A model generated the notes under the pieces. The model searched no databases. It had not been told where the DNA came from and worked only from the letters and a program-made list of their open reading frames with translations. Shown piece after piece: positions 1-64,000 of a stretch of DNA of 64,000 bases; position 1 is the stretch's first letter; every line of letters begins with the position of its first letter. The position numbers and the translations under genes were made by a program. The stretch comes from Marchantia polymorpha subsp. ruderalis (lineage: Eukaryota; Streptophyta; Marchantiopsida; Marchantiales; Marchantiaceae). The stretch spans positions 21,618,501 through 21,682,500 of the forward strand of contig AP031352.1 in NCBI GenBank assembly GCA_037833965.1. The letters run 5' to 3'.

Positions 1-524
1 AAGACCAACGGCACCCTTTGATATAGAGATAAAACTTTCACTTGTTACATTTGTTATATTTGTTTGACCTTTGGTATGCGGAAAGCTAATGGCATCCAAC
101 CTGGACGTCTAGATCCGGTTTTAGGAGAATCATTTGTGAGATTTCAATCTTGGGTCATTTGGTTTGTATTTTGGGTTTGTTGTCACTAAATACCACGTCT
201 TGAAACTCCTCCTACTCCTTCTACTTCACATAATTTCCGCAACAAACACTCGAGTCTCTATTAGTGAAATTTTGCCAAAAAACTTGCTAATTGAATGCTT
301 CAAACGATATTGTGTTTCGAGAGGTGTTCCTTTCGATCATTAATCACATCATGATCAAAACTCCCCCACAACTACATACGTGAACAAAATTTTTCACTTG
401 TCAATACAAAGAATCTGAGAAATCTTCCTCACTCTCAAGTAACAAGTCTCATTGAAAGACACACATCCATTGACATGAGCCTTACAATCTATGTTGTTCG
501 CGACGGATTGTCATCAATGACCAT
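1..524. other. Intergenic left flank
   Basis: No open frame of useful length and no recognisable domain is visible here. The sequence is AT-rich and ends where homology to the inverted transposon copy at 44.3-48.6 kb begins. Confidence 0.5.
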
Positions 525-3190
525 GCCTCTCTATATACGGCACATACGGAACTTTTGAGTCAAAGTTCCGTATTTTTTTTTCTTAAAGTTCCGTATAGGG
601 TTGAGTGACTTGACAATTACTCTCCGTGCGATCATATCTTCTTTGGATCCTTATGCTTGCTACCTAAACGGACACTGGTTTCAAGTCACGTGAATATTTG
701 CAGGTTACACTTTGATGCCACAAATTTGTGAGTGTTCTTATTGGAAGGTTGACTGAATGCCTGCTTTGGGTCTCTCTAACCTTGCCTAGAACATGTTTTT
801 ATGTCTTAGTTTCCATTTCTCTTCATTAACATTATTCTGAAAGTAATGTGACCTACTTACTGTAAAACCGTGGGTGATGACAATCGAGGTGCGTTAATCT
901 GTCCTTGATCATGCTCAATTTTTTTGAAGTGGACTCTTAGACAAAGATGTAGAGATATCGAGAACTTGAAGATGAGGTAGAGCTGAAAAGGATTCGGCTA
1001 AGGAAATGTTCCTCTTTGCTTTTGCAGATGCATTTCTGGAGGTCCTTGGTGAGGGTTTGGCAGCCCCTTTCACGACATGTGAGCACTAAAGTTCTACTCT
1101 GAACTTCACAGTTTTGGGTTTGTATTTTGCTAAGTAGTTTTTGACTTTTTTCCCAATCTTGATGGAGTCTATTGAACCTGCTTCTAAGCAACTCCGCAAA
1201 ACTCCATTTCAGCAAAAACATCTATTAGAGTATAGTCTCTGTATAGCAAGTCGTGATGCTAGAACTTCTGAAGTGGTGGCAGTTAGGTGTAGATTCTGTG
1301 TATGTTTCGGACGCGAAGAACTTGTTAAAAAATCCTCTACATCTTGGACATTTGAGAAGCCTCCTTTTAGGACAGACAACTACATGCAACATTTTTGCAT
1401 CAATCATCAAGTGAGGTGGAGGGAGTATCAGAAGCTTTCGACAAGAGATAAGTACAAATATTTTGCTGTTTCTATTAAACATGCTGAAACTATTTGTCAT
1501 TTCATGGAAAATCAGTCTGCCATGAGTACTTTTATAATCAGATGTTCAATTGTTGATGTGATTATAGGAGACATGCTCTAGAATGAAAATGATTTGTATG
1601 TTCAATCTCGAGCAAATGCAATGTCACTCTTTAAATTAACTGATGATGGGAATTACCGTATTTAAATTAGCCAGAAAAAACAGTTTGAGCTGGTAATTCG
1701 TTTTGTTGCACGAGGAATGTTATTCTCCATGGCAGTTGATGCAGTTCAAGATGCGAGAGAGGTCTGCGATATCCTTAAACTTGGATTTTGTAGCGAATCT
1801 CTGGTTGCTTCTTATGTAAGAACCGCATGAGCCAAATCTATTGAAAATATTGCTCAGATACTACACTCGGCCTTGACTTTTTCTGTAGCCTTTGATGCCT
1901 CTTGTGACCTACAAATAGTTTCTTGGATGGATGTTCGAATTCGGTTTTATCAAAATTCTTCTATTGAAAATCCGCACTTTATCACACTTACTTTTTCTGG
2001 TAGACATAGAGTATTGGCTATGTTTGAGATGTTTTGCAACTTGTTTGATGCAATTTGTCCCTTATGGAAAGACAAGCTAATTGGGTGTTCAACTGATGGT
2101 GCTACAAATATGATAACACATTTATCTGGAGTTGTGACATGTATTCAAGAAGTAGTTAGACCAAATTTCATTCGTGTATCGTGTTTGCTGCATCAGATAG
2201 ATATTGTGATGCAAAAGATATATAAAAATGCTGGCAGTGGATTTCAGAAGACTCTAACCTCACTGATTTCTGTTTTACGACGTCATAATATTTTGATAGA
2301 TGAAATGCAAGCTATTCGTCCAAGTCTATCTACTACTCGTTGGGCCTCTATGTCACGTGTATCTTGTTTTTTGATCAAAAGAAGATCTAAAATCATGGCT
2401 TTTTTTGAACAGAGTGATGTTTCTCAAAGAAATTGTGACATGCCTTCATTATCTTGGTGGATTATGGTTGCAATTGTAAGTGAGTTTTCAGGGCATGTAA
2501 GTCAGTGTGTGAAAGGTTTACAAGGAAGAAAAACTACTTTGCAACAACAAAAGTCAGTTCTTCAAGATCTGCTTACTAACTTACAGCGTTTTGCATGTGT
2601 ATGGCGAGTTGGGATTCAATTAAACTCATCCCTAGCGTTTGACATCGTAACCTTGGACATATGGGAAGTTAGTCATGCCAATCTGATTGGGTTAATCGAA
2701 GATCAAGGTCTGTTTCCTACCCAAGCATTGGCAGAGATGGACACATACTCAAAAAGTGAAGTGTTGCATGCAGTTGGCAACCTGTTTTTGGAAGCAGTTT
2801 GTAATTTGAGCAAGGTAGAAGCTACACGTGATGAGTTGAACCAATCAGCTTCTAGTATTTTGCCACCTTGCTTGCCTCAGGAACTGGTAGCTATGAAGAC
2901 ACGAGAAATTGTTCAGTTAGTTCTTAAATATCAAGAACGTCTCCAAGTTTCTCGGGAACAAGAGTTCATAGATAAAATAGTGGAAGAACACAAGGAGCTT
3001 CTAGTTTTTGTAAACAGAGAACATTGTCTTCGAAATGCTTTGAGTAGGTTGACTAAGCAGTCTAAAATTTGTGAAGCTTGGAGTACCCCAAATATTAGGA
3101 ACAGGTTTCCTCGACTTATAGAATTTGTAGGAGGATTAGCTTGTTCATTTCCTAATACTGCAACAGTAGAAAGTGATTTCTCAATTTAGC
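525..3190 (+). mobile_element. hAT-type DNA transposon, copy A (degenerate, 3' truncated)
   Basis: From about 525 to 3185 this sequence matches, in inverted orientation, the copy at 44345-48563. The shared block starts at the motif GCCTCTCTATATACGG. Just inside it lies a 10-bp inverted pair, TACGGAACTT at 545-554 and AAGTTCCGTA at 563-572, which copy B also carries with mismatches. Homology stops at the dimerisation motif near 3185, whereas copy B continues for about 100 more coding bases, so copy A is cut short at its 3' end. Terminal inverted repeats and a target-site duplication could not be defined. Confidence 0.7.
1162..3189 (+). pseudogene. hAT-like transposase, one frame with three in-frame stops
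   Basis: A single reading frame runs from the ATG at 1162 to 3189, about 675 codons, broken only by in-frame stops at 1579-1581 (TAG), 1663-1665 (TAA) and 1828-1830 (TGA). Near the N terminus a CxxC (CRFC) followed by Hx4H resembles a BED-type zinc finger. The middle part has FDASCD and GCSTDGATNM, the usual places of the first two acidic catalytic residues of hAT enzymes, followed by a CLLHQID block. The end reads FPNTATVESDFS, the hAT C-terminal dimerisation motif. At all three stop positions copy B still has a sense codon (Trp, Gln, Cys), so these are secondary mutations. Not functional as it stands. Confidence 0.75.
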
Positions 3191-5586
3191 AATATCTGTT
3201 ATCCGCGACTCCAGTCGCCCGTGACCACTGTCGCTCACGAATTTTTGATGCCCGCAATCAATGTTGCTTGCAATTGAAACATTGTTTTCTGCGACCTCTA
3301 TTGCTCATTGTCGTATGCGATTGATCCTCACCGTCACCCGCGACCACTGTTGCACGTAATCACGTTGAAAAGGAGAGACAATGACAACTTTTGAGTCAAT
3401 TTCCTCCTTTTGAGTCATTGTTCTGCAACTTTTGGGCTAACTCTCACTCAGGTTTACCTCTGATGGCTTTGCGGTAGCGCTTCATGGTTCTAGAAGACTA
3501 GGATTCATCCTCACACTCATAGCCGAAACACTCACTCACACAATCACTCAAGGTAGCACTCCAACTCACACTCACATCGACACTCCAAGGTACTGAAAAT
3601 CGTCACTTTTTCATATATGAAACAAGTCCTCACACATGACTCTCCAAACTTGCTTGAGAGCTGATACTCTAGCTCTCTATTTATACTACTTGAGAAGTTA
3701 TCATAGTAACATGCGGTAATTTCTCCTAACTTACTTTACCTAGGTAAGTTTGACTAACCCACTATACGTGGCAACATGTCATGGGCCTAGCTAAACCTTC
3801 TAGAAGTCTTCGGAATCCAAGGTTGAGGTGGCGACATGCCATTGGAAACTTTTAAACTTCTACAAGCTTCTTAGCCACTAAGTCAACCTTAGACTTAGTC
3901 TAGTCAATCATCTTTCATATATTGAATCACACCAATCAAATCCAAGGTTCTAGTCAAATATCTAATCCCTTGGAATCTAGAACTTTGTAAAAGACAAAAT
4001 AGAAGTGCTCACTTCTTTCTAGAAGACAAAATAGGAGTGCTCACTCCACTCTTCTAGAACTCCGCTAATTCTTCCGCCAACTATAGATATTGTAGCTAAA
4101 CTTAGTCATAACTAACTAGTTTAGTCATAACTAGCTAGAGTTAGCTATGCCTTGGCTAATTATCCCTAATCACTTGACCACTTCTAAGACTTAGTACATA
4201 TGTGCAACACCCGATCTTACAGTTCAACTCCTGAAAAATGTCTATATGCACTATTTGTGTCGAAAGCTTTCTAGCGATATCCAATTTGACTACATTTTGA
4301 CAAAAAATATTTGTAAAAAATATTTATGACAAAATATTCCTTCATCGTTATTTCGACTATCATCGTTGATCTCCGCCATCACCGTCACCATCACTATAGG
4401 TAGACCGTCAACCGCTTTTCCCTCTTGACCATGGTTGGCCCAACGACTACATTAGATCCTTGATCACAAATGCAACCATGTTCACTACAACCGCGATCGC
4501 GACTTCAATCACATAAAACTTGACAACGGTTGACTCTAACCACGTTGACAACTACTATGTTCGATCATCAATCATAGTTCATCCTCTGACCATGTTTAAC
4601 TTGTGGTAGGTGGGTTAAACGAGATTAGTCCGCAATTAGTCCGGTTGATCACAATCGCTCTGGGCAACTACGCTCCACCATGACCATATTTGCCGTTTGA
4701 CCACCACGCCGACTTGAGGGGAGCCTCTCCAGCCTGCCGCACCACAATCATGTTTGCCGCTTGGTCATCACGCAAGCCGACACGAGGGGAGCCTCTCTAG
4801 TCTACCACACCGATGGAGAGAAGTGGGACAGTTGGCTTTGCTGCTCGGCTCCGTCACGTGCTGCTGCCCGACCACGACCTAGGAAGGGAAACCGCATCAA
4901 TTGTGCGCCTCTCCGGATGATGCCACACGTGGCTTGGTCGTGATCCAACTTGGGCGGGTCATGACGTAAAGCATGTGACTGCCTGTGTACAACCTCGTCC
5001 TTCGTTTCTCAGATCTGCATCGTTGCTTTGTACACTAGGTGTTGCACACCAACACTAATATTCATCACTGTCCACGATGACAAGTCAAAAGTCATGCTGG
5101 AGGACAAAAGTAGCAGCTGGAGCCTGTTGAACAATTTTGCACTATACTATCAAACTATAGCTTGATCGTTCGCTAAAATAAAATCTTTAAAATACAAATG
5201 TAGATTCTTCTACTTCTCAACTGCTGCACTGGGTGTGAGGAGATTTTAGTTTCTCGGAATTGTCCGTATCTCTGTCCATCAGAGTCTTGGATGATAGTGG
5301 AAGTGTAATAACTTTGCTATGATACATCTAAACATATGTGGTAATTACATCCCCTCGATTACTCATATATACACGGTTTGATAGCAGAAACCGTCTCATT
5401 ATCAGTGCATGGGATCCTACCCATATTCTTACTTCCTCCTAACGTAATAAAATCAACCCTTGTGTCCATGGATACTTGAGTCGGCCCCCCTTGATGAATA
5501 GAGATGCGAGTCCATGCGTGCTTCAATAAATAGTATAGATGGACAACGAGTGTCTATATGGGTTTGATATGGGTTTGATCTATTGT
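3191..5586. other. Repeat-rich intergenic DNA
   Basis: No gene was recognised. The stretch has degenerate simple motifs (recurring CGACC, CTGTTGC and CACCGTC words at about 3.2-3.4 and 4.3-4.7 kb), a short imperfect duplication around 3990-4060 containing GACAAAATAG and GTGCTCACT, and many TCTAGAAG words. It may be the remains of another element fused to the truncated end of copy A. The short open frames show no conserved motif. Confidence 0.4.
4685..4813. repeat. Two-unit tandem repeat of about 64 bp
   Basis: Units at about 4685-4748 and 4749-4813 share TTTGCCG at the start, then CCGAC and GAGGGGAGCCTCTC, and differ by point changes and a small indel. Confidence 0.75.
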
Positions 5587-6051
5587 CTATAGCAGATGAC
5601 GTAAAGGTTTGTTTTGTCGGAGCAAAATCTCGTGAACTTGCGCACAAGTGCAGCAATATCTAACTCCGGTCTGGCTAGCAAGAGTTTGAGACACACATGA
5701 CAACACATGTAGATTCATGTCCATCTCAACCTCTCGGATGGTCAAATCGAGCACAATGGCGAACACTCACTCTTCGTACTTCTTGTACTCGACAATCGAA
5801 ACCATCGTGGTTATTGAGCCACATGTCATAAGCGAGAACATGGTCTTCTCCTCCTCTGTCGTAGCATTTGTCCGATGTGTTGTGAATCCACTCCACCGCT
5901 TTGTTCTCAAATTGTAGCTCATGAACACGAGATCAGCGTAGTGCTCATCACCGTCATTCTCCTGATCATACTCTCCGAGTAGAACAGAGCAGAGCAAATT
6001 CTCCACACATGGACCGACCGCTTCCACTTTGTAGCAAGCAATATGTGACAA
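5587..6051 (-). pseudogene. Eroded unknown reading frame with one internal stop
   Basis: The minus strand is open over about 155 codons in one frame apart from a TGA at 5769-5767. The upstream half is acidic and contains SYNLRTKRWSGF, which loosely resembles a kelch-like repeat of plant F-box proteins. The downstream half continues with VFAIVLDLTIREVE and ends at the TAG at 5589-5587. No ATG opens the frame and no neighbouring exon was found, so it is either a gene fragment or a chance frame. The F-box/kelch idea is a weak inference. Confidence 0.3.
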
Positions 6052-8110
6052 TGGAGGATCATCATGCGACTAGAGATATGTGATCAATGAATACAGATTA
6101 AATTACAAAATGCTTTGAGCTAGACATTCGATCGTCAATGTGCTTTGATAGGAGTCTGTATTCATCAGGGAAGATTTGCAGATTGTTGGTCGGTAGATAG
6201 AGGTTGCGCTTATGGTTGTAGAGCTATGGAGGGAGTCAAAATGTTTGAAGTAGTCAAAAAACAGGAGCACCGGCCTTGGTAGCTGGTTTATCATCCACCG
6301 TCACCTTTCCTTGCAAAATCCATGATCTTCTCAAACTCGTCACCGTCAGAATTTTATCACGTTATTCTCTTACTCGTAAGAAAATCAAGTTTGTTGTCTC
6401 CCAAATACATAAAACCTGTCATACATGCTTTGAACCAATAACCGGCTCTGCTATCGATTATGAACGCTAAAATCAAGAATACATTGAACAATCATGAGAG
6501 ACAAATGTAATGTTATTCACCCTTGGGGAGGAGGGCTACGTCTACCTAGAACTCGAGAACATTTACTCTAGGTCTTGTCATAAAGACTCAATGTACAAGA
6601 TGAACCCCGAGATATTTATGCCCAGTCCAGACGACAATCCTAGCTATAAATAGCTAGGATACAAGATTAATCCTTAATTAAAGTTAACCTCAAATATATA
6701 TATGCACTGAAATTACTTATATATATATTGAATATTAAATATAAAAAATATTTATATATTGAATATTAGAGATATATATACATTTTTATATAAATAGATA
6801 TGTATATAGATATGTATTTATATCTATATACATATCATTTTATTTGATTTTGTATTGGGGGGAGAGCTTTGTTACATGATCGATGTCACAAATTATGTAT
6901 ATTTTGTGCGATCATCAAGATCAAGATCAAGATGTCTCAGTGATGGAGATCATCATGTCAGAGTCGTGATTGTTTTAAACGTCAAATATGTTGAAACACA
7001 TGATATTCTCCATATTGTGATTGTTGCAAACATTTGATTGTTTGAGACATCAAATATGTCAAAACATGTGATATTTTTCAAATCGTGAAGGGTATATCGA
7101 TTCTTGGGAATGATCCGGCTTCACCCATCGCATGTGAGTCTCGAATGATTCCGATCATTCACAAAAAAATATTAAAGAAAGAACGGGAGTGGGATAATTA
7201 TCATCCACCGTATGCGTATATAGGTTTGGGTTGGGTGAATGTTTGTTTAACCACTCTGTTTTTGTGCTAGTAAGATGACATATATATATGACAATTGCGA
7301 GTGTATATATATATATATATATAAATATAAATCTCTCTATCACTTCCCTTATGGTTTTAATACGGAGAAAACTTTCCAAGTGTAGTTCCCTCGTAACGAG
7401 TATGAGCCAAAAATATAAATTATTTTATATTTTTTCAAAAAATAATTCATATTCACTCATTTATTTATATTTAACATACACATATTTAATATAAATATCA
7501 TTTTATTTGATTTTGTATTATTTGGAGAGAAGAGTTTGTTTTTATGATAAGTTTGACATACAACAAGTTATACAAAGTTCTGTAAATGATAGCAGCTCCG
7601 CTTTGGATGCGAATATAAATTTGAACTTGAAGATTATTTTATGAACAAGGATGAGTATGGTGGTAGGTTTGATGAGTTTCATCCCATTGACATTCCGTTG
7701 ATGTTGAAGCCATTCATGATGAGGATATTTTCAAGGGTAAGGAGGAAGTGATGAACAAGGGTAAATTTTTTTTTTAGTTAGGTGGAGCTCTGAGCTTTTT
7801 TTAATACATCTGGTATTATACTTTATCATTATGCAAAAGCCAATCATACAGATCCATATTTGCAACTCGAGATTAAAAAATGAAAGTTTAAATATAATCT
7901 TGCGGCGATAAAAACATATTGCCATGTAATTCTCGAAGCAAATTCTTGCCATTAAATTTTACCCAACACAAAATTAAATCAAGAGAGAAAAAAATAATCA
8001 TCAACTACATTCAATTGCAAGCTAATTCAGTAATAAGAGTAATACTAATATAAACTAACACGAAACACATAACGACTGGAACACACGAAAGGACGAACAC
8101 AAAGCATAAT
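6052..8110. other. AT-rich intergenic DNA with TA microsatellite
   Basis: No gene was recognised. At 6690-6840 and 7280-7330 the sequence is almost pure A/T, with runs of ATATAT including a TA stretch near 7304-7324. Two short related segments, around 6965-7010 and 7030-7080, share GACATCAAATATGT-like words followed by CACATGATATTCTCCA or CATGTGATATTTTTCA, a weak local duplication. Confidence 0.45.
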
Positions 8111-8769
8111 AAATCACAAAGGAGAGAAAGTAATTGCCAACGCCCGTAGCGTCCCCACGGCCGGTCCGCATGGCCCAATCCCGGCGAACGGCATCCGTCG
8201 TCCCGCCGGGCGCCGGCGTTGGTCCGAAGTCCGTACGTTCGTCCGTCCATCCCACCGTCGAGCTCGACCCCGGAGGGAAGAGCCGACGGCGGTGAGCGGA
8301 CAGAAGGAAGGCTGAGGGTCCGCGGCGGGGGGACGGGGAGCAGAGCACGTAGGGCTCGAGGGCGCTGTGCAGAAGAAGGTCGACGGTGCAGGGCGCAGAA
8401 CAAATTGCGAGGCTCCGAGTCTAGAGCCCTTTCCGATCCAATGAGTTCTCGCGGCTAGGCAGCCGAGCTCGCTTTCGCTCGTTGCATTGCATGGCTGCTT
8501 GCGGCCTCCCTCCGTCGTCTTCTTCGTCGTCGTCGTGTCTCGAACTCGGCTCCTCGTCGAGGGGTCAGCAGGAATCTCCCAGATACTGCCATCCATGCCT
8601 GAGCGTGATCGACACTCCCCTGCCGAGCATCTCTGCGGCCCGAGATTCTGGAGTGGCTCTGCGCTGCGCTGTGCTGTGCGAGAGAGCGAGCGGTAGCCGA
8701 CGCGCGGGACTCTGAGAATCGGGATTGCGATTTGAGTGTGAGCGGGACGCGAATTTTGAGTGAGCGAGG
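8111..8769 (+). promoter_or_regulatory. GC/CpG-rich 5' region of the XPG gene
   Basis: Base composition changes abruptly at about 8110 from AT-rich to CpG-rich and stays so until the XPG start codon at 8770. This is where the promoter and 5' UTR of that gene should lie. Overlapping open frames on both strands are those expected by chance in GC-rich DNA and none has a recognisable domain. No convincing TATA box was found and the transcription start is unknown. Confidence 0.4.
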
Positions 8770-11700
8770 ATGGGAGTGCAGGGGTTATGGGAGCTGTTGA
8801 CTCCAATCGGTCGCCGGGTTTCGGTGGATTCTCTCGGGAACAGAAAGCTGGCCATCGGTGAGATTCTCTCATGGCTCGATCACTGCACTGGATTTCAGCT
8901 TCGCAGGAGCGAACGCTCGGTCCGGTGGAGTGCGACGAATTTTTTCAGAAGCGCTCTTTTAGCTGCAACTCACTGGAACAATTTGGAGGAGACCTTGTGG
9001 TTGAGCTGGTCCTCTGAAGTGGAGAAGGCTTCGGGCGATTCGCTTCCGCTCTCGTATCTGCAATTTTTTCTCACGCCTTCGGAGATTTTAGAGAACCCGG
9101 CATCTGAAGGCTGTGATGAATTTTCCCACTGGTTTCTGTTTATTTGGTCGGGATGTCAAGCTGCTCATGAGAATTAATGGTCATCGAATGAACTTTGCGT
9201 GCACCAATTTTGCAGATGCAAGCATATGGATTATCCAATTTATGAAGGCAATGCGCGACGAGAACGGAGACATGGTCAGAAATGCCCACCTCCTCGGGTT
9301 CTTCCGGAGAATTTGCAAGCTTCTCTTCCTGCGCATAAAGCCGGTCTTTGTGTTTGATGGGGGAACACCACTTCTGAAACGAAGGACCGTGATTGCCAGA
9401 CGCAAGCAGCGGGAAAGTGCGCAATTCAAAATTCGTAAGACTGCTGAGAAGCTGCTTCTAAACCATGTGAGCTTGGCACTATTGCCAGCCCTCTTTTCAC
9501 AATCGGGGCTTGCCGCTGAATAAGCATTGATGGTCTATGTGTTCTCGAAGAATTGATGTTAGAGCTCACCGATGGTCACTCTTTGTGAATATAGCATCAA
9601 AGTACAGATATGTGAGCATTTTCCACAGCCTCTCATTCTGGAGAGAAGGAGATCGGTTGTGCACCGTTGGAGTCATGCCTCGCTGTGTATCGGCTGTCTT
9701 ATTCGAGATTCTTGTAGTGTTTATTCTCTTGATTTCCAAGAATTAATTATACGAGGTTCGGAGTTTTTTCTTTCTATGTACAAGGTTGAAGTTTGATCCG
9801 ATCACATGAATTCATGGCATGTACCAAGCTGGATCAGTGTGACCTGCTTCTGCCTCTAGCAGCAGTTCTTACCGGCTTGCTGACAAATTTTGCGCGTAGA
9901 TCCGGTCACGTAAATTGGAGGAGTTAGCTTCTGAAATCAACTCTGGTCCACGAAAGCCTCCAACCCAAGTTCCAAGCCAAGTATCAAGTCAGGTCGTTGA
10001 AACAGATGTCAAGCCAGTCTCAGCGGACGCATTTCAAACATCACCTGGGTCGGAACATCAGTTAGATGCACGGGGCTTGTCTTTCAGAGAACGAGCTGAT
10101 CAGGAAGCTGCAGATGCTCTGTAAGTGCCGTTGGTTTCATTTGTTAAGAAGTTCACTTTTATTATTTTCGAATTACGGAGAAGATGATTGAATCCCCGTA
10201 TGCAATACTGAAGACAGCAACTAGTTAGACGTACTATTCGAACAACTTTGCAAATGGTCCTTCAAGCATTCCAGTCCTCGGCTAGGTAACTGATCAATAT
10301 TGTACATCCAATCATGTAGACACACTAGAGACTCGAGATTGCTACTACGAAGAGTATGCTGTCCAAATTTTGCTCTAAACTTCGTACTCCTTGTAATTTT
10401 ACTCACTGTTCTTCTCCCACCCACCAGGCTTGCAGCATCATTAGCAGCAGAAGACAGTCAGTCTGCGCAGGCTGACAGAGATCCAGCTGAAGAAATTATT
10501 GAAGCGAGCGATGGGGATGATGATGTGGAGGAGCTTGTTCTGCCTGTAGGTTTAATTTTTATTCTTGATTGACTTTTTTCTTCAAGTATGTTGTGATTTC
10601 TGTTACTTATATACAACTGGCAGCTAGCACAATGCTACCATTCCAATTCAAAGTGCAAGCTGACTCACCAGTACGATTTTGTCTTCCGTCGTGTGGAGGG
10701 AGCTTATATGCATTATATACGGAACACTTTCTGATGTGTAAGCAACTAACTGCTGTTTTGCCTTTGTGTCCTCAGTCCACTGTGAAGGGACTCGATCCTG
10801 CCGTCTTGGCGTCTCTACCCGCTTCGATGCAGTTGGAGCTACTAGTCCAGGTCTCTACCTTTGGTTCTTGGTTTCATCATATGAATTTGTAGTTTAATTG
10901 CTGCCTTTCACCCTCGTTCATGAGTTCATGACGCATTAGTTTCCTGTTCATTGTGCAGATGAGGGAACAACTTGTTGCTGAAAATAGGCAAAAGTTTCAA
11001 AAAGTATCCAAGGTAGGAAACTCCTTGAATCTGCTGGGTTTCTGTATCCAATTATGAAGTTGCATAAATTTGCGTCTAGTTTGTTGTATTTTATTTTCTA
11101 GAAATTGCAGACATAGCTATACTTTACAGGATCATAACAATAGTTGTCTAGCTTCTAAAACTTGTCGTACAGCTTCAGCTTTTTTCTGATTATTAAGAAG
11201 TATTAACTGTTCTTTGTTTTTATCACTGGATCAGGTGCCCGCGTCATTTTCTCAGCTACAAATTCAAGCTTACTTGAAAACTGTAGCATTTAGAAGGGAG
11301 ATAACTGAAGTTCAGCGAGCTTCGGGTGGTGTGGGAGTAGGAGGTGTTCCCACAACTCGAATTGCATCCACCTCTGACCGGGAGTTCATTTTTTCGAATT
11401 CCTTTCAAGGCGAGAAACCGTAAGTCTCTGCCCGGAGTCTTTTATAATGATTCCAACCTCGATTTGTTCATCACTATGTTCATAATTTTACACCTTATGA
11501 ATGCAGAGCACCGAGCACTGTTGAAAAACAGAGACGTGGAAGAAGCGGAGTAGCAAAGGAGATTCCTGGTTCATTTCTGGGATCAAAGTCAACTTTGTTT
11601 TCCTCTATGACAGAGACTCAGAAGAGTCCTCTAGAGGTGATTCCCGAAGAAGGTGTGGTCTCATTGGTCTCTACACAATTGAGTGAAGAACCTGACACAA

Positions 11701-14700
11701 ATTCCAATAGTTCCGTTCATACTTATGTTGATGATAGGGGGCATGTTCGTGTAAGCAGAGTGAGGGGTATGGGAGTGCGCATGACAAGAGACCTTCAGTG
11801 GAATTTGTACCTGATGAAGGATACAGAGGCAAGAAAAACTTCAGATAATGGACTTTCATCCGAACCACCAATCATCCCCTCAAACTTTGTAGCAGATTCA
11901 CCTACATCAACAGTAAATAATGTTATGGACTGTTCGGCTAGTCAACAGGGGCTACAAATTTCCTTTGTCGATGACGGAAATTCTGATTTCAGCAAAGATG
12001 GAGATCTTTTTGAAGAACTGGTCATGTTGAATGGAAAAGGTGAACATGTGACCAATTTACAAGGTTCCAGTTTTCCAGCAACTAATAAACAAACGATGGC
12101 TACAATCACTGAAGAGGACGAGGACTATGAGTGGGAAGAAGGTGGCGTGGAGAAAAGCTTGGACTGCTGTGTTGTGGAGGAAAAGGCTGAAGTTCATCAA
12201 GTTTTAGAAGGCTCAACGCTGGCCTCTACTCGCGAGAATGAGAGTAGCGGACACGTTGTGAGGGACCACACAACGTGTCCTCACCCTCTTCATATCCCTT
12301 GTGTGGTCCCACACAAGGAATATGAAGAGGGGCAAGATGAGCAGTGGGATGATGGTGGACTGGATAAGGGTGTTGATTACAGTGTAGACTACAGTGTTGT
12401 TGAGGACAAAGACTTGGCTGAAGCAATGAAATTAAGTCTGATGATGCAGGACGAACATGTGAATACTGAAGAGCCTAATGATCATATCATCATAGAAGAT
12501 GGACCAAGCAGTGATGAGAGTGAAGTGGAATGGGAAGATGGTACAGGAGCTGTTACTGTAACAGGTTTTGACGCAGTCAGTGGAAATACTGATACGAACA
12601 CGATCGAGTTAGGTCCTTCAGAAGAAGCTCAAATACAAGAGGCCATCCGTCGAAGTTTGGAGGACTTCTGTCCTCCAGCGAAAATGTCAGCCCGGCTTGT
12701 GATCAAAGAGCCTTCTGAGGACTATTCAAGTTTCACTTGTCATCTACCTAAGGAGGCTGGGATTGTCTCTCCGTTGCAACGAGCGGAAGAGGAGTCAGAG
12801 GAAGTATACCTTGCCCGTGAACGAACGAGAAAAGGAAAGGCACTTTTAGGAGAGGAGGAAAACGTATCACGGCTTTATGCATCTAACATACCGAAAGTTA
12901 TATCGGAAGAATTGGAACACCATCCTGATGCAACCATCTTCAAGGCTTGTAACGAGGATGCACTCCAAACGGTAGCCAGAGTTATTGAGAAAAACTCGAA
13001 CCACCATGAGAACCAAGTGGGAGAAATTAGACCGGCGCCTTCCATTGCTGTCAAGGCCGAACCGATTGAAGAGGAACATGCATTCGTTTGTAATCCAGTC
13101 TGCGAACAGGTTGTAATCAACCATGGGGCATCTGCTCAAGCTATTTCAGAAAGTGTCTTACCTGGTGCAGGAGGCTGGAAAGTTTCGCCCGTCTCAACTG
13201 CTGACACCACCGTTCCGAATCCTTCAAACAAGAACACGCTTGTTGAGCAAAGTTCAGCGGCGGAGGTTTCCTATCATCCAAGTGATGTCGCCGCTGAGGT
13301 GACGTCCATGGACACAGAAGATTCCAAGACAGGAATTCTTAGCCATTTCGCCGGAACGTCTACCAAAGCTCCAGTTTATCCTTCTGAGTCTTTGCCCACT
13401 AGTGAGGCCGAACTGTTGAGGGATGCTGAAGAGATGGACATTGCGAAGGAGAGAGAAGAATTACGACTTAAAGAAGCCCAGCTCCACATAGAGAGAGAAC
13501 AGTTGGCCAGGGAGGAAGAAGAGCTGCAAGCGGAACTTCAAGCCGAGAGAGAAGAGATTCTTGCTGGGTTGGACAGAGAAAGGGAGCTTCTTGAGCGCGA
13601 GGAGATGGAACTGCGTGCTACTAAAAAGAAGAACGAAAGGAACGCAGAATCTGTGACGAGTGAGATGTTTACAGACGTTCAGGTAATACTGTGGGACTAC
13701 CTACTTTGCAATCAATAACCCCATGGAAGGACCTCATGTCGGATACAAACGTCATTGATTCTACTCAAATCAAGACCTTCTGGCGATGTAGTTTCCACCT
13801 ATCCGTTACCCGTACAGAATAATGTTCAATCCACATGAGATCTGCAATCACGTGCCGTGTTTAATTAGTTCTTGTTGGTTTGTGTACATGACTGAAAAAA
13901 TTATCTGCATTACAGAGGTCAGTGAAGCACTGCGTTTGTTGATTCATACTATCTTGAGCAATAAGTGATTAAGGTCGTCTGACATATGAAGTTGATACTT
14001 TGTGGGGGATTAATGCAAAAGGTCATGTGTAGGATTTGAAGTCTGATTCAATCTAGTTCATGCTGTCTTCATGTTGCCAGGAACTTCTGCAGTTGTTTGG
14101 TTTACCCTACGTGGTCGCCCCTATGGAGGCAGAGGCACAGTGTGCTTTCCTAGATACCATCAACCTTGTTGATGGTGTTGTAACTGAAGATTCAGATGTA
14201 TTTTTATTTGGTGGCCGAAATGTCTACAAGAATCTCTTTGATGATAGAAAATATGTGGAAACGTACTACATGAAGGTATGTTCCTGACTAAGTTTGGATC
14301 AGTTCTACATGAGACTTCATCCAACTCTACGGTTTCCAGTTGATTGATCATTTGTCTTCGATTCTTAATCAAATAGAGTGACAATGAAACTAATGTGCAT
14401 GTGTCTCCAGTCTTGTGATTTTCCAATTTCTTTCGAGTACAACTCGTTGTTTGAAGCAAGTGTTCGCATTAGCATAAGTACTGGAAGGATTCCTACATCA
14501 TGATTATCCACGAAGGTCCATGTCATTGTATTCATGGTCAATGAAGATAAAGCAACATTGTGATTGCAGGTTTTCCATTCAGTCACCTGTTTTCAACTCA
14601 TGATAGTCTTTTTATCGCAGCATAAAGAAACAGAACCTTTTTCTTGATCGCAGGATCTGGAATCTGAAATGGGTATGACTAGGGAGAAGTTGATAAGAAT

Positions 14701-17674
14701 GGCATTGTTGTTGGGAAGTGACTATACAGAGGGAATCAGGTACGAATTTTCATACATTACTGTTGTTCATCTTTTAATATTGTTGTTTATCATGTCTTCA
14801 GTCGATTTAAAATTTTTCAGGTTATTGAAACTCGAGTATAGGCAGTATCTTTCATTACTTCTGTGACCGTCTTTTCTATTATTCGTAGTTTCGTCACATG
14901 AATCGACAAATAGACTCGTCGAAGAAGAGTAAAGAACTCAAAGAATTGAGAGGGCTTGAATTGTCTGATGGCTGAAAATGTCCTTTCTATGCAGTGGGAT
15001 CGGTATCGTCAATGCGATTGAGGTGGTGAATGCTTTCGAAGAAGAGGATGGCCTTCAGAGGTTTAAGGCGTGGCTGGACTCCCCAGACATGTCTCTTTTT
15101 AACCAAGTTTATGTGCAGACTAAGGTTAAAGGCGACGGTAAAGTAGGACGAGCTAAGGGCAAGGCCTTGGAAGGTGAAGGTGAGCATATTGAAGAGGATG
15201 AAGTCTGTGAAGGTGGTGATCTGGATGAGACGGAAGACTCCAAGTTCACTCCTCGGCAGCGTATCTTCATAAGCAAGCATGTTAGTAACGTTTTCAAGAT
15301 GCTGGATAACTGCTCTTTGCTGTCTTGAAAGCTCCTATCACCTCAAAAACGTTACCCCTATTAAGTTTGGTGTTTCAGTCCTCGATAGCAGTCCTCATGT
15401 TGCGTACGCGTTCAACCCGTCATCTCTGATCCCCCTTCCATCAGGTTGATGTCCCCGGTCATTACCATCACAAGTTGGTGCTATACTCTTTTTAAAGCAC
15501 GAAGTTAAACTAGCCATGTGACCAAGTGATCTGTACCATTTACCTGGCAATTCCTTGTGTTTTCAGAGAGTTGTCAGCAAAAATTGGCACATACCTGATT
15601 CGTTTCCAAGTGAAGCTGTCGTATCGGCTTACATCAGTCCTATGGTCGACAAGTCAAAGGAAACCTTCTCTTTTGGAAGACCAGATCTTGAAGCCCTGCG
15701 CAGGTACACTAGTAAACACTGCTGTGAGAGACCAGTAGTTTCCATTTCTGACGAGTTTGGTCATTGAAGCGTTTCATATTATACATGGGTTTTGAAGAAG
15801 CTTTTGTTTGTGGTAAGGACCTCTCGAAGTAATGCAAATATTCTTAACTTTGTCAAAGCTGTTGTTTTGCACGAGTTGTGATGACATGCATGCTGACGAG
15901 TGAACCTCCATAATAGGTTTTGTTACGAGAAATTTTCTTGGGGGAAAGACAAAGCAGATGAACTGCTCTTGCCTGTTTTGAAGGAACATGATCGTCGTGA
16001 GGTAAGAAATTTCTTCGACCCAGGAATGCGCTGTCTGTTTTTTTTTTTAAAAAATATAGAAACTCGCTCGTTTCTACGTGCATTATCAAACGTTTCTCAA
16101 AGGAGTGTCAAACGGTCATCTGATACAACTGCTGTTTACAGACTCAAACCCGAATGGATTCCTACTACCACTTCAGTCAACGATTTGCAAAAATTCGAAG
16201 TCGCAGAATACAGAAAGCTGTAACGGGAATCACCGGCCGTCGTTCTGATGAGTTGATGGATCTGCCACCTCATCTAGTCGTGCAGAAGAAGAGCACGAAA
16301 AAGAGAAGTAATATTACCAAAACGAGTGAGCTTGATGATGAAATCAACAGATTATCAGAAATCAATCAAATGTCTCCTCTGCTTGATGAAGAACCAGCTA
16401 CTACAGAGGATGGAGCTGTGGCTGGGGTGGCAAGAGTTGGGAGAGGTCGAAGAGGTAGAGGTCGTGGTCGGGGTCAACATCTGTCGACTGCGGGAGAAGT
16501 CGAAGACGAGGGAAATGATGGAGAAGATGTACCAAGCATCACGAATCGGAAATCTCGTGGTAGAGGTAGGGGTAGGGCAAGAGAAACCGGAAAGAGTAGT
16601 ACGAGTGGTAGGAGCAAACCCACGGGTAGGGGCAGAGGCAGGGGTAAGGGGAAGGCCAGGGAGAACGTCAGTGAGGCTGATGCGAGTGCAAGTGACGAAG
16701 TAACAGAAGACTTGATGGGAGAAGTCGAATCATTGAAGAGAAAAGCCAGTCAGACATCCCAAGCACTCCGAAGAGTAAGTTTTGTCTATATTTTGGATTC
16801 TGCAATCTGGTCGAATAACGTTTGGTCTGAAAGTAAGATATCTTGTCTGGAATTTCTGATCAGGTCGTTCTGGATGTATTTTAATTTGAGATGTGTACTG
16901 CGTATATGATGGGTGGGACTTTTAGTGAACATCATTTCATAAAAAACTTGATTGCATGCATGTGTGCAGTCCACAAGACCACGCTCCGAAGTAAATTACA
17001 TGCTGGAAAATTCTGATGAAGAAGCATGTGGTGCCTGTTCTGATGGAGAAGAACTCCAAGCATCAAAGCAACATGAAAATGCGACAATGCGTGAGATTAG
17101 AGATATTCCGTATGTTCAAGGTGCACACGCCTCTTCATCTGGACCTCCTAAGGGAGTGTCCCACATGGATCTCGACAGACCTGTTAGTGATGGACCTTCT
17201 AAAGAGTATGAAGTTGGTGGAGGATTTTGTCGGGAAGACGGTGAAGGTTGTGAAGAAGCCGGACAGCTACATTTTGAGATGGAAGAGCCTGCCTATTTAG
17301 CGAGTGGGGGTGGTTTTTGCATGGATGAAGAAGAGGAAACTCCGAAAGATTTTGATGGTTTATTGGCAGGAGACAAAATCCAAGAACAGCAGCAAGGTTT
17401 TACTCTGGAGGATGGATTTTGCCTGGCAGAGGATGAAGAGGAGGCTTTAGCTAGGGCAAGTGAGATTGCCGAAGAGAATTATCTAAATCAGCTGAGAAGG
17501 ATGGAAAGTCAAGAACAAAGCAGGACCCTAGATCCAGAAGTTCCTAGTGTATGTAGTCAAGTTACTGATGATGTCTCACCACCAGTTAAACAGCTTGATG
17601 AAAATGGTGAAGCCTTAGAGTTGGGGTTGAGGGCAATGCCTTTGATGAGAAGAAAAAAACGCAAGAGTGGATAA
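8770..17674 (+). CDS. XPG: DNA repair endonuclease XPG / UVH3 (ERCC5, RAD2 family), 15 exons
   Basis: Structure-specific nuclease that makes the 3' incision in nucleotide excision repair and stabilises TFIIH in the nucleus. Exons: 8770-8857, 9216-9466, 9900-10120, 10428-10545, 10776-10850, 10959-11012, 11235-11419, 11507-13682, 14081-14275, 14654-14739, 14995-15280, 15567-15703, 15917-16001, 16142-16774, 16970-17674. All phases join, all introns are GT-AG, and the product is 1764 residues. It begins [10 protein letters not shown]. The N nuclease block has D30 (IDASIW) and D77 (VFVFDG). The I block has E1072/E1074 (PMEAEAQCA), D1093/D1095 (TEDSD) and D1144 (GSDYTEG), then a helix-hairpin-helix. 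The long acidic spacer between the blocks (mostly exon 8) holds two UIM-like helices (about 633-647 and 705-718) and a coiled coil (about 960-1045). A PIP-box, QTRMDSYY, follows at 1321-1328. The tail has RG-rich stretches, three GFC-acidic repeats and a terminal RRKKRK nuclear signal. The start is fixed by the universal MGVxGLW. Confidence 0.93.
12249..12331. repeat. Two adjacent inverted repeats inside XPG exon 8
   Basis: A 12-bp perfect inverted repeat (GGACACGTTGTG at 12249-12260 with its complement at 12269-12280) is followed at once by 23-bp arms at 12284-12306 and 12309-12331 that pair at all but about one position around a 2-base loop. The reading frame stays open through both ([12 protein letters not shown] and onward). 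The segment lies between two acidic tryptophan motifs of the spacer. Confidence 0.85.
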
Positions 17675-18650
17675 TAATCACCTCCACAGAGGAGTACTAT
17701 TATCATGTCAAATATGTACAAATCTCGAAATAATGTGAATTTGAGAGATCCGATGGACAGAGGAACTTTTAACGAATCAACAAGCTTTTGTGATAATCTT
17801 CTCATCGCACCTCTGAAGTCTTAGGCAGGAAGGTCGAGCTGCCATCGTTAGTTGTGGTGAAGATGAGGTCGTCTCGACCAAAAGATGATGGTTTTGCAAG
17901 CACGTACGCATTCATTGACAGCAAACCGTGGAGCATATACACTGGGGGAAAGAAGTGAAAGTTACTGATCTAACATTGTATTGTATGTAACACCATTATT
18001 GTCGAATCAAACATTCGACATTCGACATCAATAATATCTTAATGGTGCCTTGTACCAATACTTGACTTTAAAGTTAATTCTCACACTGACAATTGATCAA
18101 CTGCATCGTGTAATTATAGTTATTTATTGTTTACTTCTTCGCAGGAACTAGAGGTATTGATGCCCACTGCGGAGAAAATAGATCCCCATGAGATCCGCAT
18201 GCAGTATCATCGTGTGTGTTCGCCGTTGAATAATATTCAATATGAAATTTCAATGGTTTAGGCATGGGTCACATTCGAGACTCTGTTTTAGTTCTAAATT
18301 TGAGGCTGGCGGTGAACACTACTGAAAAGAAATGAACTAAAATAAGAAATTAACATTTATAGACTAAATTTCGGTTCATTTTTAACATTTTCATCATTCT
18401 CACCCAATGATATAAAAACTCAATCTTTTGTCTAATATGCAATTCCCATGTCTATCTTTCTTTTAGCATGCACATCATCCGTCACGTCCCGAGTTGTACA
18501 GTAAACTAGTCTAATGTGTATCTCCTACTCTTTCTTCTCAACAAAACTTTTACGAGTAAAAGTATGTGTAGTCCTAGGATGATGAATATGATTCCTTGAT
18601 GAGTTTAGAGCTCCAATGTTGTCGCTATCGCATATGAGTATAGTTGCCAC
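17675..18650. other. XPG 3' flank and intergenic DNA
   Basis: It probably contains the XPG 3' UTR; AATAAT-type signals occur within about 350 bases of the stop codon, but the poly(A) site was not fixed. No gene was recognised in the rest. Confidence 0.4.
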
Positions 18651-18695
18651 TTGTTGAGGAAATCCAAGCTTATTCAACTTTCCTCTGGACAGATG

Positions 18696-18727
18696 TTTTT
18701 GATAAATCGTGGGCGATTTATCAAAAA
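18696..18727. repeat. Perfect 14-bp hairpin plus a 46-bp motif shared with 32.3 kb
   Basis: TTTTTGATAAATCG at 18696-18709 pairs perfectly with 18714-18727 around a TGGG loop. The hairpin runs straight into a segment (about 18726-18772) containing ACTTATCATTTGTCGTG, CAACCGTCATCC and CAAATGTACCATCC. The same three words recur in the same order and orientation at about 32327-32373, where an ATTTATCAAAAACG half-site also precedes them. Confidence 0.8.
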
Positions 18728-18779
18728 CTTATCATTTGTCGTGACAACCGTCATCCCCAAATGTACCATCCTTCACAGA

Positions 18780-20640
18780 GATGAAGATGACTGCAGAAGA
18801 CAATCTGAGCTGTTTTTCCCTCTGCTTATTTACGAGAATTTTCCTTTTGCCTTTGGGCCAGGGCTTGGGAGATGTGCATCGTCATGGCAAAAGAATGGGA
18901 GTGAAGCCCTCCCTTATTCGAGATCAATCGAGGAGGAAGCAGATTATGGTTGTTCTGGATGACATTGACTACGTCAGAGAAATTCAATTGCTCACCGTCC
19001 TTCCTTAAGTCGTTTCTGCTAAGATTCGTTTCATTTAACATCTCGGAACGGAGAGTTTCCCTCAGACCCTGAAGATAATTCTATGGCAAGAAAGGTTGTC
19101 TCGAGGCAGAGCTTAGGAGCAATGGAGAAAGCAGACCATGCTGCAATATTAGATGACAAATCGTGGTCGCAATTCAGGGTGAGCTACGATCCATGATACT
19201 TCCCTGAAGATTGCCGCTATACCTATTTAGAGCAAATAAAAGGAAACAAGGATTCTCGATTTATATCGCATTCTTCGCTATCCTGAGGCCCAGGTCTCTC
19301 ACATGCTCAAGCATTTGACCTTCTGAATCTTCATCAATATCTAAACACCAAGGACCTGTCAGTGAACGTCTCCCAAAGAAGATTTGAATACTCATGGACT
19401 CTTCCAGACAGCTCTGGATTTGGATGATGTCTATTTCTAATCCCAGGAATAAAAAAGATTCAAAGCTTTCAGGAGGAAAATAATTGCCCCTTATCTCTAC
19501 GAGAAGTAGATCGACATGACGGCCACTGATTGCTGATCATCAATGTAATTATGAGAATCTTCAAAGATGGGAATTGCGATCGCGTCAGTAATAGATAATG
19601 CCGAACAAGTTTAAGTATAATCGATAACTTACTCACATTCCATGAAGGCCTTCGAAGTTATGTGCTCATGATTCAAGTCCTTGGCGATTGATATGTATGG
19701 TCTGCAGAAAGGAAACAAGTTCCGACTGATGTGCGACGTTATGAAGAGCTGCAAATTTGTTCCCCTGATGAGGTCAAGTATTCCACTAAAACAGTAAAGG
19801 TTACGAAATTGGGAGTTGATGAATTGCCGGTTGCTCTGGAAAGACACCGTTCGGCTGCCAAATCAGGTCATCCTTAGAAGCAAAAGTGGTGTTCCCAGTG
19901 TTTTCTTTGCTTCTTCTCCACAGGTGATCGCTTTGTCGCGGCAGTAATTTTATAGCAAGCGACTTCCTGAACCCGTTTGCGAGCTCCTTCGGTAAGCATT
20001 TTGGCATGAGGGCGAGGAACTCAGCACATTTGCCTCATTCCTTACGTAGGCTCACACCACTGCAAAATCTGGAACGTTCCTTCTGTGAGAGTCTCGTCTC
20101 ACTCCTTCGCTGACATGAAAGCGCTCCGAAAGCTACATATATGGCACTCTGGGCAGCTGAAAGTGCCTCAGGAAGTCTGGAGGTCGTTTCTAAAACTCGG
20201 AGATTTCGGATCTGGAGAAATGCAGAGGTTTGGCACGGTTGCCGAACAATCTTGGCGAGCTGAATGCTTATGAGCAATAACGTCTGGTTACGGGTAAGAA
20301 GTTGGAGGATGTACTCGATTTTTCCATTCTTCTGAAAAATTTGCAGAGCTTGGATCATGGAGACTGCAAGCAATTTGCAACGCAGCCAGTTCCTTTCGGT
20401 ACATTGGAATCAATCTAAGAGTTGTACATGCAATTCTGCGAGATGTAGCCCTGTTTTCCAGAGTCTCTCCAGAAAACGTAGATCTTGCGGCATCGTACCA
20501 CTCTTAGAGCTTTACCAAATTGTTCTCGTGAGGTTTAAAATTACAGTTAAAAGGTTGTCGAGAGTGAGAGAGTTGCACGTGTTTTTCACTAACATAAAAT
20601 GATTACAATCTTTGGAGCTTGAAGGATGTGATGTGAATTG
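18780..20640 (+). pseudogene. NLR (NB-ARC-LRR) immune-receptor relic
   Basis: Intact members of this family are intracellular plant immune receptors. The frame at 18781-19008 contains KQIMVVLDDIDYVREIQLL, the kinase-2/Walker B block of NB-ARC domains (compare the usual LLVLDDVD...QL). Further on, in shifting frames, come leucine-rich-repeat segments: MKALRKLHIWHSGQLKVP around 20113-20170, LEKCRGLARLPNNLGEL around 20210-20260, and LLKNLQSLDHGDCKQF around 20330-20380. No P-loop was found upstream, the frame changes several times, and stops are frequent between the blocks, so this is a decayed and truncated gene. Boundaries are approximate. Confidence 0.6.
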
Positions 20641-22200
20641 TTTGAGGTAGAGTACACCCATTTATGTAATTTACATAAAAAAAATCTTATTAACGAAAAT
20701 ATTGAAGAGCTGCTTGTTCATACATACTTTGAATCGAATTTTAGTGAGTGTAGGTAATTTTATTTCGTCTGTTTCTCTAAATTATCATGAATCGCTTTTC
20801 CATTAGATATTTCGTAACAAATCACATCCATTGGATCATGCAGACCTAAGTCTTCATGTCGATAGTATGAACACCTAAGTTTTCATGCTGTATGAAAATT
20901 TTATTATTCAATAGAAATCAGGTATACTGCAAAAGATGATTGGGAATAAAGATTGAAAAATAAACTTTCGATCAAAAATATCGTTGCTTTTAGAAAATCG
21001 TATATATAATCACATGAGTCCATGATCTCTCACAGTTTCTTTTCAAAAGATCACAAAACTCTGTAATTCTATTTCAAATTCACGTGCTTGGAATATATTT
21101 AACAAACAAATGCATATATATGGTATACAAGACATATACAACTTGAAATCTATCAAATGAAAGTTGAAAACTTGTATTCATTTATCAAATGAAAGTTGAA
21201 AAAAACACATGAATTTCTACTATCATATATATTTATTTAAAATATTTAAAATCTTATATTTGACAATATGTATCCTCAATCATATGTTTACTTGAACTTA
21301 CAATTCTCACTGCGTTGTATTGAACCTAAATTCACTAAGCTGTCAATTTAGTTCAACTTGGATTGTTGTATGCGAGTAATTTTATCATCAAAATGCTTTT
21401 TCGCCCTCAACTGATTTTTTTTTATATCTATTTCCATATATCAAATATTAAATCCAATTGAATTTCGATCTAGTTATTTTCTGATTTCAGAACATGCTAT
21501 GGAGAATATTAACTATTACATCTTTCAATCTCTGAGATTGAAAGATGTATTTGTAATTTTTGTTATGGCAAATTTTAGCTAATAGCTTAAATATAACCGG
21601 AGTCGAGAATCGGTTGAAGCAGGTATTCTAAAACAATATATCGCCCGAGTAAAAGACAGGTTCTACTTTACAGTTAAAATGGTTGACGTGGTATTAATGC
21701 TTAGTAGTCCGCTAGATAGTCCAAGGCAGTTCAAAATATATATTTATATTAAAATTGAAAAAGACTTTTATATCGTATTTTTTAAGATTCTGACGTTATT
21801 TAATGAATATCTTATACTGAAATATTTATTTAAGAATTGATCGTATTAAGAACGGATAGATGTGCTCAATCAAACGATACTCGGACATGTCTTTGGATAA
21901 AAATTTAGAACAGAACAATATGGTTTTAATATCAAAAATATTATCTTAGCCGAGGATGTCTAATCTAATTTTTGTCAACGGTTGAAACAAAATAATATAT
22001 CTCTATATGATCTTGGAGAATAGCTATGTATTACCTGCTTGATGTGTTACATTTTTATGGGAAAGCAGTTACATTTTCATGAGCATTAAGACAAAATCAT
22101 TTCCAGACTTATTATTCTCCAGGTTAGCTATAAATCTCAACCTGGAGCAACGAAAATATCGATATACGAAGAGAGTTGAAAAACAAAACCAAGTCGTTCA
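20641..22200. other. AT-rich intergenic DNA
   Basis: No coding signal was seen. Two copies of TATCAAATGAAAGTTGAAAA lie about 32 bases apart (around 21150-21200), and a short inverted pair, ATCTTTCAATCTC and GAGATTGAAAGAT, lies at about 21520-21550. Confidence 0.45.
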
Positions 22201-22481
22201 AGCGACGAATGGTCCTCAAGACTGAGGTCCCTCCCTCAGTTCCTGGAAAACGCGGATCTGAGTACTCGCTGTTCATATTGTGACGTCAATTACTCATTAG
22301 AATACGAGATGGAGCTTCGTCGATCATAATCTGAGTTTGAAAGTGATGGAGATTACGGTACTGAGAGCTTCGCTTACAACTGTCCTGGCCAATGGCGAGT
22401 CGTCGTAACTTATTGATACTCGGAGAGTTATTGCGACAGTGGTAGTGAACACTGCATGACCATGGGAAGGCCTCTACCTCC

Positions 22482-22607
22482 AATAAACCTGCTGGACCTG
22501 AATGTGCTCAGTGTGGACTAGTTATGAACTCTGTTAATCACCTCTGCAACACTTGCCAGTCATCATTGGCATCATTCATTCGTCCACAACATCTAAAACT
22601 TGATTAA
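22482..22607 (+). pseudogene. Zinc-ribbon-like fragment
   Basis: A 41-codon open stretch ending at the TAA at 22605-22607 contains CAQC-x10-CNTC, two CxxC knuckles ten residues apart, the spacing of a small zinc ribbon. No start codon or flanking exon was identified. Coding-like segments with stops and frameshifts continue to about 23080 and may belong to the same lost gene or to the copia relic downstream. The function cannot be named. Confidence 0.3.
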
Positions 22608-23378
22608 TCTCGTGCCGACCCCAGATTTGCCCTCATAGAAAGAATATATTGCATGCACGAGTGTTGAAGAGCTTCTAGAAATTGCCCGCAGCACATTATT
22701 ACGGTGTGATAATAAATTATCATTCAGCATGAGCATGAACTTAACCGGAGTCCCTGGAAAAATATAATAGAGAATCATCGGGCATTTAGCTCGTCAGAAA
22801 AGCGGTGATGGCCTGAAGGGTATAAGTTTTGCATTTCGCAGATGGTTCACGATCGATTTTTTGGTTTATAACTCTCGCTTTAAGTTTCACAGATCTGTGA
22901 TACCGGGCTGGCCAGCCTCAAGGACCCTGACATCCTTAAAGAAACAATTACGAACTCACCAAATCATCATTTCCGAATATACGAGATTGAAAGAAACAGA
23001 CTTCTATTGGATGACTCCGCAATGCAAATGTCAAATTTGTAGTAGTTTATTACAAAGCTCCTTTGCAGCTTTTCGATCTCCATAAAGCAGAAGTAGCAGA
23101 ACTCATCCACCAGGAATTACGAGAGACTTAGCCCGGTGGTACGGCACGCACTATAAAAAGAGAACATATTCTCACCATCACATCGTTTGAACAGGGAGGC
23201 AGCAGATCTCGAGAACTTATATTGATATGGTGACAGCTCGAAGAACTTTTTTCTCAGCTGGACTAAAGTTCATGCGGACCAGTGCAAACGGAGATTTATT
23301 ACAGTACTTGATGTTCTCCGTGCAGGTTGAACTCCTGCTCATTTGACCCCAACCAGACCTCAGATCTCAAAAGACTCT

Positions 23379-23821
23379 TACTACGTAGGGGTCAAAGATA
23401 GCAGGAAATCTACTACAGCTTATCCATTTTTGATCAACGGCAATTGTGTGAACTGGAAGTCATAGTTACAACCTGTTGTGACTTTATCCACAGCAGAGGC
23501 AGAGTATATTGTTGCCACTGAGGCAGTGAAAGAAGGCATATGGATTCAAGGTCAGCTGAAGGAGTTACATGTGTTTCAAGGTACAGCAACACTCTTCTCC
23601 GATAGTCAAAGCGTAACCATTTGTGCAAAAATCTAGTGTTTCACGTTAGAACAAAGCATGTTGACATCAAGTACCATTCCATGAGAGAAAAGATCACTGA
23701 TGGCAATATCAACATTGCAAAAATCAGCACTGATGACAACCCGGCAGATTGCGGCAATAAAGTGGTAACTTTGGGAAAGTTTCGATTGTGTCTGAAACCT
23801 CTCGGAGTTGATGCTTTGTGA
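23379..23821 (+). mobile_element. Ty1/copia retrotransposon relic: RNase H end of pol
   Basis: The translation shows the C-terminal copia RNase H region. YYVGVKDSRKSTTAYPF starts at 23379, then LSTAEAEYIVATEAVKEG, then, after a frameshift near 23634, RTKHVDIKYHSMREK and the closing DNPAD...GNKVVTLGKFRLCL block ending in a TGA at 23819-23821. One TAG interrupts the first part (after NCVNWKS). Reverse transcriptase and integrase are not recognisable upstream, so only the 3' end survives. Confidence 0.85.
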
Positions 23822-23913
23822 CTGAGCAAAAATCCAACGATGAATCAGTGAAGGACGAAGATCTAGTTCGAATATAGGTGACCAAGATCAAAACTGAAGA
23901 CTGAGGTGGAGAT

Positions 23914-24310
23914 TGTGAGATATCAGCTTCAGTTGCATGTCATTTTCTCTTTTAGAGTCTTTGTCGTTATTATTATTTAGTAATAGCTCGCTGATGAGTC
24001 AATATCATGTGGGATGTGTAGGAATTGACGTCTTTGATTCATTCTGATTTTTTACTGTTATAAGTCAAGATGATATAAAGTCAATCAGAGAATTAAGGCA
24101 TTGCATTACAATGATAAGGATTTCAAGAATGGTTGAGAGGGAGAACAGGGAGACACATAGAGAGTGGAAATCATCTGTGAGTAAGTGTTAGTCTTGCTTG
24201 AGAAACAAGAGTGATTTTTCGTGTGTGTGGTTCTCACTAGACTGAAACCTTGTAATAACGGTAGGAAAGTCAAGTCTGACGAAACTGCTCTTGGATACAT
24301 ACATACTCAA
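23914..24310 (+). mobile_element. Probable 3' LTR of the copia relic
   Basis: A purine-rich tract, AGGTGGAGATTG (23904-23915), lies about 90 bases after the pol stop. It is the usual copia polypurine tract next to an LTR beginning TGTGAG at 23914. A TATA-like GATATAAAG lies inside. The right end was not found because no second LTR is present for comparison. Confidence 0.45.
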
Positions 24311-24369
24311 ACTGCCTTCATTGAGGAGTTAGCGGGGACTAGGCTTTCAAGTTGAACCTCGTCAAAAAA

Positions 24370-24689
24370 TGCTTGTGTTTGTATGGTGTCTGGACTGTGA
24401 TTTTCTGTAGGTTATGGAAATTCAGATCCCTACAAGATGAACACTTCGATCTTTCCTTGCCCTGCAGTCTCATCTGTGTCCCTTTGCTCAGCGCTGCAGG
24501 ATTCACAAAGCGCTCAGTAGCATGTTGCGAAACTGGACCTTACAACGGTGATGTGGTGGATGTGGGGCACTTGATGCCAACGGAGCTCCCGTCTACAATC
24601 TGTGCTCAAAATAGTCGCTTGGCCAGTACTTGTATTGGGATTATGCCCACTTCACAAAGAAGGTCAACAAGCTTCAGACAGGATTCTAA
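24370..24689 (+). pseudogene. GDSL esterase/lipase, 3'-terminal fragment
   Basis: From about 24499 the sequence encodes GFTKRSVACCETGPYNG, matching the YGF...ACCG(x)G(x)YN region of plant GDSL lipases. After a frameshift it reads CSK, a TAG, then YLYWDYAHFTKKVNKL, ending at the TAA at 24687-24689. WDYAHFT is the family's block V, with the catalytic Asp and His (DxxH). An AG acceptor (GCTGCAG) directly before GFTKRS suggests this was the last exon. The catalytic serine block is absent, so the piece cannot be active. Confidence 0.6.
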
Positions 24690-25349
24690 TATATATGGGC
24701 GTATATGGGCGTCAGTATGTCAAGCCTTTTAACGTCAGCACCTTGGCCCCATCCTAACCCATATGATTCAGCAGTCTTTCCGATTTGCAACTCAGAAATT
24801 TGAGGACTGTAGATTTATCAATGTGGTAACGCAGTTTTTGTTTTTTGTCGGAATTAAAATATTTTTGAAAAGCAAGTACCGCGGTAGCAGCTGTAAATAG
24901 TAATCGGTACGCGAAAATAGAGTAAAAAGGGAATCTTGGGGTCTAGGGGAATCGAGGGCAGTCTAGGGGCTTTGGGCTTAGGCCACGGTTGGGCGCCTTA
25001 AACGGAACGGACGGTTCATGCTGCAAGATCCACTTCAACCGCCTTCGGCAATAGCGCCTTTGCTGAGGAGCCTTCGGCGCAAGTAGAAGGAAGTCCCTTC
25101 GGCTCAAGCTCCTTGGCGGAGGTTCTATCGCTGAAGACGTATGAAGCATGTATCACGTGCAAGCATGTAGCAACTCCTTCGTCTGTGGGTTCGACCTCGT
25201 TACTAGACTTCGCCTTCGGCTGTAGACTCCTTCGGCCAAAGCTCTTTTGGCATTATCGCCTTCGTTGCTAGCGCCGTCTTTGTCGAAAAGACTTGACTTC
25301 GGCGGAAACGCCTTCAGCGGAAGAAGAAAAGAAAAAGAAAAGGGTGGAA
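24690..25349. other. CTTCGG-word-rich intergenic DNA
   Basis: From about 25040 to 25365 the words CCTTCGGC, CTTCGG or their near variants recur roughly a dozen times at irregular spacing. A similar set of complementary words (CCGAAGG) occurs at 27590-27700 within the GC-rich repeat element. No gene was recognised. Confidence 0.5.
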
Positions 25350-25470
25350 GCGAGTGCCTTCGGCGGTACGCGGACGGAGAGCTGCGTCAGCGGAAATCGG
25401 CGGGATTAAATTGAATGTACATGTGTGGGGGTTCGCGCAACGGCGGAGCGTGAATTCGCGCGTGCGAATG
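25350..25470. repeat. Left arm of a ~121-bp inverted repeat bounding the GC-rich element
   Basis: The complement of 25350-25470 aligns almost without gaps to 29264-29386, at roughly four identical bases in five by eye. Shared words include GAATTCAC, CTCCGCCGTTG, CGCGTACCGCCGAAGGC. The arms enclose about 3.8 kb. Confidence 0.75.
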
Positions 25471-25529
25471 TAATAACCCACCAAAGGCTAAAACTGCAGT
25501 ATAGCAGCAAAAGGTCAAACCCACAGGGA

Positions 25530-26400
25530 CAAAGGCAACACACAGAGTATTAAATGTCACGTTTTAACAGACTATTGAGGAGTTTGAATTCTCAGGCTAC
25601 CGTCACTTCTAGAAATACTGCAAGTGCTCATCTTAGAGGTCACTCGGAGGTCGCACAGTGCAGCGTAGTTTACCCCAACACACACCTGAAACTGGAAAAG
25701 CACAACTCAGAGGTCGGTTAGGACCTCTACTTAAGATTCAGGGGGAAAGTTTTCCAAGAGTACACTCAAAGGATCTGCAGGTAGTGACCCCAACTCCGAA
25801 TTTACAACCCTTCCACTAGTTAGTGCTAGTGCAGGACATCCGGGTTGGACTTCCTACTTCGGATGCGGTACCTTTGTCAAACCGAAGTCACTCTTACACG
25901 GTGAACAACACACTCAACTCACAAAACGCGCAGAGAATAGAGGAACCGAACTGAGAAACTCAATGGAGAAAACATCCAGTGTCGCCACTTAACAGTCTAT
26001 TGACGAATTTGAATTCTCAAGCACTAGTCATTCTCAGAAATATTGCGGAGGCTACCCCCGGAGGCGCTTCAAGCAGCGTAACACACACACAACCTGAATT
26101 TACAACCAAGGCTTACTCCAAAGTTTATCAAAACTTCACTTTGGCATTCAGGGGGAAAGATCCCGAAAGAATAAAAACAGGGAAGATCGTTCGAAGGTGT
26201 AAGTCCGAATTTCAGATCCTGACTAGACTATTTGCTAGCTCAGAACACTCAGACAAAGACCTTTGGCTGTAGGCTGCGGTAACTTCGATAATTCTACAAC
26301 TTCTCTTGCGCAGTGACAGAAACAAAATACACAAAAGCGCATAGGAAACGACTTCCTGAACTGAACTTCCGAAACTGAAAAATCCCCAAGTCAAAACGCC
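25530..26400. repeat. Two-unit tandem repeat with a period near 425 bp
   Basis: Segments starting at about 25555 and 25979 share, in order, TTGAATTCTCA, AGAAATA(C/T)TGC, GCAGCGTA, ACACACAC, CCTGAA and ATTCAGGGGGAAAG. The units are diverged. They lie just inside the left inverted-repeat arm, downstream of the minus-strand coding relic. Confidence 0.65.
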
Positions 26401-26455
26401 TTGAAGTACTTTATACACTCTAAGATCCTAGCTAACTAACACTCTATTCTACGTC

Positions 26456-28591
26456 TCATCTGCTATGCCTCCTATGCGAAGGCCGACTGCGCACTAACTT
26501 TCTACCTGACCAGTCTTCGGCTCTACTGCGCAATCCCAGCCGCCGCAACACCGCGGTCACCTCTGCCTCAAGGTTCGCAATGGCGTCTCGCAACCTCGCC
26601 AGAAAGGCATCCAACCGCTTTGCAACTCGCCGCCGACTCCGACTGTCACCCGACATCAAGGCCGCCGCACGAATCTCCAATTCACGCAAGGTGACTTTCC
26701 CTTGCGCTGCAATCTCCCAGCGAGTATAACCTCTCAGACACCGATTCACTCGCGCTACCAACTCCTCTCGCGTGCCATTTGTTGCGCGCCGGTTGTCGCC
26801 TTCAAACTCCACTATTTGCAGCTCCGCTTCCGCACGCTGCGCTCATAATTCGTCGCACTGCGATTGCAGGCGACGCAGTAACTCCTCATCTGCCTTGTGT
26901 GCGATCTGACACTGCTCCAGCAACCGAGTATGCCGCACGAGCTCCTCTGTCAAGATGCAATTCTGAGCTCGCTCAGAATGAAGCTCCGCCTCGAGCTTCG
27001 CACGCTGCTTCTCAAATTCGCGCTGGGCCTCGGCCGCTGCGTCATCGCACAGCTGAAGTGCTGTCTTGTGCAGCCTCCGCGAGAGTGTAACATGTCCATG
27101 CAGAACACTGTTCTTCTTCTCCAACTCTCGGTACTTCTGGTATAGGGAAATCAGCTCGGGATTTGTCGCTGCCTTGATCCGCCTCCGATTCTTGACCAAT
27201 TCGACGTAGGATCTCCGATGGCGGGGATCCGCATACCTCGCTGCCTTGCGATCAAGGTACTGTAGTAGCGGTACCACCTGCTTGCAAAGCACTCCCGTCG
27301 GCGTGCCTTGCACCAACTCCACTTCCTCCTCCTTTGAACGCGAATCGTCCTCTAAGTCGAGGATCTCTGTCGCCATAGAAATCCTCGGCGATTCCCTGGA
27401 ACTGGGTCGCGCAACTTCTTTTGCCGCGACCGCCGCTCCACTCCCTGCCAACATCTCCAACGGCGTGGGAGATCTTGCTTCCGGCGGGCCCACTTCACCT
27501 GCCCGAGCTGCTACCGCCGAAGGCACACGTGTTTCCTCCTTCTTGCCTTTGTCCTCCGCAGGTTGCTCAAGTTGGGTCTGCGTCGAAGGCGCTTCACCCG
27601 AAGTCCTCTAAGCCGAAGGCTCTTGAGCTGAAGGCTTCTTCATACACTTCTCCTACAACGAAGGCTCCTGCGCCAAAGGCTCTTGACCCGAAGTCGAGTC
27701 ATCAAAAGTTACTTGCTAAGAGGCCAAGCACCTGTCCGTCGCTGGCACACTAGTTGGTGTCCCATGCCGTGGCCTTGGCCCAAAGGCCTTCCGTGCCTTC
27801 GATGCAGGGAGGTCCGTTGTACTCCCAAGAACTCTCGCACTTGCATCCTCCCCCGAGAATGGCGAGTTTCTTCTCTCCGCGGCTCGTCCGGTCTCCGCGC
27901 TACTTGCCGGCAGATCAAGCTTGCGAGCTTTCTGCTTCGGCCGACCGGAGGGCTCGTGGGTCGCCCGACTTCGGGGGGGGGGGGGGGGGGGGGGGGGCAG
28001 CGGGCGCTTCTCGCTGACTCTTGTCCGTCTCTCCATCCCATTTCCGCTTCCGCGGCACTCGTACTGCCCGCGGTTCTTCCTCTGCTCGCGGTCGAGCTGG
28101 TGGTGTGCAAGCGGGCGTCTCGTCTGTGTCGGTGTCAACCTCGACATCCTTCACGTATCTGCCCGGATTGCTGCGTGACAGCAAGGGAAACTGCACTCGC
28201 TCCGACGCTGTCAAGCACCCCATTGACCGATAGAAATTAATCAAGAAGGGGGAGAGGTGATAAATCGATCCCCCTTCTCCTCCTACGCGTGCTGTTGCGT
28301 TGCCTTCCACAGAATCCGAGCCCAATAGATCGAAATTCCTATCAACGCCAGCTCCACAAACCCCACCTGCCAAGAAGTCATGTAGGTGATCCGATGCGGC
28401 TGTAAAATTTGGAGGAGTGTTACCGCGACATTCCTCCACATGCGACCCTTGTAGTCACAGGTCTTGTACCCGTTCTTGCTAGACTTGTTGTTCTTGAAAA
28501 GGGCACCGATCGAAATTTCTTCTTCCTTCGTGACCTGCACACTCTCGCATTCGAAGAGAAGGTCGCCTTCTTCTCCCGTGCACCTTCCCAA
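26456..28591 (-). pseudogene. Repeat-family coding relic (gag/plant-mobile-domain-like), frameshifted
   Basis: Minus-strand coding sequence runs from about 28591 to 26456 with several breaks. The first part (LLQILQPHRITYMTSWQVGF, then WARILWKATQQHA) loses frame at about 28283 and resumes as GGSIYHLSPFLINFYRSMG in another frame. The next break is a 25-base G tract at 27973-27997. The later part (27526-26843) is a highly charged coiled coil with many Leu, Glu and Arg residues. It ends in an in-frame TGA before AQRAEAEL, and the same frame then continues to 26456. I believe this is a high-copy family annotated as hypothetical proteins in liverworts, but that is memory, not a search. Function unknown. 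Confidence 0.55.
27973..27997. repeat. Homopolymer of 25 G
   Basis: The tract lies inside the minus-strand relic and encodes a proline run there. The two flanking coding segments are in different frames, so its length sets whether they join. Long G runs are also the commonest place for assembly or polymerase errors. Confidence 0.9.
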
Positions 28592-29263
28592 GACTTGTTC
28601 TCAATCGCTGACCTGCCATCTCTTCGGATGTGGTCAAAAACCGCGCGGAGGTTGGTTTCTCTCCCGCAACCATTCCCGGACCATCTCCGGGCACACCCAA
28701 CTTCATCCCCATAGGAGGAAATCAAACTTCACCGCCGACAGCTCGCTCTGAAATGCGCGTAGATCAATCTGCGGCACTTTCAGGGGAACCATCCGCAGCT
28801 GAGTCGACCGGGCCATCAAACTTCTCGCAAGTTCCTGCACACTCAATTTCTCTACTGACACGAGCTTCTTGCAACTTCTCTGCACTCTACTGCGCGTCGG
28901 GAGCTGGGGTGAACTCGCTGCAATTTCTCTCTACACTTCTCGCCCACTCTCTATCAATCTTTCCGCGAGTGCTCAACGAATTCTCCACAAGACTCCAGCA
29001 AGATTCTACTTCTGCACACTCTACTGCTGCGCACTCCTGCAGTCTCAAAAATCCGCACACTCTCATCACGCTTAGAAATTTCTCCGCAAGATCACCGCGA
29101 ATTACCCTGCTACGCGTCGCGAGCTCTGACGGATGCGAAATTGAAAATACGAGGATGAGTGAGAGTGAGTTCTTTCCTTCGGCGATCAAGATCGCCCAAC
29201 GTTCGATACTTGGACTGGCCGCGGCCCGCTTGAATGCGATGTCGGCGCGGAGGCGTAACGGCC

Positions 29264-29386
29264 CAATTCGCACGCTCGAATTCACACTCCGCCGTTGTGC
29301 GGATTCCCACGCGTGTACGTTTAATCTTGATTCTGCCAATTTCAGCCGACGCTGTTCTCCGCTCGCGTACCGCCGAAGGCGCTCGC
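29264..29386. repeat. Right arm of the inverted repeat bounding the GC-rich element
   Basis: Partner of 25350-25470 in inverted orientation. The match ends just after CGCCGAAGGCGCTCGC on the outer side and near AATTCGCACG on the inner side. Confidence 0.75.
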
Positions 29387-29889
29387 GGCGAAGGTACGGA
29401 ACATGAACGAACGAGTGCATGAACGAGTGCATTTTTGTTACGGCCGTCCACAGAGGAAGACCTCCAGTTTGCAGGATGAGGAATAATATAAAAAGGCCAA
29501 GAAGAAAAGTTACTGATTTTGACCACAGTCGATAATCATTTCAATTGATTAAGCTTATGATAGTAACATCCAAATTGACGTTTTATCAGCATCTCAGATG
29601 TCAATTGACTTTAGGTCCACAACTGTTTTGTGACAGTCATAGTGATAAAGTCAACTGAGTTTCAGAGAATGACGGGCATATTCTAGATCTCCATACTCTG
29701 TAGGAGAGATTCTCTTCTACACCAAAGCTCCTACTTTGCGCGATGATTTGTCAAGATAACAATTCAACTATGCAGGAAAGCCCTCAAGGGAATCACTAAG
29801 AGTCTTAACGGCCGCTGGTCATTTCTCCATCTAATTTGCACTTGATCCACTCATCAATGATTAAATGCAACTACCATTCGATAGTGATT
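29387..29889. other. Intergenic DNA, GST 3' flank
   Basis: It has a short direct duplication, GAACGAGTGCAT (29406-29431), and no coding signal. The part next to 29890 is likely the 3' UTR of the GST gene on the minus strand. Confidence 0.4.
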
Positions 29890-31041
29890 TCAGACATCTG
29901 GATATTGTTCCACTATCTTCTTCCAAGCTGGCCGAGAAGTGATAGTTTCGTACCAAGCATTGACATGTTTGCGGCTAGTAACCAGACTTTCCTTTCCCGA
30001 GCTGGCCACGAATCTGTGCAGCAAAGGAATGTGAGCCAGATCTGCCATGGAGTAGAAGTCTCCTGCCAAGTACTTGGTCTTGGCCAGCTGAGCGTCATAA
30101 ATGTTCAGAAGCTTCTCAAACTTGCTGAGATTCTCTTCCACAACCGCTACGTCCGGTACTCTTCCTTCGAACTTAGGAAAAAAGTACAATTCCAAGACAA
30201 TACTCCGAACCGGAGGGTCGAAGTTGCACCCTTGCACCTCAAACCACTGATCCACCATCGCCTTCTCCTTGGGAGTTGATCCGAGCAGATGCAGTCCCCC
30301 GTAGTTGGTCGCAACATATCTTAAAATTGCTCGACTTTCTGTAACAAACAGACATCAAAATTAAACTTCCCTGGTAGTAGCTTGTCGAGATATCCTCCTC
30401 TCATCAGCGAAAATGCAACAAACCAGTTCCACAGCTGAAACATATATTCTTAGCTATCTTAGCTGTTCTTTGAAAGCTAACATCTATTACTGACATTCGG
30501 GCTAAATCTACGATCATAGTACAAGAAAATTCTATCCTTTAGTAGAGAAAAAAATTTAGCTAAATAAAGATCTTCTAGTTTTTGAATATCTTCTGAACTA
30601 CACATTTTCGCATATATGTGTAGTTCAGCTACCCTACTACTAAAGCATGGAACACGCAAGCAATTTCTGTTGCAGATGAATTGCTTCTAAAGAAATCTCT
30701 GCACTCAGTCACATCCCTTCCAGACTTCACTTCATTCAGTCCTCATTCAGCTCCGTCATCAGAAAAACACATCAATTGATGTACATTTTGCGAAGACAGG
30801 AACAATGAACAGACAGTAGATAGTCAATTTCTGACGAGGGCTGATCCTAAAACATGCCGTATAAAATAAAATCGTCGAACTCAACCGCTGGATGTTTTCC
30901 GAAGGGATTGACTTTTGCCAAGTACTCTGGACTATGCATGTCGTCCTCGATGATCTCACTCTCAACATTCATCTCGCTCATGGCTAGCATCGCAGTTCTC
31001 ACGTAAAAAGACAATTGGCGTCCATGAATCTTGATCGCCAT
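29890..31041 (-). CDS. Glutathione S-transferase, phi class (two exons, GC-AG intron)
   Basis: Cytosolic enzyme that conjugates glutathione to electrophilic substrates and peroxides. Exon 1 is 31041-30858 and exon 2 is 30338-29890, 633 nt in all, giving 210 residues, normal for a phi GST. The thioredoxin-like N-terminal domain has GRQLSFYVRTAML, with Ser11 in the usual catalytic-serine position, and then NPFGKHPAVEFDDF. The all-helical C-terminal domain contains YLAGDFYSMADLAHIPLL, the conserved N-capping region. Only a GC donor (G|GCATGT at 30858/30857) restores the near-invariant ESRAILRYVA across the junction. Both nearby GT choices give a shifted frame or a stop. Angiosperm phi genes commonly have a second intron, which is absent here. 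Confidence 0.88.
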
Positions 31042-31226
31042 TGCTTACGCGACACTTGCTCTTGCCTTATCACCCTCCTCGCTGTTGACAAACTCACCAG
31101 TCCAAAGTCGGACTGCGAACAAGATTTGACGCTCTGATTGAGAGCTCTCTCCCTCCCTCTTTCTCACTCAATTGAATCTCAAGACTCTGCAGTGGCTCAC
31201 ACTGAAGAAGATTTATTTGCAGAGAC

Positions 31227-31234
31227 ATTTATAA
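31227..31234 (-). promoter_or_regulatory. Candidate TATA box of the GST gene
   Basis: The minus strand reads CATTATAAATG here, about 190 bases upstream of the ATG, which would leave a 5' UTR of roughly 150 bases. It is based on the word and its position only. Confidence 0.35.
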
Positions 31235-31319
31235 TGCCCAATTCTGAGAGTTGTAAGCAGCTCTGGTACAACGCGGAAGTCCAGGACAGAACTTCAGCAG
31301 TCGCTGCACAACTTCCGCT

Positions 31320-32060
31320 GCACGGGTCTCGAGTAGCGGGGTAACACGATGCATAGAGAGAAAGATCCTTAATATCGTCATCTCGCCTTCTAGAACTCTG
31401 TCACGCCCTAGATGGACCTGCGATCCGATCAGAGAAGGAAAACCTTGCAACGATTAACACATCGAGGCTCTTGCCTTGGCCGTCGTATCCGGAATACCCA
31501 GCAAAAGCAAATCGTACAAATCTCCAGACAGAGTTTCTGTACCTTGACATTCGTAGCCACAATTGATTTTCTAGCCGAATGACCATCACTTTTGACTATG
31601 TGGTCACGTTTCCGAATCTTGCCCGGATGAGTCGATCGCTGACGACAAAGTCCTCTCGTCCTGTCAACGGTCAAGACTCAAGACTGGAGACTGTGAATGT
31701 TGACTAGTTTCCCCGAGCTGCTTTGCGCGAAGCTTGCTATGGCCCTGCTTCCTCTTCCTCTTCCGAGCCCAGATTTGGCGTGAGGGCCAAGCGACCGGCT
31801 GCTGCAGAATGTTCCCTCGAATGTTGGGTGCCAGCCTAACCTCCAGAGACGTGTGGTAACACCAAACAGAGTTCACGAGTGTGGCCTTTCCCAAGACCAC
31901 TAAAGATGGGCCATTATTCCTTCGATATCATCATCCTTTGTATGGGAATCAAAGGTCTTCTGATCTCTATCGATCGAGGAAATGTTGCTGAGTTCTAAGT
32001 TCCTAGACGTACCGAACTGAGCCCAATCAGATCTTCAATGCTCCTTTCGTTTTCTTCCAT
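31320..32060 (-). other. Intergenic DNA with a weak NB-ARC-like trace
   Basis: On the minus strand DDDIEGIMAHL (around 31900-31935) is followed, after a one-frame shift, by VVLGKATLVNSVW, which recalls the sequence leading into and through an NB-ARC P-loop (usually GGxGKTTLA). The GGxGK glycines are incomplete and no kinase-2 block follows. It may be a second NLR relic or coincidence. The rest of the segment has no recognisable domain. Confidence 0.22.
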
Positions 32061-32214
32061 GTCTTTCAAGGCTATCGACCAGTAGTGGTATCATGTATAC
32101 AGTATGAAGGATTCTGAAGTACACAGTATATCTCTCCCTGTCACGACTTACTATCATCCGTGACTCTCCCTTACCGTCACCCACAACTAACTGCACTAGT
32201 GACTGACCATCACC

Positions 32215-32290
32215 GTCGTAGGCGACGGTGATGTACTGCGCACGCAACTGATGGCGCAGTACGTCGTAGGCGACGTACTGCGCACGCAAC
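32215..32290. repeat. Alternating inverted/direct repeat of GTACTGCGC
   Basis: GTACTGCGC occurs at 32233-32241 and 32275-32283, and its complement GCGCAGTAC lies between them at 32254-32262. ACGCAACT follows each direct copy and the GTCGTAGGCGAC spacer occurs at 32263-32274 with a near copy before the first unit. It can form either of two mutually exclusive hairpins. Confidence 0.8.
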
Positions 32291-32371
32291 TAAGTGTTGC
32301 CCACGATTTATCAAAAACGTTGTCCACAACTTATCATTTGTCGTGTCAACCGTCATCCGCAAATGTACCAT

Positions 32372-33120
32372 CCATCAACCAACTTCACAATATCCTTTGA
32401 AAACAAGTGGGAGATCCACCTTCCTGTACTCCAAGTCAACGCCTTGAGTGCCCTTTGGTTACCTTAGCACCCTCTTGACACATCTCCAATGAACTGGACC
32501 TGGACACTTAGTATTGTATCTGTCCAAACCTTCGACTAAGTAACCTATGTCTGGTATGGTACAAATCATAGCAAGTATCAGTGAATCTACAGCACTCTGG
32601 TAAAGATACTGTAGATCCTCGGTTCTTCCGTGATGATTTCTTCCATGGCTTTTTTGAGTCTGAAACCTGTATTCAAATGTGTTGCAACAGGTTTTGCTTC
32701 CTCCATCCTATACCTTCGTAGAATGCTCTCCATGTACTTGGTCTGGTTGTGTCTAAACTATTCTTCCTTCCCTAGAAAAAACTACGCCGTGCCCAGTATA
32801 ATCATATCTAATATATAGCAAAGACAAGAGATAGTGTTTTGTGCCTTAACTTCCTTCCCTATCAACGGCAAATCAATTTTATACACTACAATGTACAGTG
32901 TACCATCCTTGCTGTACGATTCAGATCTGAGTGTGCTCTCTTGAAGCCTTGTTTACTGAGCTAACCAGTTTGAAAAGTTAGATAACTATCTAACCTTTCA
33001 TACCAGCTTGTAGATGCTTGCTTCAGCCCATGGAGCCCATAGCCCTCATAATCTCTTTTCAGAATAGCTGTCTTGGACATCCAGTTGCTTCAAACTTGCA
33101 TTCCGAAAGAGCAGATTTTG
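32372..33120 (-). mobile_element. Ty1/copia retrotransposon relic: reverse-transcriptase part
   Basis: Minus-strand translation, in broken frames, gives YGLHGLKQAST-WYE (around 33000-33045; the copia LYGLKQAPRxWY block), LDQTKYMESILRRYRMEEAK (around 32695-32760) and SAVDSLILAMICTIPDIGYL (around 32530-32595; the copia YQSxxGSLMY...TRPDI block), then VHWRCVKRVLR before a TAA. It stops at about 32372, before the GYSDADWAG motif, exactly where the motif shared with 18.7 kb begins. Too damaged to encode protein. Confidence 0.75.
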
Positions 33121-34129
33121 AATGTCAGGGTTCGTATTAATGACTTCAAATCACCCTTTCTCTCATACTGATACAATTAATTTTCTAGTGGAGCAAAAGT
33201 TTCATGATAATCAATACTTGGTCTTTAATCAATACCGCAGCCATCAACCTGACCTTGTAATTAAGAATCTCTCTAATGACTACTCTTTTAACTTTGAAAC
33301 CCCACACACATCAACTCTTTTTCTTTCATGAAAAATCTATGAGCTTCCATGGGTTCAAGATACACTTGTCTTCCTGCATAGCTTTTACCGCTTGCTTCAA
33401 TCTGGTAAGTCTTTTCATGTTAATTAAATATTCCAGAAATTAGTAGATTAATGTTTTTAACAATATCCTTTTGTTTCCTCATTAAACCAAAATTTGCAAG
33501 TGCTCATGTTAATTGCAGTGTATTTTTTTATTGTTAAGACATATTTGTTGTATTCCACATCTTTCTTTTGAGTAGCTCTTAGTAATCAATTTGACTTTGA
33601 AGACATTCTTCTGTTAAATTATGATTCAACTTGTACATCCATTTGTTTGTCAATCTTAATTTGAAGTTTTGAAAGCTTCTAATCTTGTTCACAATAAGCA
33701 ATTGCATATATAATATTATGATAGAAATATTGTTGTAAAGCAATATTTCACTAGTATCTATTAACAAAATGTTGATTTTTGTCTATAAGAAGAAGACATT
33801 TTTCATCAAGATCAATGCATTCTCCTCATCATTTTGAATATCAATATTATTATATTCAAGAATGTATGAATCAATTCATATTTTCAACTTTTTAATATTT
33901 GGACTAATATGATCTAATGATATTATGAATATCATGATGTTATGATTCAATTGATAATATTTTTTTGAGAAACTATTGAAGACTCATCAATAAGATGTGA
34001 GGATACTTCTTCTGAGGATGATTTTCTTTTCCACTAATATGTAGCTTTCAAGATTCTCCAATTTACACAAGCCTCTGTCTTTTTTGCAACAGTCCGCAAC
34101 AGTCCTAGGCTTTTTGTGATTTTGAATGA
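33121..34129. other. AT-rich intergenic DNA
   Basis: No coding signal was recognised. The part after 33420 is strongly AT-rich with low-complexity TATTATGAT-type words. Its start may still belong to the copia relic. Confidence 0.4.
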
Positions 34130-34419
34130 AATCTGATTAATAGCGAGCTAGCTACTCTTTCTATTGTCTTAACACAATACCACCGAATTTGTTTCTGTGG
34201 AGCATGTTTTACTCCAAAGAGTTAAACTGAATGAATTTTTAAGTTTTATAATATATTTCGTAGTCCACTCTAGTTTGAACAAAGTGATTTTCTTGTCTTA
34301 TGAGACAGATCAGACAATGTAATCTACGAGCCATGTAAGTTGGAGCCCTATCGAGGAGCCCAAAAATCACCTATCTTTTCTTTCAAAGTTACTTCCTCGA
34401 GTACCAATAAATCAGGAGA
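34130..34419. repeat. 290-bp dispersed repeat, copy 1
   Basis: It matches 41499-41787 in the same orientation with few differences. Both begin AATCTGATTA, GCGAGCTAGCTACTCTTTCT follows, and both end AATAAATCAGGAGA. No terminal inverted repeat or coding content is seen. Confidence 0.9.
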
Positions 34420-36464
34420 CTCGATCAGCATTGTTTGATTCAGGTCATCTACTATTGGCTCGAGACGTGATGATAACAAAGCTCGCATTTGCTAATCCAG
34501 AAATGAAGGGCCATTGGAAAAATAGTTGATGAGTTATCCGAGGTTTTTTTACGTAAGTCTCCTCCTTTGTCTCGATTCTTCCCATCTTTATCTTTCTACT
34601 TGAAAGTATTCGAGTAGTCTGCATCGCTGCCCTCCTTGAACCGGTTGAACATGCAGAAAAAATCATCCATGTCCCAACATTTCAGTTCTAGTAAGACTGC
34701 AGGCTAGAACAACCCCGATCGTATGACTTTGGACTGACGGCATACGGTCACCGTCGTGACGGTCTCTCCTTTGTCACCGTCGCGTCAAGAAGCCGTCGAG
34801 CTCGCACCCTCTACTATTCAAATTCGACACATGTTTCAGTAGATGCGAGACACGTGTCAGAGACCACCACATTACCCCCATTCACACTACCCTCCAGTCA
34901 ATCCGCGAGATCACCATCAATCGCACAGGCGCAGCAATTATCCGGCCCCCTGTAACGACCTCGGGCTCAGGCACACCCGAAGGCGAAAAGAATCCATGGT
35001 AGAGTGCAATTGCCCGTCTCTGCCCTCGCCTTGCCTGGCGCTCACCCCACCTCCCCTCAAATCAGTAATAATTTCTGAATCCGAAATTTTTCTCCAGCCG
35101 CTCCTCAAGATCGAGTTCGACTATTTGCAAATTCAAAGTTAAACGAGGCAGCAAGCAGCAACCTCTGAAACGATGCAGCTGCCGCTGCATCCTTCTGCTG
35201 GAATACATGGAAAACTTAAACTAGGTTCTTAACTTTTTTTTGAAGGAATAAACGAGGAACTTTGAAGCTCATTCAAGCAGATTATGGATCTCGAGACTGT
35301 GCAGCCAATTTCAAAATTGAACGAAAATTTCCCATGAATAGACTTTGCTTCATCTCTGAAGAGATAAAACACCACATCAATTACAGCAGTAGCAGATGAT
35401 GTGTTACAGTATCCTTTGTCATAGTTGGTTTTCGACGTGCCACAACCCTTCTTCTAGCTATCATTTGGTGACTTCTTCCACCATGTACACTAACGGCAGT
35501 GATCTCCTCCGAAGCTCTATCGAAGGAAATATCTGATCGGCCAATTTAGCTTTACACTTGTGAGGGTCTGATAAGCAAACTTTCGACCTCGACAGAAGAT
35601 CACACCCAACAGCTCAAACGCCGTCAAACTGAAATGCAGAAATGCGGCTATAGTGGATCCAACACTCCAAACGGGACTCAGATGTGACGCTCAGAACAAG
35701 CAGTACAGTCATCGAATAGAAACTACAATTTGGTCACAACACAGTACCATCATGCTGACACAACCAAATTTAGTGGCTAGAGGATATGAGGCCCAGTACA
35801 GGTGACAGGCGACGAGGATCTTGTTATGTTGACAGTGTGGACGAGTGAGTATAATTTGCTCATGATCTCCAGCGGTGTCGATTCACCAATTGAGCGGCTA
35901 TAGTTACACGTATTCATGGACTCTTCCTCCTCCAGTTACTACGCGAAAGTGCTGCTTTAAAAACTATGCCCCTCAGACGGAATTGGTGTGGGACGGGGGA
36001 TCTAGCTCATCAGGGGAAGTTTGATAAAGCCAACGAAGTGTACGCTTGTTTAGAATTTCTTATAGAGATTTTGAAACAACTGAGTCTCACCACACAATTC
36101 GGTGCAAATATTACGTGAAATAATCCACGCGAAAACCCCTGGGTGACGGTGACACATCAACTGTGTACCTATCCCGTCAGCCCGGAGAGCATACAGTCGG
36201 GGTTGATCTAGCCAAAAGCCTAGTAAGCCATGAAGCAGGTCACGGATGACTAGCTGAGGTATCTCCGTGAAAGACGCTGATAACATGCTTGTGCTGGCCG
36301 TGATCTCACCACAATGGTAACCGCCAGCACGCTCAGAACTGTGACGTGTATAAATGTGGGAGTTCGAAGCACGCATGCTTTTGCAGTTGGACTGCGTGTG
36401 TACTTCAGTTACAGACACTCTTGCAGCAATTTGACTTTAACTGACTTTGCTGAATTTGACTTTG
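34420..36464. other. Intergenic DNA without a recognised gene
   Basis: Short open frames on both strands show no known motif. CACCGTCG-type words recur near 34740-34790. I see no splice-joined coding region. Confidence 0.4.
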
Positions 36465-37050
36465 CTGAATTTCCTCTGAAATGGGTGATCGCAACAATTT
36501 GTGAAACAATCCGAACAGTTTCTCTGTTTTTTTTTTTGAACTGCTGTCAGATGTTACAGAGTATCTGATTAAATAGCAGCGTGGTTGTCTGTTGTAAAGT
36601 TTGATGCGCAAGGGAGTTTATTAACAAAAGATTGATCTCGACGCTGCAGTAGAAGAAATTTATATGTTCTTGCATGTGCTAACGCTGAGATCAGTTACGG
36701 GAAAGTTTTGTCTAGAACACATTGTGAGACAATTTGCTCGTTGATTCTCGGAGACTCTTTAGAATCGGCGTGCTGGCAAGGTGGTGCAGATTTGCAGAAA
36801 CAGCAGCAGATTTTGTCTCTGGTGGCAAGATTGATGTGGTGGTGAGGTTTGAACCGATGAATGGTCTGTAATCTAAGTCCCACGAACTAAACATGCTTTT
36901 TCTGCATGCAGGTTCATTCATTTTGGCTTTGCGATTTTAACAAAATCAAGAGCTCCGCCAATCACTCACAGACTGTCAAAACACGAAAATGTGTTGAAGA
37001 TTCGAGAAAGGTTTGTAGTTTTCACTATAGCACTTCAAGGAAATCTCTTC
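36465..37050. repeat. Three-copy repeat family, copy R1
   Basis: It aligns to R3 (39320-40003) over most of its length: TGAATTTCCTC, ACTGCTGTCAG, GCAGCGTGGTTGTCTG, TGCTAACGCTGAGATC, CAGCAGATTTTGT, GGTTCATTCATTTTGGCTTT and CACGAAAATGTG occur in the same order with indels between. No long frame is conserved between copies, so this looks non-coding or long dead. Confidence 0.8.
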
Positions 37051-37271
37051 TGCAGGACTTCCCACTTCAGTAAATTGCAGGAATTCACTTACTGCAGCAG
37101 TTCATCGATACTGATTTGACATATTTGTAGATCAGTGGTTCCTGTTTGAAAAAAAAATAAAAAATTGGCTAAGAGCATGGTAAGAGATGGGCCACCAACC
37201 TCAACTACCCAATAAAACCAAGTCCTCTGGACTTTCAAGGGCTTCCTCCACCGGCTTGAGCCGAAGGATCT

Positions 37272-37475
37272 TCAACGACACAGCGGAACGTTCACTCGGC
37301 GCTTAGAGAAATCAAGCAATTCTGGGGCGCCCAAAATTGGTTCCTTAAGTTCGCTATTAAGAAGGACTCCGACAATATAATTACAAAAGCTGTTCGGAAC
37401 CTTCGGCGCTTCTCTCGTGAACGCAAAGAAGTCTCCGTTGGACCAAGGAGGACTCGACCAGCGGGAGAGCCCTAG
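37272..37475 (+). pseudogene. Group II intron reverse transcriptase/maturase fragment
   Basis: The frame ending at the TAG at 37473-37475 contains RNVHSALREIKQFWG (starting at about 37284) followed closely by WFLKFAIKKDSDNI. This matches the adjoining motifs of group II intron-encoded proteins, RSxHxALxxIK...W and WFlxxDIKkcFDtI. The first catalytic Asp and the Phe of the second motif are replaced (AIKKDSD), and no other RT block is present. It is a fragment and would be inactive. RNA editing at the source could explain some changes but not the loss of the rest. Confidence 0.65.
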
Positions 37476-38019
37476 GGACTTTTGTTGTCATTTTCTGCCT
37501 GTAAAGCAGATACTTCACGGTCTTCGGTCCGAGAGGTCAGAAATGGCTTTATGATTTTCGCACACGAACCCTTACGGGGAGAACTCAAGCCCACAGGCTC
37601 ATGGATTTTGAAAAGGAAGAGTTGTGAGAGACACTTAAAGGAGTCAATCCAGCCACCCCAGCAACTATCTAGTCATGGTCATTTAATTAGGGACTTCTTA
37701 GGAACATTGTGTGGAGTCCCGGGTCCAAAGGAGACTTTTTTGCCTTTACGGGGCCTCTCCCTATAGTCGAGAGCTACGCATCTCTCCCCTCACCTATGGC
37801 ATTTTTTTCGTAAAGGCAAAGAAGTTTGCGGAAATGGCTTACACCTCTCCCGCGCACCAGTGCTTTAGGGAGAGGTGCTACGCACTTTGTGGGTCCGAAG
37901 GACGCTTAATCTATCGGGTCGAGCACTACGTGCGTATCGGGTCTTGCGCCCCCGGGACCTGCCGGGAGAGGGCGCGCAACTATCTCGAACCGATAGAGAA
38001 TTTGTTTTTTCGTCTCGGA

Positions 38020-38054
38020 GAGCCGTATGTGAGGAAATCTTGCACGTACGGTTC
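38020..38054 (+). ncRNA. Group II intron domain V (relic)
   Basis: GAGCCGTATG, then TGAGGAAATC, then TTGCACGTACGGTTC form the characteristic D5 hairpin: the lower stem pairs GAGCCGTA with TACGGTTC, the tip is a GAAA tetraloop, and the catalytic AGC triad is present. It is 35 nt against the usual 34, so one base may be extra. Outside an organelle it has no expected function. Confidence 0.75.
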
Positions 38055-38779
38055 GGAGGGATGCCACCCAAGCATAAAAATATTATTTTTTCCCTACGCA
38101 CCCCCTGCCCCTAGTCTTCGCACGACGTGCCTCTCGCTATGGGTCCGAAGGTGCGTAAGCACTTTCAGACCCATAGGGAGACTTCTTTGCCTTTGCCAAA
38201 GAAACGCCGAACGCCGAAATGTCTTGACGATTTCCGAGCACGAACACTAGAAGGAGAGAGCCGAAGGTCCCTAAGGTTCGGGTCTCGTGCCCTTTGGGCC
38301 CTGAAACTTCAAAGTTTATGCCCGCAGGCTCCTAGTGCTCGACAAAAGGGAGAAGGTCTCTGCTATCGGGCGGGTGGCCCACCCTCGTCACTAATGGCTC
38401 CTCAGAAAAGGGGGAACGCGAGCTCTGCCCGCCCGGGCCCTCATCCTGATGAAATCCCTTCACTTAAACGTTGGGTTTTCAGCCTTGAATTTTGATGCAT
38501 ATCCCAGAATGATTGTTCTGAATGATGAGGGTACAACAACTGTAGAATGGACAGGAATAAAGATCAGATTATGTTATTTTTATGCAGTTGGTAGCCTTGT
38601 TTAAACACGAGTGCAATTTTGAACACTGCATGTTCCAACCACATGCAGTGTTCAAGATGTGCTGGCGTCGGCTTTCCTCACCTGGCATTCGTAACACTCG
38701 ATGTGCACTCTTCGAGCGGCAGGCTCTTGAAGAGAAGAATACGGCTGTGCAAACCTCGAGGGTCAAGTGATTGGCATGT

Positions 38780-39240
38780 GAATTAGAGAGACACCATAGT
38801 TTTACGTTGAGGATGTTGCCGAGTCTCTGAAAAAAAGGGTCAAGATGTAAAGATCCGAATGACTTCTTAGATACGTGACTGCAGTTAGGTAGCTTTGTCG
38901 CGCTCTATCTGTAATCTATGAAGAATTCTACTCTGAAGTGGTTGGTCGGAATAAGTCATGAGAAAATCGAAACATTTTATTTGCTTTTTTTCCAACTTTT
39001 GTCGGGAGTAATTCAATGGCAGCTTGGTTGTCTTCTGCAAATTCTCTGAGCAAGGCAGTTCATTGAGAAGGGATTGATCTCGAGGCTGTGGTAGAAGAAA
39101 TACATAAGTTCTTAGATGTGGTAACGCTGAGATCAAAAACAGGAGAGTCTTCCACAGAACGTTATTTGGAACATTTTGCTCGCTGATCATGGAAATTCAT
39201 GCAATGGGCGTGTCTTGCAACGTGGTGCAGATCTGCTTAA
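38780..39240. repeat. Three-copy repeat family, copy R2 (partial)
   Basis: It shares with R3 the words GATGTAAAGATCCGAATGA-like, GATA(C/T)GTGACTGC, TTGTCGCGC, GATTGATCT(C/T)GAGGCTG and AACGCTGAGATC. It lies about 545 bases before R3 in the same orientation, so R2 and R3 are a diverged tandem pair. Confidence 0.75.
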
Positions 39241-39319
39241 ATATTGATGATGTGGTGTTTTCTGCAGTCAACTTGTTGCTCGAAAAGACGAAACCAGCGG
39301 CACATTCTCTGCCTGTCGT

Positions 39320-40003
39320 TAGAAAGACACTGCAGTTTGACGTTAAGAGATGGTGAAGAGTTTATGAGAAAAATGGCCAAGAAGTATGAATCCAAATGAT
39401 TTCGTAGATATGTGACTGCTGCTAGCTAGATTTGTCGCGCCCAATCTGTCATCTATCCTGAATTTCCTCCAAACTGGGTGAATTTGTGAAACAATTATAA
39501 TTATTTGTTTTTTAACTGCTGTCAGGAGTGACAGAATATGTGATGCAGCGTGGTTGTCTGCTGTAAAACTCCATGCGCAAGGAGTTTTTTAAAAAAGGAT
39601 TGATCTTGAGGCTGCAGTAGAAGAATTCTATATGATATTACATGTGCTAACGCTGAGATCTTGAGACAATTTGCTCACATTTTGGGAGTTGCCGAAATTA
39701 ACACATTTGGAGACAATTTGCTCGCTGATCCCCGGAATCGGCGTGTCTGGCAAGGTGTTGCAGATTTGCAGAAAGAGCAGCAGATTTTGTTTCTGGTGGC
39801 AAGATTGATGATGTGGTGAGGTTTGAACTGGTGAATAGACTGTAATCTAAGCTCCACGAACTCAACATGCTTTTTCTGTATTCAGGTTCATTCATTTTGG
39901 CTTTGCGATAAAAACAAAATCATACGGTCCGCATGGACTCCCAGGAAGTCGAAACACGAAAATGTGGTGAAAATTCCAGAAAAGTTTGTAGTTGCCACTA
40001 TAG
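39320..40003. repeat. Three-copy repeat family, copy R3
   Basis: The most complete copy, joining the left part seen in R2 to the right part seen in R1. It ends at CCACTATAG, directly before a CAGGGCTCCGATCGGGTTC segment. Confidence 0.8.
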
Positions 40004-40570
40004 TACAGGGCTCCGATCGGGTTCGGGTAGAAGGCTGTACCCGACCCGAAAATTAATAAAGGATCAATTCAGATCCGCGTCAAAGTGCTGGCTGAGCCGA
40101 CTGATATTCTTGGGAGCATTCGTATCACGCCTGCACTAATCACTACATCCTTTTCTAGGCTGGATCGATCGGGAACCTCAAAGCCCAGCAGTGCCTCTCG
40201 CCTTCTCATGGTAAGGCCGGGTTCCAACACAAAATGTTCAAATCATTTTTGTCAATGGTGAGAAGAATCTTGTAATCGTTCCCATAGTTTACGTTTGTTG
40301 GTTATATCTACATGTGGACGCTGCGTAGCTCTTGTGCATGCGCTATTGCCGGTAAGCTTCTAACCCGTTAACTCTGCAGCGCGTGTTCTGCAATATGAAG
40401 GACCAGACACTCTCTTTTGAATGATGGAAAAGACGTTAAGCAGAAGAGTATGAGTTCAACACTTTCCTCAACCACACGATATCCGCCATGGTTGGCAACT
40501 ACGTCTGGTATCACTACCCGAATCGACCCGAACCCGACCCGGTTTTTCGTGTCGGGTTCGGGTTGAAGGT
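40004..40570. other. Segment bounded by inverted GGGTCGGGT-type motifs
   Basis: At 40004-40050 the words CGGGTTCGGGT and ACCCGACCCG face each other. At 40515-40565 the pair recurs as ACCCGAACCCGACCCGG and GTGTCGGGTTCGGGTTGAAGG. The left end begins CAGGG, as many hAT termini do. This could be a small non-autonomous DNA element, but no target-site duplication was identified. Confidence 0.4.
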
Positions 40571-41498
40571 CAAGGCTTGAAATATATCGCAGCAGTATCG
40601 TCAGTGGGGATAATGATTCCAAGGCAAATAAGCATTCTCGATGGAATGCAAAATGGATCCGTACGTAGGATGTTCAAAAAGTATTCTGATTCTGGGATAC
40701 TGATTGATCCTGCCTATCAATCTGGTGGCTTCCTGTGTAGTCTTCTTGCTGTGATGATATGCCATCAACACAGTTCAGACAGTACGCTTCCTAAATGCGA
40801 GACAAAACACTTCTCTTCTTGCAATTGTCGATTGCAGGCTCTCTAGTTTTCGGTATGCCTGAGTTTAATCACGTCACGACTGGTGTCTCTATTTGTATGT
40901 TCTCCTTCTATCAGTTCGTGAATTGCGATTTACGCTGAGATATAAACAAAGCCCTGATATCACACACTCTACGCTCAATGAACGTCATCCGCTTGCTCGA
41001 CACCATCAATTGTAAATTTGGGGGTTCTTAAAACGAACATGTACTCAAGAGTTACAAAGCCAAATGAATGAAATGTGCTCTGATTGGTATGAAGCCCCAA
41101 CGCACCAACAGTTTCCTGGACTATTTGGCCACAACAGGGATAGTACATGGAACCAACTTACACCGGTCATGACAATTCAAATCTGTGGCGATCATCTTCG
41201 CAAGGTTTAGGAAATTCCGATTTGAGAATGTCGAGTTCCTCAGACGTGTGCATGACTGGAGCTGCACATGAGTCACCACAACACTGAATACTAGTGCATG
41301 ACGTGAATTCGGCTGCTGGATTGTGGCTCGTTCCTGATTCTTTTTCGTCGCCGGGCATCTCCGACCTCCATGTGACTTAAGGCGGTACCGTTAATTGCTC
41401 ACTGAATACACTCAATGGAATCTCACAAACCAACAAGAACTGATCAAACACGGCACGTGATTACAGATCTCATGTGGATTGAACATTATTCTAGACGA
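40571..41498. other. Intergenic DNA without a recognised gene
   Basis: Only short open frames without known motifs occur on either strand. Confidence 0.4.
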
Positions 41499-41787
41499 AT
41501 CTGATTATTAGCGAGCTAGCTACTCTTTCTAGTGTCTTAACACAATACCACCGAATTTTTCTCTGTGGAGCATGTTTTACTCCAAAGAGTTAAACTGAAT
41601 GAATTATTAAGTTTTATAATATATTTCGTAGTCCACTCTAGTTTGAACAAAGTGATTTTCCTGTCTTGTGAGACAGATTAGACAATGTGATCTACTACCC
41701 ATGTAAGTTGGACCCCTATCGAGGAGCCCAAAAATCACCTATCTTTTCTTTCAAAGTTACTTCCTCGAGTACCAATAAATCAGGAGA
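41499..41787. repeat. 290-bp dispersed repeat, copy 2
   Basis: Direct-orientation partner of 34130-34419, 7.37 kb apart. It differs by scattered substitutions and short indels only. Confidence 0.9.
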
Positions 41788-43190
41788 TCAAAACTAAAGC
41801 ACAAAAAAGAGACTATGCGCTTGCGGCTAGTCTCGTTCAGTACAGTCCAATGTTCTTCAACCAAAGGAATTCCACGACTGACAACAGAAGCAAGTTTTTC
41901 ACGGCAAACACAGCTCCCGACCGCTGGCTCTTCTTCCTCGTCCGATTCTTCAGACTCCGCTCTGCAAATCCTTTAATTGTTTTAGAATCCGTTTCAAAGT
42001 TGAAGTTCTTGAGAGTTCATATTATTTGATGAGTGGAGATAATGCGTACATTTTTTAAAGCTACAAATACGTGAATATATCAAATAAATATTTATATTTA
42101 CATTTTATGACGACTTAACAAAAATCCACATGGAATAAATATAAGTAAAAATCAATTATAACTCTACAAATTATAACCGAGTTTGAGAAATTTAATATAT
42201 TATTCTTTAGAAAAATTCAAAATCAAAATTTGAACGTGACCGCATATTAAAGTTTATAATTAGTTGGAATAAGATCGTGAAATTTGTATTGGATATTGTA
42301 TATAGGTTTCATATTTTGCTATATGATACAAGCACATGGTTGATAAATAATTCAAAAATATTGATAAGAAAAATTGAGAGTAAAATATCCCGAGAATATG
42401 GAAAAGACTAATTGCAGTATTTTTCTACTTTCGATCGAAGAATTCTCGAGCACGATTGTGAAGTAAGGGTTGAGAAAAATAATGTCTAAGAGTATGAGAA
42501 ATATTAATTGCAACTTTTTGTGAAGTTAATAGCTGATATAAATTTGTGTTAAATGATTTTACTAAGAAAATAATGATAGAATGAAGTGAGAATTTGAACT
42601 AAGTGACTCAAACAAAGAGTCCAAGAGAGCACTCCATAACTAGACGCTCCAGCTTGTTAGACCATGTCTTTTCAACCATGACTTCTAATGCTCATTGCTA
42701 TTAATGTGCGAGCTTTTTTAGACGATGTCCTTTCTCAACCAGGTCTTCTATTGCTATATGACTCGGTTCACTTTTATATAACCTCTATGATCTTCTTGCT
42801 TATGGAGCAAGATGAACAAGTTTCTTGCATGCTCAAATACGATACCGGGATACCTTATGTGGTCTACATTTACTGTAATGAAGAATTTAATGAAGAAACA
42901 AACAATGCAAAAGGTTTGGCGTCCGCTCCGGTTGTCTATATCACATTTTGTAGAAATTCGTGTTCCCAGTATTTGAGAGGTCCGGGGTCCAAGCCCAGTC
43001 CCTGCAGTTTGTCGGTCTCCTTCTGGTCTATTGAGCAATTATGTTGTTTTCACATTTTCGACATTCCGCCACTTTCCCATTCCTCGTTTCGTGCACGTCT
43101 TTAGGCCTCGTCCTCTATGTATGGCCATGACAGAGAGTGATACATCGAAATTGGTGATTTGTGAGTACAGACCGAACGACTTCCGTGCTT
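41788..43190. other. Intergenic DNA, AT-rich in the middle
   Basis: 42000-42600 is strongly AT-rich and featureless. The 42688-43104 frame (138 codons on +) has a hydrophobic start but no known domain, and its composition does not differ from chance. No gene is claimed. Confidence 0.35.
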
Positions 43191-44184
43191 GGGGTCCATC
43201 CTAGTCAACAACTACTACCTCCCAAAATATCTTCCAGCGGTACTGGCTGGTTCTCGGCGTTTGATCACAAACGAAGCGAAGGAAAGCGAAGGAAAGCGAA
43301 GGCACGGGCCGATAACTATTGAGACCTTTCACAAACAGAAACTCAGCACCTACTTTCCCACCCAGTCCTCCTACGACAAATTCGCACCCTAAACAAAATC
43401 TGCCTTCCAACAGTGGAGAGTGGATCCGCGAACGGTGTTCCAGTTTCATGCGCTCAGAAATCCGCGCGAGTTTAGACCTAAAGCACTCTTTTGTCGTACA
43501 TCTGTCTTCTCCGGCTCTCTCGGTCCGGACAAGGAAGATTCTGCATATCCAACGCAGCGTTCTGCGAATTCTACTGTGCAGTCCACGAGTTAGGCAGACG
43601 ATCGGATGCCAGGCTCTGCTGTTGACTCTGCGGAGTGAACTTCTGTCCGACGATTTCTCCTCTGACGGTTGCAAATCCGGCACTGCAGAGGGAGGAACTC
43701 ATGACGAGAAGGAGGAGTTCGGAAGATGCGCGAAGACCAAGCTCCTCCAGCAGGCGATGATACATACCCTACTCCTCGTCCGACCGAGGTCGAGAATGAT
43801 CATCGCTGTCCCCTTGGTTGCATCGTTGCTTCGGTCGCGAGGACCACAGGCTCGCGATGGCTGGCGCAGCTTTAAAGGCAGCGCGAGTCACGTCATGGAC
43901 CAACCACCGCGCGCACTTGAAGGCCGCGCAATCCATCTGTCACTGCTGCCCAGCTCACCGTCCAGCCCGACCCAATTATTGACTTTTGTCTCACTCGTGG
44001 GCGCGATGACGTACACCGCACGCTCTCCTCCGCACCCTCGACGGTCCCGGACGTTGGAGATACAGTACTGTTCCCGTTCCCCGACTCTGGCCATGGAACG
44101 CTATCAATGCTCCTCGCTCCACCCATGGCCGACATTTGAGAGTGAACGGAGCCATTTCGATAACCTAGAAGAAAAATAATGTCA
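43191..44184. other. GC-rich segment with overlapping open frames, no gene recognised
   Basis: An abrupt GC-rich block with long frames on both strands (286 codons on + at 43319-44179, 160 on - at 43683-43201). None has a recognisable domain, and the overlap is expected from composition. It looks like the GC-rich 5' regions of the XPG and XTH genes, so it may be the orphaned 5' end of a gene. A 25-bp run, 43935-43959, recurs exactly at 56822-56846, with weaker similarity beyond it. Confidence 0.3.
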
Positions 44185-44344
44185 CATCAAGTCTCAAAAT
44201 CATGGAACCGGATTTGTAACTCCCGTCAAAGGACTCTATATATAGGGCGAATTCTTTATGTTCGTATCTCGTCAAAATAATCAACATTTTCAAAACAAAA
44301 TAAATAACACAGTTAACATGATATAAGTCTCATGTTTTTTTTAA

Positions 44345-47043
44345 TTAACTTTGAATTTGACAACAGTGTAATATAACTTCAAGAGAAATGTGAGTTATAT
44401 TGAATCTATGAATATATTTCTCCCATTGAGATATCATTTTCTACTGTTGCAATATTAGAAAATGGATAAGCTAATCTTCCTACAAATTCCATAAGTCGAG
44501 TACATCTATTCCTAATATTTGGAGTACTCCAAACTTCACAAAAATCAAACTACTCAGTCAACCTACTCAAAGCATTTCGAAGACGATGTTCTCTGTTTAC
44601 AAAAACCAGAAGCTCCTTGTGTTCTTTTACTATTTTATCTATGTCCTCTTGTTCCCGAGAAACTTGAAGACGATCTTGATATTTAAGAACTAACTGAACA
44701 ATTTCTCGTGTCTTCATAGCTACCAGTTCTTGAGGCAAGCAAGGTGGCAAAATACTAGAAGCTGCCTGGTTCAACTCATCACGTGTAGCTTCTACCTTGC
44801 TCAAATCACAAACTGCTTCTAAAAACAGGTTGCCAACTGCATGCAACACTTCACTTTTTTAGTCTTTGTCCATCTCTGCCCATGCTTGGGTAGCAAATAA
44901 TCCTTGATCTTCGATTAACCCAATCAGATTGCCATGACTAACTTCCCATATGTCCAAGGTTACGATGTCAAATGCTGGGGATGAGTTTAATTCAATCCCA
45001 ACTCGCTCTACACATTCAAAACGCTGTAAGTTAGTAAGCAGATCTTGAACAACCGACTTTTGTTGTTGCAAAGTAGTTCTTCTTCCTTGTAAACCTTCCA
45101 CACACTTGCTTACATGCCCTGAAATCTCACTTACAACTGCAACCATAATCCACCAAGATAATGAAGTCATGTCACGAATTCTTTGAGAAACATCACTCTG
45201 TTCAAAAAAAGCCATGATTTCAGATCTTCTTTTGACCAAAAAACGAGATACACGTGACATAGAGGCCCAACGAGTAGTAGATAAATTTGGACAAATAGCT
45301 TGCATTTCATTTATCAAAATTTTTTGACGTCGTAAAACAGAAATCAGTGAGGTTAGAATCTTCTAAAATCCACAGCCATCATTTTTATATATCTTTTGTA
45401 TCACAATATCTATCTGATGCAGCAAACACCATACACGAATGAAATTTGATCTAACTATTTCCTGAATACGTGTCACAACTCCAGATAAATGTCTCGTCAT
45501 ATTTTGTAGCATCATCAGTTGAACACCTTCGACCCCGTTAAACTACCATCAACCTTCCCAGAAAGCTAATGACCCTTCGGGCCTTAGGGTGGAAGAGACC
45601 GCACGGGATAGCCAGGCTTGGCTACACCCCCGTGGAGACTACGCTTCTAGTGAGAATAAATACATAGCACTTTTTTTTTTTGACAGGGCTGTTGATGCCT
45701 AAGGGCCGCTTCTCCTTTTTGCCGGGCTTTGTACGGGTAAGCCTGGCCAATCCCGTAGATTGGCAAAGACTCCACCATAGGAGACGTCGCAGCCCCACGG
45801 GCCCAAGGTTCGGGTCGAGCATACGTGCCTCTCTCTTTGGTCGAGAGCTAAAGCCCCAAAAATGACAGTAGATTTCCGGGCACGAAGACTATAATCCCCC
45901 CATTCAAAAATCCAACGCGTTTTTTTATTATAAATAATGAAAAGTCACTACTAAAATTATTTATTAGTAGTGACGTACTCAGGCACTAAGTATTCTCTTT
46001 GCTCCATTTTATTAAAACAGTGTTCTCTGGGTCTGTGTAAAGTTTACCTGTCTGACAATGCCCGGCCAGCGGTAAAATTTTGAATGAAATTACTAGTATA
46101 TCCACTTTTCTTAGAACACCCAATTAGCTTGTCTTTCCATAAGGAACAAACTGCATCAAACAACTTGCAAAACATCTCAAACATAGCCAATCCTATATGT
46201 CCAACAGAAAAAGGAAGTGTGATAAGGTGCAGATTTTCAATAGAAGAATTTTGATAAAACCGAATTTGAACATCTATCCAAGAAACTCCCTGTAGGTCAC
46301 AAGAGTCATCAAAGACTACAAAAAAAAGTCCAGGCCGAGTGCAGTATCTGAGCAATATTTTCAATAGATATGGCGCATGCGGTTCTAACATAAGAAGCAA
46401 CCAGAGGTTCGCTATAAAATCTAAGTTTAGGAATATCACAAACCTCTTTTGCATCTTGAACTGCGTCAGCAGCCATTGAGAAGTACATTCCTCGTGCAAC
46501 AAAACGAATTACCAGCTCAAACTGTTTTTTTTGGCTAATTTGAATACAGTAATTTCCATCATCAGTTAGTTTAAAGAGTGACATTGCATTTGTTTGAGAT
46601 TGACCATACAAATCATTTTCATTCCAGAGCATGTCTCCTATAATCACATCGACAATTGAACATCTGATTATATAAGTACTCATGGCAGACTGATTTTCCA
46701 TGAAATGACAAATAGTTTCAGCATGTTTAATAGAAACAGCAAAATCTTTGTACTTATCTTCTGTCGAAAGCTTCTGATACTCCCTCCACCTCACCTGATG
46801 ATTGATGCAAAGATGCTGCATGTAGTTGTCTGTGCTGAAAAGAGGCCTCTCAAATGTACAAGATGTAGAGGATTTTTTAACAAGTTCTTTGCGTCCGAAA
46901 CATACACAGACTCTACACCTTACTGCCACCACTTCAGAAGTTTTAGCATCACGACTTGCTATACAGAGACCATACTCTAATAGATGTTTTTGATGGAATG
47001 GAGTTTTGCGGAATCGCTTAGAAGCAAGTTCAATAAACTCCAT
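44345..47043 (-). pseudogene. hAT-like transposase, interrupted by an insertion, a frameshift and stops
   Basis: The N-terminal part is intact from the ATG at 47043 for about 240 codons, with the zinc-finger CRVC...Hx4H and without the three stops of copy A. The frame shifts near 46310 (before VVFDDSCDL, the first catalytic block). It is then split after KLIGC by the 45528-46113 insertion and resumes as TDDATKYDE... in the complement of 45527 downward. Later breaks are a TAG after DGCGF (near 45364), a TAA after MDKD (near 44858) and a TAG after RLTE (near 44550). Past the dimerisation motif the sequence continues QWEKYIHRFNITHISLEVIL to a TAA at 44347-44345, a tail that copy A lacks. Confidence 0.75.
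45528..46113. other. 586-bp organelle-like insertion inside hAT copy B
   Basis: Flanked by a 7-bp direct repeat, GAACACC (45521-45527 and 46114-46120), at a point where copy A is continuous. Its left part (45528-45900) is GC-rich with words found in the 37-38 kb insertion (GGTTCGGGTCGAGCA, GGTCGAGAGCTA, ATTTCCGGGCACGAA). Its right part is AT-rich with an inverted pair, GTCACTACTAAAA and TATTAGTAGTGAC, near 45942-45974. No coding region was recognised. An organellar origin is inferred from the shared words. Confidence 0.6.
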
Positions 47044-47589
47044 CAAGATTGGGAAAAAAGTCCAAAACTACTTAGCAAAATACAAATCCAAAAATGAGAA
47101 GTTTAGAGTAGAACTTTAGTGCTCACATGTCGTGAAAGGGGCTGCCAAACCCTCACCAAGGACCTCCAGAAATGCATCTGCAAAAGAAAAGAGTAACATT
47201 TGCAAGTTCATTGCAAGTAACATTTCTTCAAGTTCTCTATATTTCTACATCTTTGTCTAAGAGTCCACTTCAAAAAATTTGAGCATGACCAAGGGCAGAT
47301 TAACACAACTCGATTGTCATCACCCACAGTTTTACAGTAAGTAGGTCACATTACTTTCAGAATAATGTTAATGAAGAGAAATGGGAACTAAGACATAAAA
47401 ACATGTTCTAGGCAAGGTTAGAGAGACCCAAAGCAAGCATTCAGTCAACCTTCCAATAAGAACACTCACAAATTTGTGGCATCAAAGTGTAACTTGCAGA
47501 TATTCACGTGACTAGAAACCAGTGTCCGTTCAGGTAACAAGCATAAAGATTCAAAAAAGATTTGATCGCGCGAAGAGTAATTGTCAAGT

Positions 47590-48485
47590 CACTCAAGCAA
47601 TTGAAAAAGAGATGTAACAGCATATTACATACAGATCCTTAGAATGTCCAGAGCGTGGTCTTGCTCTAAAAGACTATCGTATCAGTGACGTATCACATAC
47701 AACCTTAGCTACTCCAATGAAAACAGAAACCAAAATCTTACTCAAGAGATAGTCCGCTTTGCTCTTCTTCCAATACGCCTATACGGATGACTTCGCCTGC
47801 CTGAGAAACTTGCTGCAGTAGCAACAATCGGCTCTCAAACCCGGAATGCCACAACATAACTTTTCTACGCCGCTCTCTACACCGGAATATGACGCTTGAC
47901 TTTTGAACCACCGCACAAGAGACGTGGACGTTGTTATAAGCAGGGGAGAAGGATTCCCCTCTCGTTTTCCTGGCATGGAAAAACTCTGAGGCTATCGCGC
48001 GATCCCGGGTTCATCTTATCTCGCTCTGAATCGTCAAAGAAGCGATGCATTTGCTGGATCATTTGTAGCATCTACGCCACGACTCGGCCTAGCTTTGGTA
48101 CCTTGCTTGAGACATCCATAGCGACCATCTGTAAAGAAACCTAAGCCTAAAAAGCAATTTATCTGTCATGCGCTATATTTGAACAAACCTTTTGAGTAAG
48201 TATCGTGTATAGCAAAACCTCAATTTTTTGAGAAGAATGGAAAAGCTTTTCATCGGATCGGACACTGCTTCATACGTGCTCGAATTTTCTCTCTCTCGAC
48301 CTTTGGACACCTTGGACCTGCACAAAGAGATACACATTGGACCTGCACGAAGAGATGGATTAGAACTGATTTCGCGAAGAGTGTGTGTGGGAAGGTTCTT
48401 GAGGCAAATAATGTTTGAAACGGTACCCGCAGTTTAAGTTTGTTAGTAGATAATAGCGCCTCCAAAGTGAACGAAGTCATTTATG
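47590..48485. other. Segment of about 0.9 kb in hAT copy B that copy A lacks
   Basis: Copy A passes directly from TTCCGTATAGGGTTGA to GTGACTTGACAATT (around 590-616). In copy B the matching points lie near 48500 and 47590. The extra DNA holds no recognised gene. It is either a nested insertion in B or a deletion in A. Confidence 0.55.
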
Positions 48486-48563
48486 GTCCAAATACGGAAT
48501 TTTAAGAAAACGAAATACGAAACTTTGACTCAAAAGTTCCATATGTGCCGTATATAGAGAGGC

Positions 48564-50600
48564 CTGCCCATGTATCATAATATTCTAAGTATTAATTAGA
48601 TTTGATGGGAAGTCTGATCATGAAAAAAATTAGCATTATATCTAGATACTAGTAATATCATCTAAAATTATTTAGAAAAAACAAAAACATTATTTTCATT
48701 AAAATGATAGATATTTTAAATAAGTAAATATAATCGGTGTATTTTTATAATTAAGATTTCTTATTTTTCATTGGAAAATTTATATATAAGAAAAAAAAAA
48801 CTCTTTCAAATACTCATCAAAATATAAAGTGAAACATAACAATTCAAAACAATATAATGTGAAAGCGACAAGAAGACTGATTCTCTGGTAATGTTTACAT
48901 CTGGATAACTTTGCTATTGCTCACATGCCTAACTAATCACAAGAGTGTGATACATTGTGAAAGTCTATAACTTGTAAGATGAAAATGGACTGTATACACC
49001 GCTCGTATTTTAAATCTTGGTTGCGTCCATTTAAATAATATCATATTGTTGTGTACACTTGCAGTTTCCTCACAAAAATTTTTGCACATCATGATTAGAT
49101 ACAACGAAAAACCTATATACTCTTTTGTCAAGTTTGCAAAAGTTTAATCAATATTACAACGGTGGCTACTTAAAATAAAAGAGAAAAGTGACGACTAGGG
49201 TTACACCCGTTTTTGCTACGGCCACACCCGTTTTTGCTATGGCCAGGCCCGCCTAGTCATTTCTGGAGCCCGATGGTGGACGATGACGTCACCCCTTGTA
49301 ACAGGAGGGGGACTTGAATATGGATAGCCGAGCTCTCATCCGAGGAAAGATTTCTCGGCCGATTTTGTATTCCCATGACCCTCTCGGTGTTCCATCTTCG
49401 TTTCCTGACACTAATGGCCCTAGCAAATAATGGTGTGCCCTAGTCCTCCCCAAAGAGAAAACACCTCCCTTTTTGCACACTTCCGGGTATCTTACGCGTA
49501 TCCGAATTGTCGTGTGGAGAGGGTGTACTTACGAGAGTTCTTCCTTTAAACATGGCAGAAGAGCACCTCCCGCTCAATGATGACGGGTTTTGACTGTCGG
49601 CCTTTGGATACGCTACGTATGGGGCTCACGTATAACTCCTACACAATTTATATATGTACGTATCATAACTGGCACATATCGCAACTACGATGACGTTCTC
49701 GTAGACCTCTTCCCCACTGCCCTCCTCTGCCCTCACCTCCCCTCCAAGCTATCCCAGAAACCGACACGTCATCAACCCATCTGAGGTTCCACGCCGATAA
49801 TAATAAATTCTCAGGCACACTGGAAGGAATGGACAAAACCTTCCCGAGAGCGATCTCCGGTTCGGAATAAGACAGAACCGATGCACATGACAGCGCTCCT
49901 CTGACCGTTCGGGATTCAAAGTTGTCGAGAAAAAGGACGAACAGGACGTTGCGCACTTGATACATGGGGAAGAAATCTGACGCCGTGCAGCGCGCACTTG
50001 ATACATCGGGAAGAAATCTGACGCCGTGCAGCGCGACGGAGGGCGACGAAGGAAATCTGACGCCCTTCGTCGCGCCGCACGTCGTCGGGAAAAGCGCAGG
50101 CAGGCAGGGCACATGCCCGGCCTTCTGAAATGTTCGTATGATGCTCCCGCTTCCTTTCCTCCATCCCCGTCGGCCGACGACTGCCACTCGGTGACCGTCG
50201 GATTATAACATGCGCCGGACCTTCGACATGAATATTCGCCCGAATATGCTCGTCGCTTCTCTTGCAGAGAGCGGCCTTTGGTCAGTGTACTTCGAGATTA
50301 CTCGCCGACATCGCAGAAGCCGATTCCGGCTTTACTCGATGTCAATTAAGGAAATTTCGTTTAAGCGACACTCACCGGACGTCGAAGGACCAGGCGGCTA
50401 GTTAGATTGGATTTGCCAATTTTCACATTCCCCGCTCAGCAAGATATATTTGGGAATTGCTGCAAATTCGGGAAAATTTACAAAGATTTTTCTTCCAATT
50501 CGGTTCCCTTTCGCGTACGATTCACGAGGGGGTGAGTGCATCGACAAGCTCAAAGATCGCGCATCGGGATGTTCAATCCGGCGTTCGTGAGGAAGGAAAA
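48564..50600. other. Intergenic DNA, 5' half AT-rich, 3' half GC-richer
   Basis: 48570-49150 is AT-rich. At about 49198-49240 the phrase CACCCGTTTTTGCTA(C/T)GGCCA occurs twice in a row. From 49600 the sequence is GC-richer with overlapping frames on the minus strand but no known domain. Confidence 0.4.
49951..50033. repeat. Two-unit tandem repeat, period 41 bp
   Basis: Units start at 49951 and 49992 with GCGCACTTGATACAT and continue GGGAAGAAATCTGACGCCGT. A third, partial unit (GAAATCTGACGCC) follows at about 50050. The period is not a multiple of three, so it would shift any reading frame across it. Confidence 0.85.
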
Positions 50601-50629
50601 ATTAGACGATATAGAAGGAGATGTAATCT

Positions 50630-51000
50630 CATCGTGACCTTCGTGTCAGCAAAACCCAGAATGCAAAACCATGAGATGCTTGCAAGGAAGGATAACTCAA
50701 AATTTGATTCCAGCGCGAATTGGGGAGAGCGCGGTGAAAAAAATGGACCAATATGACCTCCAATGTGGAGGCAAGATAACTATACAACTCAATTGCAAGA
50801 AACCAGCTGCCCTGCCGGCTCCGCCCCGCCCCGCCTTGCCTCGTTCCCATCTCTTGGCATCATCAGGAAGGGCAACGAGAATCTGCTTTCATTCCCAAAA
50901 CATCTAAAGCGGGGATGTCCTCTCCTGCAAGATCAGAAACTTCTTCCCACTCGCTCCGTGGTGAAGTTCCACCTAGGACTACATACAGGACCCCTCTACT
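50630..51000. repeat. Duplicated 3' flank of XTH copy 1
   Basis: It aligns to about 59190-59460 in the same orientation. Shared words include ATGGACCAA, CGACCTCCAATGT or GACCTCCAATGT, TATACAACTCAATTGC, CATCAGGAAG, CCAAAACATCTAAA and the stretch ending CGGTGGTGA. This sets the downstream reach of the XTH duplication. Confidence 0.75.
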
Positions 51001-51207
51001 CTTCTTACAGATTATAATATGCTTACACTATCGGCCAATCCAACCGCCGACCTGCTACAGAGGGATGATGCGGCGGAGGTCCGGCAAACCGCTTCGATCC
51101 TCGATCCATCCTGGAGCCTTTCCCCTGCGTCATTTCACGGTCCCATACACAAACCGAAACAAGCTGCTGAGGTGAGAATTTTACTCTCAATGCCTCAAAA
51201 ATCTGCT

Positions 51208-52805
51208 TCAAGGAGCCGCGCACTCGGTGAAGTTCGTGGCCAACATCGGGTATCTCGTAAAATCCGTGCAGTAGTCGTAGATCATGTAATTGGACCGTAC
51301 CCACTCGAGCTTCCTGAGCTCCACTGCGTTCAGCTCATCGTGAGTGCTCCACCAAGTGTCGGAGTAGAAGGGCGAGACGCAGTCCGGGGATGGATCCACG
51401 CCGTTGTACACGCATCCGTTCATCTTGAAGTCCTTGTAGTGAGCCAGAAACGGAGCGTTGGTCCAGTTCACCTTGTCGAGTCCTCCTCTCGTGGCCCAAT
51501 CGTCCCCGTTCCAGATGCTGGAGAATACGTACATGGGCCTCACTTTGGGGTAGAAGCTCTGAGATTGAGGAGTGTTCCTTAGAACCCTGATGGGTACGGA
51601 ATCCACGTAAAATCTGCACATTGCATCGAATTCGGTTTCAGAACTCTTGAAAAAATGCCAAGGATCGTCCGTGCTAACAGACGAAATTGGCGTTCCCTTC
51701 TACCGAAAGAAAGAACGATCAGCTTTACCTGTGAAGAGGTCCTCCTATGGGGACCTGAAGAAGCTCCGTGTCGAGGGTAGGATTGAAGTACTTACACGAC
51801 TTGGTTGTGGTTCCAGAGGACGGTGTAGGTGTGGAACTTCTCGGCCGGGTCGAACCAGAGGAAGATCCTCTCCTCGCGTCCGCCGTTCCCGTTGGCGTAA
51901 ATGTTCGTCTGCAAGATGACCGGCTCCCCGGACTTGTTCCCGAGGAACTCGAAATCGAATTCGTCGTGGTTCTCAGTCATTGTGTGCAGCTGTCGGCACA
52001 GATACACAAGTTAGAATTGCAACATTATCCGTGTTTGCTCGAAAGCAGCAACCGACGGCGGTGGGGACGGCCATCATCGAGCGGGCGTATCTCGTGCCCT
52101 CGTGCCCGTGGGATGAGGCCCTTGACACGGCGGGCGATGGTGACAAGACGCTAGTTGCCGAATGGCACTCAGACTGGGAGACGCGAGGACAGGAAAACTC
52201 ACATAGAAGCAAACGACGACTCCAGCAGCGTCACCGGGAACCAATTTCAATTTCATGCTCAGTTGCCCGAACAGGTAAGTGTCCTTCGACTGGAATCCCG
52301 AACCTGAAGGAGCCAACAGCGACAGTGAGGCATCTCCGGCGTCAAACAGGGGACAGCATGCAATCTCGCAAGCTGAAGGGAGGATCACCCGAGCATCGGG
52401 AAAAGGTCCTTCCACAGACAAGCAGCGTCACATGCCAAGGCTGATCCATTATAAAGCTGTTCCTAGAAACGCAATGTGCGCCACGTCCCGCAGCCTCGGA
52501 AGAGCGACGGACGATCTCCGAGACCCCGGACGAGAAGCGGACGGGGGGCTTCCATCGCCGCTGACAGTGGGGGGGCTGGCCTGAGAGTTACCTGTCAGTT
52601 CGGTCATGGACAGGCTCACGGCGCGACCGTCCATGGATCGCTCAATCTGATTATCAGCCCCGTACAGGACGTTGAACGATTGATCGAAGGTGCTGGTGTC
52701 GAGAGTGTTGGTGGACTGCGCGCGGGCAGAGGCCGTGAGAGCGGCCACCACCATCAGTACCAGAGTCCACATTGCGCTCGCGCTCGTCCGCTGCGAGCGA
52801 GCCAT
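51208..52805 (-). CDS. XTH: Xyloglucan endotransglucosylase/hydrolase, copy 1 (four exons)
   Basis: Secreted GH16 enzyme that cuts and re-joins xyloglucan in the cell wall. Exons: 52805-52592, 52303-52203, 51989-51796, 51613-51208. The introns are GT-AG, the coding length is 915 nt, and the product has 304 residues, normal for the family. An N-terminal signal peptide ends near ASARAQ. The catalytic motif reads [11 protein letters not shown] (the family standard is HDEIDFEFLGN) with both Glu residues kept, followed at once by the usual N-glycosylation site NKS. The C-terminal XET_C region has the four expected cysteines (GCVYNG...PDC, YDYCTD, TECAAP). A possible in-frame upstream initiation region exists, but 52805 is chosen because it gives a typical signal peptide. 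Exons 3 and 4 are nearly identical to copy 2. Confidence 0.9.
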
Positions 52806-53280
52806 CGCTCTCGCCGTCGCTCCCTTCGCCGCTACTCCTTGGTCGCCCTCATGCACGACCTCCAGCACAGACCCTGAGACGAACACCGAACAAACCCCGT
52901 CTCTCGCTCTCTCGCTCGCTTCTGCTGCAGACTGTCACTCGTTCTTATCGGTCGTATGGTCTACCGAGCAATGTCTCGAACGCAGAGCAGAGCAGAGTGC
53001 AACAGCAAAGGAGGAGAAGATGATCGACACTGATGAGTGTGAGCTGCGGAGCTCAACCCAACCACGAACAATCGACCAGCTGGTTGCCCCTCGCCTCCCT
53101 CGGCAGTGGTGCCCGCCCACTACAGAGGGTGACCCGACGGTTCATGCAGTCCGGGGAAAAGGAGAAAATGACCGACCGCGACGTGATCTGCGAGCTGGAC
53201 CACCTGCCAACGAACTTGCCACCCCTGATCCCCCGGTAATTGGCGACCGGGAACTGTGAATACCCCCTCGGCAGTTCATG
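52806..53280 (-). promoter_or_regulatory. Duplicated 5' flank of XTH copy 1
   Basis: The part around 53135-53265 aligns to 61940-62075 upstream of copy 2: GGTTCATGCA, AAAATGACCGACCGC, GAGCTGGAC, CTGCCAAC(G/A)AACTTGC and CCCCTGATCCC occur in order. The duplication therefore included at least about 450 bases of upstream DNA. No TATA box is confidently assigned. Confidence 0.5.
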
Positions 53281-56200
53281 CCCTGATCTAAACTCGACTC
53301 CGTCGCGGCCGCTCGACGAAGTAACGGGGGACGCGCGGTTCCCCATGTCGGTCGCTTACTGTACTCCGGTCCGCCGCCGAGACCACCACCACAGTCACCG
53401 GACGCGCAGCGGGCGTCCGACCGAACTCGATCGCTGGCTCCGTGTGAATGGCCGGGCCCAGACCGGATCCACCCACTGACCCACCTCAACCAGCCCGGGT
53501 CGCAGTCCGTTCACTGGTCGTTGTGCGCAAGTGCGTACTTTACTAAATGCCAACTTGCGGTAGGTTCGGTCTTTTAGTCGAGTGGGAAATGACAGTTCGG
53601 ATGAAGTGTCGTTTTCCGCTGCCTACGTGGAAGGCGATGCCATGCCATGTGATGGTATGGGATGCGATGGGATGTGCGCGCGCCGGTGTCATCTACAGCG
53701 CATTATAACGCTTCAGCGTCGTGCTTACTGGATCCTCTCGATCTGCCGACGACGCCCGACTTTTCTGGTTATGTTCTGAACCGCATTCACACTGCATAGA
53801 TTACGTTCATCATATACTCTTCTGTTGTCTCAGAGGCCAGGCAAATTCATGAATGGGGTTCAGATTTTATAATAATATTCCTGTCCACTGACGATCTTCT
53901 CATCCTCTTGCCCTTGAGACCCGCTGGCTCCTTTCGCTCTGCTGCCGCACTACTGCATGAGACAAACTAGAGTTACGGAAGAAACCCTAGGGTTGGGCAT
54001 GGAGGGGCTCGATCTGAGCATCGGACCGCTTGCTTTTGGCAGTCCTGCACAGAAACCGCTACATTAAGCTCGACAGCGATAGTATTTGCTGCTCTGCAGC
54101 CGGTCATTAAACAGAAGCCGTGACGGATGGAAGCGGCCGCGCTGGCCAATCAGACGTGACCTGTGCGCACTGCTCGTTGGCCTGTGCCTGTGCCTGTACC
54201 TGCTGACTGGTCGTCGCTTCCGGTCAATCACTACCTCTCGGATCGCTTTAGACTACTCTAGCGGTATGATGGACCTGGCCGTCGGCCGCACTCATCCGTT
54301 AGACAAGATGATATCAATGGTAGGATGCCTACATCAATGCATGCCCAGCGAACGTTGGTTCTAACTTGTTCAGAAATTTGTGACAGATAAATTACCCTTA
54401 CGAAAGTGGGGAACTGTAGTGCAATACGTGTTTGAATTCGAGATCATGATTTAACTCTAGTTTCCTCAACTCGATTCTCTCCAACTATGATTACAAGACA
54501 AAACTATACTTTTATGTCTTCTTTATGTCCATGCACAACAATAAACATCCTTAAATTGGGTTAATAATAGATGCTTAACCAAATCTTTTTTAAAATTTCA
54601 GTTTTTAAAATTCATAACTTTGTGTGTAAAATTTGAAAAAAAGCAATTTTTATTAATTAATTATAAATAAATCATATTATATTTAAATTAAGATATTAAA
54701 ACCAAATGATACGATCTTATTCTTTCACCTTCAGAAACATTATTTTTTTAAGATATCTATGAAAACGCAATATTTTAATCTTTTAGATTATGCATGCTAA
54801 TTTTAAGTTTATTTTTCAAATAATTAAAAAATCATTAATTTATAATATAATTTATCTGGATAATAATGAAAAATAATTTTTTATTATTATAAAGATAATC
54901 ATCGATGATAAATTCAACGGAAAAAACTTAACCTAACACATGAGATACAACATATAAAGTGGTTCAACCTTTAGATCGCTACATGCAAAGAAAGAACGTA
55001 CATGATTGAGTTCACTATAGTATGCAAAAATCCAATCAAATAGTATTGAACACTAGGGTATTTGACCCTGATGCTCCAGCTATAAATAACTAGAACTTGA
55101 AATTACTCATTGACTAAGTTAAATTCAACATACTGATTAGTAAATGTGATCTCCCTTTATTATTATTTTTCAAGCCAATAATCTCTATGTTTCGATTATA
55201 CATGATATTTTGTAGATTTTATGACTCAAAGATTCAACAAATGTGCAATCTAATTTTGAAAGAGATATACTCATAAAAAAATAACGATGACATCAGGTGA
55301 TAATTAGACATGGAATGAACATTTGACATAGCACATAAAAATCTTCGTTGGTTGTTTGTTTGCCAAGCTAATTACTTGAAACCGTTCTACATCAATCTCA
55401 TTGTCTCCATAAGTTTTATTTCTTGTTGCATTTTATGATTTAAAGCAAAGAAGAAACAGGAAAAAAAGTAAGGTGAACAACATGTAATCAGGTAGAGCTA
55501 GACATGAATAAAATCATCACGATAATGATGTAGTACTTAAGCTAAGATATTTTAACTCTTAAGATCAATTGCTGTATATACCACACATGCATCACAAGAA
55601 TTATCATCTCTAAGATAATAGTCATTTGTTAATGTCATCATATTATTTGTAAAGAAATGAATAGATGTGATAAAAATTGATGATGATTAAAGAGAATGAT
55701 AAACATTTCACATTGTATGATAAGCTCTGCACGCTCTCACAAACATGTCAATGTTGATCTTTATAACTTTATAGAACTCTAATGCTGAGAGAACACAGGG
55801 ATAACAACTCTACATAGTACAATATGTCAAGATTTTGGCTGATGCAGCTTGAGAATGGCTAGTCATCCCCGCGAAAACAGTATCACATAGGATTCATAAC
55901 CTATTTGTAATAAAAGTACAAAAGTCATCTCGGATCAAGTATAGCTGTTTTAGGACTTGGACTGACTACCGTACAATGCATGTCAAGAAAAATTAACCAC
56001 TGCAAACATTATATGCCTGATATGATCATGCGTACAATTTACTTTTCACTTGGAATGGACAAAAAGTTTTATGGATACATCAAGAGTGATACTACATTCA
56101 AATGTGATTCATGAAAAACAATTATGGAAGGTTTGACGAAGGCAAGGTGTAACCTCATCAATGTAGATCAGGTATGAAGACTGAGACTCATGGAATAAAT

Positions 56201-59189
56201 AGATAGATGAACCAGGTTTGACAAGCACCAAACTTGAAAAAGAGACTGAAAGGAGTTACCAAAAGAAAGAAAAAAAGACTTAATTCTTGAAATAGCAACT
56301 CATTATTCCTTTAATTCTCATCTAAACACAAATTTTGAAGTTGGGAAATACAATACATAAAAAACGAACCAAAATTTTCTGATAAATTTCAGCATAAAAT
56401 ATTCTGAAGCACATCCTAGATAATGTGTTTTCATTGTTGCATACAAAACACTACTATATTTTATTTTCTACACAATAGTACAATTTTGTATATGTTATAC
56501 GATTCACTTCTCATAGTGATATGTATCATGATCCATAGATTTCTATATCTTTATTTTTATCAATTTGCTCGCATGGATTCCTAACATCTTCTAAGCCATA
56601 CTCGCGGTCCTTTTTGGCATGAGGCGAGAAAAATTGCAAGGTCACAATGGAGTAATTACAAAACCAGTTTATAGGGCTGCCTTGGCCCTGTACTGTTGAC
56701 CTTCATAGCTTACCATCTTCAATGATAATAGTAAAATACAAGAAGAATAGGTGCAGCTTTCAAGTGAAGGCGAGTCAACATGCTGGTCTAACCAGCTTGC
56801 ATTTCAAGTCCGCGGAATTCGATCTGTCACTGCTGCCCAGCTCACCATCGAGCCGAGATTGTTATTCATTTTTGTCGTCTTATTACTAGGGGAGTGCACG
56901 CCATCGTCAATAAATTTATACACGTCATCTCATTTTGCGATCTCCAATACCCAATGAATTATACTGCTCAGTATTATTGATTGGGATATATACATCGCAC
57001 ACTAGTCTTTAGAAAAGATTTATTACTTCTTTCTTTGTTTTTTTGTGTTTTTTTCAATTCTTAGGTACTAGGAGAAATCTACATGAAACAAGGAGTCAAA
57101 GAGTGCATCTACTTTGTTGAGGGATTAAATTTTAGAATTATAGTAGTAAAAAGGAGTTTATTATAGAATTATATTGTTCTGTATAGATGAAAATTTATTT
57201 ATCTATAAAAAATTATTATTTCTTATTAGAGAATTGGATAATGCAAAATGAAACTAAGAATCGAAGATTGCATCTAATATATTTAGAATTATACTAGCAA
57301 CAATAGGAATTAACTGCAGAATATTTCTACTCAGTAGATGTGCCAGTCTAGTCTTTGGACAAACCATTATATTGTATTTATTTTATTTTATTTGACTTAA
57401 TCAGGTATATTTTTGACAAGATACCGTGATAGTTTGACAATTGACGAGAGACATTTTATGGTTCAGGATACTAACCGGCAGTCCTTCGTCGTCGAGTGTG
57501 TTCTCGAGTTCTGAGAGAATTCAAGCGGAAAACATTCCTCTGCTTTTCCCAAAGTCAGGTATACTGTACCTAAAATATGTGCGCTTCCTGGATCCCCAAC
57601 TCATCTATACAATCTTATAAATATGATTCTTCGCTGTCGCAGGAACACAGTCTGTACTTTCACTTTTAGGATCTTCCGATGGTTGCGTCCCCCTGAGAAA
57701 AACGTCGCAGGCAGATGTAGCAGTTGAAGACTGGCGCAGCAACTTTCGACAGGAAACTTAATGCACGCTGTGAAAGCTTCATCTTCTTTTCTCGCATAAT
57801 TTCATGCCAAGCGTGTCATGCGTCTCTCTCAAAGACAAATCTACGCTCATTTGTCAAGATTTCTTCACTTTCCAGTGAAACAGAATCCCGCGACCTCGTG
57901 TATACTACAGGTGTCATCGGAAGTATGTCCGTGTGGGTGTGTTTCAACGTACAACAACCCTTGCAGTAAAAGGTTGTTCCGACTAATGATGGTGGGTATG
58001 GACGATCCGACTTGAGGCGCCTGATTATATTTAAAAAATTGGTCAATTGCATATACGACACTTACATATGGGTGTGGATATTTTGAGCTCCGCCCAATGT
58101 GAGAATCTATCCTGATTCCCACTTTACGTTTGCTCTGTGCATTTTCAAGAGCGAGACTGTAAGGCTTTACTTTACCTTTCCACTCAGCACTTGGTTCACG
58201 GTCAGCTTCATACAGACTCATGGTCTCGAGAGATTGTACAATCATTAATCATCGATGTAGTCGTCACTACTTGGAAGATATAAAAATAAGAGCGCCAATC
58301 TCTTGAAGAACGAAATGACGTAGAGTGAAATTGAAGTAGATGGATTATGAGAGATGACATGTTGAAAATAAACCAACGTCAGTCTCTCGTGTGACTATGA
58401 CGAAACTGTGAGTTGATTCTCCTTCCCCTCCTGACAGACCGACCAACCTTTCGAGATTCAAAGATTTCAAGCATGAGACAAACTCGATGGATGTTGCACC
58501 ATAACTGCATCCGTAAGAAATGTGACCGATCAAGACTCGAGCTCACTCCCAGTCCCTCCTCTCGTGCTTCTCCCCGCGACACCAGAGACCTCGATGAGAC
58601 TACACATTACAACAGCTTCAGCAAGAAGGCACATGCCTATCATCCAACTGTGGATCATGTGAGTGCGCACTCCCTTCCGGTGACGAGGGCCACGGCAAGA
58701 TCGACTTCATACATTATTAAATCAGATGAGACGGCGAGTCCTCAGTAGTAACAATAAGTTCCACTAAAGTCAGTCAGTCACCCTGCAGAAATATAGCAGA
58801 CTCCGAGAAAGTGGCTTACATAGATGCACAGAAAGAAAGAGATGAGAAAACTTCGTCCCTACACTCGATGTACAAGCAGGTCCAGAGACGTGAGTGAACT
58901 TCTTGCCAGAGGTGAACACCAGACCAAAAAACAGAGAATCCAGCTCTCGTCATACACGTCCTCCTCCAAGCTGGATGCTTGACGGGGTAGTTTTTACAGC
59001 AAGAGAAGGCCGGTTCCATAATCAGTCTTTCAGAAAACTCGCTACGGCACGATGACACAGCTGTAAAAAATTCGGCTGGACGAATAAGGCTAAAAGAGTC
59101 ATAATCCACCATCACAGTATCACTTGATCATAAGCCCTTGACGTAAAAATCCCAATTCAATGAAATGTACATGGTTGCAAAAATCATTC
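53281..59189. other. Intergenic spacer between the two XTH genes
   Basis: 53281-54400 is GC-rich, with a CATGCCATGTGATGGTATGGGATG-type low-complexity stretch (about 53640-53675, quoted only as overlapping ATG/GATG words). 54400-57450 is strongly AT-rich and featureless. 56822-56846 carries the 25-bp run shared with 43.9 kb. 57450-59190 has short frames only. A 126-codon minus frame (58245-57865) has no known domain. No gene is claimed. Confidence 0.4.
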
Positions 59190-59460
59190 GGATGAAACTT
59201 GTCATGGATATCGACTTCAGAGGGAATTGTGAAGAACGAGGTAGAATAATGGACCAACTCGACCTCCAATGTAGAGGCAGAAAGTTTACTATACAACTCA
59301 ATTGCGAGACAACCAACAGACGACCCCGTTCGTGGCTTGCCATCAGGAAGCGCCAGGAGAATCTGCTCTCTTTTCCAAAACATCTAAAACGTGGGCCTCC
59401 TTTTGCGAAATCCAAATCCTTCTTCAGACTTGCTCGGTGGTGAGGTTCCGCCTGAGACTA
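59190..59460. repeat. Duplicated 3' flank of XTH copy 2
   Basis: Partner of 50630-51000. It is more diverged than the coding exons and has indels, consistent with an old duplication. Confidence 0.75.
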
Positions 59461-59468
59461 AATGCCCC

Positions 59469-59496
59469 TTTCCTTCCTTCCTTCCTTCCTTCCTTG
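59469..59496. repeat. CTTC microsatellite
   Basis: Seven consecutive units of CTTC/TTCC downstream of the XTH copy 2 gene, absent from the corresponding flank of copy 1. Confidence 0.85.
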
Positions 59497-59760
59497 CCCC
59501 GCATCTATTTTTCTGAAAGACTATATATGCTTACACTATCGGTCAATCCAACCGCAGCTTCTCAATAATCGAAACAGCCTATAAATAAATCTGCACGGTC
59601 TATCCCTAGACTGCTGCAGAAGGATACAGCGCTCGTCCATTAAAACTGCTTATATCCTCTACGGATGAGTCTTTACCGCCATCCCCTGCATTATTTCAGT
59701 CCCAGAAAGAAACCAAGACAACGTGATGAGGTCACAATTCCAAACCCTCAAAAATTTGCT

Positions 59761-61640
59761 TCAAGGAGCCGCACACTCGGTGAAGTTCGTAGCCAACATC
59801 GGGTATCTCGTAAAATCTGTACAGTAGTCGTAGATCATGTAATTCGACCGCACCCACTCGAGCTTCCTGAGCTCCACTGCGTTCAGCTCATCGTGAGTGC
59901 TCCACCAAGTGGTGGAGTAGAAGGGGGAAACGCAGTCCGGGGCTGGATCCACGCCGTTGTACACGCATCCGTTCATCTTGAAGTCCTTGTAGTGAGCCAG
60001 AAACGGAGCGTTGGTCCAGTTCACCTTGTCGAGTCCTCCTCTCGTGGCCCAGTCGTCCCCGTTCCAGATGCTGGAGAATACGTACATGGGCCTCACTTTG
60101 GGGTAGAAGCTCTGAGATTGAGGAGTGTTCCTCAGAACCCTGATGGGCACAGAGTCGACGTAAAATCTGCAAGTTCCATTGCACTCACTTTCAGACACTA
60201 TTGCCGCATCGCACATGTTCACGGACAGATGCCACAACATGGCCTGCGGCTATGTGATGTCTGGGGGTAGTAATGCAGTCGATCCATTTTGAAGCATCTG
60301 TACACCTCATGCCAGAATATCAATTGAGACCATGAGGGTCTCGAGAGGGAACAAATGTTCAAGGGTGGAGCACTTACACGACTTGGTTGTGGTTCCAGAG
60401 GACGGTGTAGGTGTGGAACTTCTCGGCCGGGTCGAACCAGAGGAAGATCCTCTCCTCGCGTCCGCCGTTCCCGTTGGCGTAAATGTTCGTCTGCAGGATG
60501 ACCGGCTCCCCGGACTTGTTCCCGAGGAACTCGAAATCGAATTCGTCGTGGTTCTCAGTCATCGTGTGCAGCTGTTAGAGACACAGAGACAAGTTCAAGC
60601 TGCAGCATTGGCTACTTTTGCTGCTGAGCAGCGACCGAGACAAAGATCGACATCGCCATTTTCCTACAGAAAGGTATCTTCATCACCGTATGTGGATCCG
60701 TTTTACTAGACTCGCCAGACCCTAGATACAAAAACAGACTACGAATGCTTGAGCAGTCGAGCACAGAAAGGCACGCCTGAGGGAAGCTGAAGTTGAGGCA
60801 TTCAAACGCGGGATATGAGCAAATGGGACAACTCACATAGAAGCAGACAACGACTCCTGCAGCGTCGCCGGGGACCAATTTCAATTTCATGCTAAGTTGT
60901 CCAAACAAGTAAGTGTCCTTCGACTGGAAACCAGAACCTGCAAGGGAACAGCCCCAGTGAGTCAGTGAGTCTGAGTCAGTTGGAGGCATATCCGCCGTGA
61001 AACAGGGGATGGCATGCCGACTCGTCAGCTGGGGGCCCGAAGACAACAGGATCGCCAAAGCATAAGACCACTAGCCGCCTTAGAACACATTCCACTTGTG
61101 AAAAGAGCCCGATAACACAGAAAGCAAATCCTTGACAAATTTCATTCTAGAGAAGGTAGGCCGTAGGAAGCAGAAGGCGATGAGAGAATGCACACTTCAC
61201 CCATCCTAGAGAGAAGAGCAGTGCACGCCCTTCCCACGGCCTTCGCACAGCAAAGACTTGCACGTTTGTGATGATGATTTCCATCAAAAGCTCGGAAGCT
61301 AACGGCGGAGATGCCCAAATACACAACCCGAGAAGTACAAAAGTGTAGGATAAGTGAAATTTGTGACAACTACATCAAGAGAGAGTGAAGGTGCGAAGAT
61401 GACCATTCCTGCTCCTCGGTTTGAGTGAACGTTACCTGTCAGTTCGGTCATGGACAGGCTCACAGCGCGGCCGTCCATCGATCGCTCTATCTGATTATCA
61501 GCCCCGTACAGGACATTGAAGGCCTCATCGAAGGTAGTGGTGTCGAGAGTGTTGGTGGACTGCGCGTAGGCAGAGGCTGTGAGAGCGGCGAACATCAGAC
61601 CCAAAATCCACATAGCGCTCATCTGCTGCGGGCGAGCCAT
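59761..61640 (-). CDS. XTH: Xyloglucan endotransglucosylase/hydrolase, copy 2 (four exons)
   Basis: Same enzyme type and exon plan as copy 1: exons 61640-61436, 60937-60837, 60571-60378, 60166-59761, GT-AG introns, 906 coding nt, 301 residues. The signal peptide ([11 protein letters not shown]...ASAYAQ) is three residues shorter than in copy 1 and differs in sequence. The mature part keeps [13 protein letters not shown] and all C-terminal cysteines. The last exon encodes only a few changed residues (for example PAPDC for PSPDC, YSTTWW for YSDTWW). Introns 1 and 2 are longer than those of copy 1 and do not align by eye. The gene is intact and probably expressed. Tandem XTH pairs are common in plants. 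Confidence 0.9.
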
Positions 61641-62085
61641 CGCTCCCAGCGTCCTTCCTCTACTACGGCAGCTCCGACGACACTCTCATGCACTTCCGAC
61701 GGCGCCAAGAGAGAGATGACAGCCGAAGAATCGCCGTGCTCCACTCCACTCCACTCCACTTCAGGTCACTTCACTTCACTCCTCCCGCGGATCGTCACTC
61801 ACATTTATCAGAAATGTGCGCTGAGCTACTCCTCGAAACAGCAGAGCTGAGGAGGTGGTCGACACCGGTGCTCCGTTCGCCTTTCGCTGATGGTGGAGTG
61901 GTGCCCACAGATTGCCCTCGCCTCGAGAGGGACACAGACGGACGGTTCATGCAATGGGGTGAAAATGTGAAAAATGACCGACCGCTAAGCAGTCCGCGAG
62001 CAGGGCGAGCTGGACGAGCTGCCAACAAACTTGCTACCCCTGATCCCTCGGACATTGGCGACCAGTAACTGTAAACACCCTCCAC
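61641..62085 (-). promoter_or_regulatory. 5' flank of XTH copy 2 with a CCACT microsatellite
   Basis: It contains CTCCA repeats (about 61738-61765; TCCAC x4 on the plus strand) close to the start codon, likely in the 5' UTR, and the block shared with the copy 1 upstream region (about 61940-62075). Confidence 0.5.
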
Positions 62086-64000
62086 CCCTCGGCAATGCGC
62101 TGCCGAGCTCTAAACTCGACTCTAACCGGACCAGACGACGAACTATCCGGAGACGAGTTGCACCACTGGGCTCCGTGAGGAACCGGCCACCGGTCCGGGC
62201 CGGTACGCAGCGACCAGCACATTGACCTGGCCAGTCCGGCGTACAGAAATTGCGACACTCCTTGCCAGGGTGGCACCCTTGGGCCGGTGCTGCCGCTGAC
62301 GTCAGACGAATATCGGGGCCCCGAACCTGCATGGCCTCCCTCCGAGCAACAAGACGTTGTCTCCAGAGCCATCATCATCGCCGACATGTCATTCCTTACG
62401 AGCGACCGCGCTCCCAACCGAGTCCCCGCAACCGGACGACCCCCGTCCTGCGTCAGCGTCAGCCCTTCAACGCCCACTGCGCCGAGAGCTTATCTCGGCG
62501 AGAAACTCGGCCAAATTCTCAAGCCTTTACCGCTAGTGGAGCCGCTCCGCCTCGGCCGAGAGGACTGGCAACCCCCCGACTAATTTAGCGGAACCGTGCC
62601 GCCAGGCCATCCCAGCACATGTCGTGGAAGTGGGTCACGGCCACTGAATCGGGGACCCTGAGTTTATGTTCTAAGGAGGGGACCTCAGCTTTTGTCGGAC
62701 TGGTAGAGAATCTTCCTCTTGCGTCGACGGCCCAGACCAAAGGTTCAGCTACCCGAAGCCATAAGTGACGATCACTAGCCTTCGTAACGTTTGCCAGCGA
62801 GCCAGCCAAGGTCGACCGCGCCCACGACCACGGACGCCAACCGCCAACTCCGTCTAAACGAGGAAGGCGGGAACTGCGTAGAACCCTTGGGTCCCACAAA
62901 TCACTTGCTTGCTCGCTCGCTTTTAAGCTTTCCGCGCACTCCATCCACAGCCGGTTCTTAAAGGTCTCCCTCGCACTTGAGGCTCGACAGCATCGGCAAA
63001 TCAATGATCCATCTGTTGCCCCACCACAGCTTGCCCCTCTTGGTCTTGCAGGTCGATGAGCCGAGCGAGTACTATGGTCGCACTTATTGAGGCAGACCTC
63101 ATAATTTGCTACTCGTTGCCTTTCGAGCCCACGGGCTTCGTGAACCCGTACCTTGCGTGTGATCGACACTGGATTTGCTGCGGGGCCAAAAGAGGACTGC
63201 GTAACAAACATTTAATGTGGTGGAAATCATTCGCGGCGACTGTGGCCAATGGAACTGATGATCCATCCTCCTCCTCCGCCTCCTCCATCATCCTGCCGGA
63301 CGGAGTCAGCAGACGGAACATGGCAATCTCATCCACCTCGTCCGGTCATCGCGGTGGTTCTCGGCCCCTGTCGGTTTCCAGACCTCACGGACTACCGCCA
63401 CCGAGACCTTCCCTTCCTCTGCTTGCTCCGTATCAGCTTCCAACGGAATAACATGGTCGATTATAGGGATTCCTCCCACCCTCTTATTTTGCCTTTATTT
63501 ACTTTTATTTTACATAGAAAAAGGAAATTTTAACGACGATAATGTTAACTAGATAAAGGTTTCAAATAAATCTTCGGACTTCAGAATTGGCACATTTTGT
63601 AAACAGAAAGGATGGGATGAGGCTTACCCCGTTAGCTTCATCACATCAGAAAATATCTCATACACCACCTATACATATTTATAAATCAACCCTGTATAGA
63701 AACCATGAGCATACAACGACTTATGAGCAAAGTGATTGTTTTCATATTTGTTGCACCATAAATTGCTCCCCTGTGATTTACTTCTGAATTAAACTCTTCA
63801 TAAACATTTTAGTATACAAAGAAACATTGCCGAAAGTGACTGCTATGCCATTTATCGCACCAGATAGTGCTCCAATCAGAGCACTGAAAATTTCTCCATT
63901 GCTCCTTAATTTTTCACTCATTCTAACTATCAGACATTAAATTCAATATATTGAAACACAATATATCTGCGGAGAAACTTTTTGAACGTAAATCTTCCAA
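62086..64000. other. Intergenic right flank
   Basis: 62086-63450 is GC-rich with overlapping frames. The longest is a 208-codon minus frame (63211-62585) with no known domain and no clear start context. 63460-64000 is AT-rich. No gene is claimed, although an unrecognised exon in the GC-rich part cannot be excluded. Confidence 0.35.

Follow-up and report, generated by a model that had tools for sequence, protein, structure and literature searches.

The window, by which we mean the whole stretch of 64,000 nucleotides of Marchantia polymorpha subsp. ruderalis analysed here, lies on contig C3 of a nine-contig, 241-Mb assembly and carries two copies of a hAT-like element. Copy A (522..3187, plus strand) is incomplete at one end and, aligned to copy B, provides an uninterrupted reference. 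Copy B (44229..48566, minus strand) was delimited by alignment to relatives, its low end being approximate and its terminus mutated, and it is interrupted by an insert of 586 bp (45528-46113). The two copies align at 92% on either side of the insertion site, where the alignment of copy B to copy A breaks off after the word GAACACC (45521..45527) and picks up again at a second GAACACC (46114..46120), while in copy A this word is present once and the sequence reads through.

In a search of the assembly with a 401-base query from copy A, 40 of 54 candidates were scored and 40 matches obtained, two of which are the halves of copy B. The remaining 38, namely copy A itself (L060) and 37 others, were each read across the site, and the insert is absent from all of them; the most that any empty-site copy carries within 12 bases of GAACACC is two extra bases (one in L080, two in L093). 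The word GAACACC is exact in 21 of the 38, and the rest, mostly older copies, differ from it by substitution or small indel. Because every one of these copies reads without the insert, the interruption in copy B is the derived state. No host bases are missing at the insertion, and the insert is flanked by nuclear sequence, lying within a repeat element of a contig of 32.6 Mb, which is the location expected of a NUMT. The earlier note on this DNA had read 586 bp between two copies of GAACACC to the base against copy A, and both the alignment of the two copies and the empty sites agree with that reading.

hAT elements are marked by CAGG-type ends with 8-bp target duplications, and it is by such ends that the host can be recognized. 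Seven relatives were fetched with long flanks, and in the five that have both ends in reach the element starts CAGG...TCTCTATAT and finishes with an inverted copy. Exact 8-bp target duplications accompany L098, L102 and L104, and also L101, where the duplication lies behind a mutated terminus; that of L103 is 8-9 bp long. Relatives of the host thus combine terminal inverted repeats of the CAGG...CCTG type with 8-bp duplications, and copy B's own target duplication, which was looked for, is not recognisable. The proposal that the insertion interrupts a hAT transposase gene holds as far as the ends and duplications go and finds no backing in profile searches: no hAT model matched the host, Pfam gave only weak, unrelated matches below cut-off or none, and the host protein had no match in NCBIfam or PDB. 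Two copies of the family, L061:739-2886 and L065:516-2663, each contain a 716-residue open frame, for which no Pfam model matched at E up to 1; an AlphaFold prediction of this frame (mean pLDDT 32.2, pTM 0.24) was of no use for a fold search. Judged from sequence, the host is hAT-like by its ends rather than by profile. Six relatives resemble L098 at 97-99% over long segments, an indication that the family has recently been active. Copy B itself is decayed and, besides the insert, has three in-frame stops and a frame shift with respect to the frame of copy A.

In order to describe the insert we searched the assembly with a 600-base stretch containing it; 40 of 44 candidates were scored, and the 42 matches consist of the stretch itself and 41 partial matches that repeatedly end near offsets 146, 213, 347 and 454. 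None of these 41 extends 5 bp or more across even one of the four internal joins, compared with an average of 17 of 41 matches crossing random four-position sets, of which 0 in 20000 went uncrossed. As the join positions were picked from the same matches that were then counted, the sequence shared by other loci beyond the joins weighs more than this count: all four internal joins are overrun, on at least one side, by sequence that loci on other contigs have in common. Read from these flanks, the insert turns out to be a five-piece mosaic (142, 69, 135, 107 and 137 bp, overlaps counted twice) and not one organelle stretch.

Piece 1 (45525..45666, plus strand) matches L002 at 97.9% identity; in L002, L045 and L028 it runs on as CTTGATTCATATTATCAAATGG, from which L042 departs by one base. 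Piece 2 (45665..45733), organelle-like DNA with relatives at L021, L040 and L059, has the fewest witnesses, and its flanks are loosely shared. Piece 3 (45733..45867), likewise organelle-like, has a left extension common to L018, L030, L032 and L044, being preceded by GCATTTCAGCAGCC in L018, L030 and L044 and by the same sequence with one base different in L032; its right edge, which rests on two degraded copies with differing flanks (L041 and L043), is uncertain. Piece 4 (45868..45974) is organelle-like, AT-rich DNA with an inverted repeat and has neighbours common to L005, L006, L017, L019 and L035: ACTCCATGGGG lies beyond its right edge in L005, L006, L017 and L019, and a recognisably shared left extension is present in L006, L017, L019 and L035. 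Piece 5 (45974..46110), also organelle-like, extends to the left in L003, L008 and L025 and to the right in L003, L025 and L026. Several of the loci found for the pieces duplicate one another as members of nuclear repeats (L004/L022/L027, L031/L035, L042/L046, L034/L036/L037 and perhaps L006/L019), so independent witnesses are fewer than loci. Among the loci fetched, none holds relatives of two different pieces. By the flanks at other loci, then, the insert comprises five pieces meeting at four joins, where a complex NUMT is defined by at least two organelle fragments that are not neighbours. A NUMT made of a single piece was rejected on the strength of these joins, at which matches stop and shared flanks begin, and with five pieces a search for one full-length organellar match should fail even though the DNA is organellar.

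The assignment to an organelle is clearest for piece 1. In L002 this piece lies within an open frame running TVMNFHGSKPST...DYASSENKYILDSYYQMVGNCIPLAKIPIGTWVHNIE, which runs on into MVGNCIPLAKIPIGTWVHNIE and whose end matches Ribosomal_L2_C (PF03947) at E=6.4e-5, below the curated cut-off, as well as bacterial and mitochondrial uL2 chains in PDB. A long insertion before MVGNC is typical of plant mitochondrial rpl2, and from the translated frame piece 1 is internal coding sequence of a mitochondrial-type rpl2 (uL2m). For two further pieces the mitochondrial derivation is indirect, via one locus each: an SSU rRNA fragment lies 182 bases further on from the relative of piece 3 in L018, and an intronless tRNA-Leu(UAA) lies about 530 bases from the relative of piece 5 in L025, both of which look mitochondrial and are assumed to be contiguous with the relatives of the pieces. 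The organellar assignment by genes thus extends to pieces 1, 3 and 5 of the five. The suggestion of an organelle-like insert is therefore upheld by the rpl2 sequence of piece 1, with the amendment that there are five pieces rather than one stretch.

The COX1 family gave nine short matches in the assembly, four of them over cut-off and seven of the nine with stops, and the best covers 63 of 436 positions, although introns in cox1 would also shorten such matches. This suggests that they are scattered nuclear copies and that none of the nine contigs is the mitochondrial genome. Nothing exceeded the Pfam cut-off in ten frames from L002, L003, L006, L018, L026 and L045; the best match besides rpl2 was GIY-YIG (E=0.058, below cut-off), near piece 5, and the frame at L003:1336-1512 that shows this weak resemblance overlaps the left part of the piece 5 relative. 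Rfam miRNA matches in L021 and L006 fell below the gathering score and were taken as chance. The SSU rRNA fragment at L018:1253-1598 is of organelle type, and L018 may itself be a complex insertion. At L004, L022 and L027 (G000 C5, C3 and C3), a diverged mitochondrial rpl2 piece occupies the same place in three copies of a nuclear repeat and seems to be a mitochondrial scrap copied along with that repeat. A common origin of this scrap and piece 1 was considered, both starting near ACC, but was rejected, as L002 is 97.9% identical to piece 1 compared with 90.6% for L004.

Elsewhere in the window, positions 37386-38439 form a separate block of about 1 kb in which the group II intron family RF00029 matches 38018-38106. 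Its first part, 37386-38384, matches L010 at 93%, and the block abuts a repeat family at 38440, the right-hand repeat beginning at the join. The words that the insert was said to share with this block do exist (six shared 11-mers compared with at most four in 120 other stretches), but the resemblance is weak and comes down to a few short motifs of 20-24 bp, and on that account a link between the two was set aside. Four pairs of direct repeats run in matching order through the intervals 51188-52753 and 59741-61597; the members of a pair are 89-98% alike and lie at a distance of 8.5-8.8 kb.

The joins of the insert can be read base by base. The last three bases of the left GAACACC, ACC, are common to the host and the beginning of piece 1; pieces 1 and 2 meet at a TA microhomology, pieces 2 and 3 at an A, and pieces 3 and 4 without a shared base. 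Pieces 4 and 5 meet at a C, which is the base in L025 and L008 (L003 has G). Piece 5 is followed by TTA (46111..46113) and then by the right-hand GAACACC. Neither does this TTA follow CTTTTC in L003, L025 and L026, nor is it present before GAACACC in the empty sites read; it is either filler or may be what is left of piece 5 after a small deletion. The series of 3, 2, 1, 0 and 1 bp of microhomology followed by a 3-nt filler shows the blunt or short-microhomology joining of complex NUMTs. Because ACC belongs to both host and piece 1, the host duplication measures 4 to 7 bp (GAAC to GAACACC). Vaughn and Bennetzen (2014) reportedly described duplications that arise when offset breaks are filled in.

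Taken together, the mosaic, the joins and the duplicated host bases point to a complex NUMT of a known kind, in which a staggered break was filled in and several short mitochondrial fragments were captured by end joining, a reading to which we give a probability of roughly 0.85. A double-strand break with staggered ends would have occurred in an old, decayed hAT-like copy, and fill-in of overhangs of 4-7 nt would have generated the two copies of GAACACC. Into the gap between them, five short organelle fragments, mitochondrial where they can be assigned, would have been end-joined with 0-3 bp of microhomology and the 3-nt filler. We observe the anatomy of the joins, and we infer the enzymes, the joining order and the timing. 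Staggered-break repair with 7 bp filled in, one of two routes put forward in the earlier note, survives as the best explanation in its mechanism, while the ambiguous ACC widens the 7 bp to 4 to 7 bp. The insert shows no sign of function or of mobility of its own.

It is improbable that the pieces had been joined beforehand, on a minor or rearranged mitochondrial molecule from which a single fragment of 586 bp reached the nucleus. The four joins occur in no other match, though every piece has several other copies, and in the other loci pieces 4 and 5 are bordered by different shared sequence on both sides, as pieces 1 and 3 are on one side. What speaks for such a history is that plant mtDNA recombines and that a single fragment requires fewer coincident events, and the insert itself holds nothing to tell pre-joining from joining at the break. 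An assembly artefact, in which organelle reads were misbuilt into the hAT copy, would agree with the near identity that the insert appears to have with the inferred organelle sequence, but microhomology joins, an exactly duplicated host site and as many as five pieces, each about 70-140 bp long, would be a surprising product of such misassembly, which we regard as very unlikely. Least credible is the other route of the earlier note, in which the insert would itself be, or have travelled in, a transposable element making 7-8 bp duplications, for despite the neat short duplication and the near-identical members of the host family, the many nuclear copies with identical termini that it predicts reduce to a single full-length copy in 241 Mb (40 of 44 candidates scored), the pieces are found elsewhere singly and with differing edges, there is no terminal inverted repeat (the 40-nt ends, one inverted, share a 5-nt word at longest), and the duplication of 4-7 bp differs from the 8 bp of this hAT-like family.

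We counted private changes in the insert at the 408 positions where all other covering loci agree and found none, whereas the hAT flanks of copy B differ at 77 of 1905 unanimous positions (43 of 1016 on the left and 34 of 889 on the right). At the flank rate 16 changes would be expected in the insert, and the probability of none is 5e-8. The insert thus looks far younger than the host copy, on a comparison that uses nuclear copies in place of the actual mitochondrial sequence. Three positions (45804, 45856 and 45861) are possible private changes outside the 408, as the other loci differ from each other there and the letter of the window is absent from all of them; at seven further insert positions the window lacks the commonest letter (ties included), yet its letter is found in at least one locus. 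When the same test was applied to eleven other copies out of 39 loci, seven had 2 to 9 private changes, three had one and L021 had none. These counts point to a young complex NUMT, which may still be segregating.

Insertions of this general kind are described in plants. According to the available text of PMC6215612 (Portugez, Martin and Hazkani-Covo 2018), complex NUMTs and numins of plants unite several organelle fragments from different places per insertion by blunt or microhomology joins, and their signatures are best kept in recent insertions. The present insert resembles them in its several organelle fragments and in its joins; it differs in that the outer joins and the empty site are readable, host bases are duplicated, the pieces measure only about 70-140 bp and a plastid piece is not shown. 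Simple break-captured NUMTs share with it microhomology of 1-7 bp and an absence of host deletion, the latter in more than half of primate cases (PMC2820518, as far as its accessible text goes), and PMC7037861, in its accessible part, reviews mixtures of organelle segments united by end joining; relative to the simple NUMTs of these two sources, there are here five pieces instead of one, plus a short target duplication. Duplications of short stretches of host bases from offset breaks, with fill-in and end joining, are described in the portions available of PMC7407515 and PMC8355091; in those cases the duplication itself is generally the principal event, whereas here organelle DNA separates its two copies. 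The present insert combines a complex organelle insertion with an offset-break duplication. In the text available of PMC6215612, PMC2820518 and PMC7037861, host duplications are not described, and the partly accessible literature that was searched gave no matching description of numts with target duplications, which is a statement about that search and not a claim of absence from the literature. Among the matches listed in the literature search, no title concerned numts of Marchantia. The accessible parts of other sources report retrotransposons inside a numt (PMC4632043), mention microhomology with added nucleotides (PMC515365) and put forward both end joining and microhomology-mediated joining as possible routes of organelle DNA in plants (PMC12181080).

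The insert is thus ordinary in kind and well resolved, and not a new kind of element. The joins of many organelle insertions are hard to read because the insertions are old or come without an empty site, while here the host duplication, the microhomology and the filler can be read together because the repeat family offers empty sites by the dozen and the insert has hardly mutated. This provides one clean data point on the repair of staggered breaks with organelle DNA in a plant. A fuller version of events, in which one staggered break drew in five fragments of degraded mtDNA of about 70-140 bp and was sealed without host loss recently enough for the insertion to segregate, is tentative, and we rate its chances at clearly below even. 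If it is true, the 38 or more empty sites that can be read would make this hAT-like family a trap in which captures of organelle DNA in this plant could be dated and counted.
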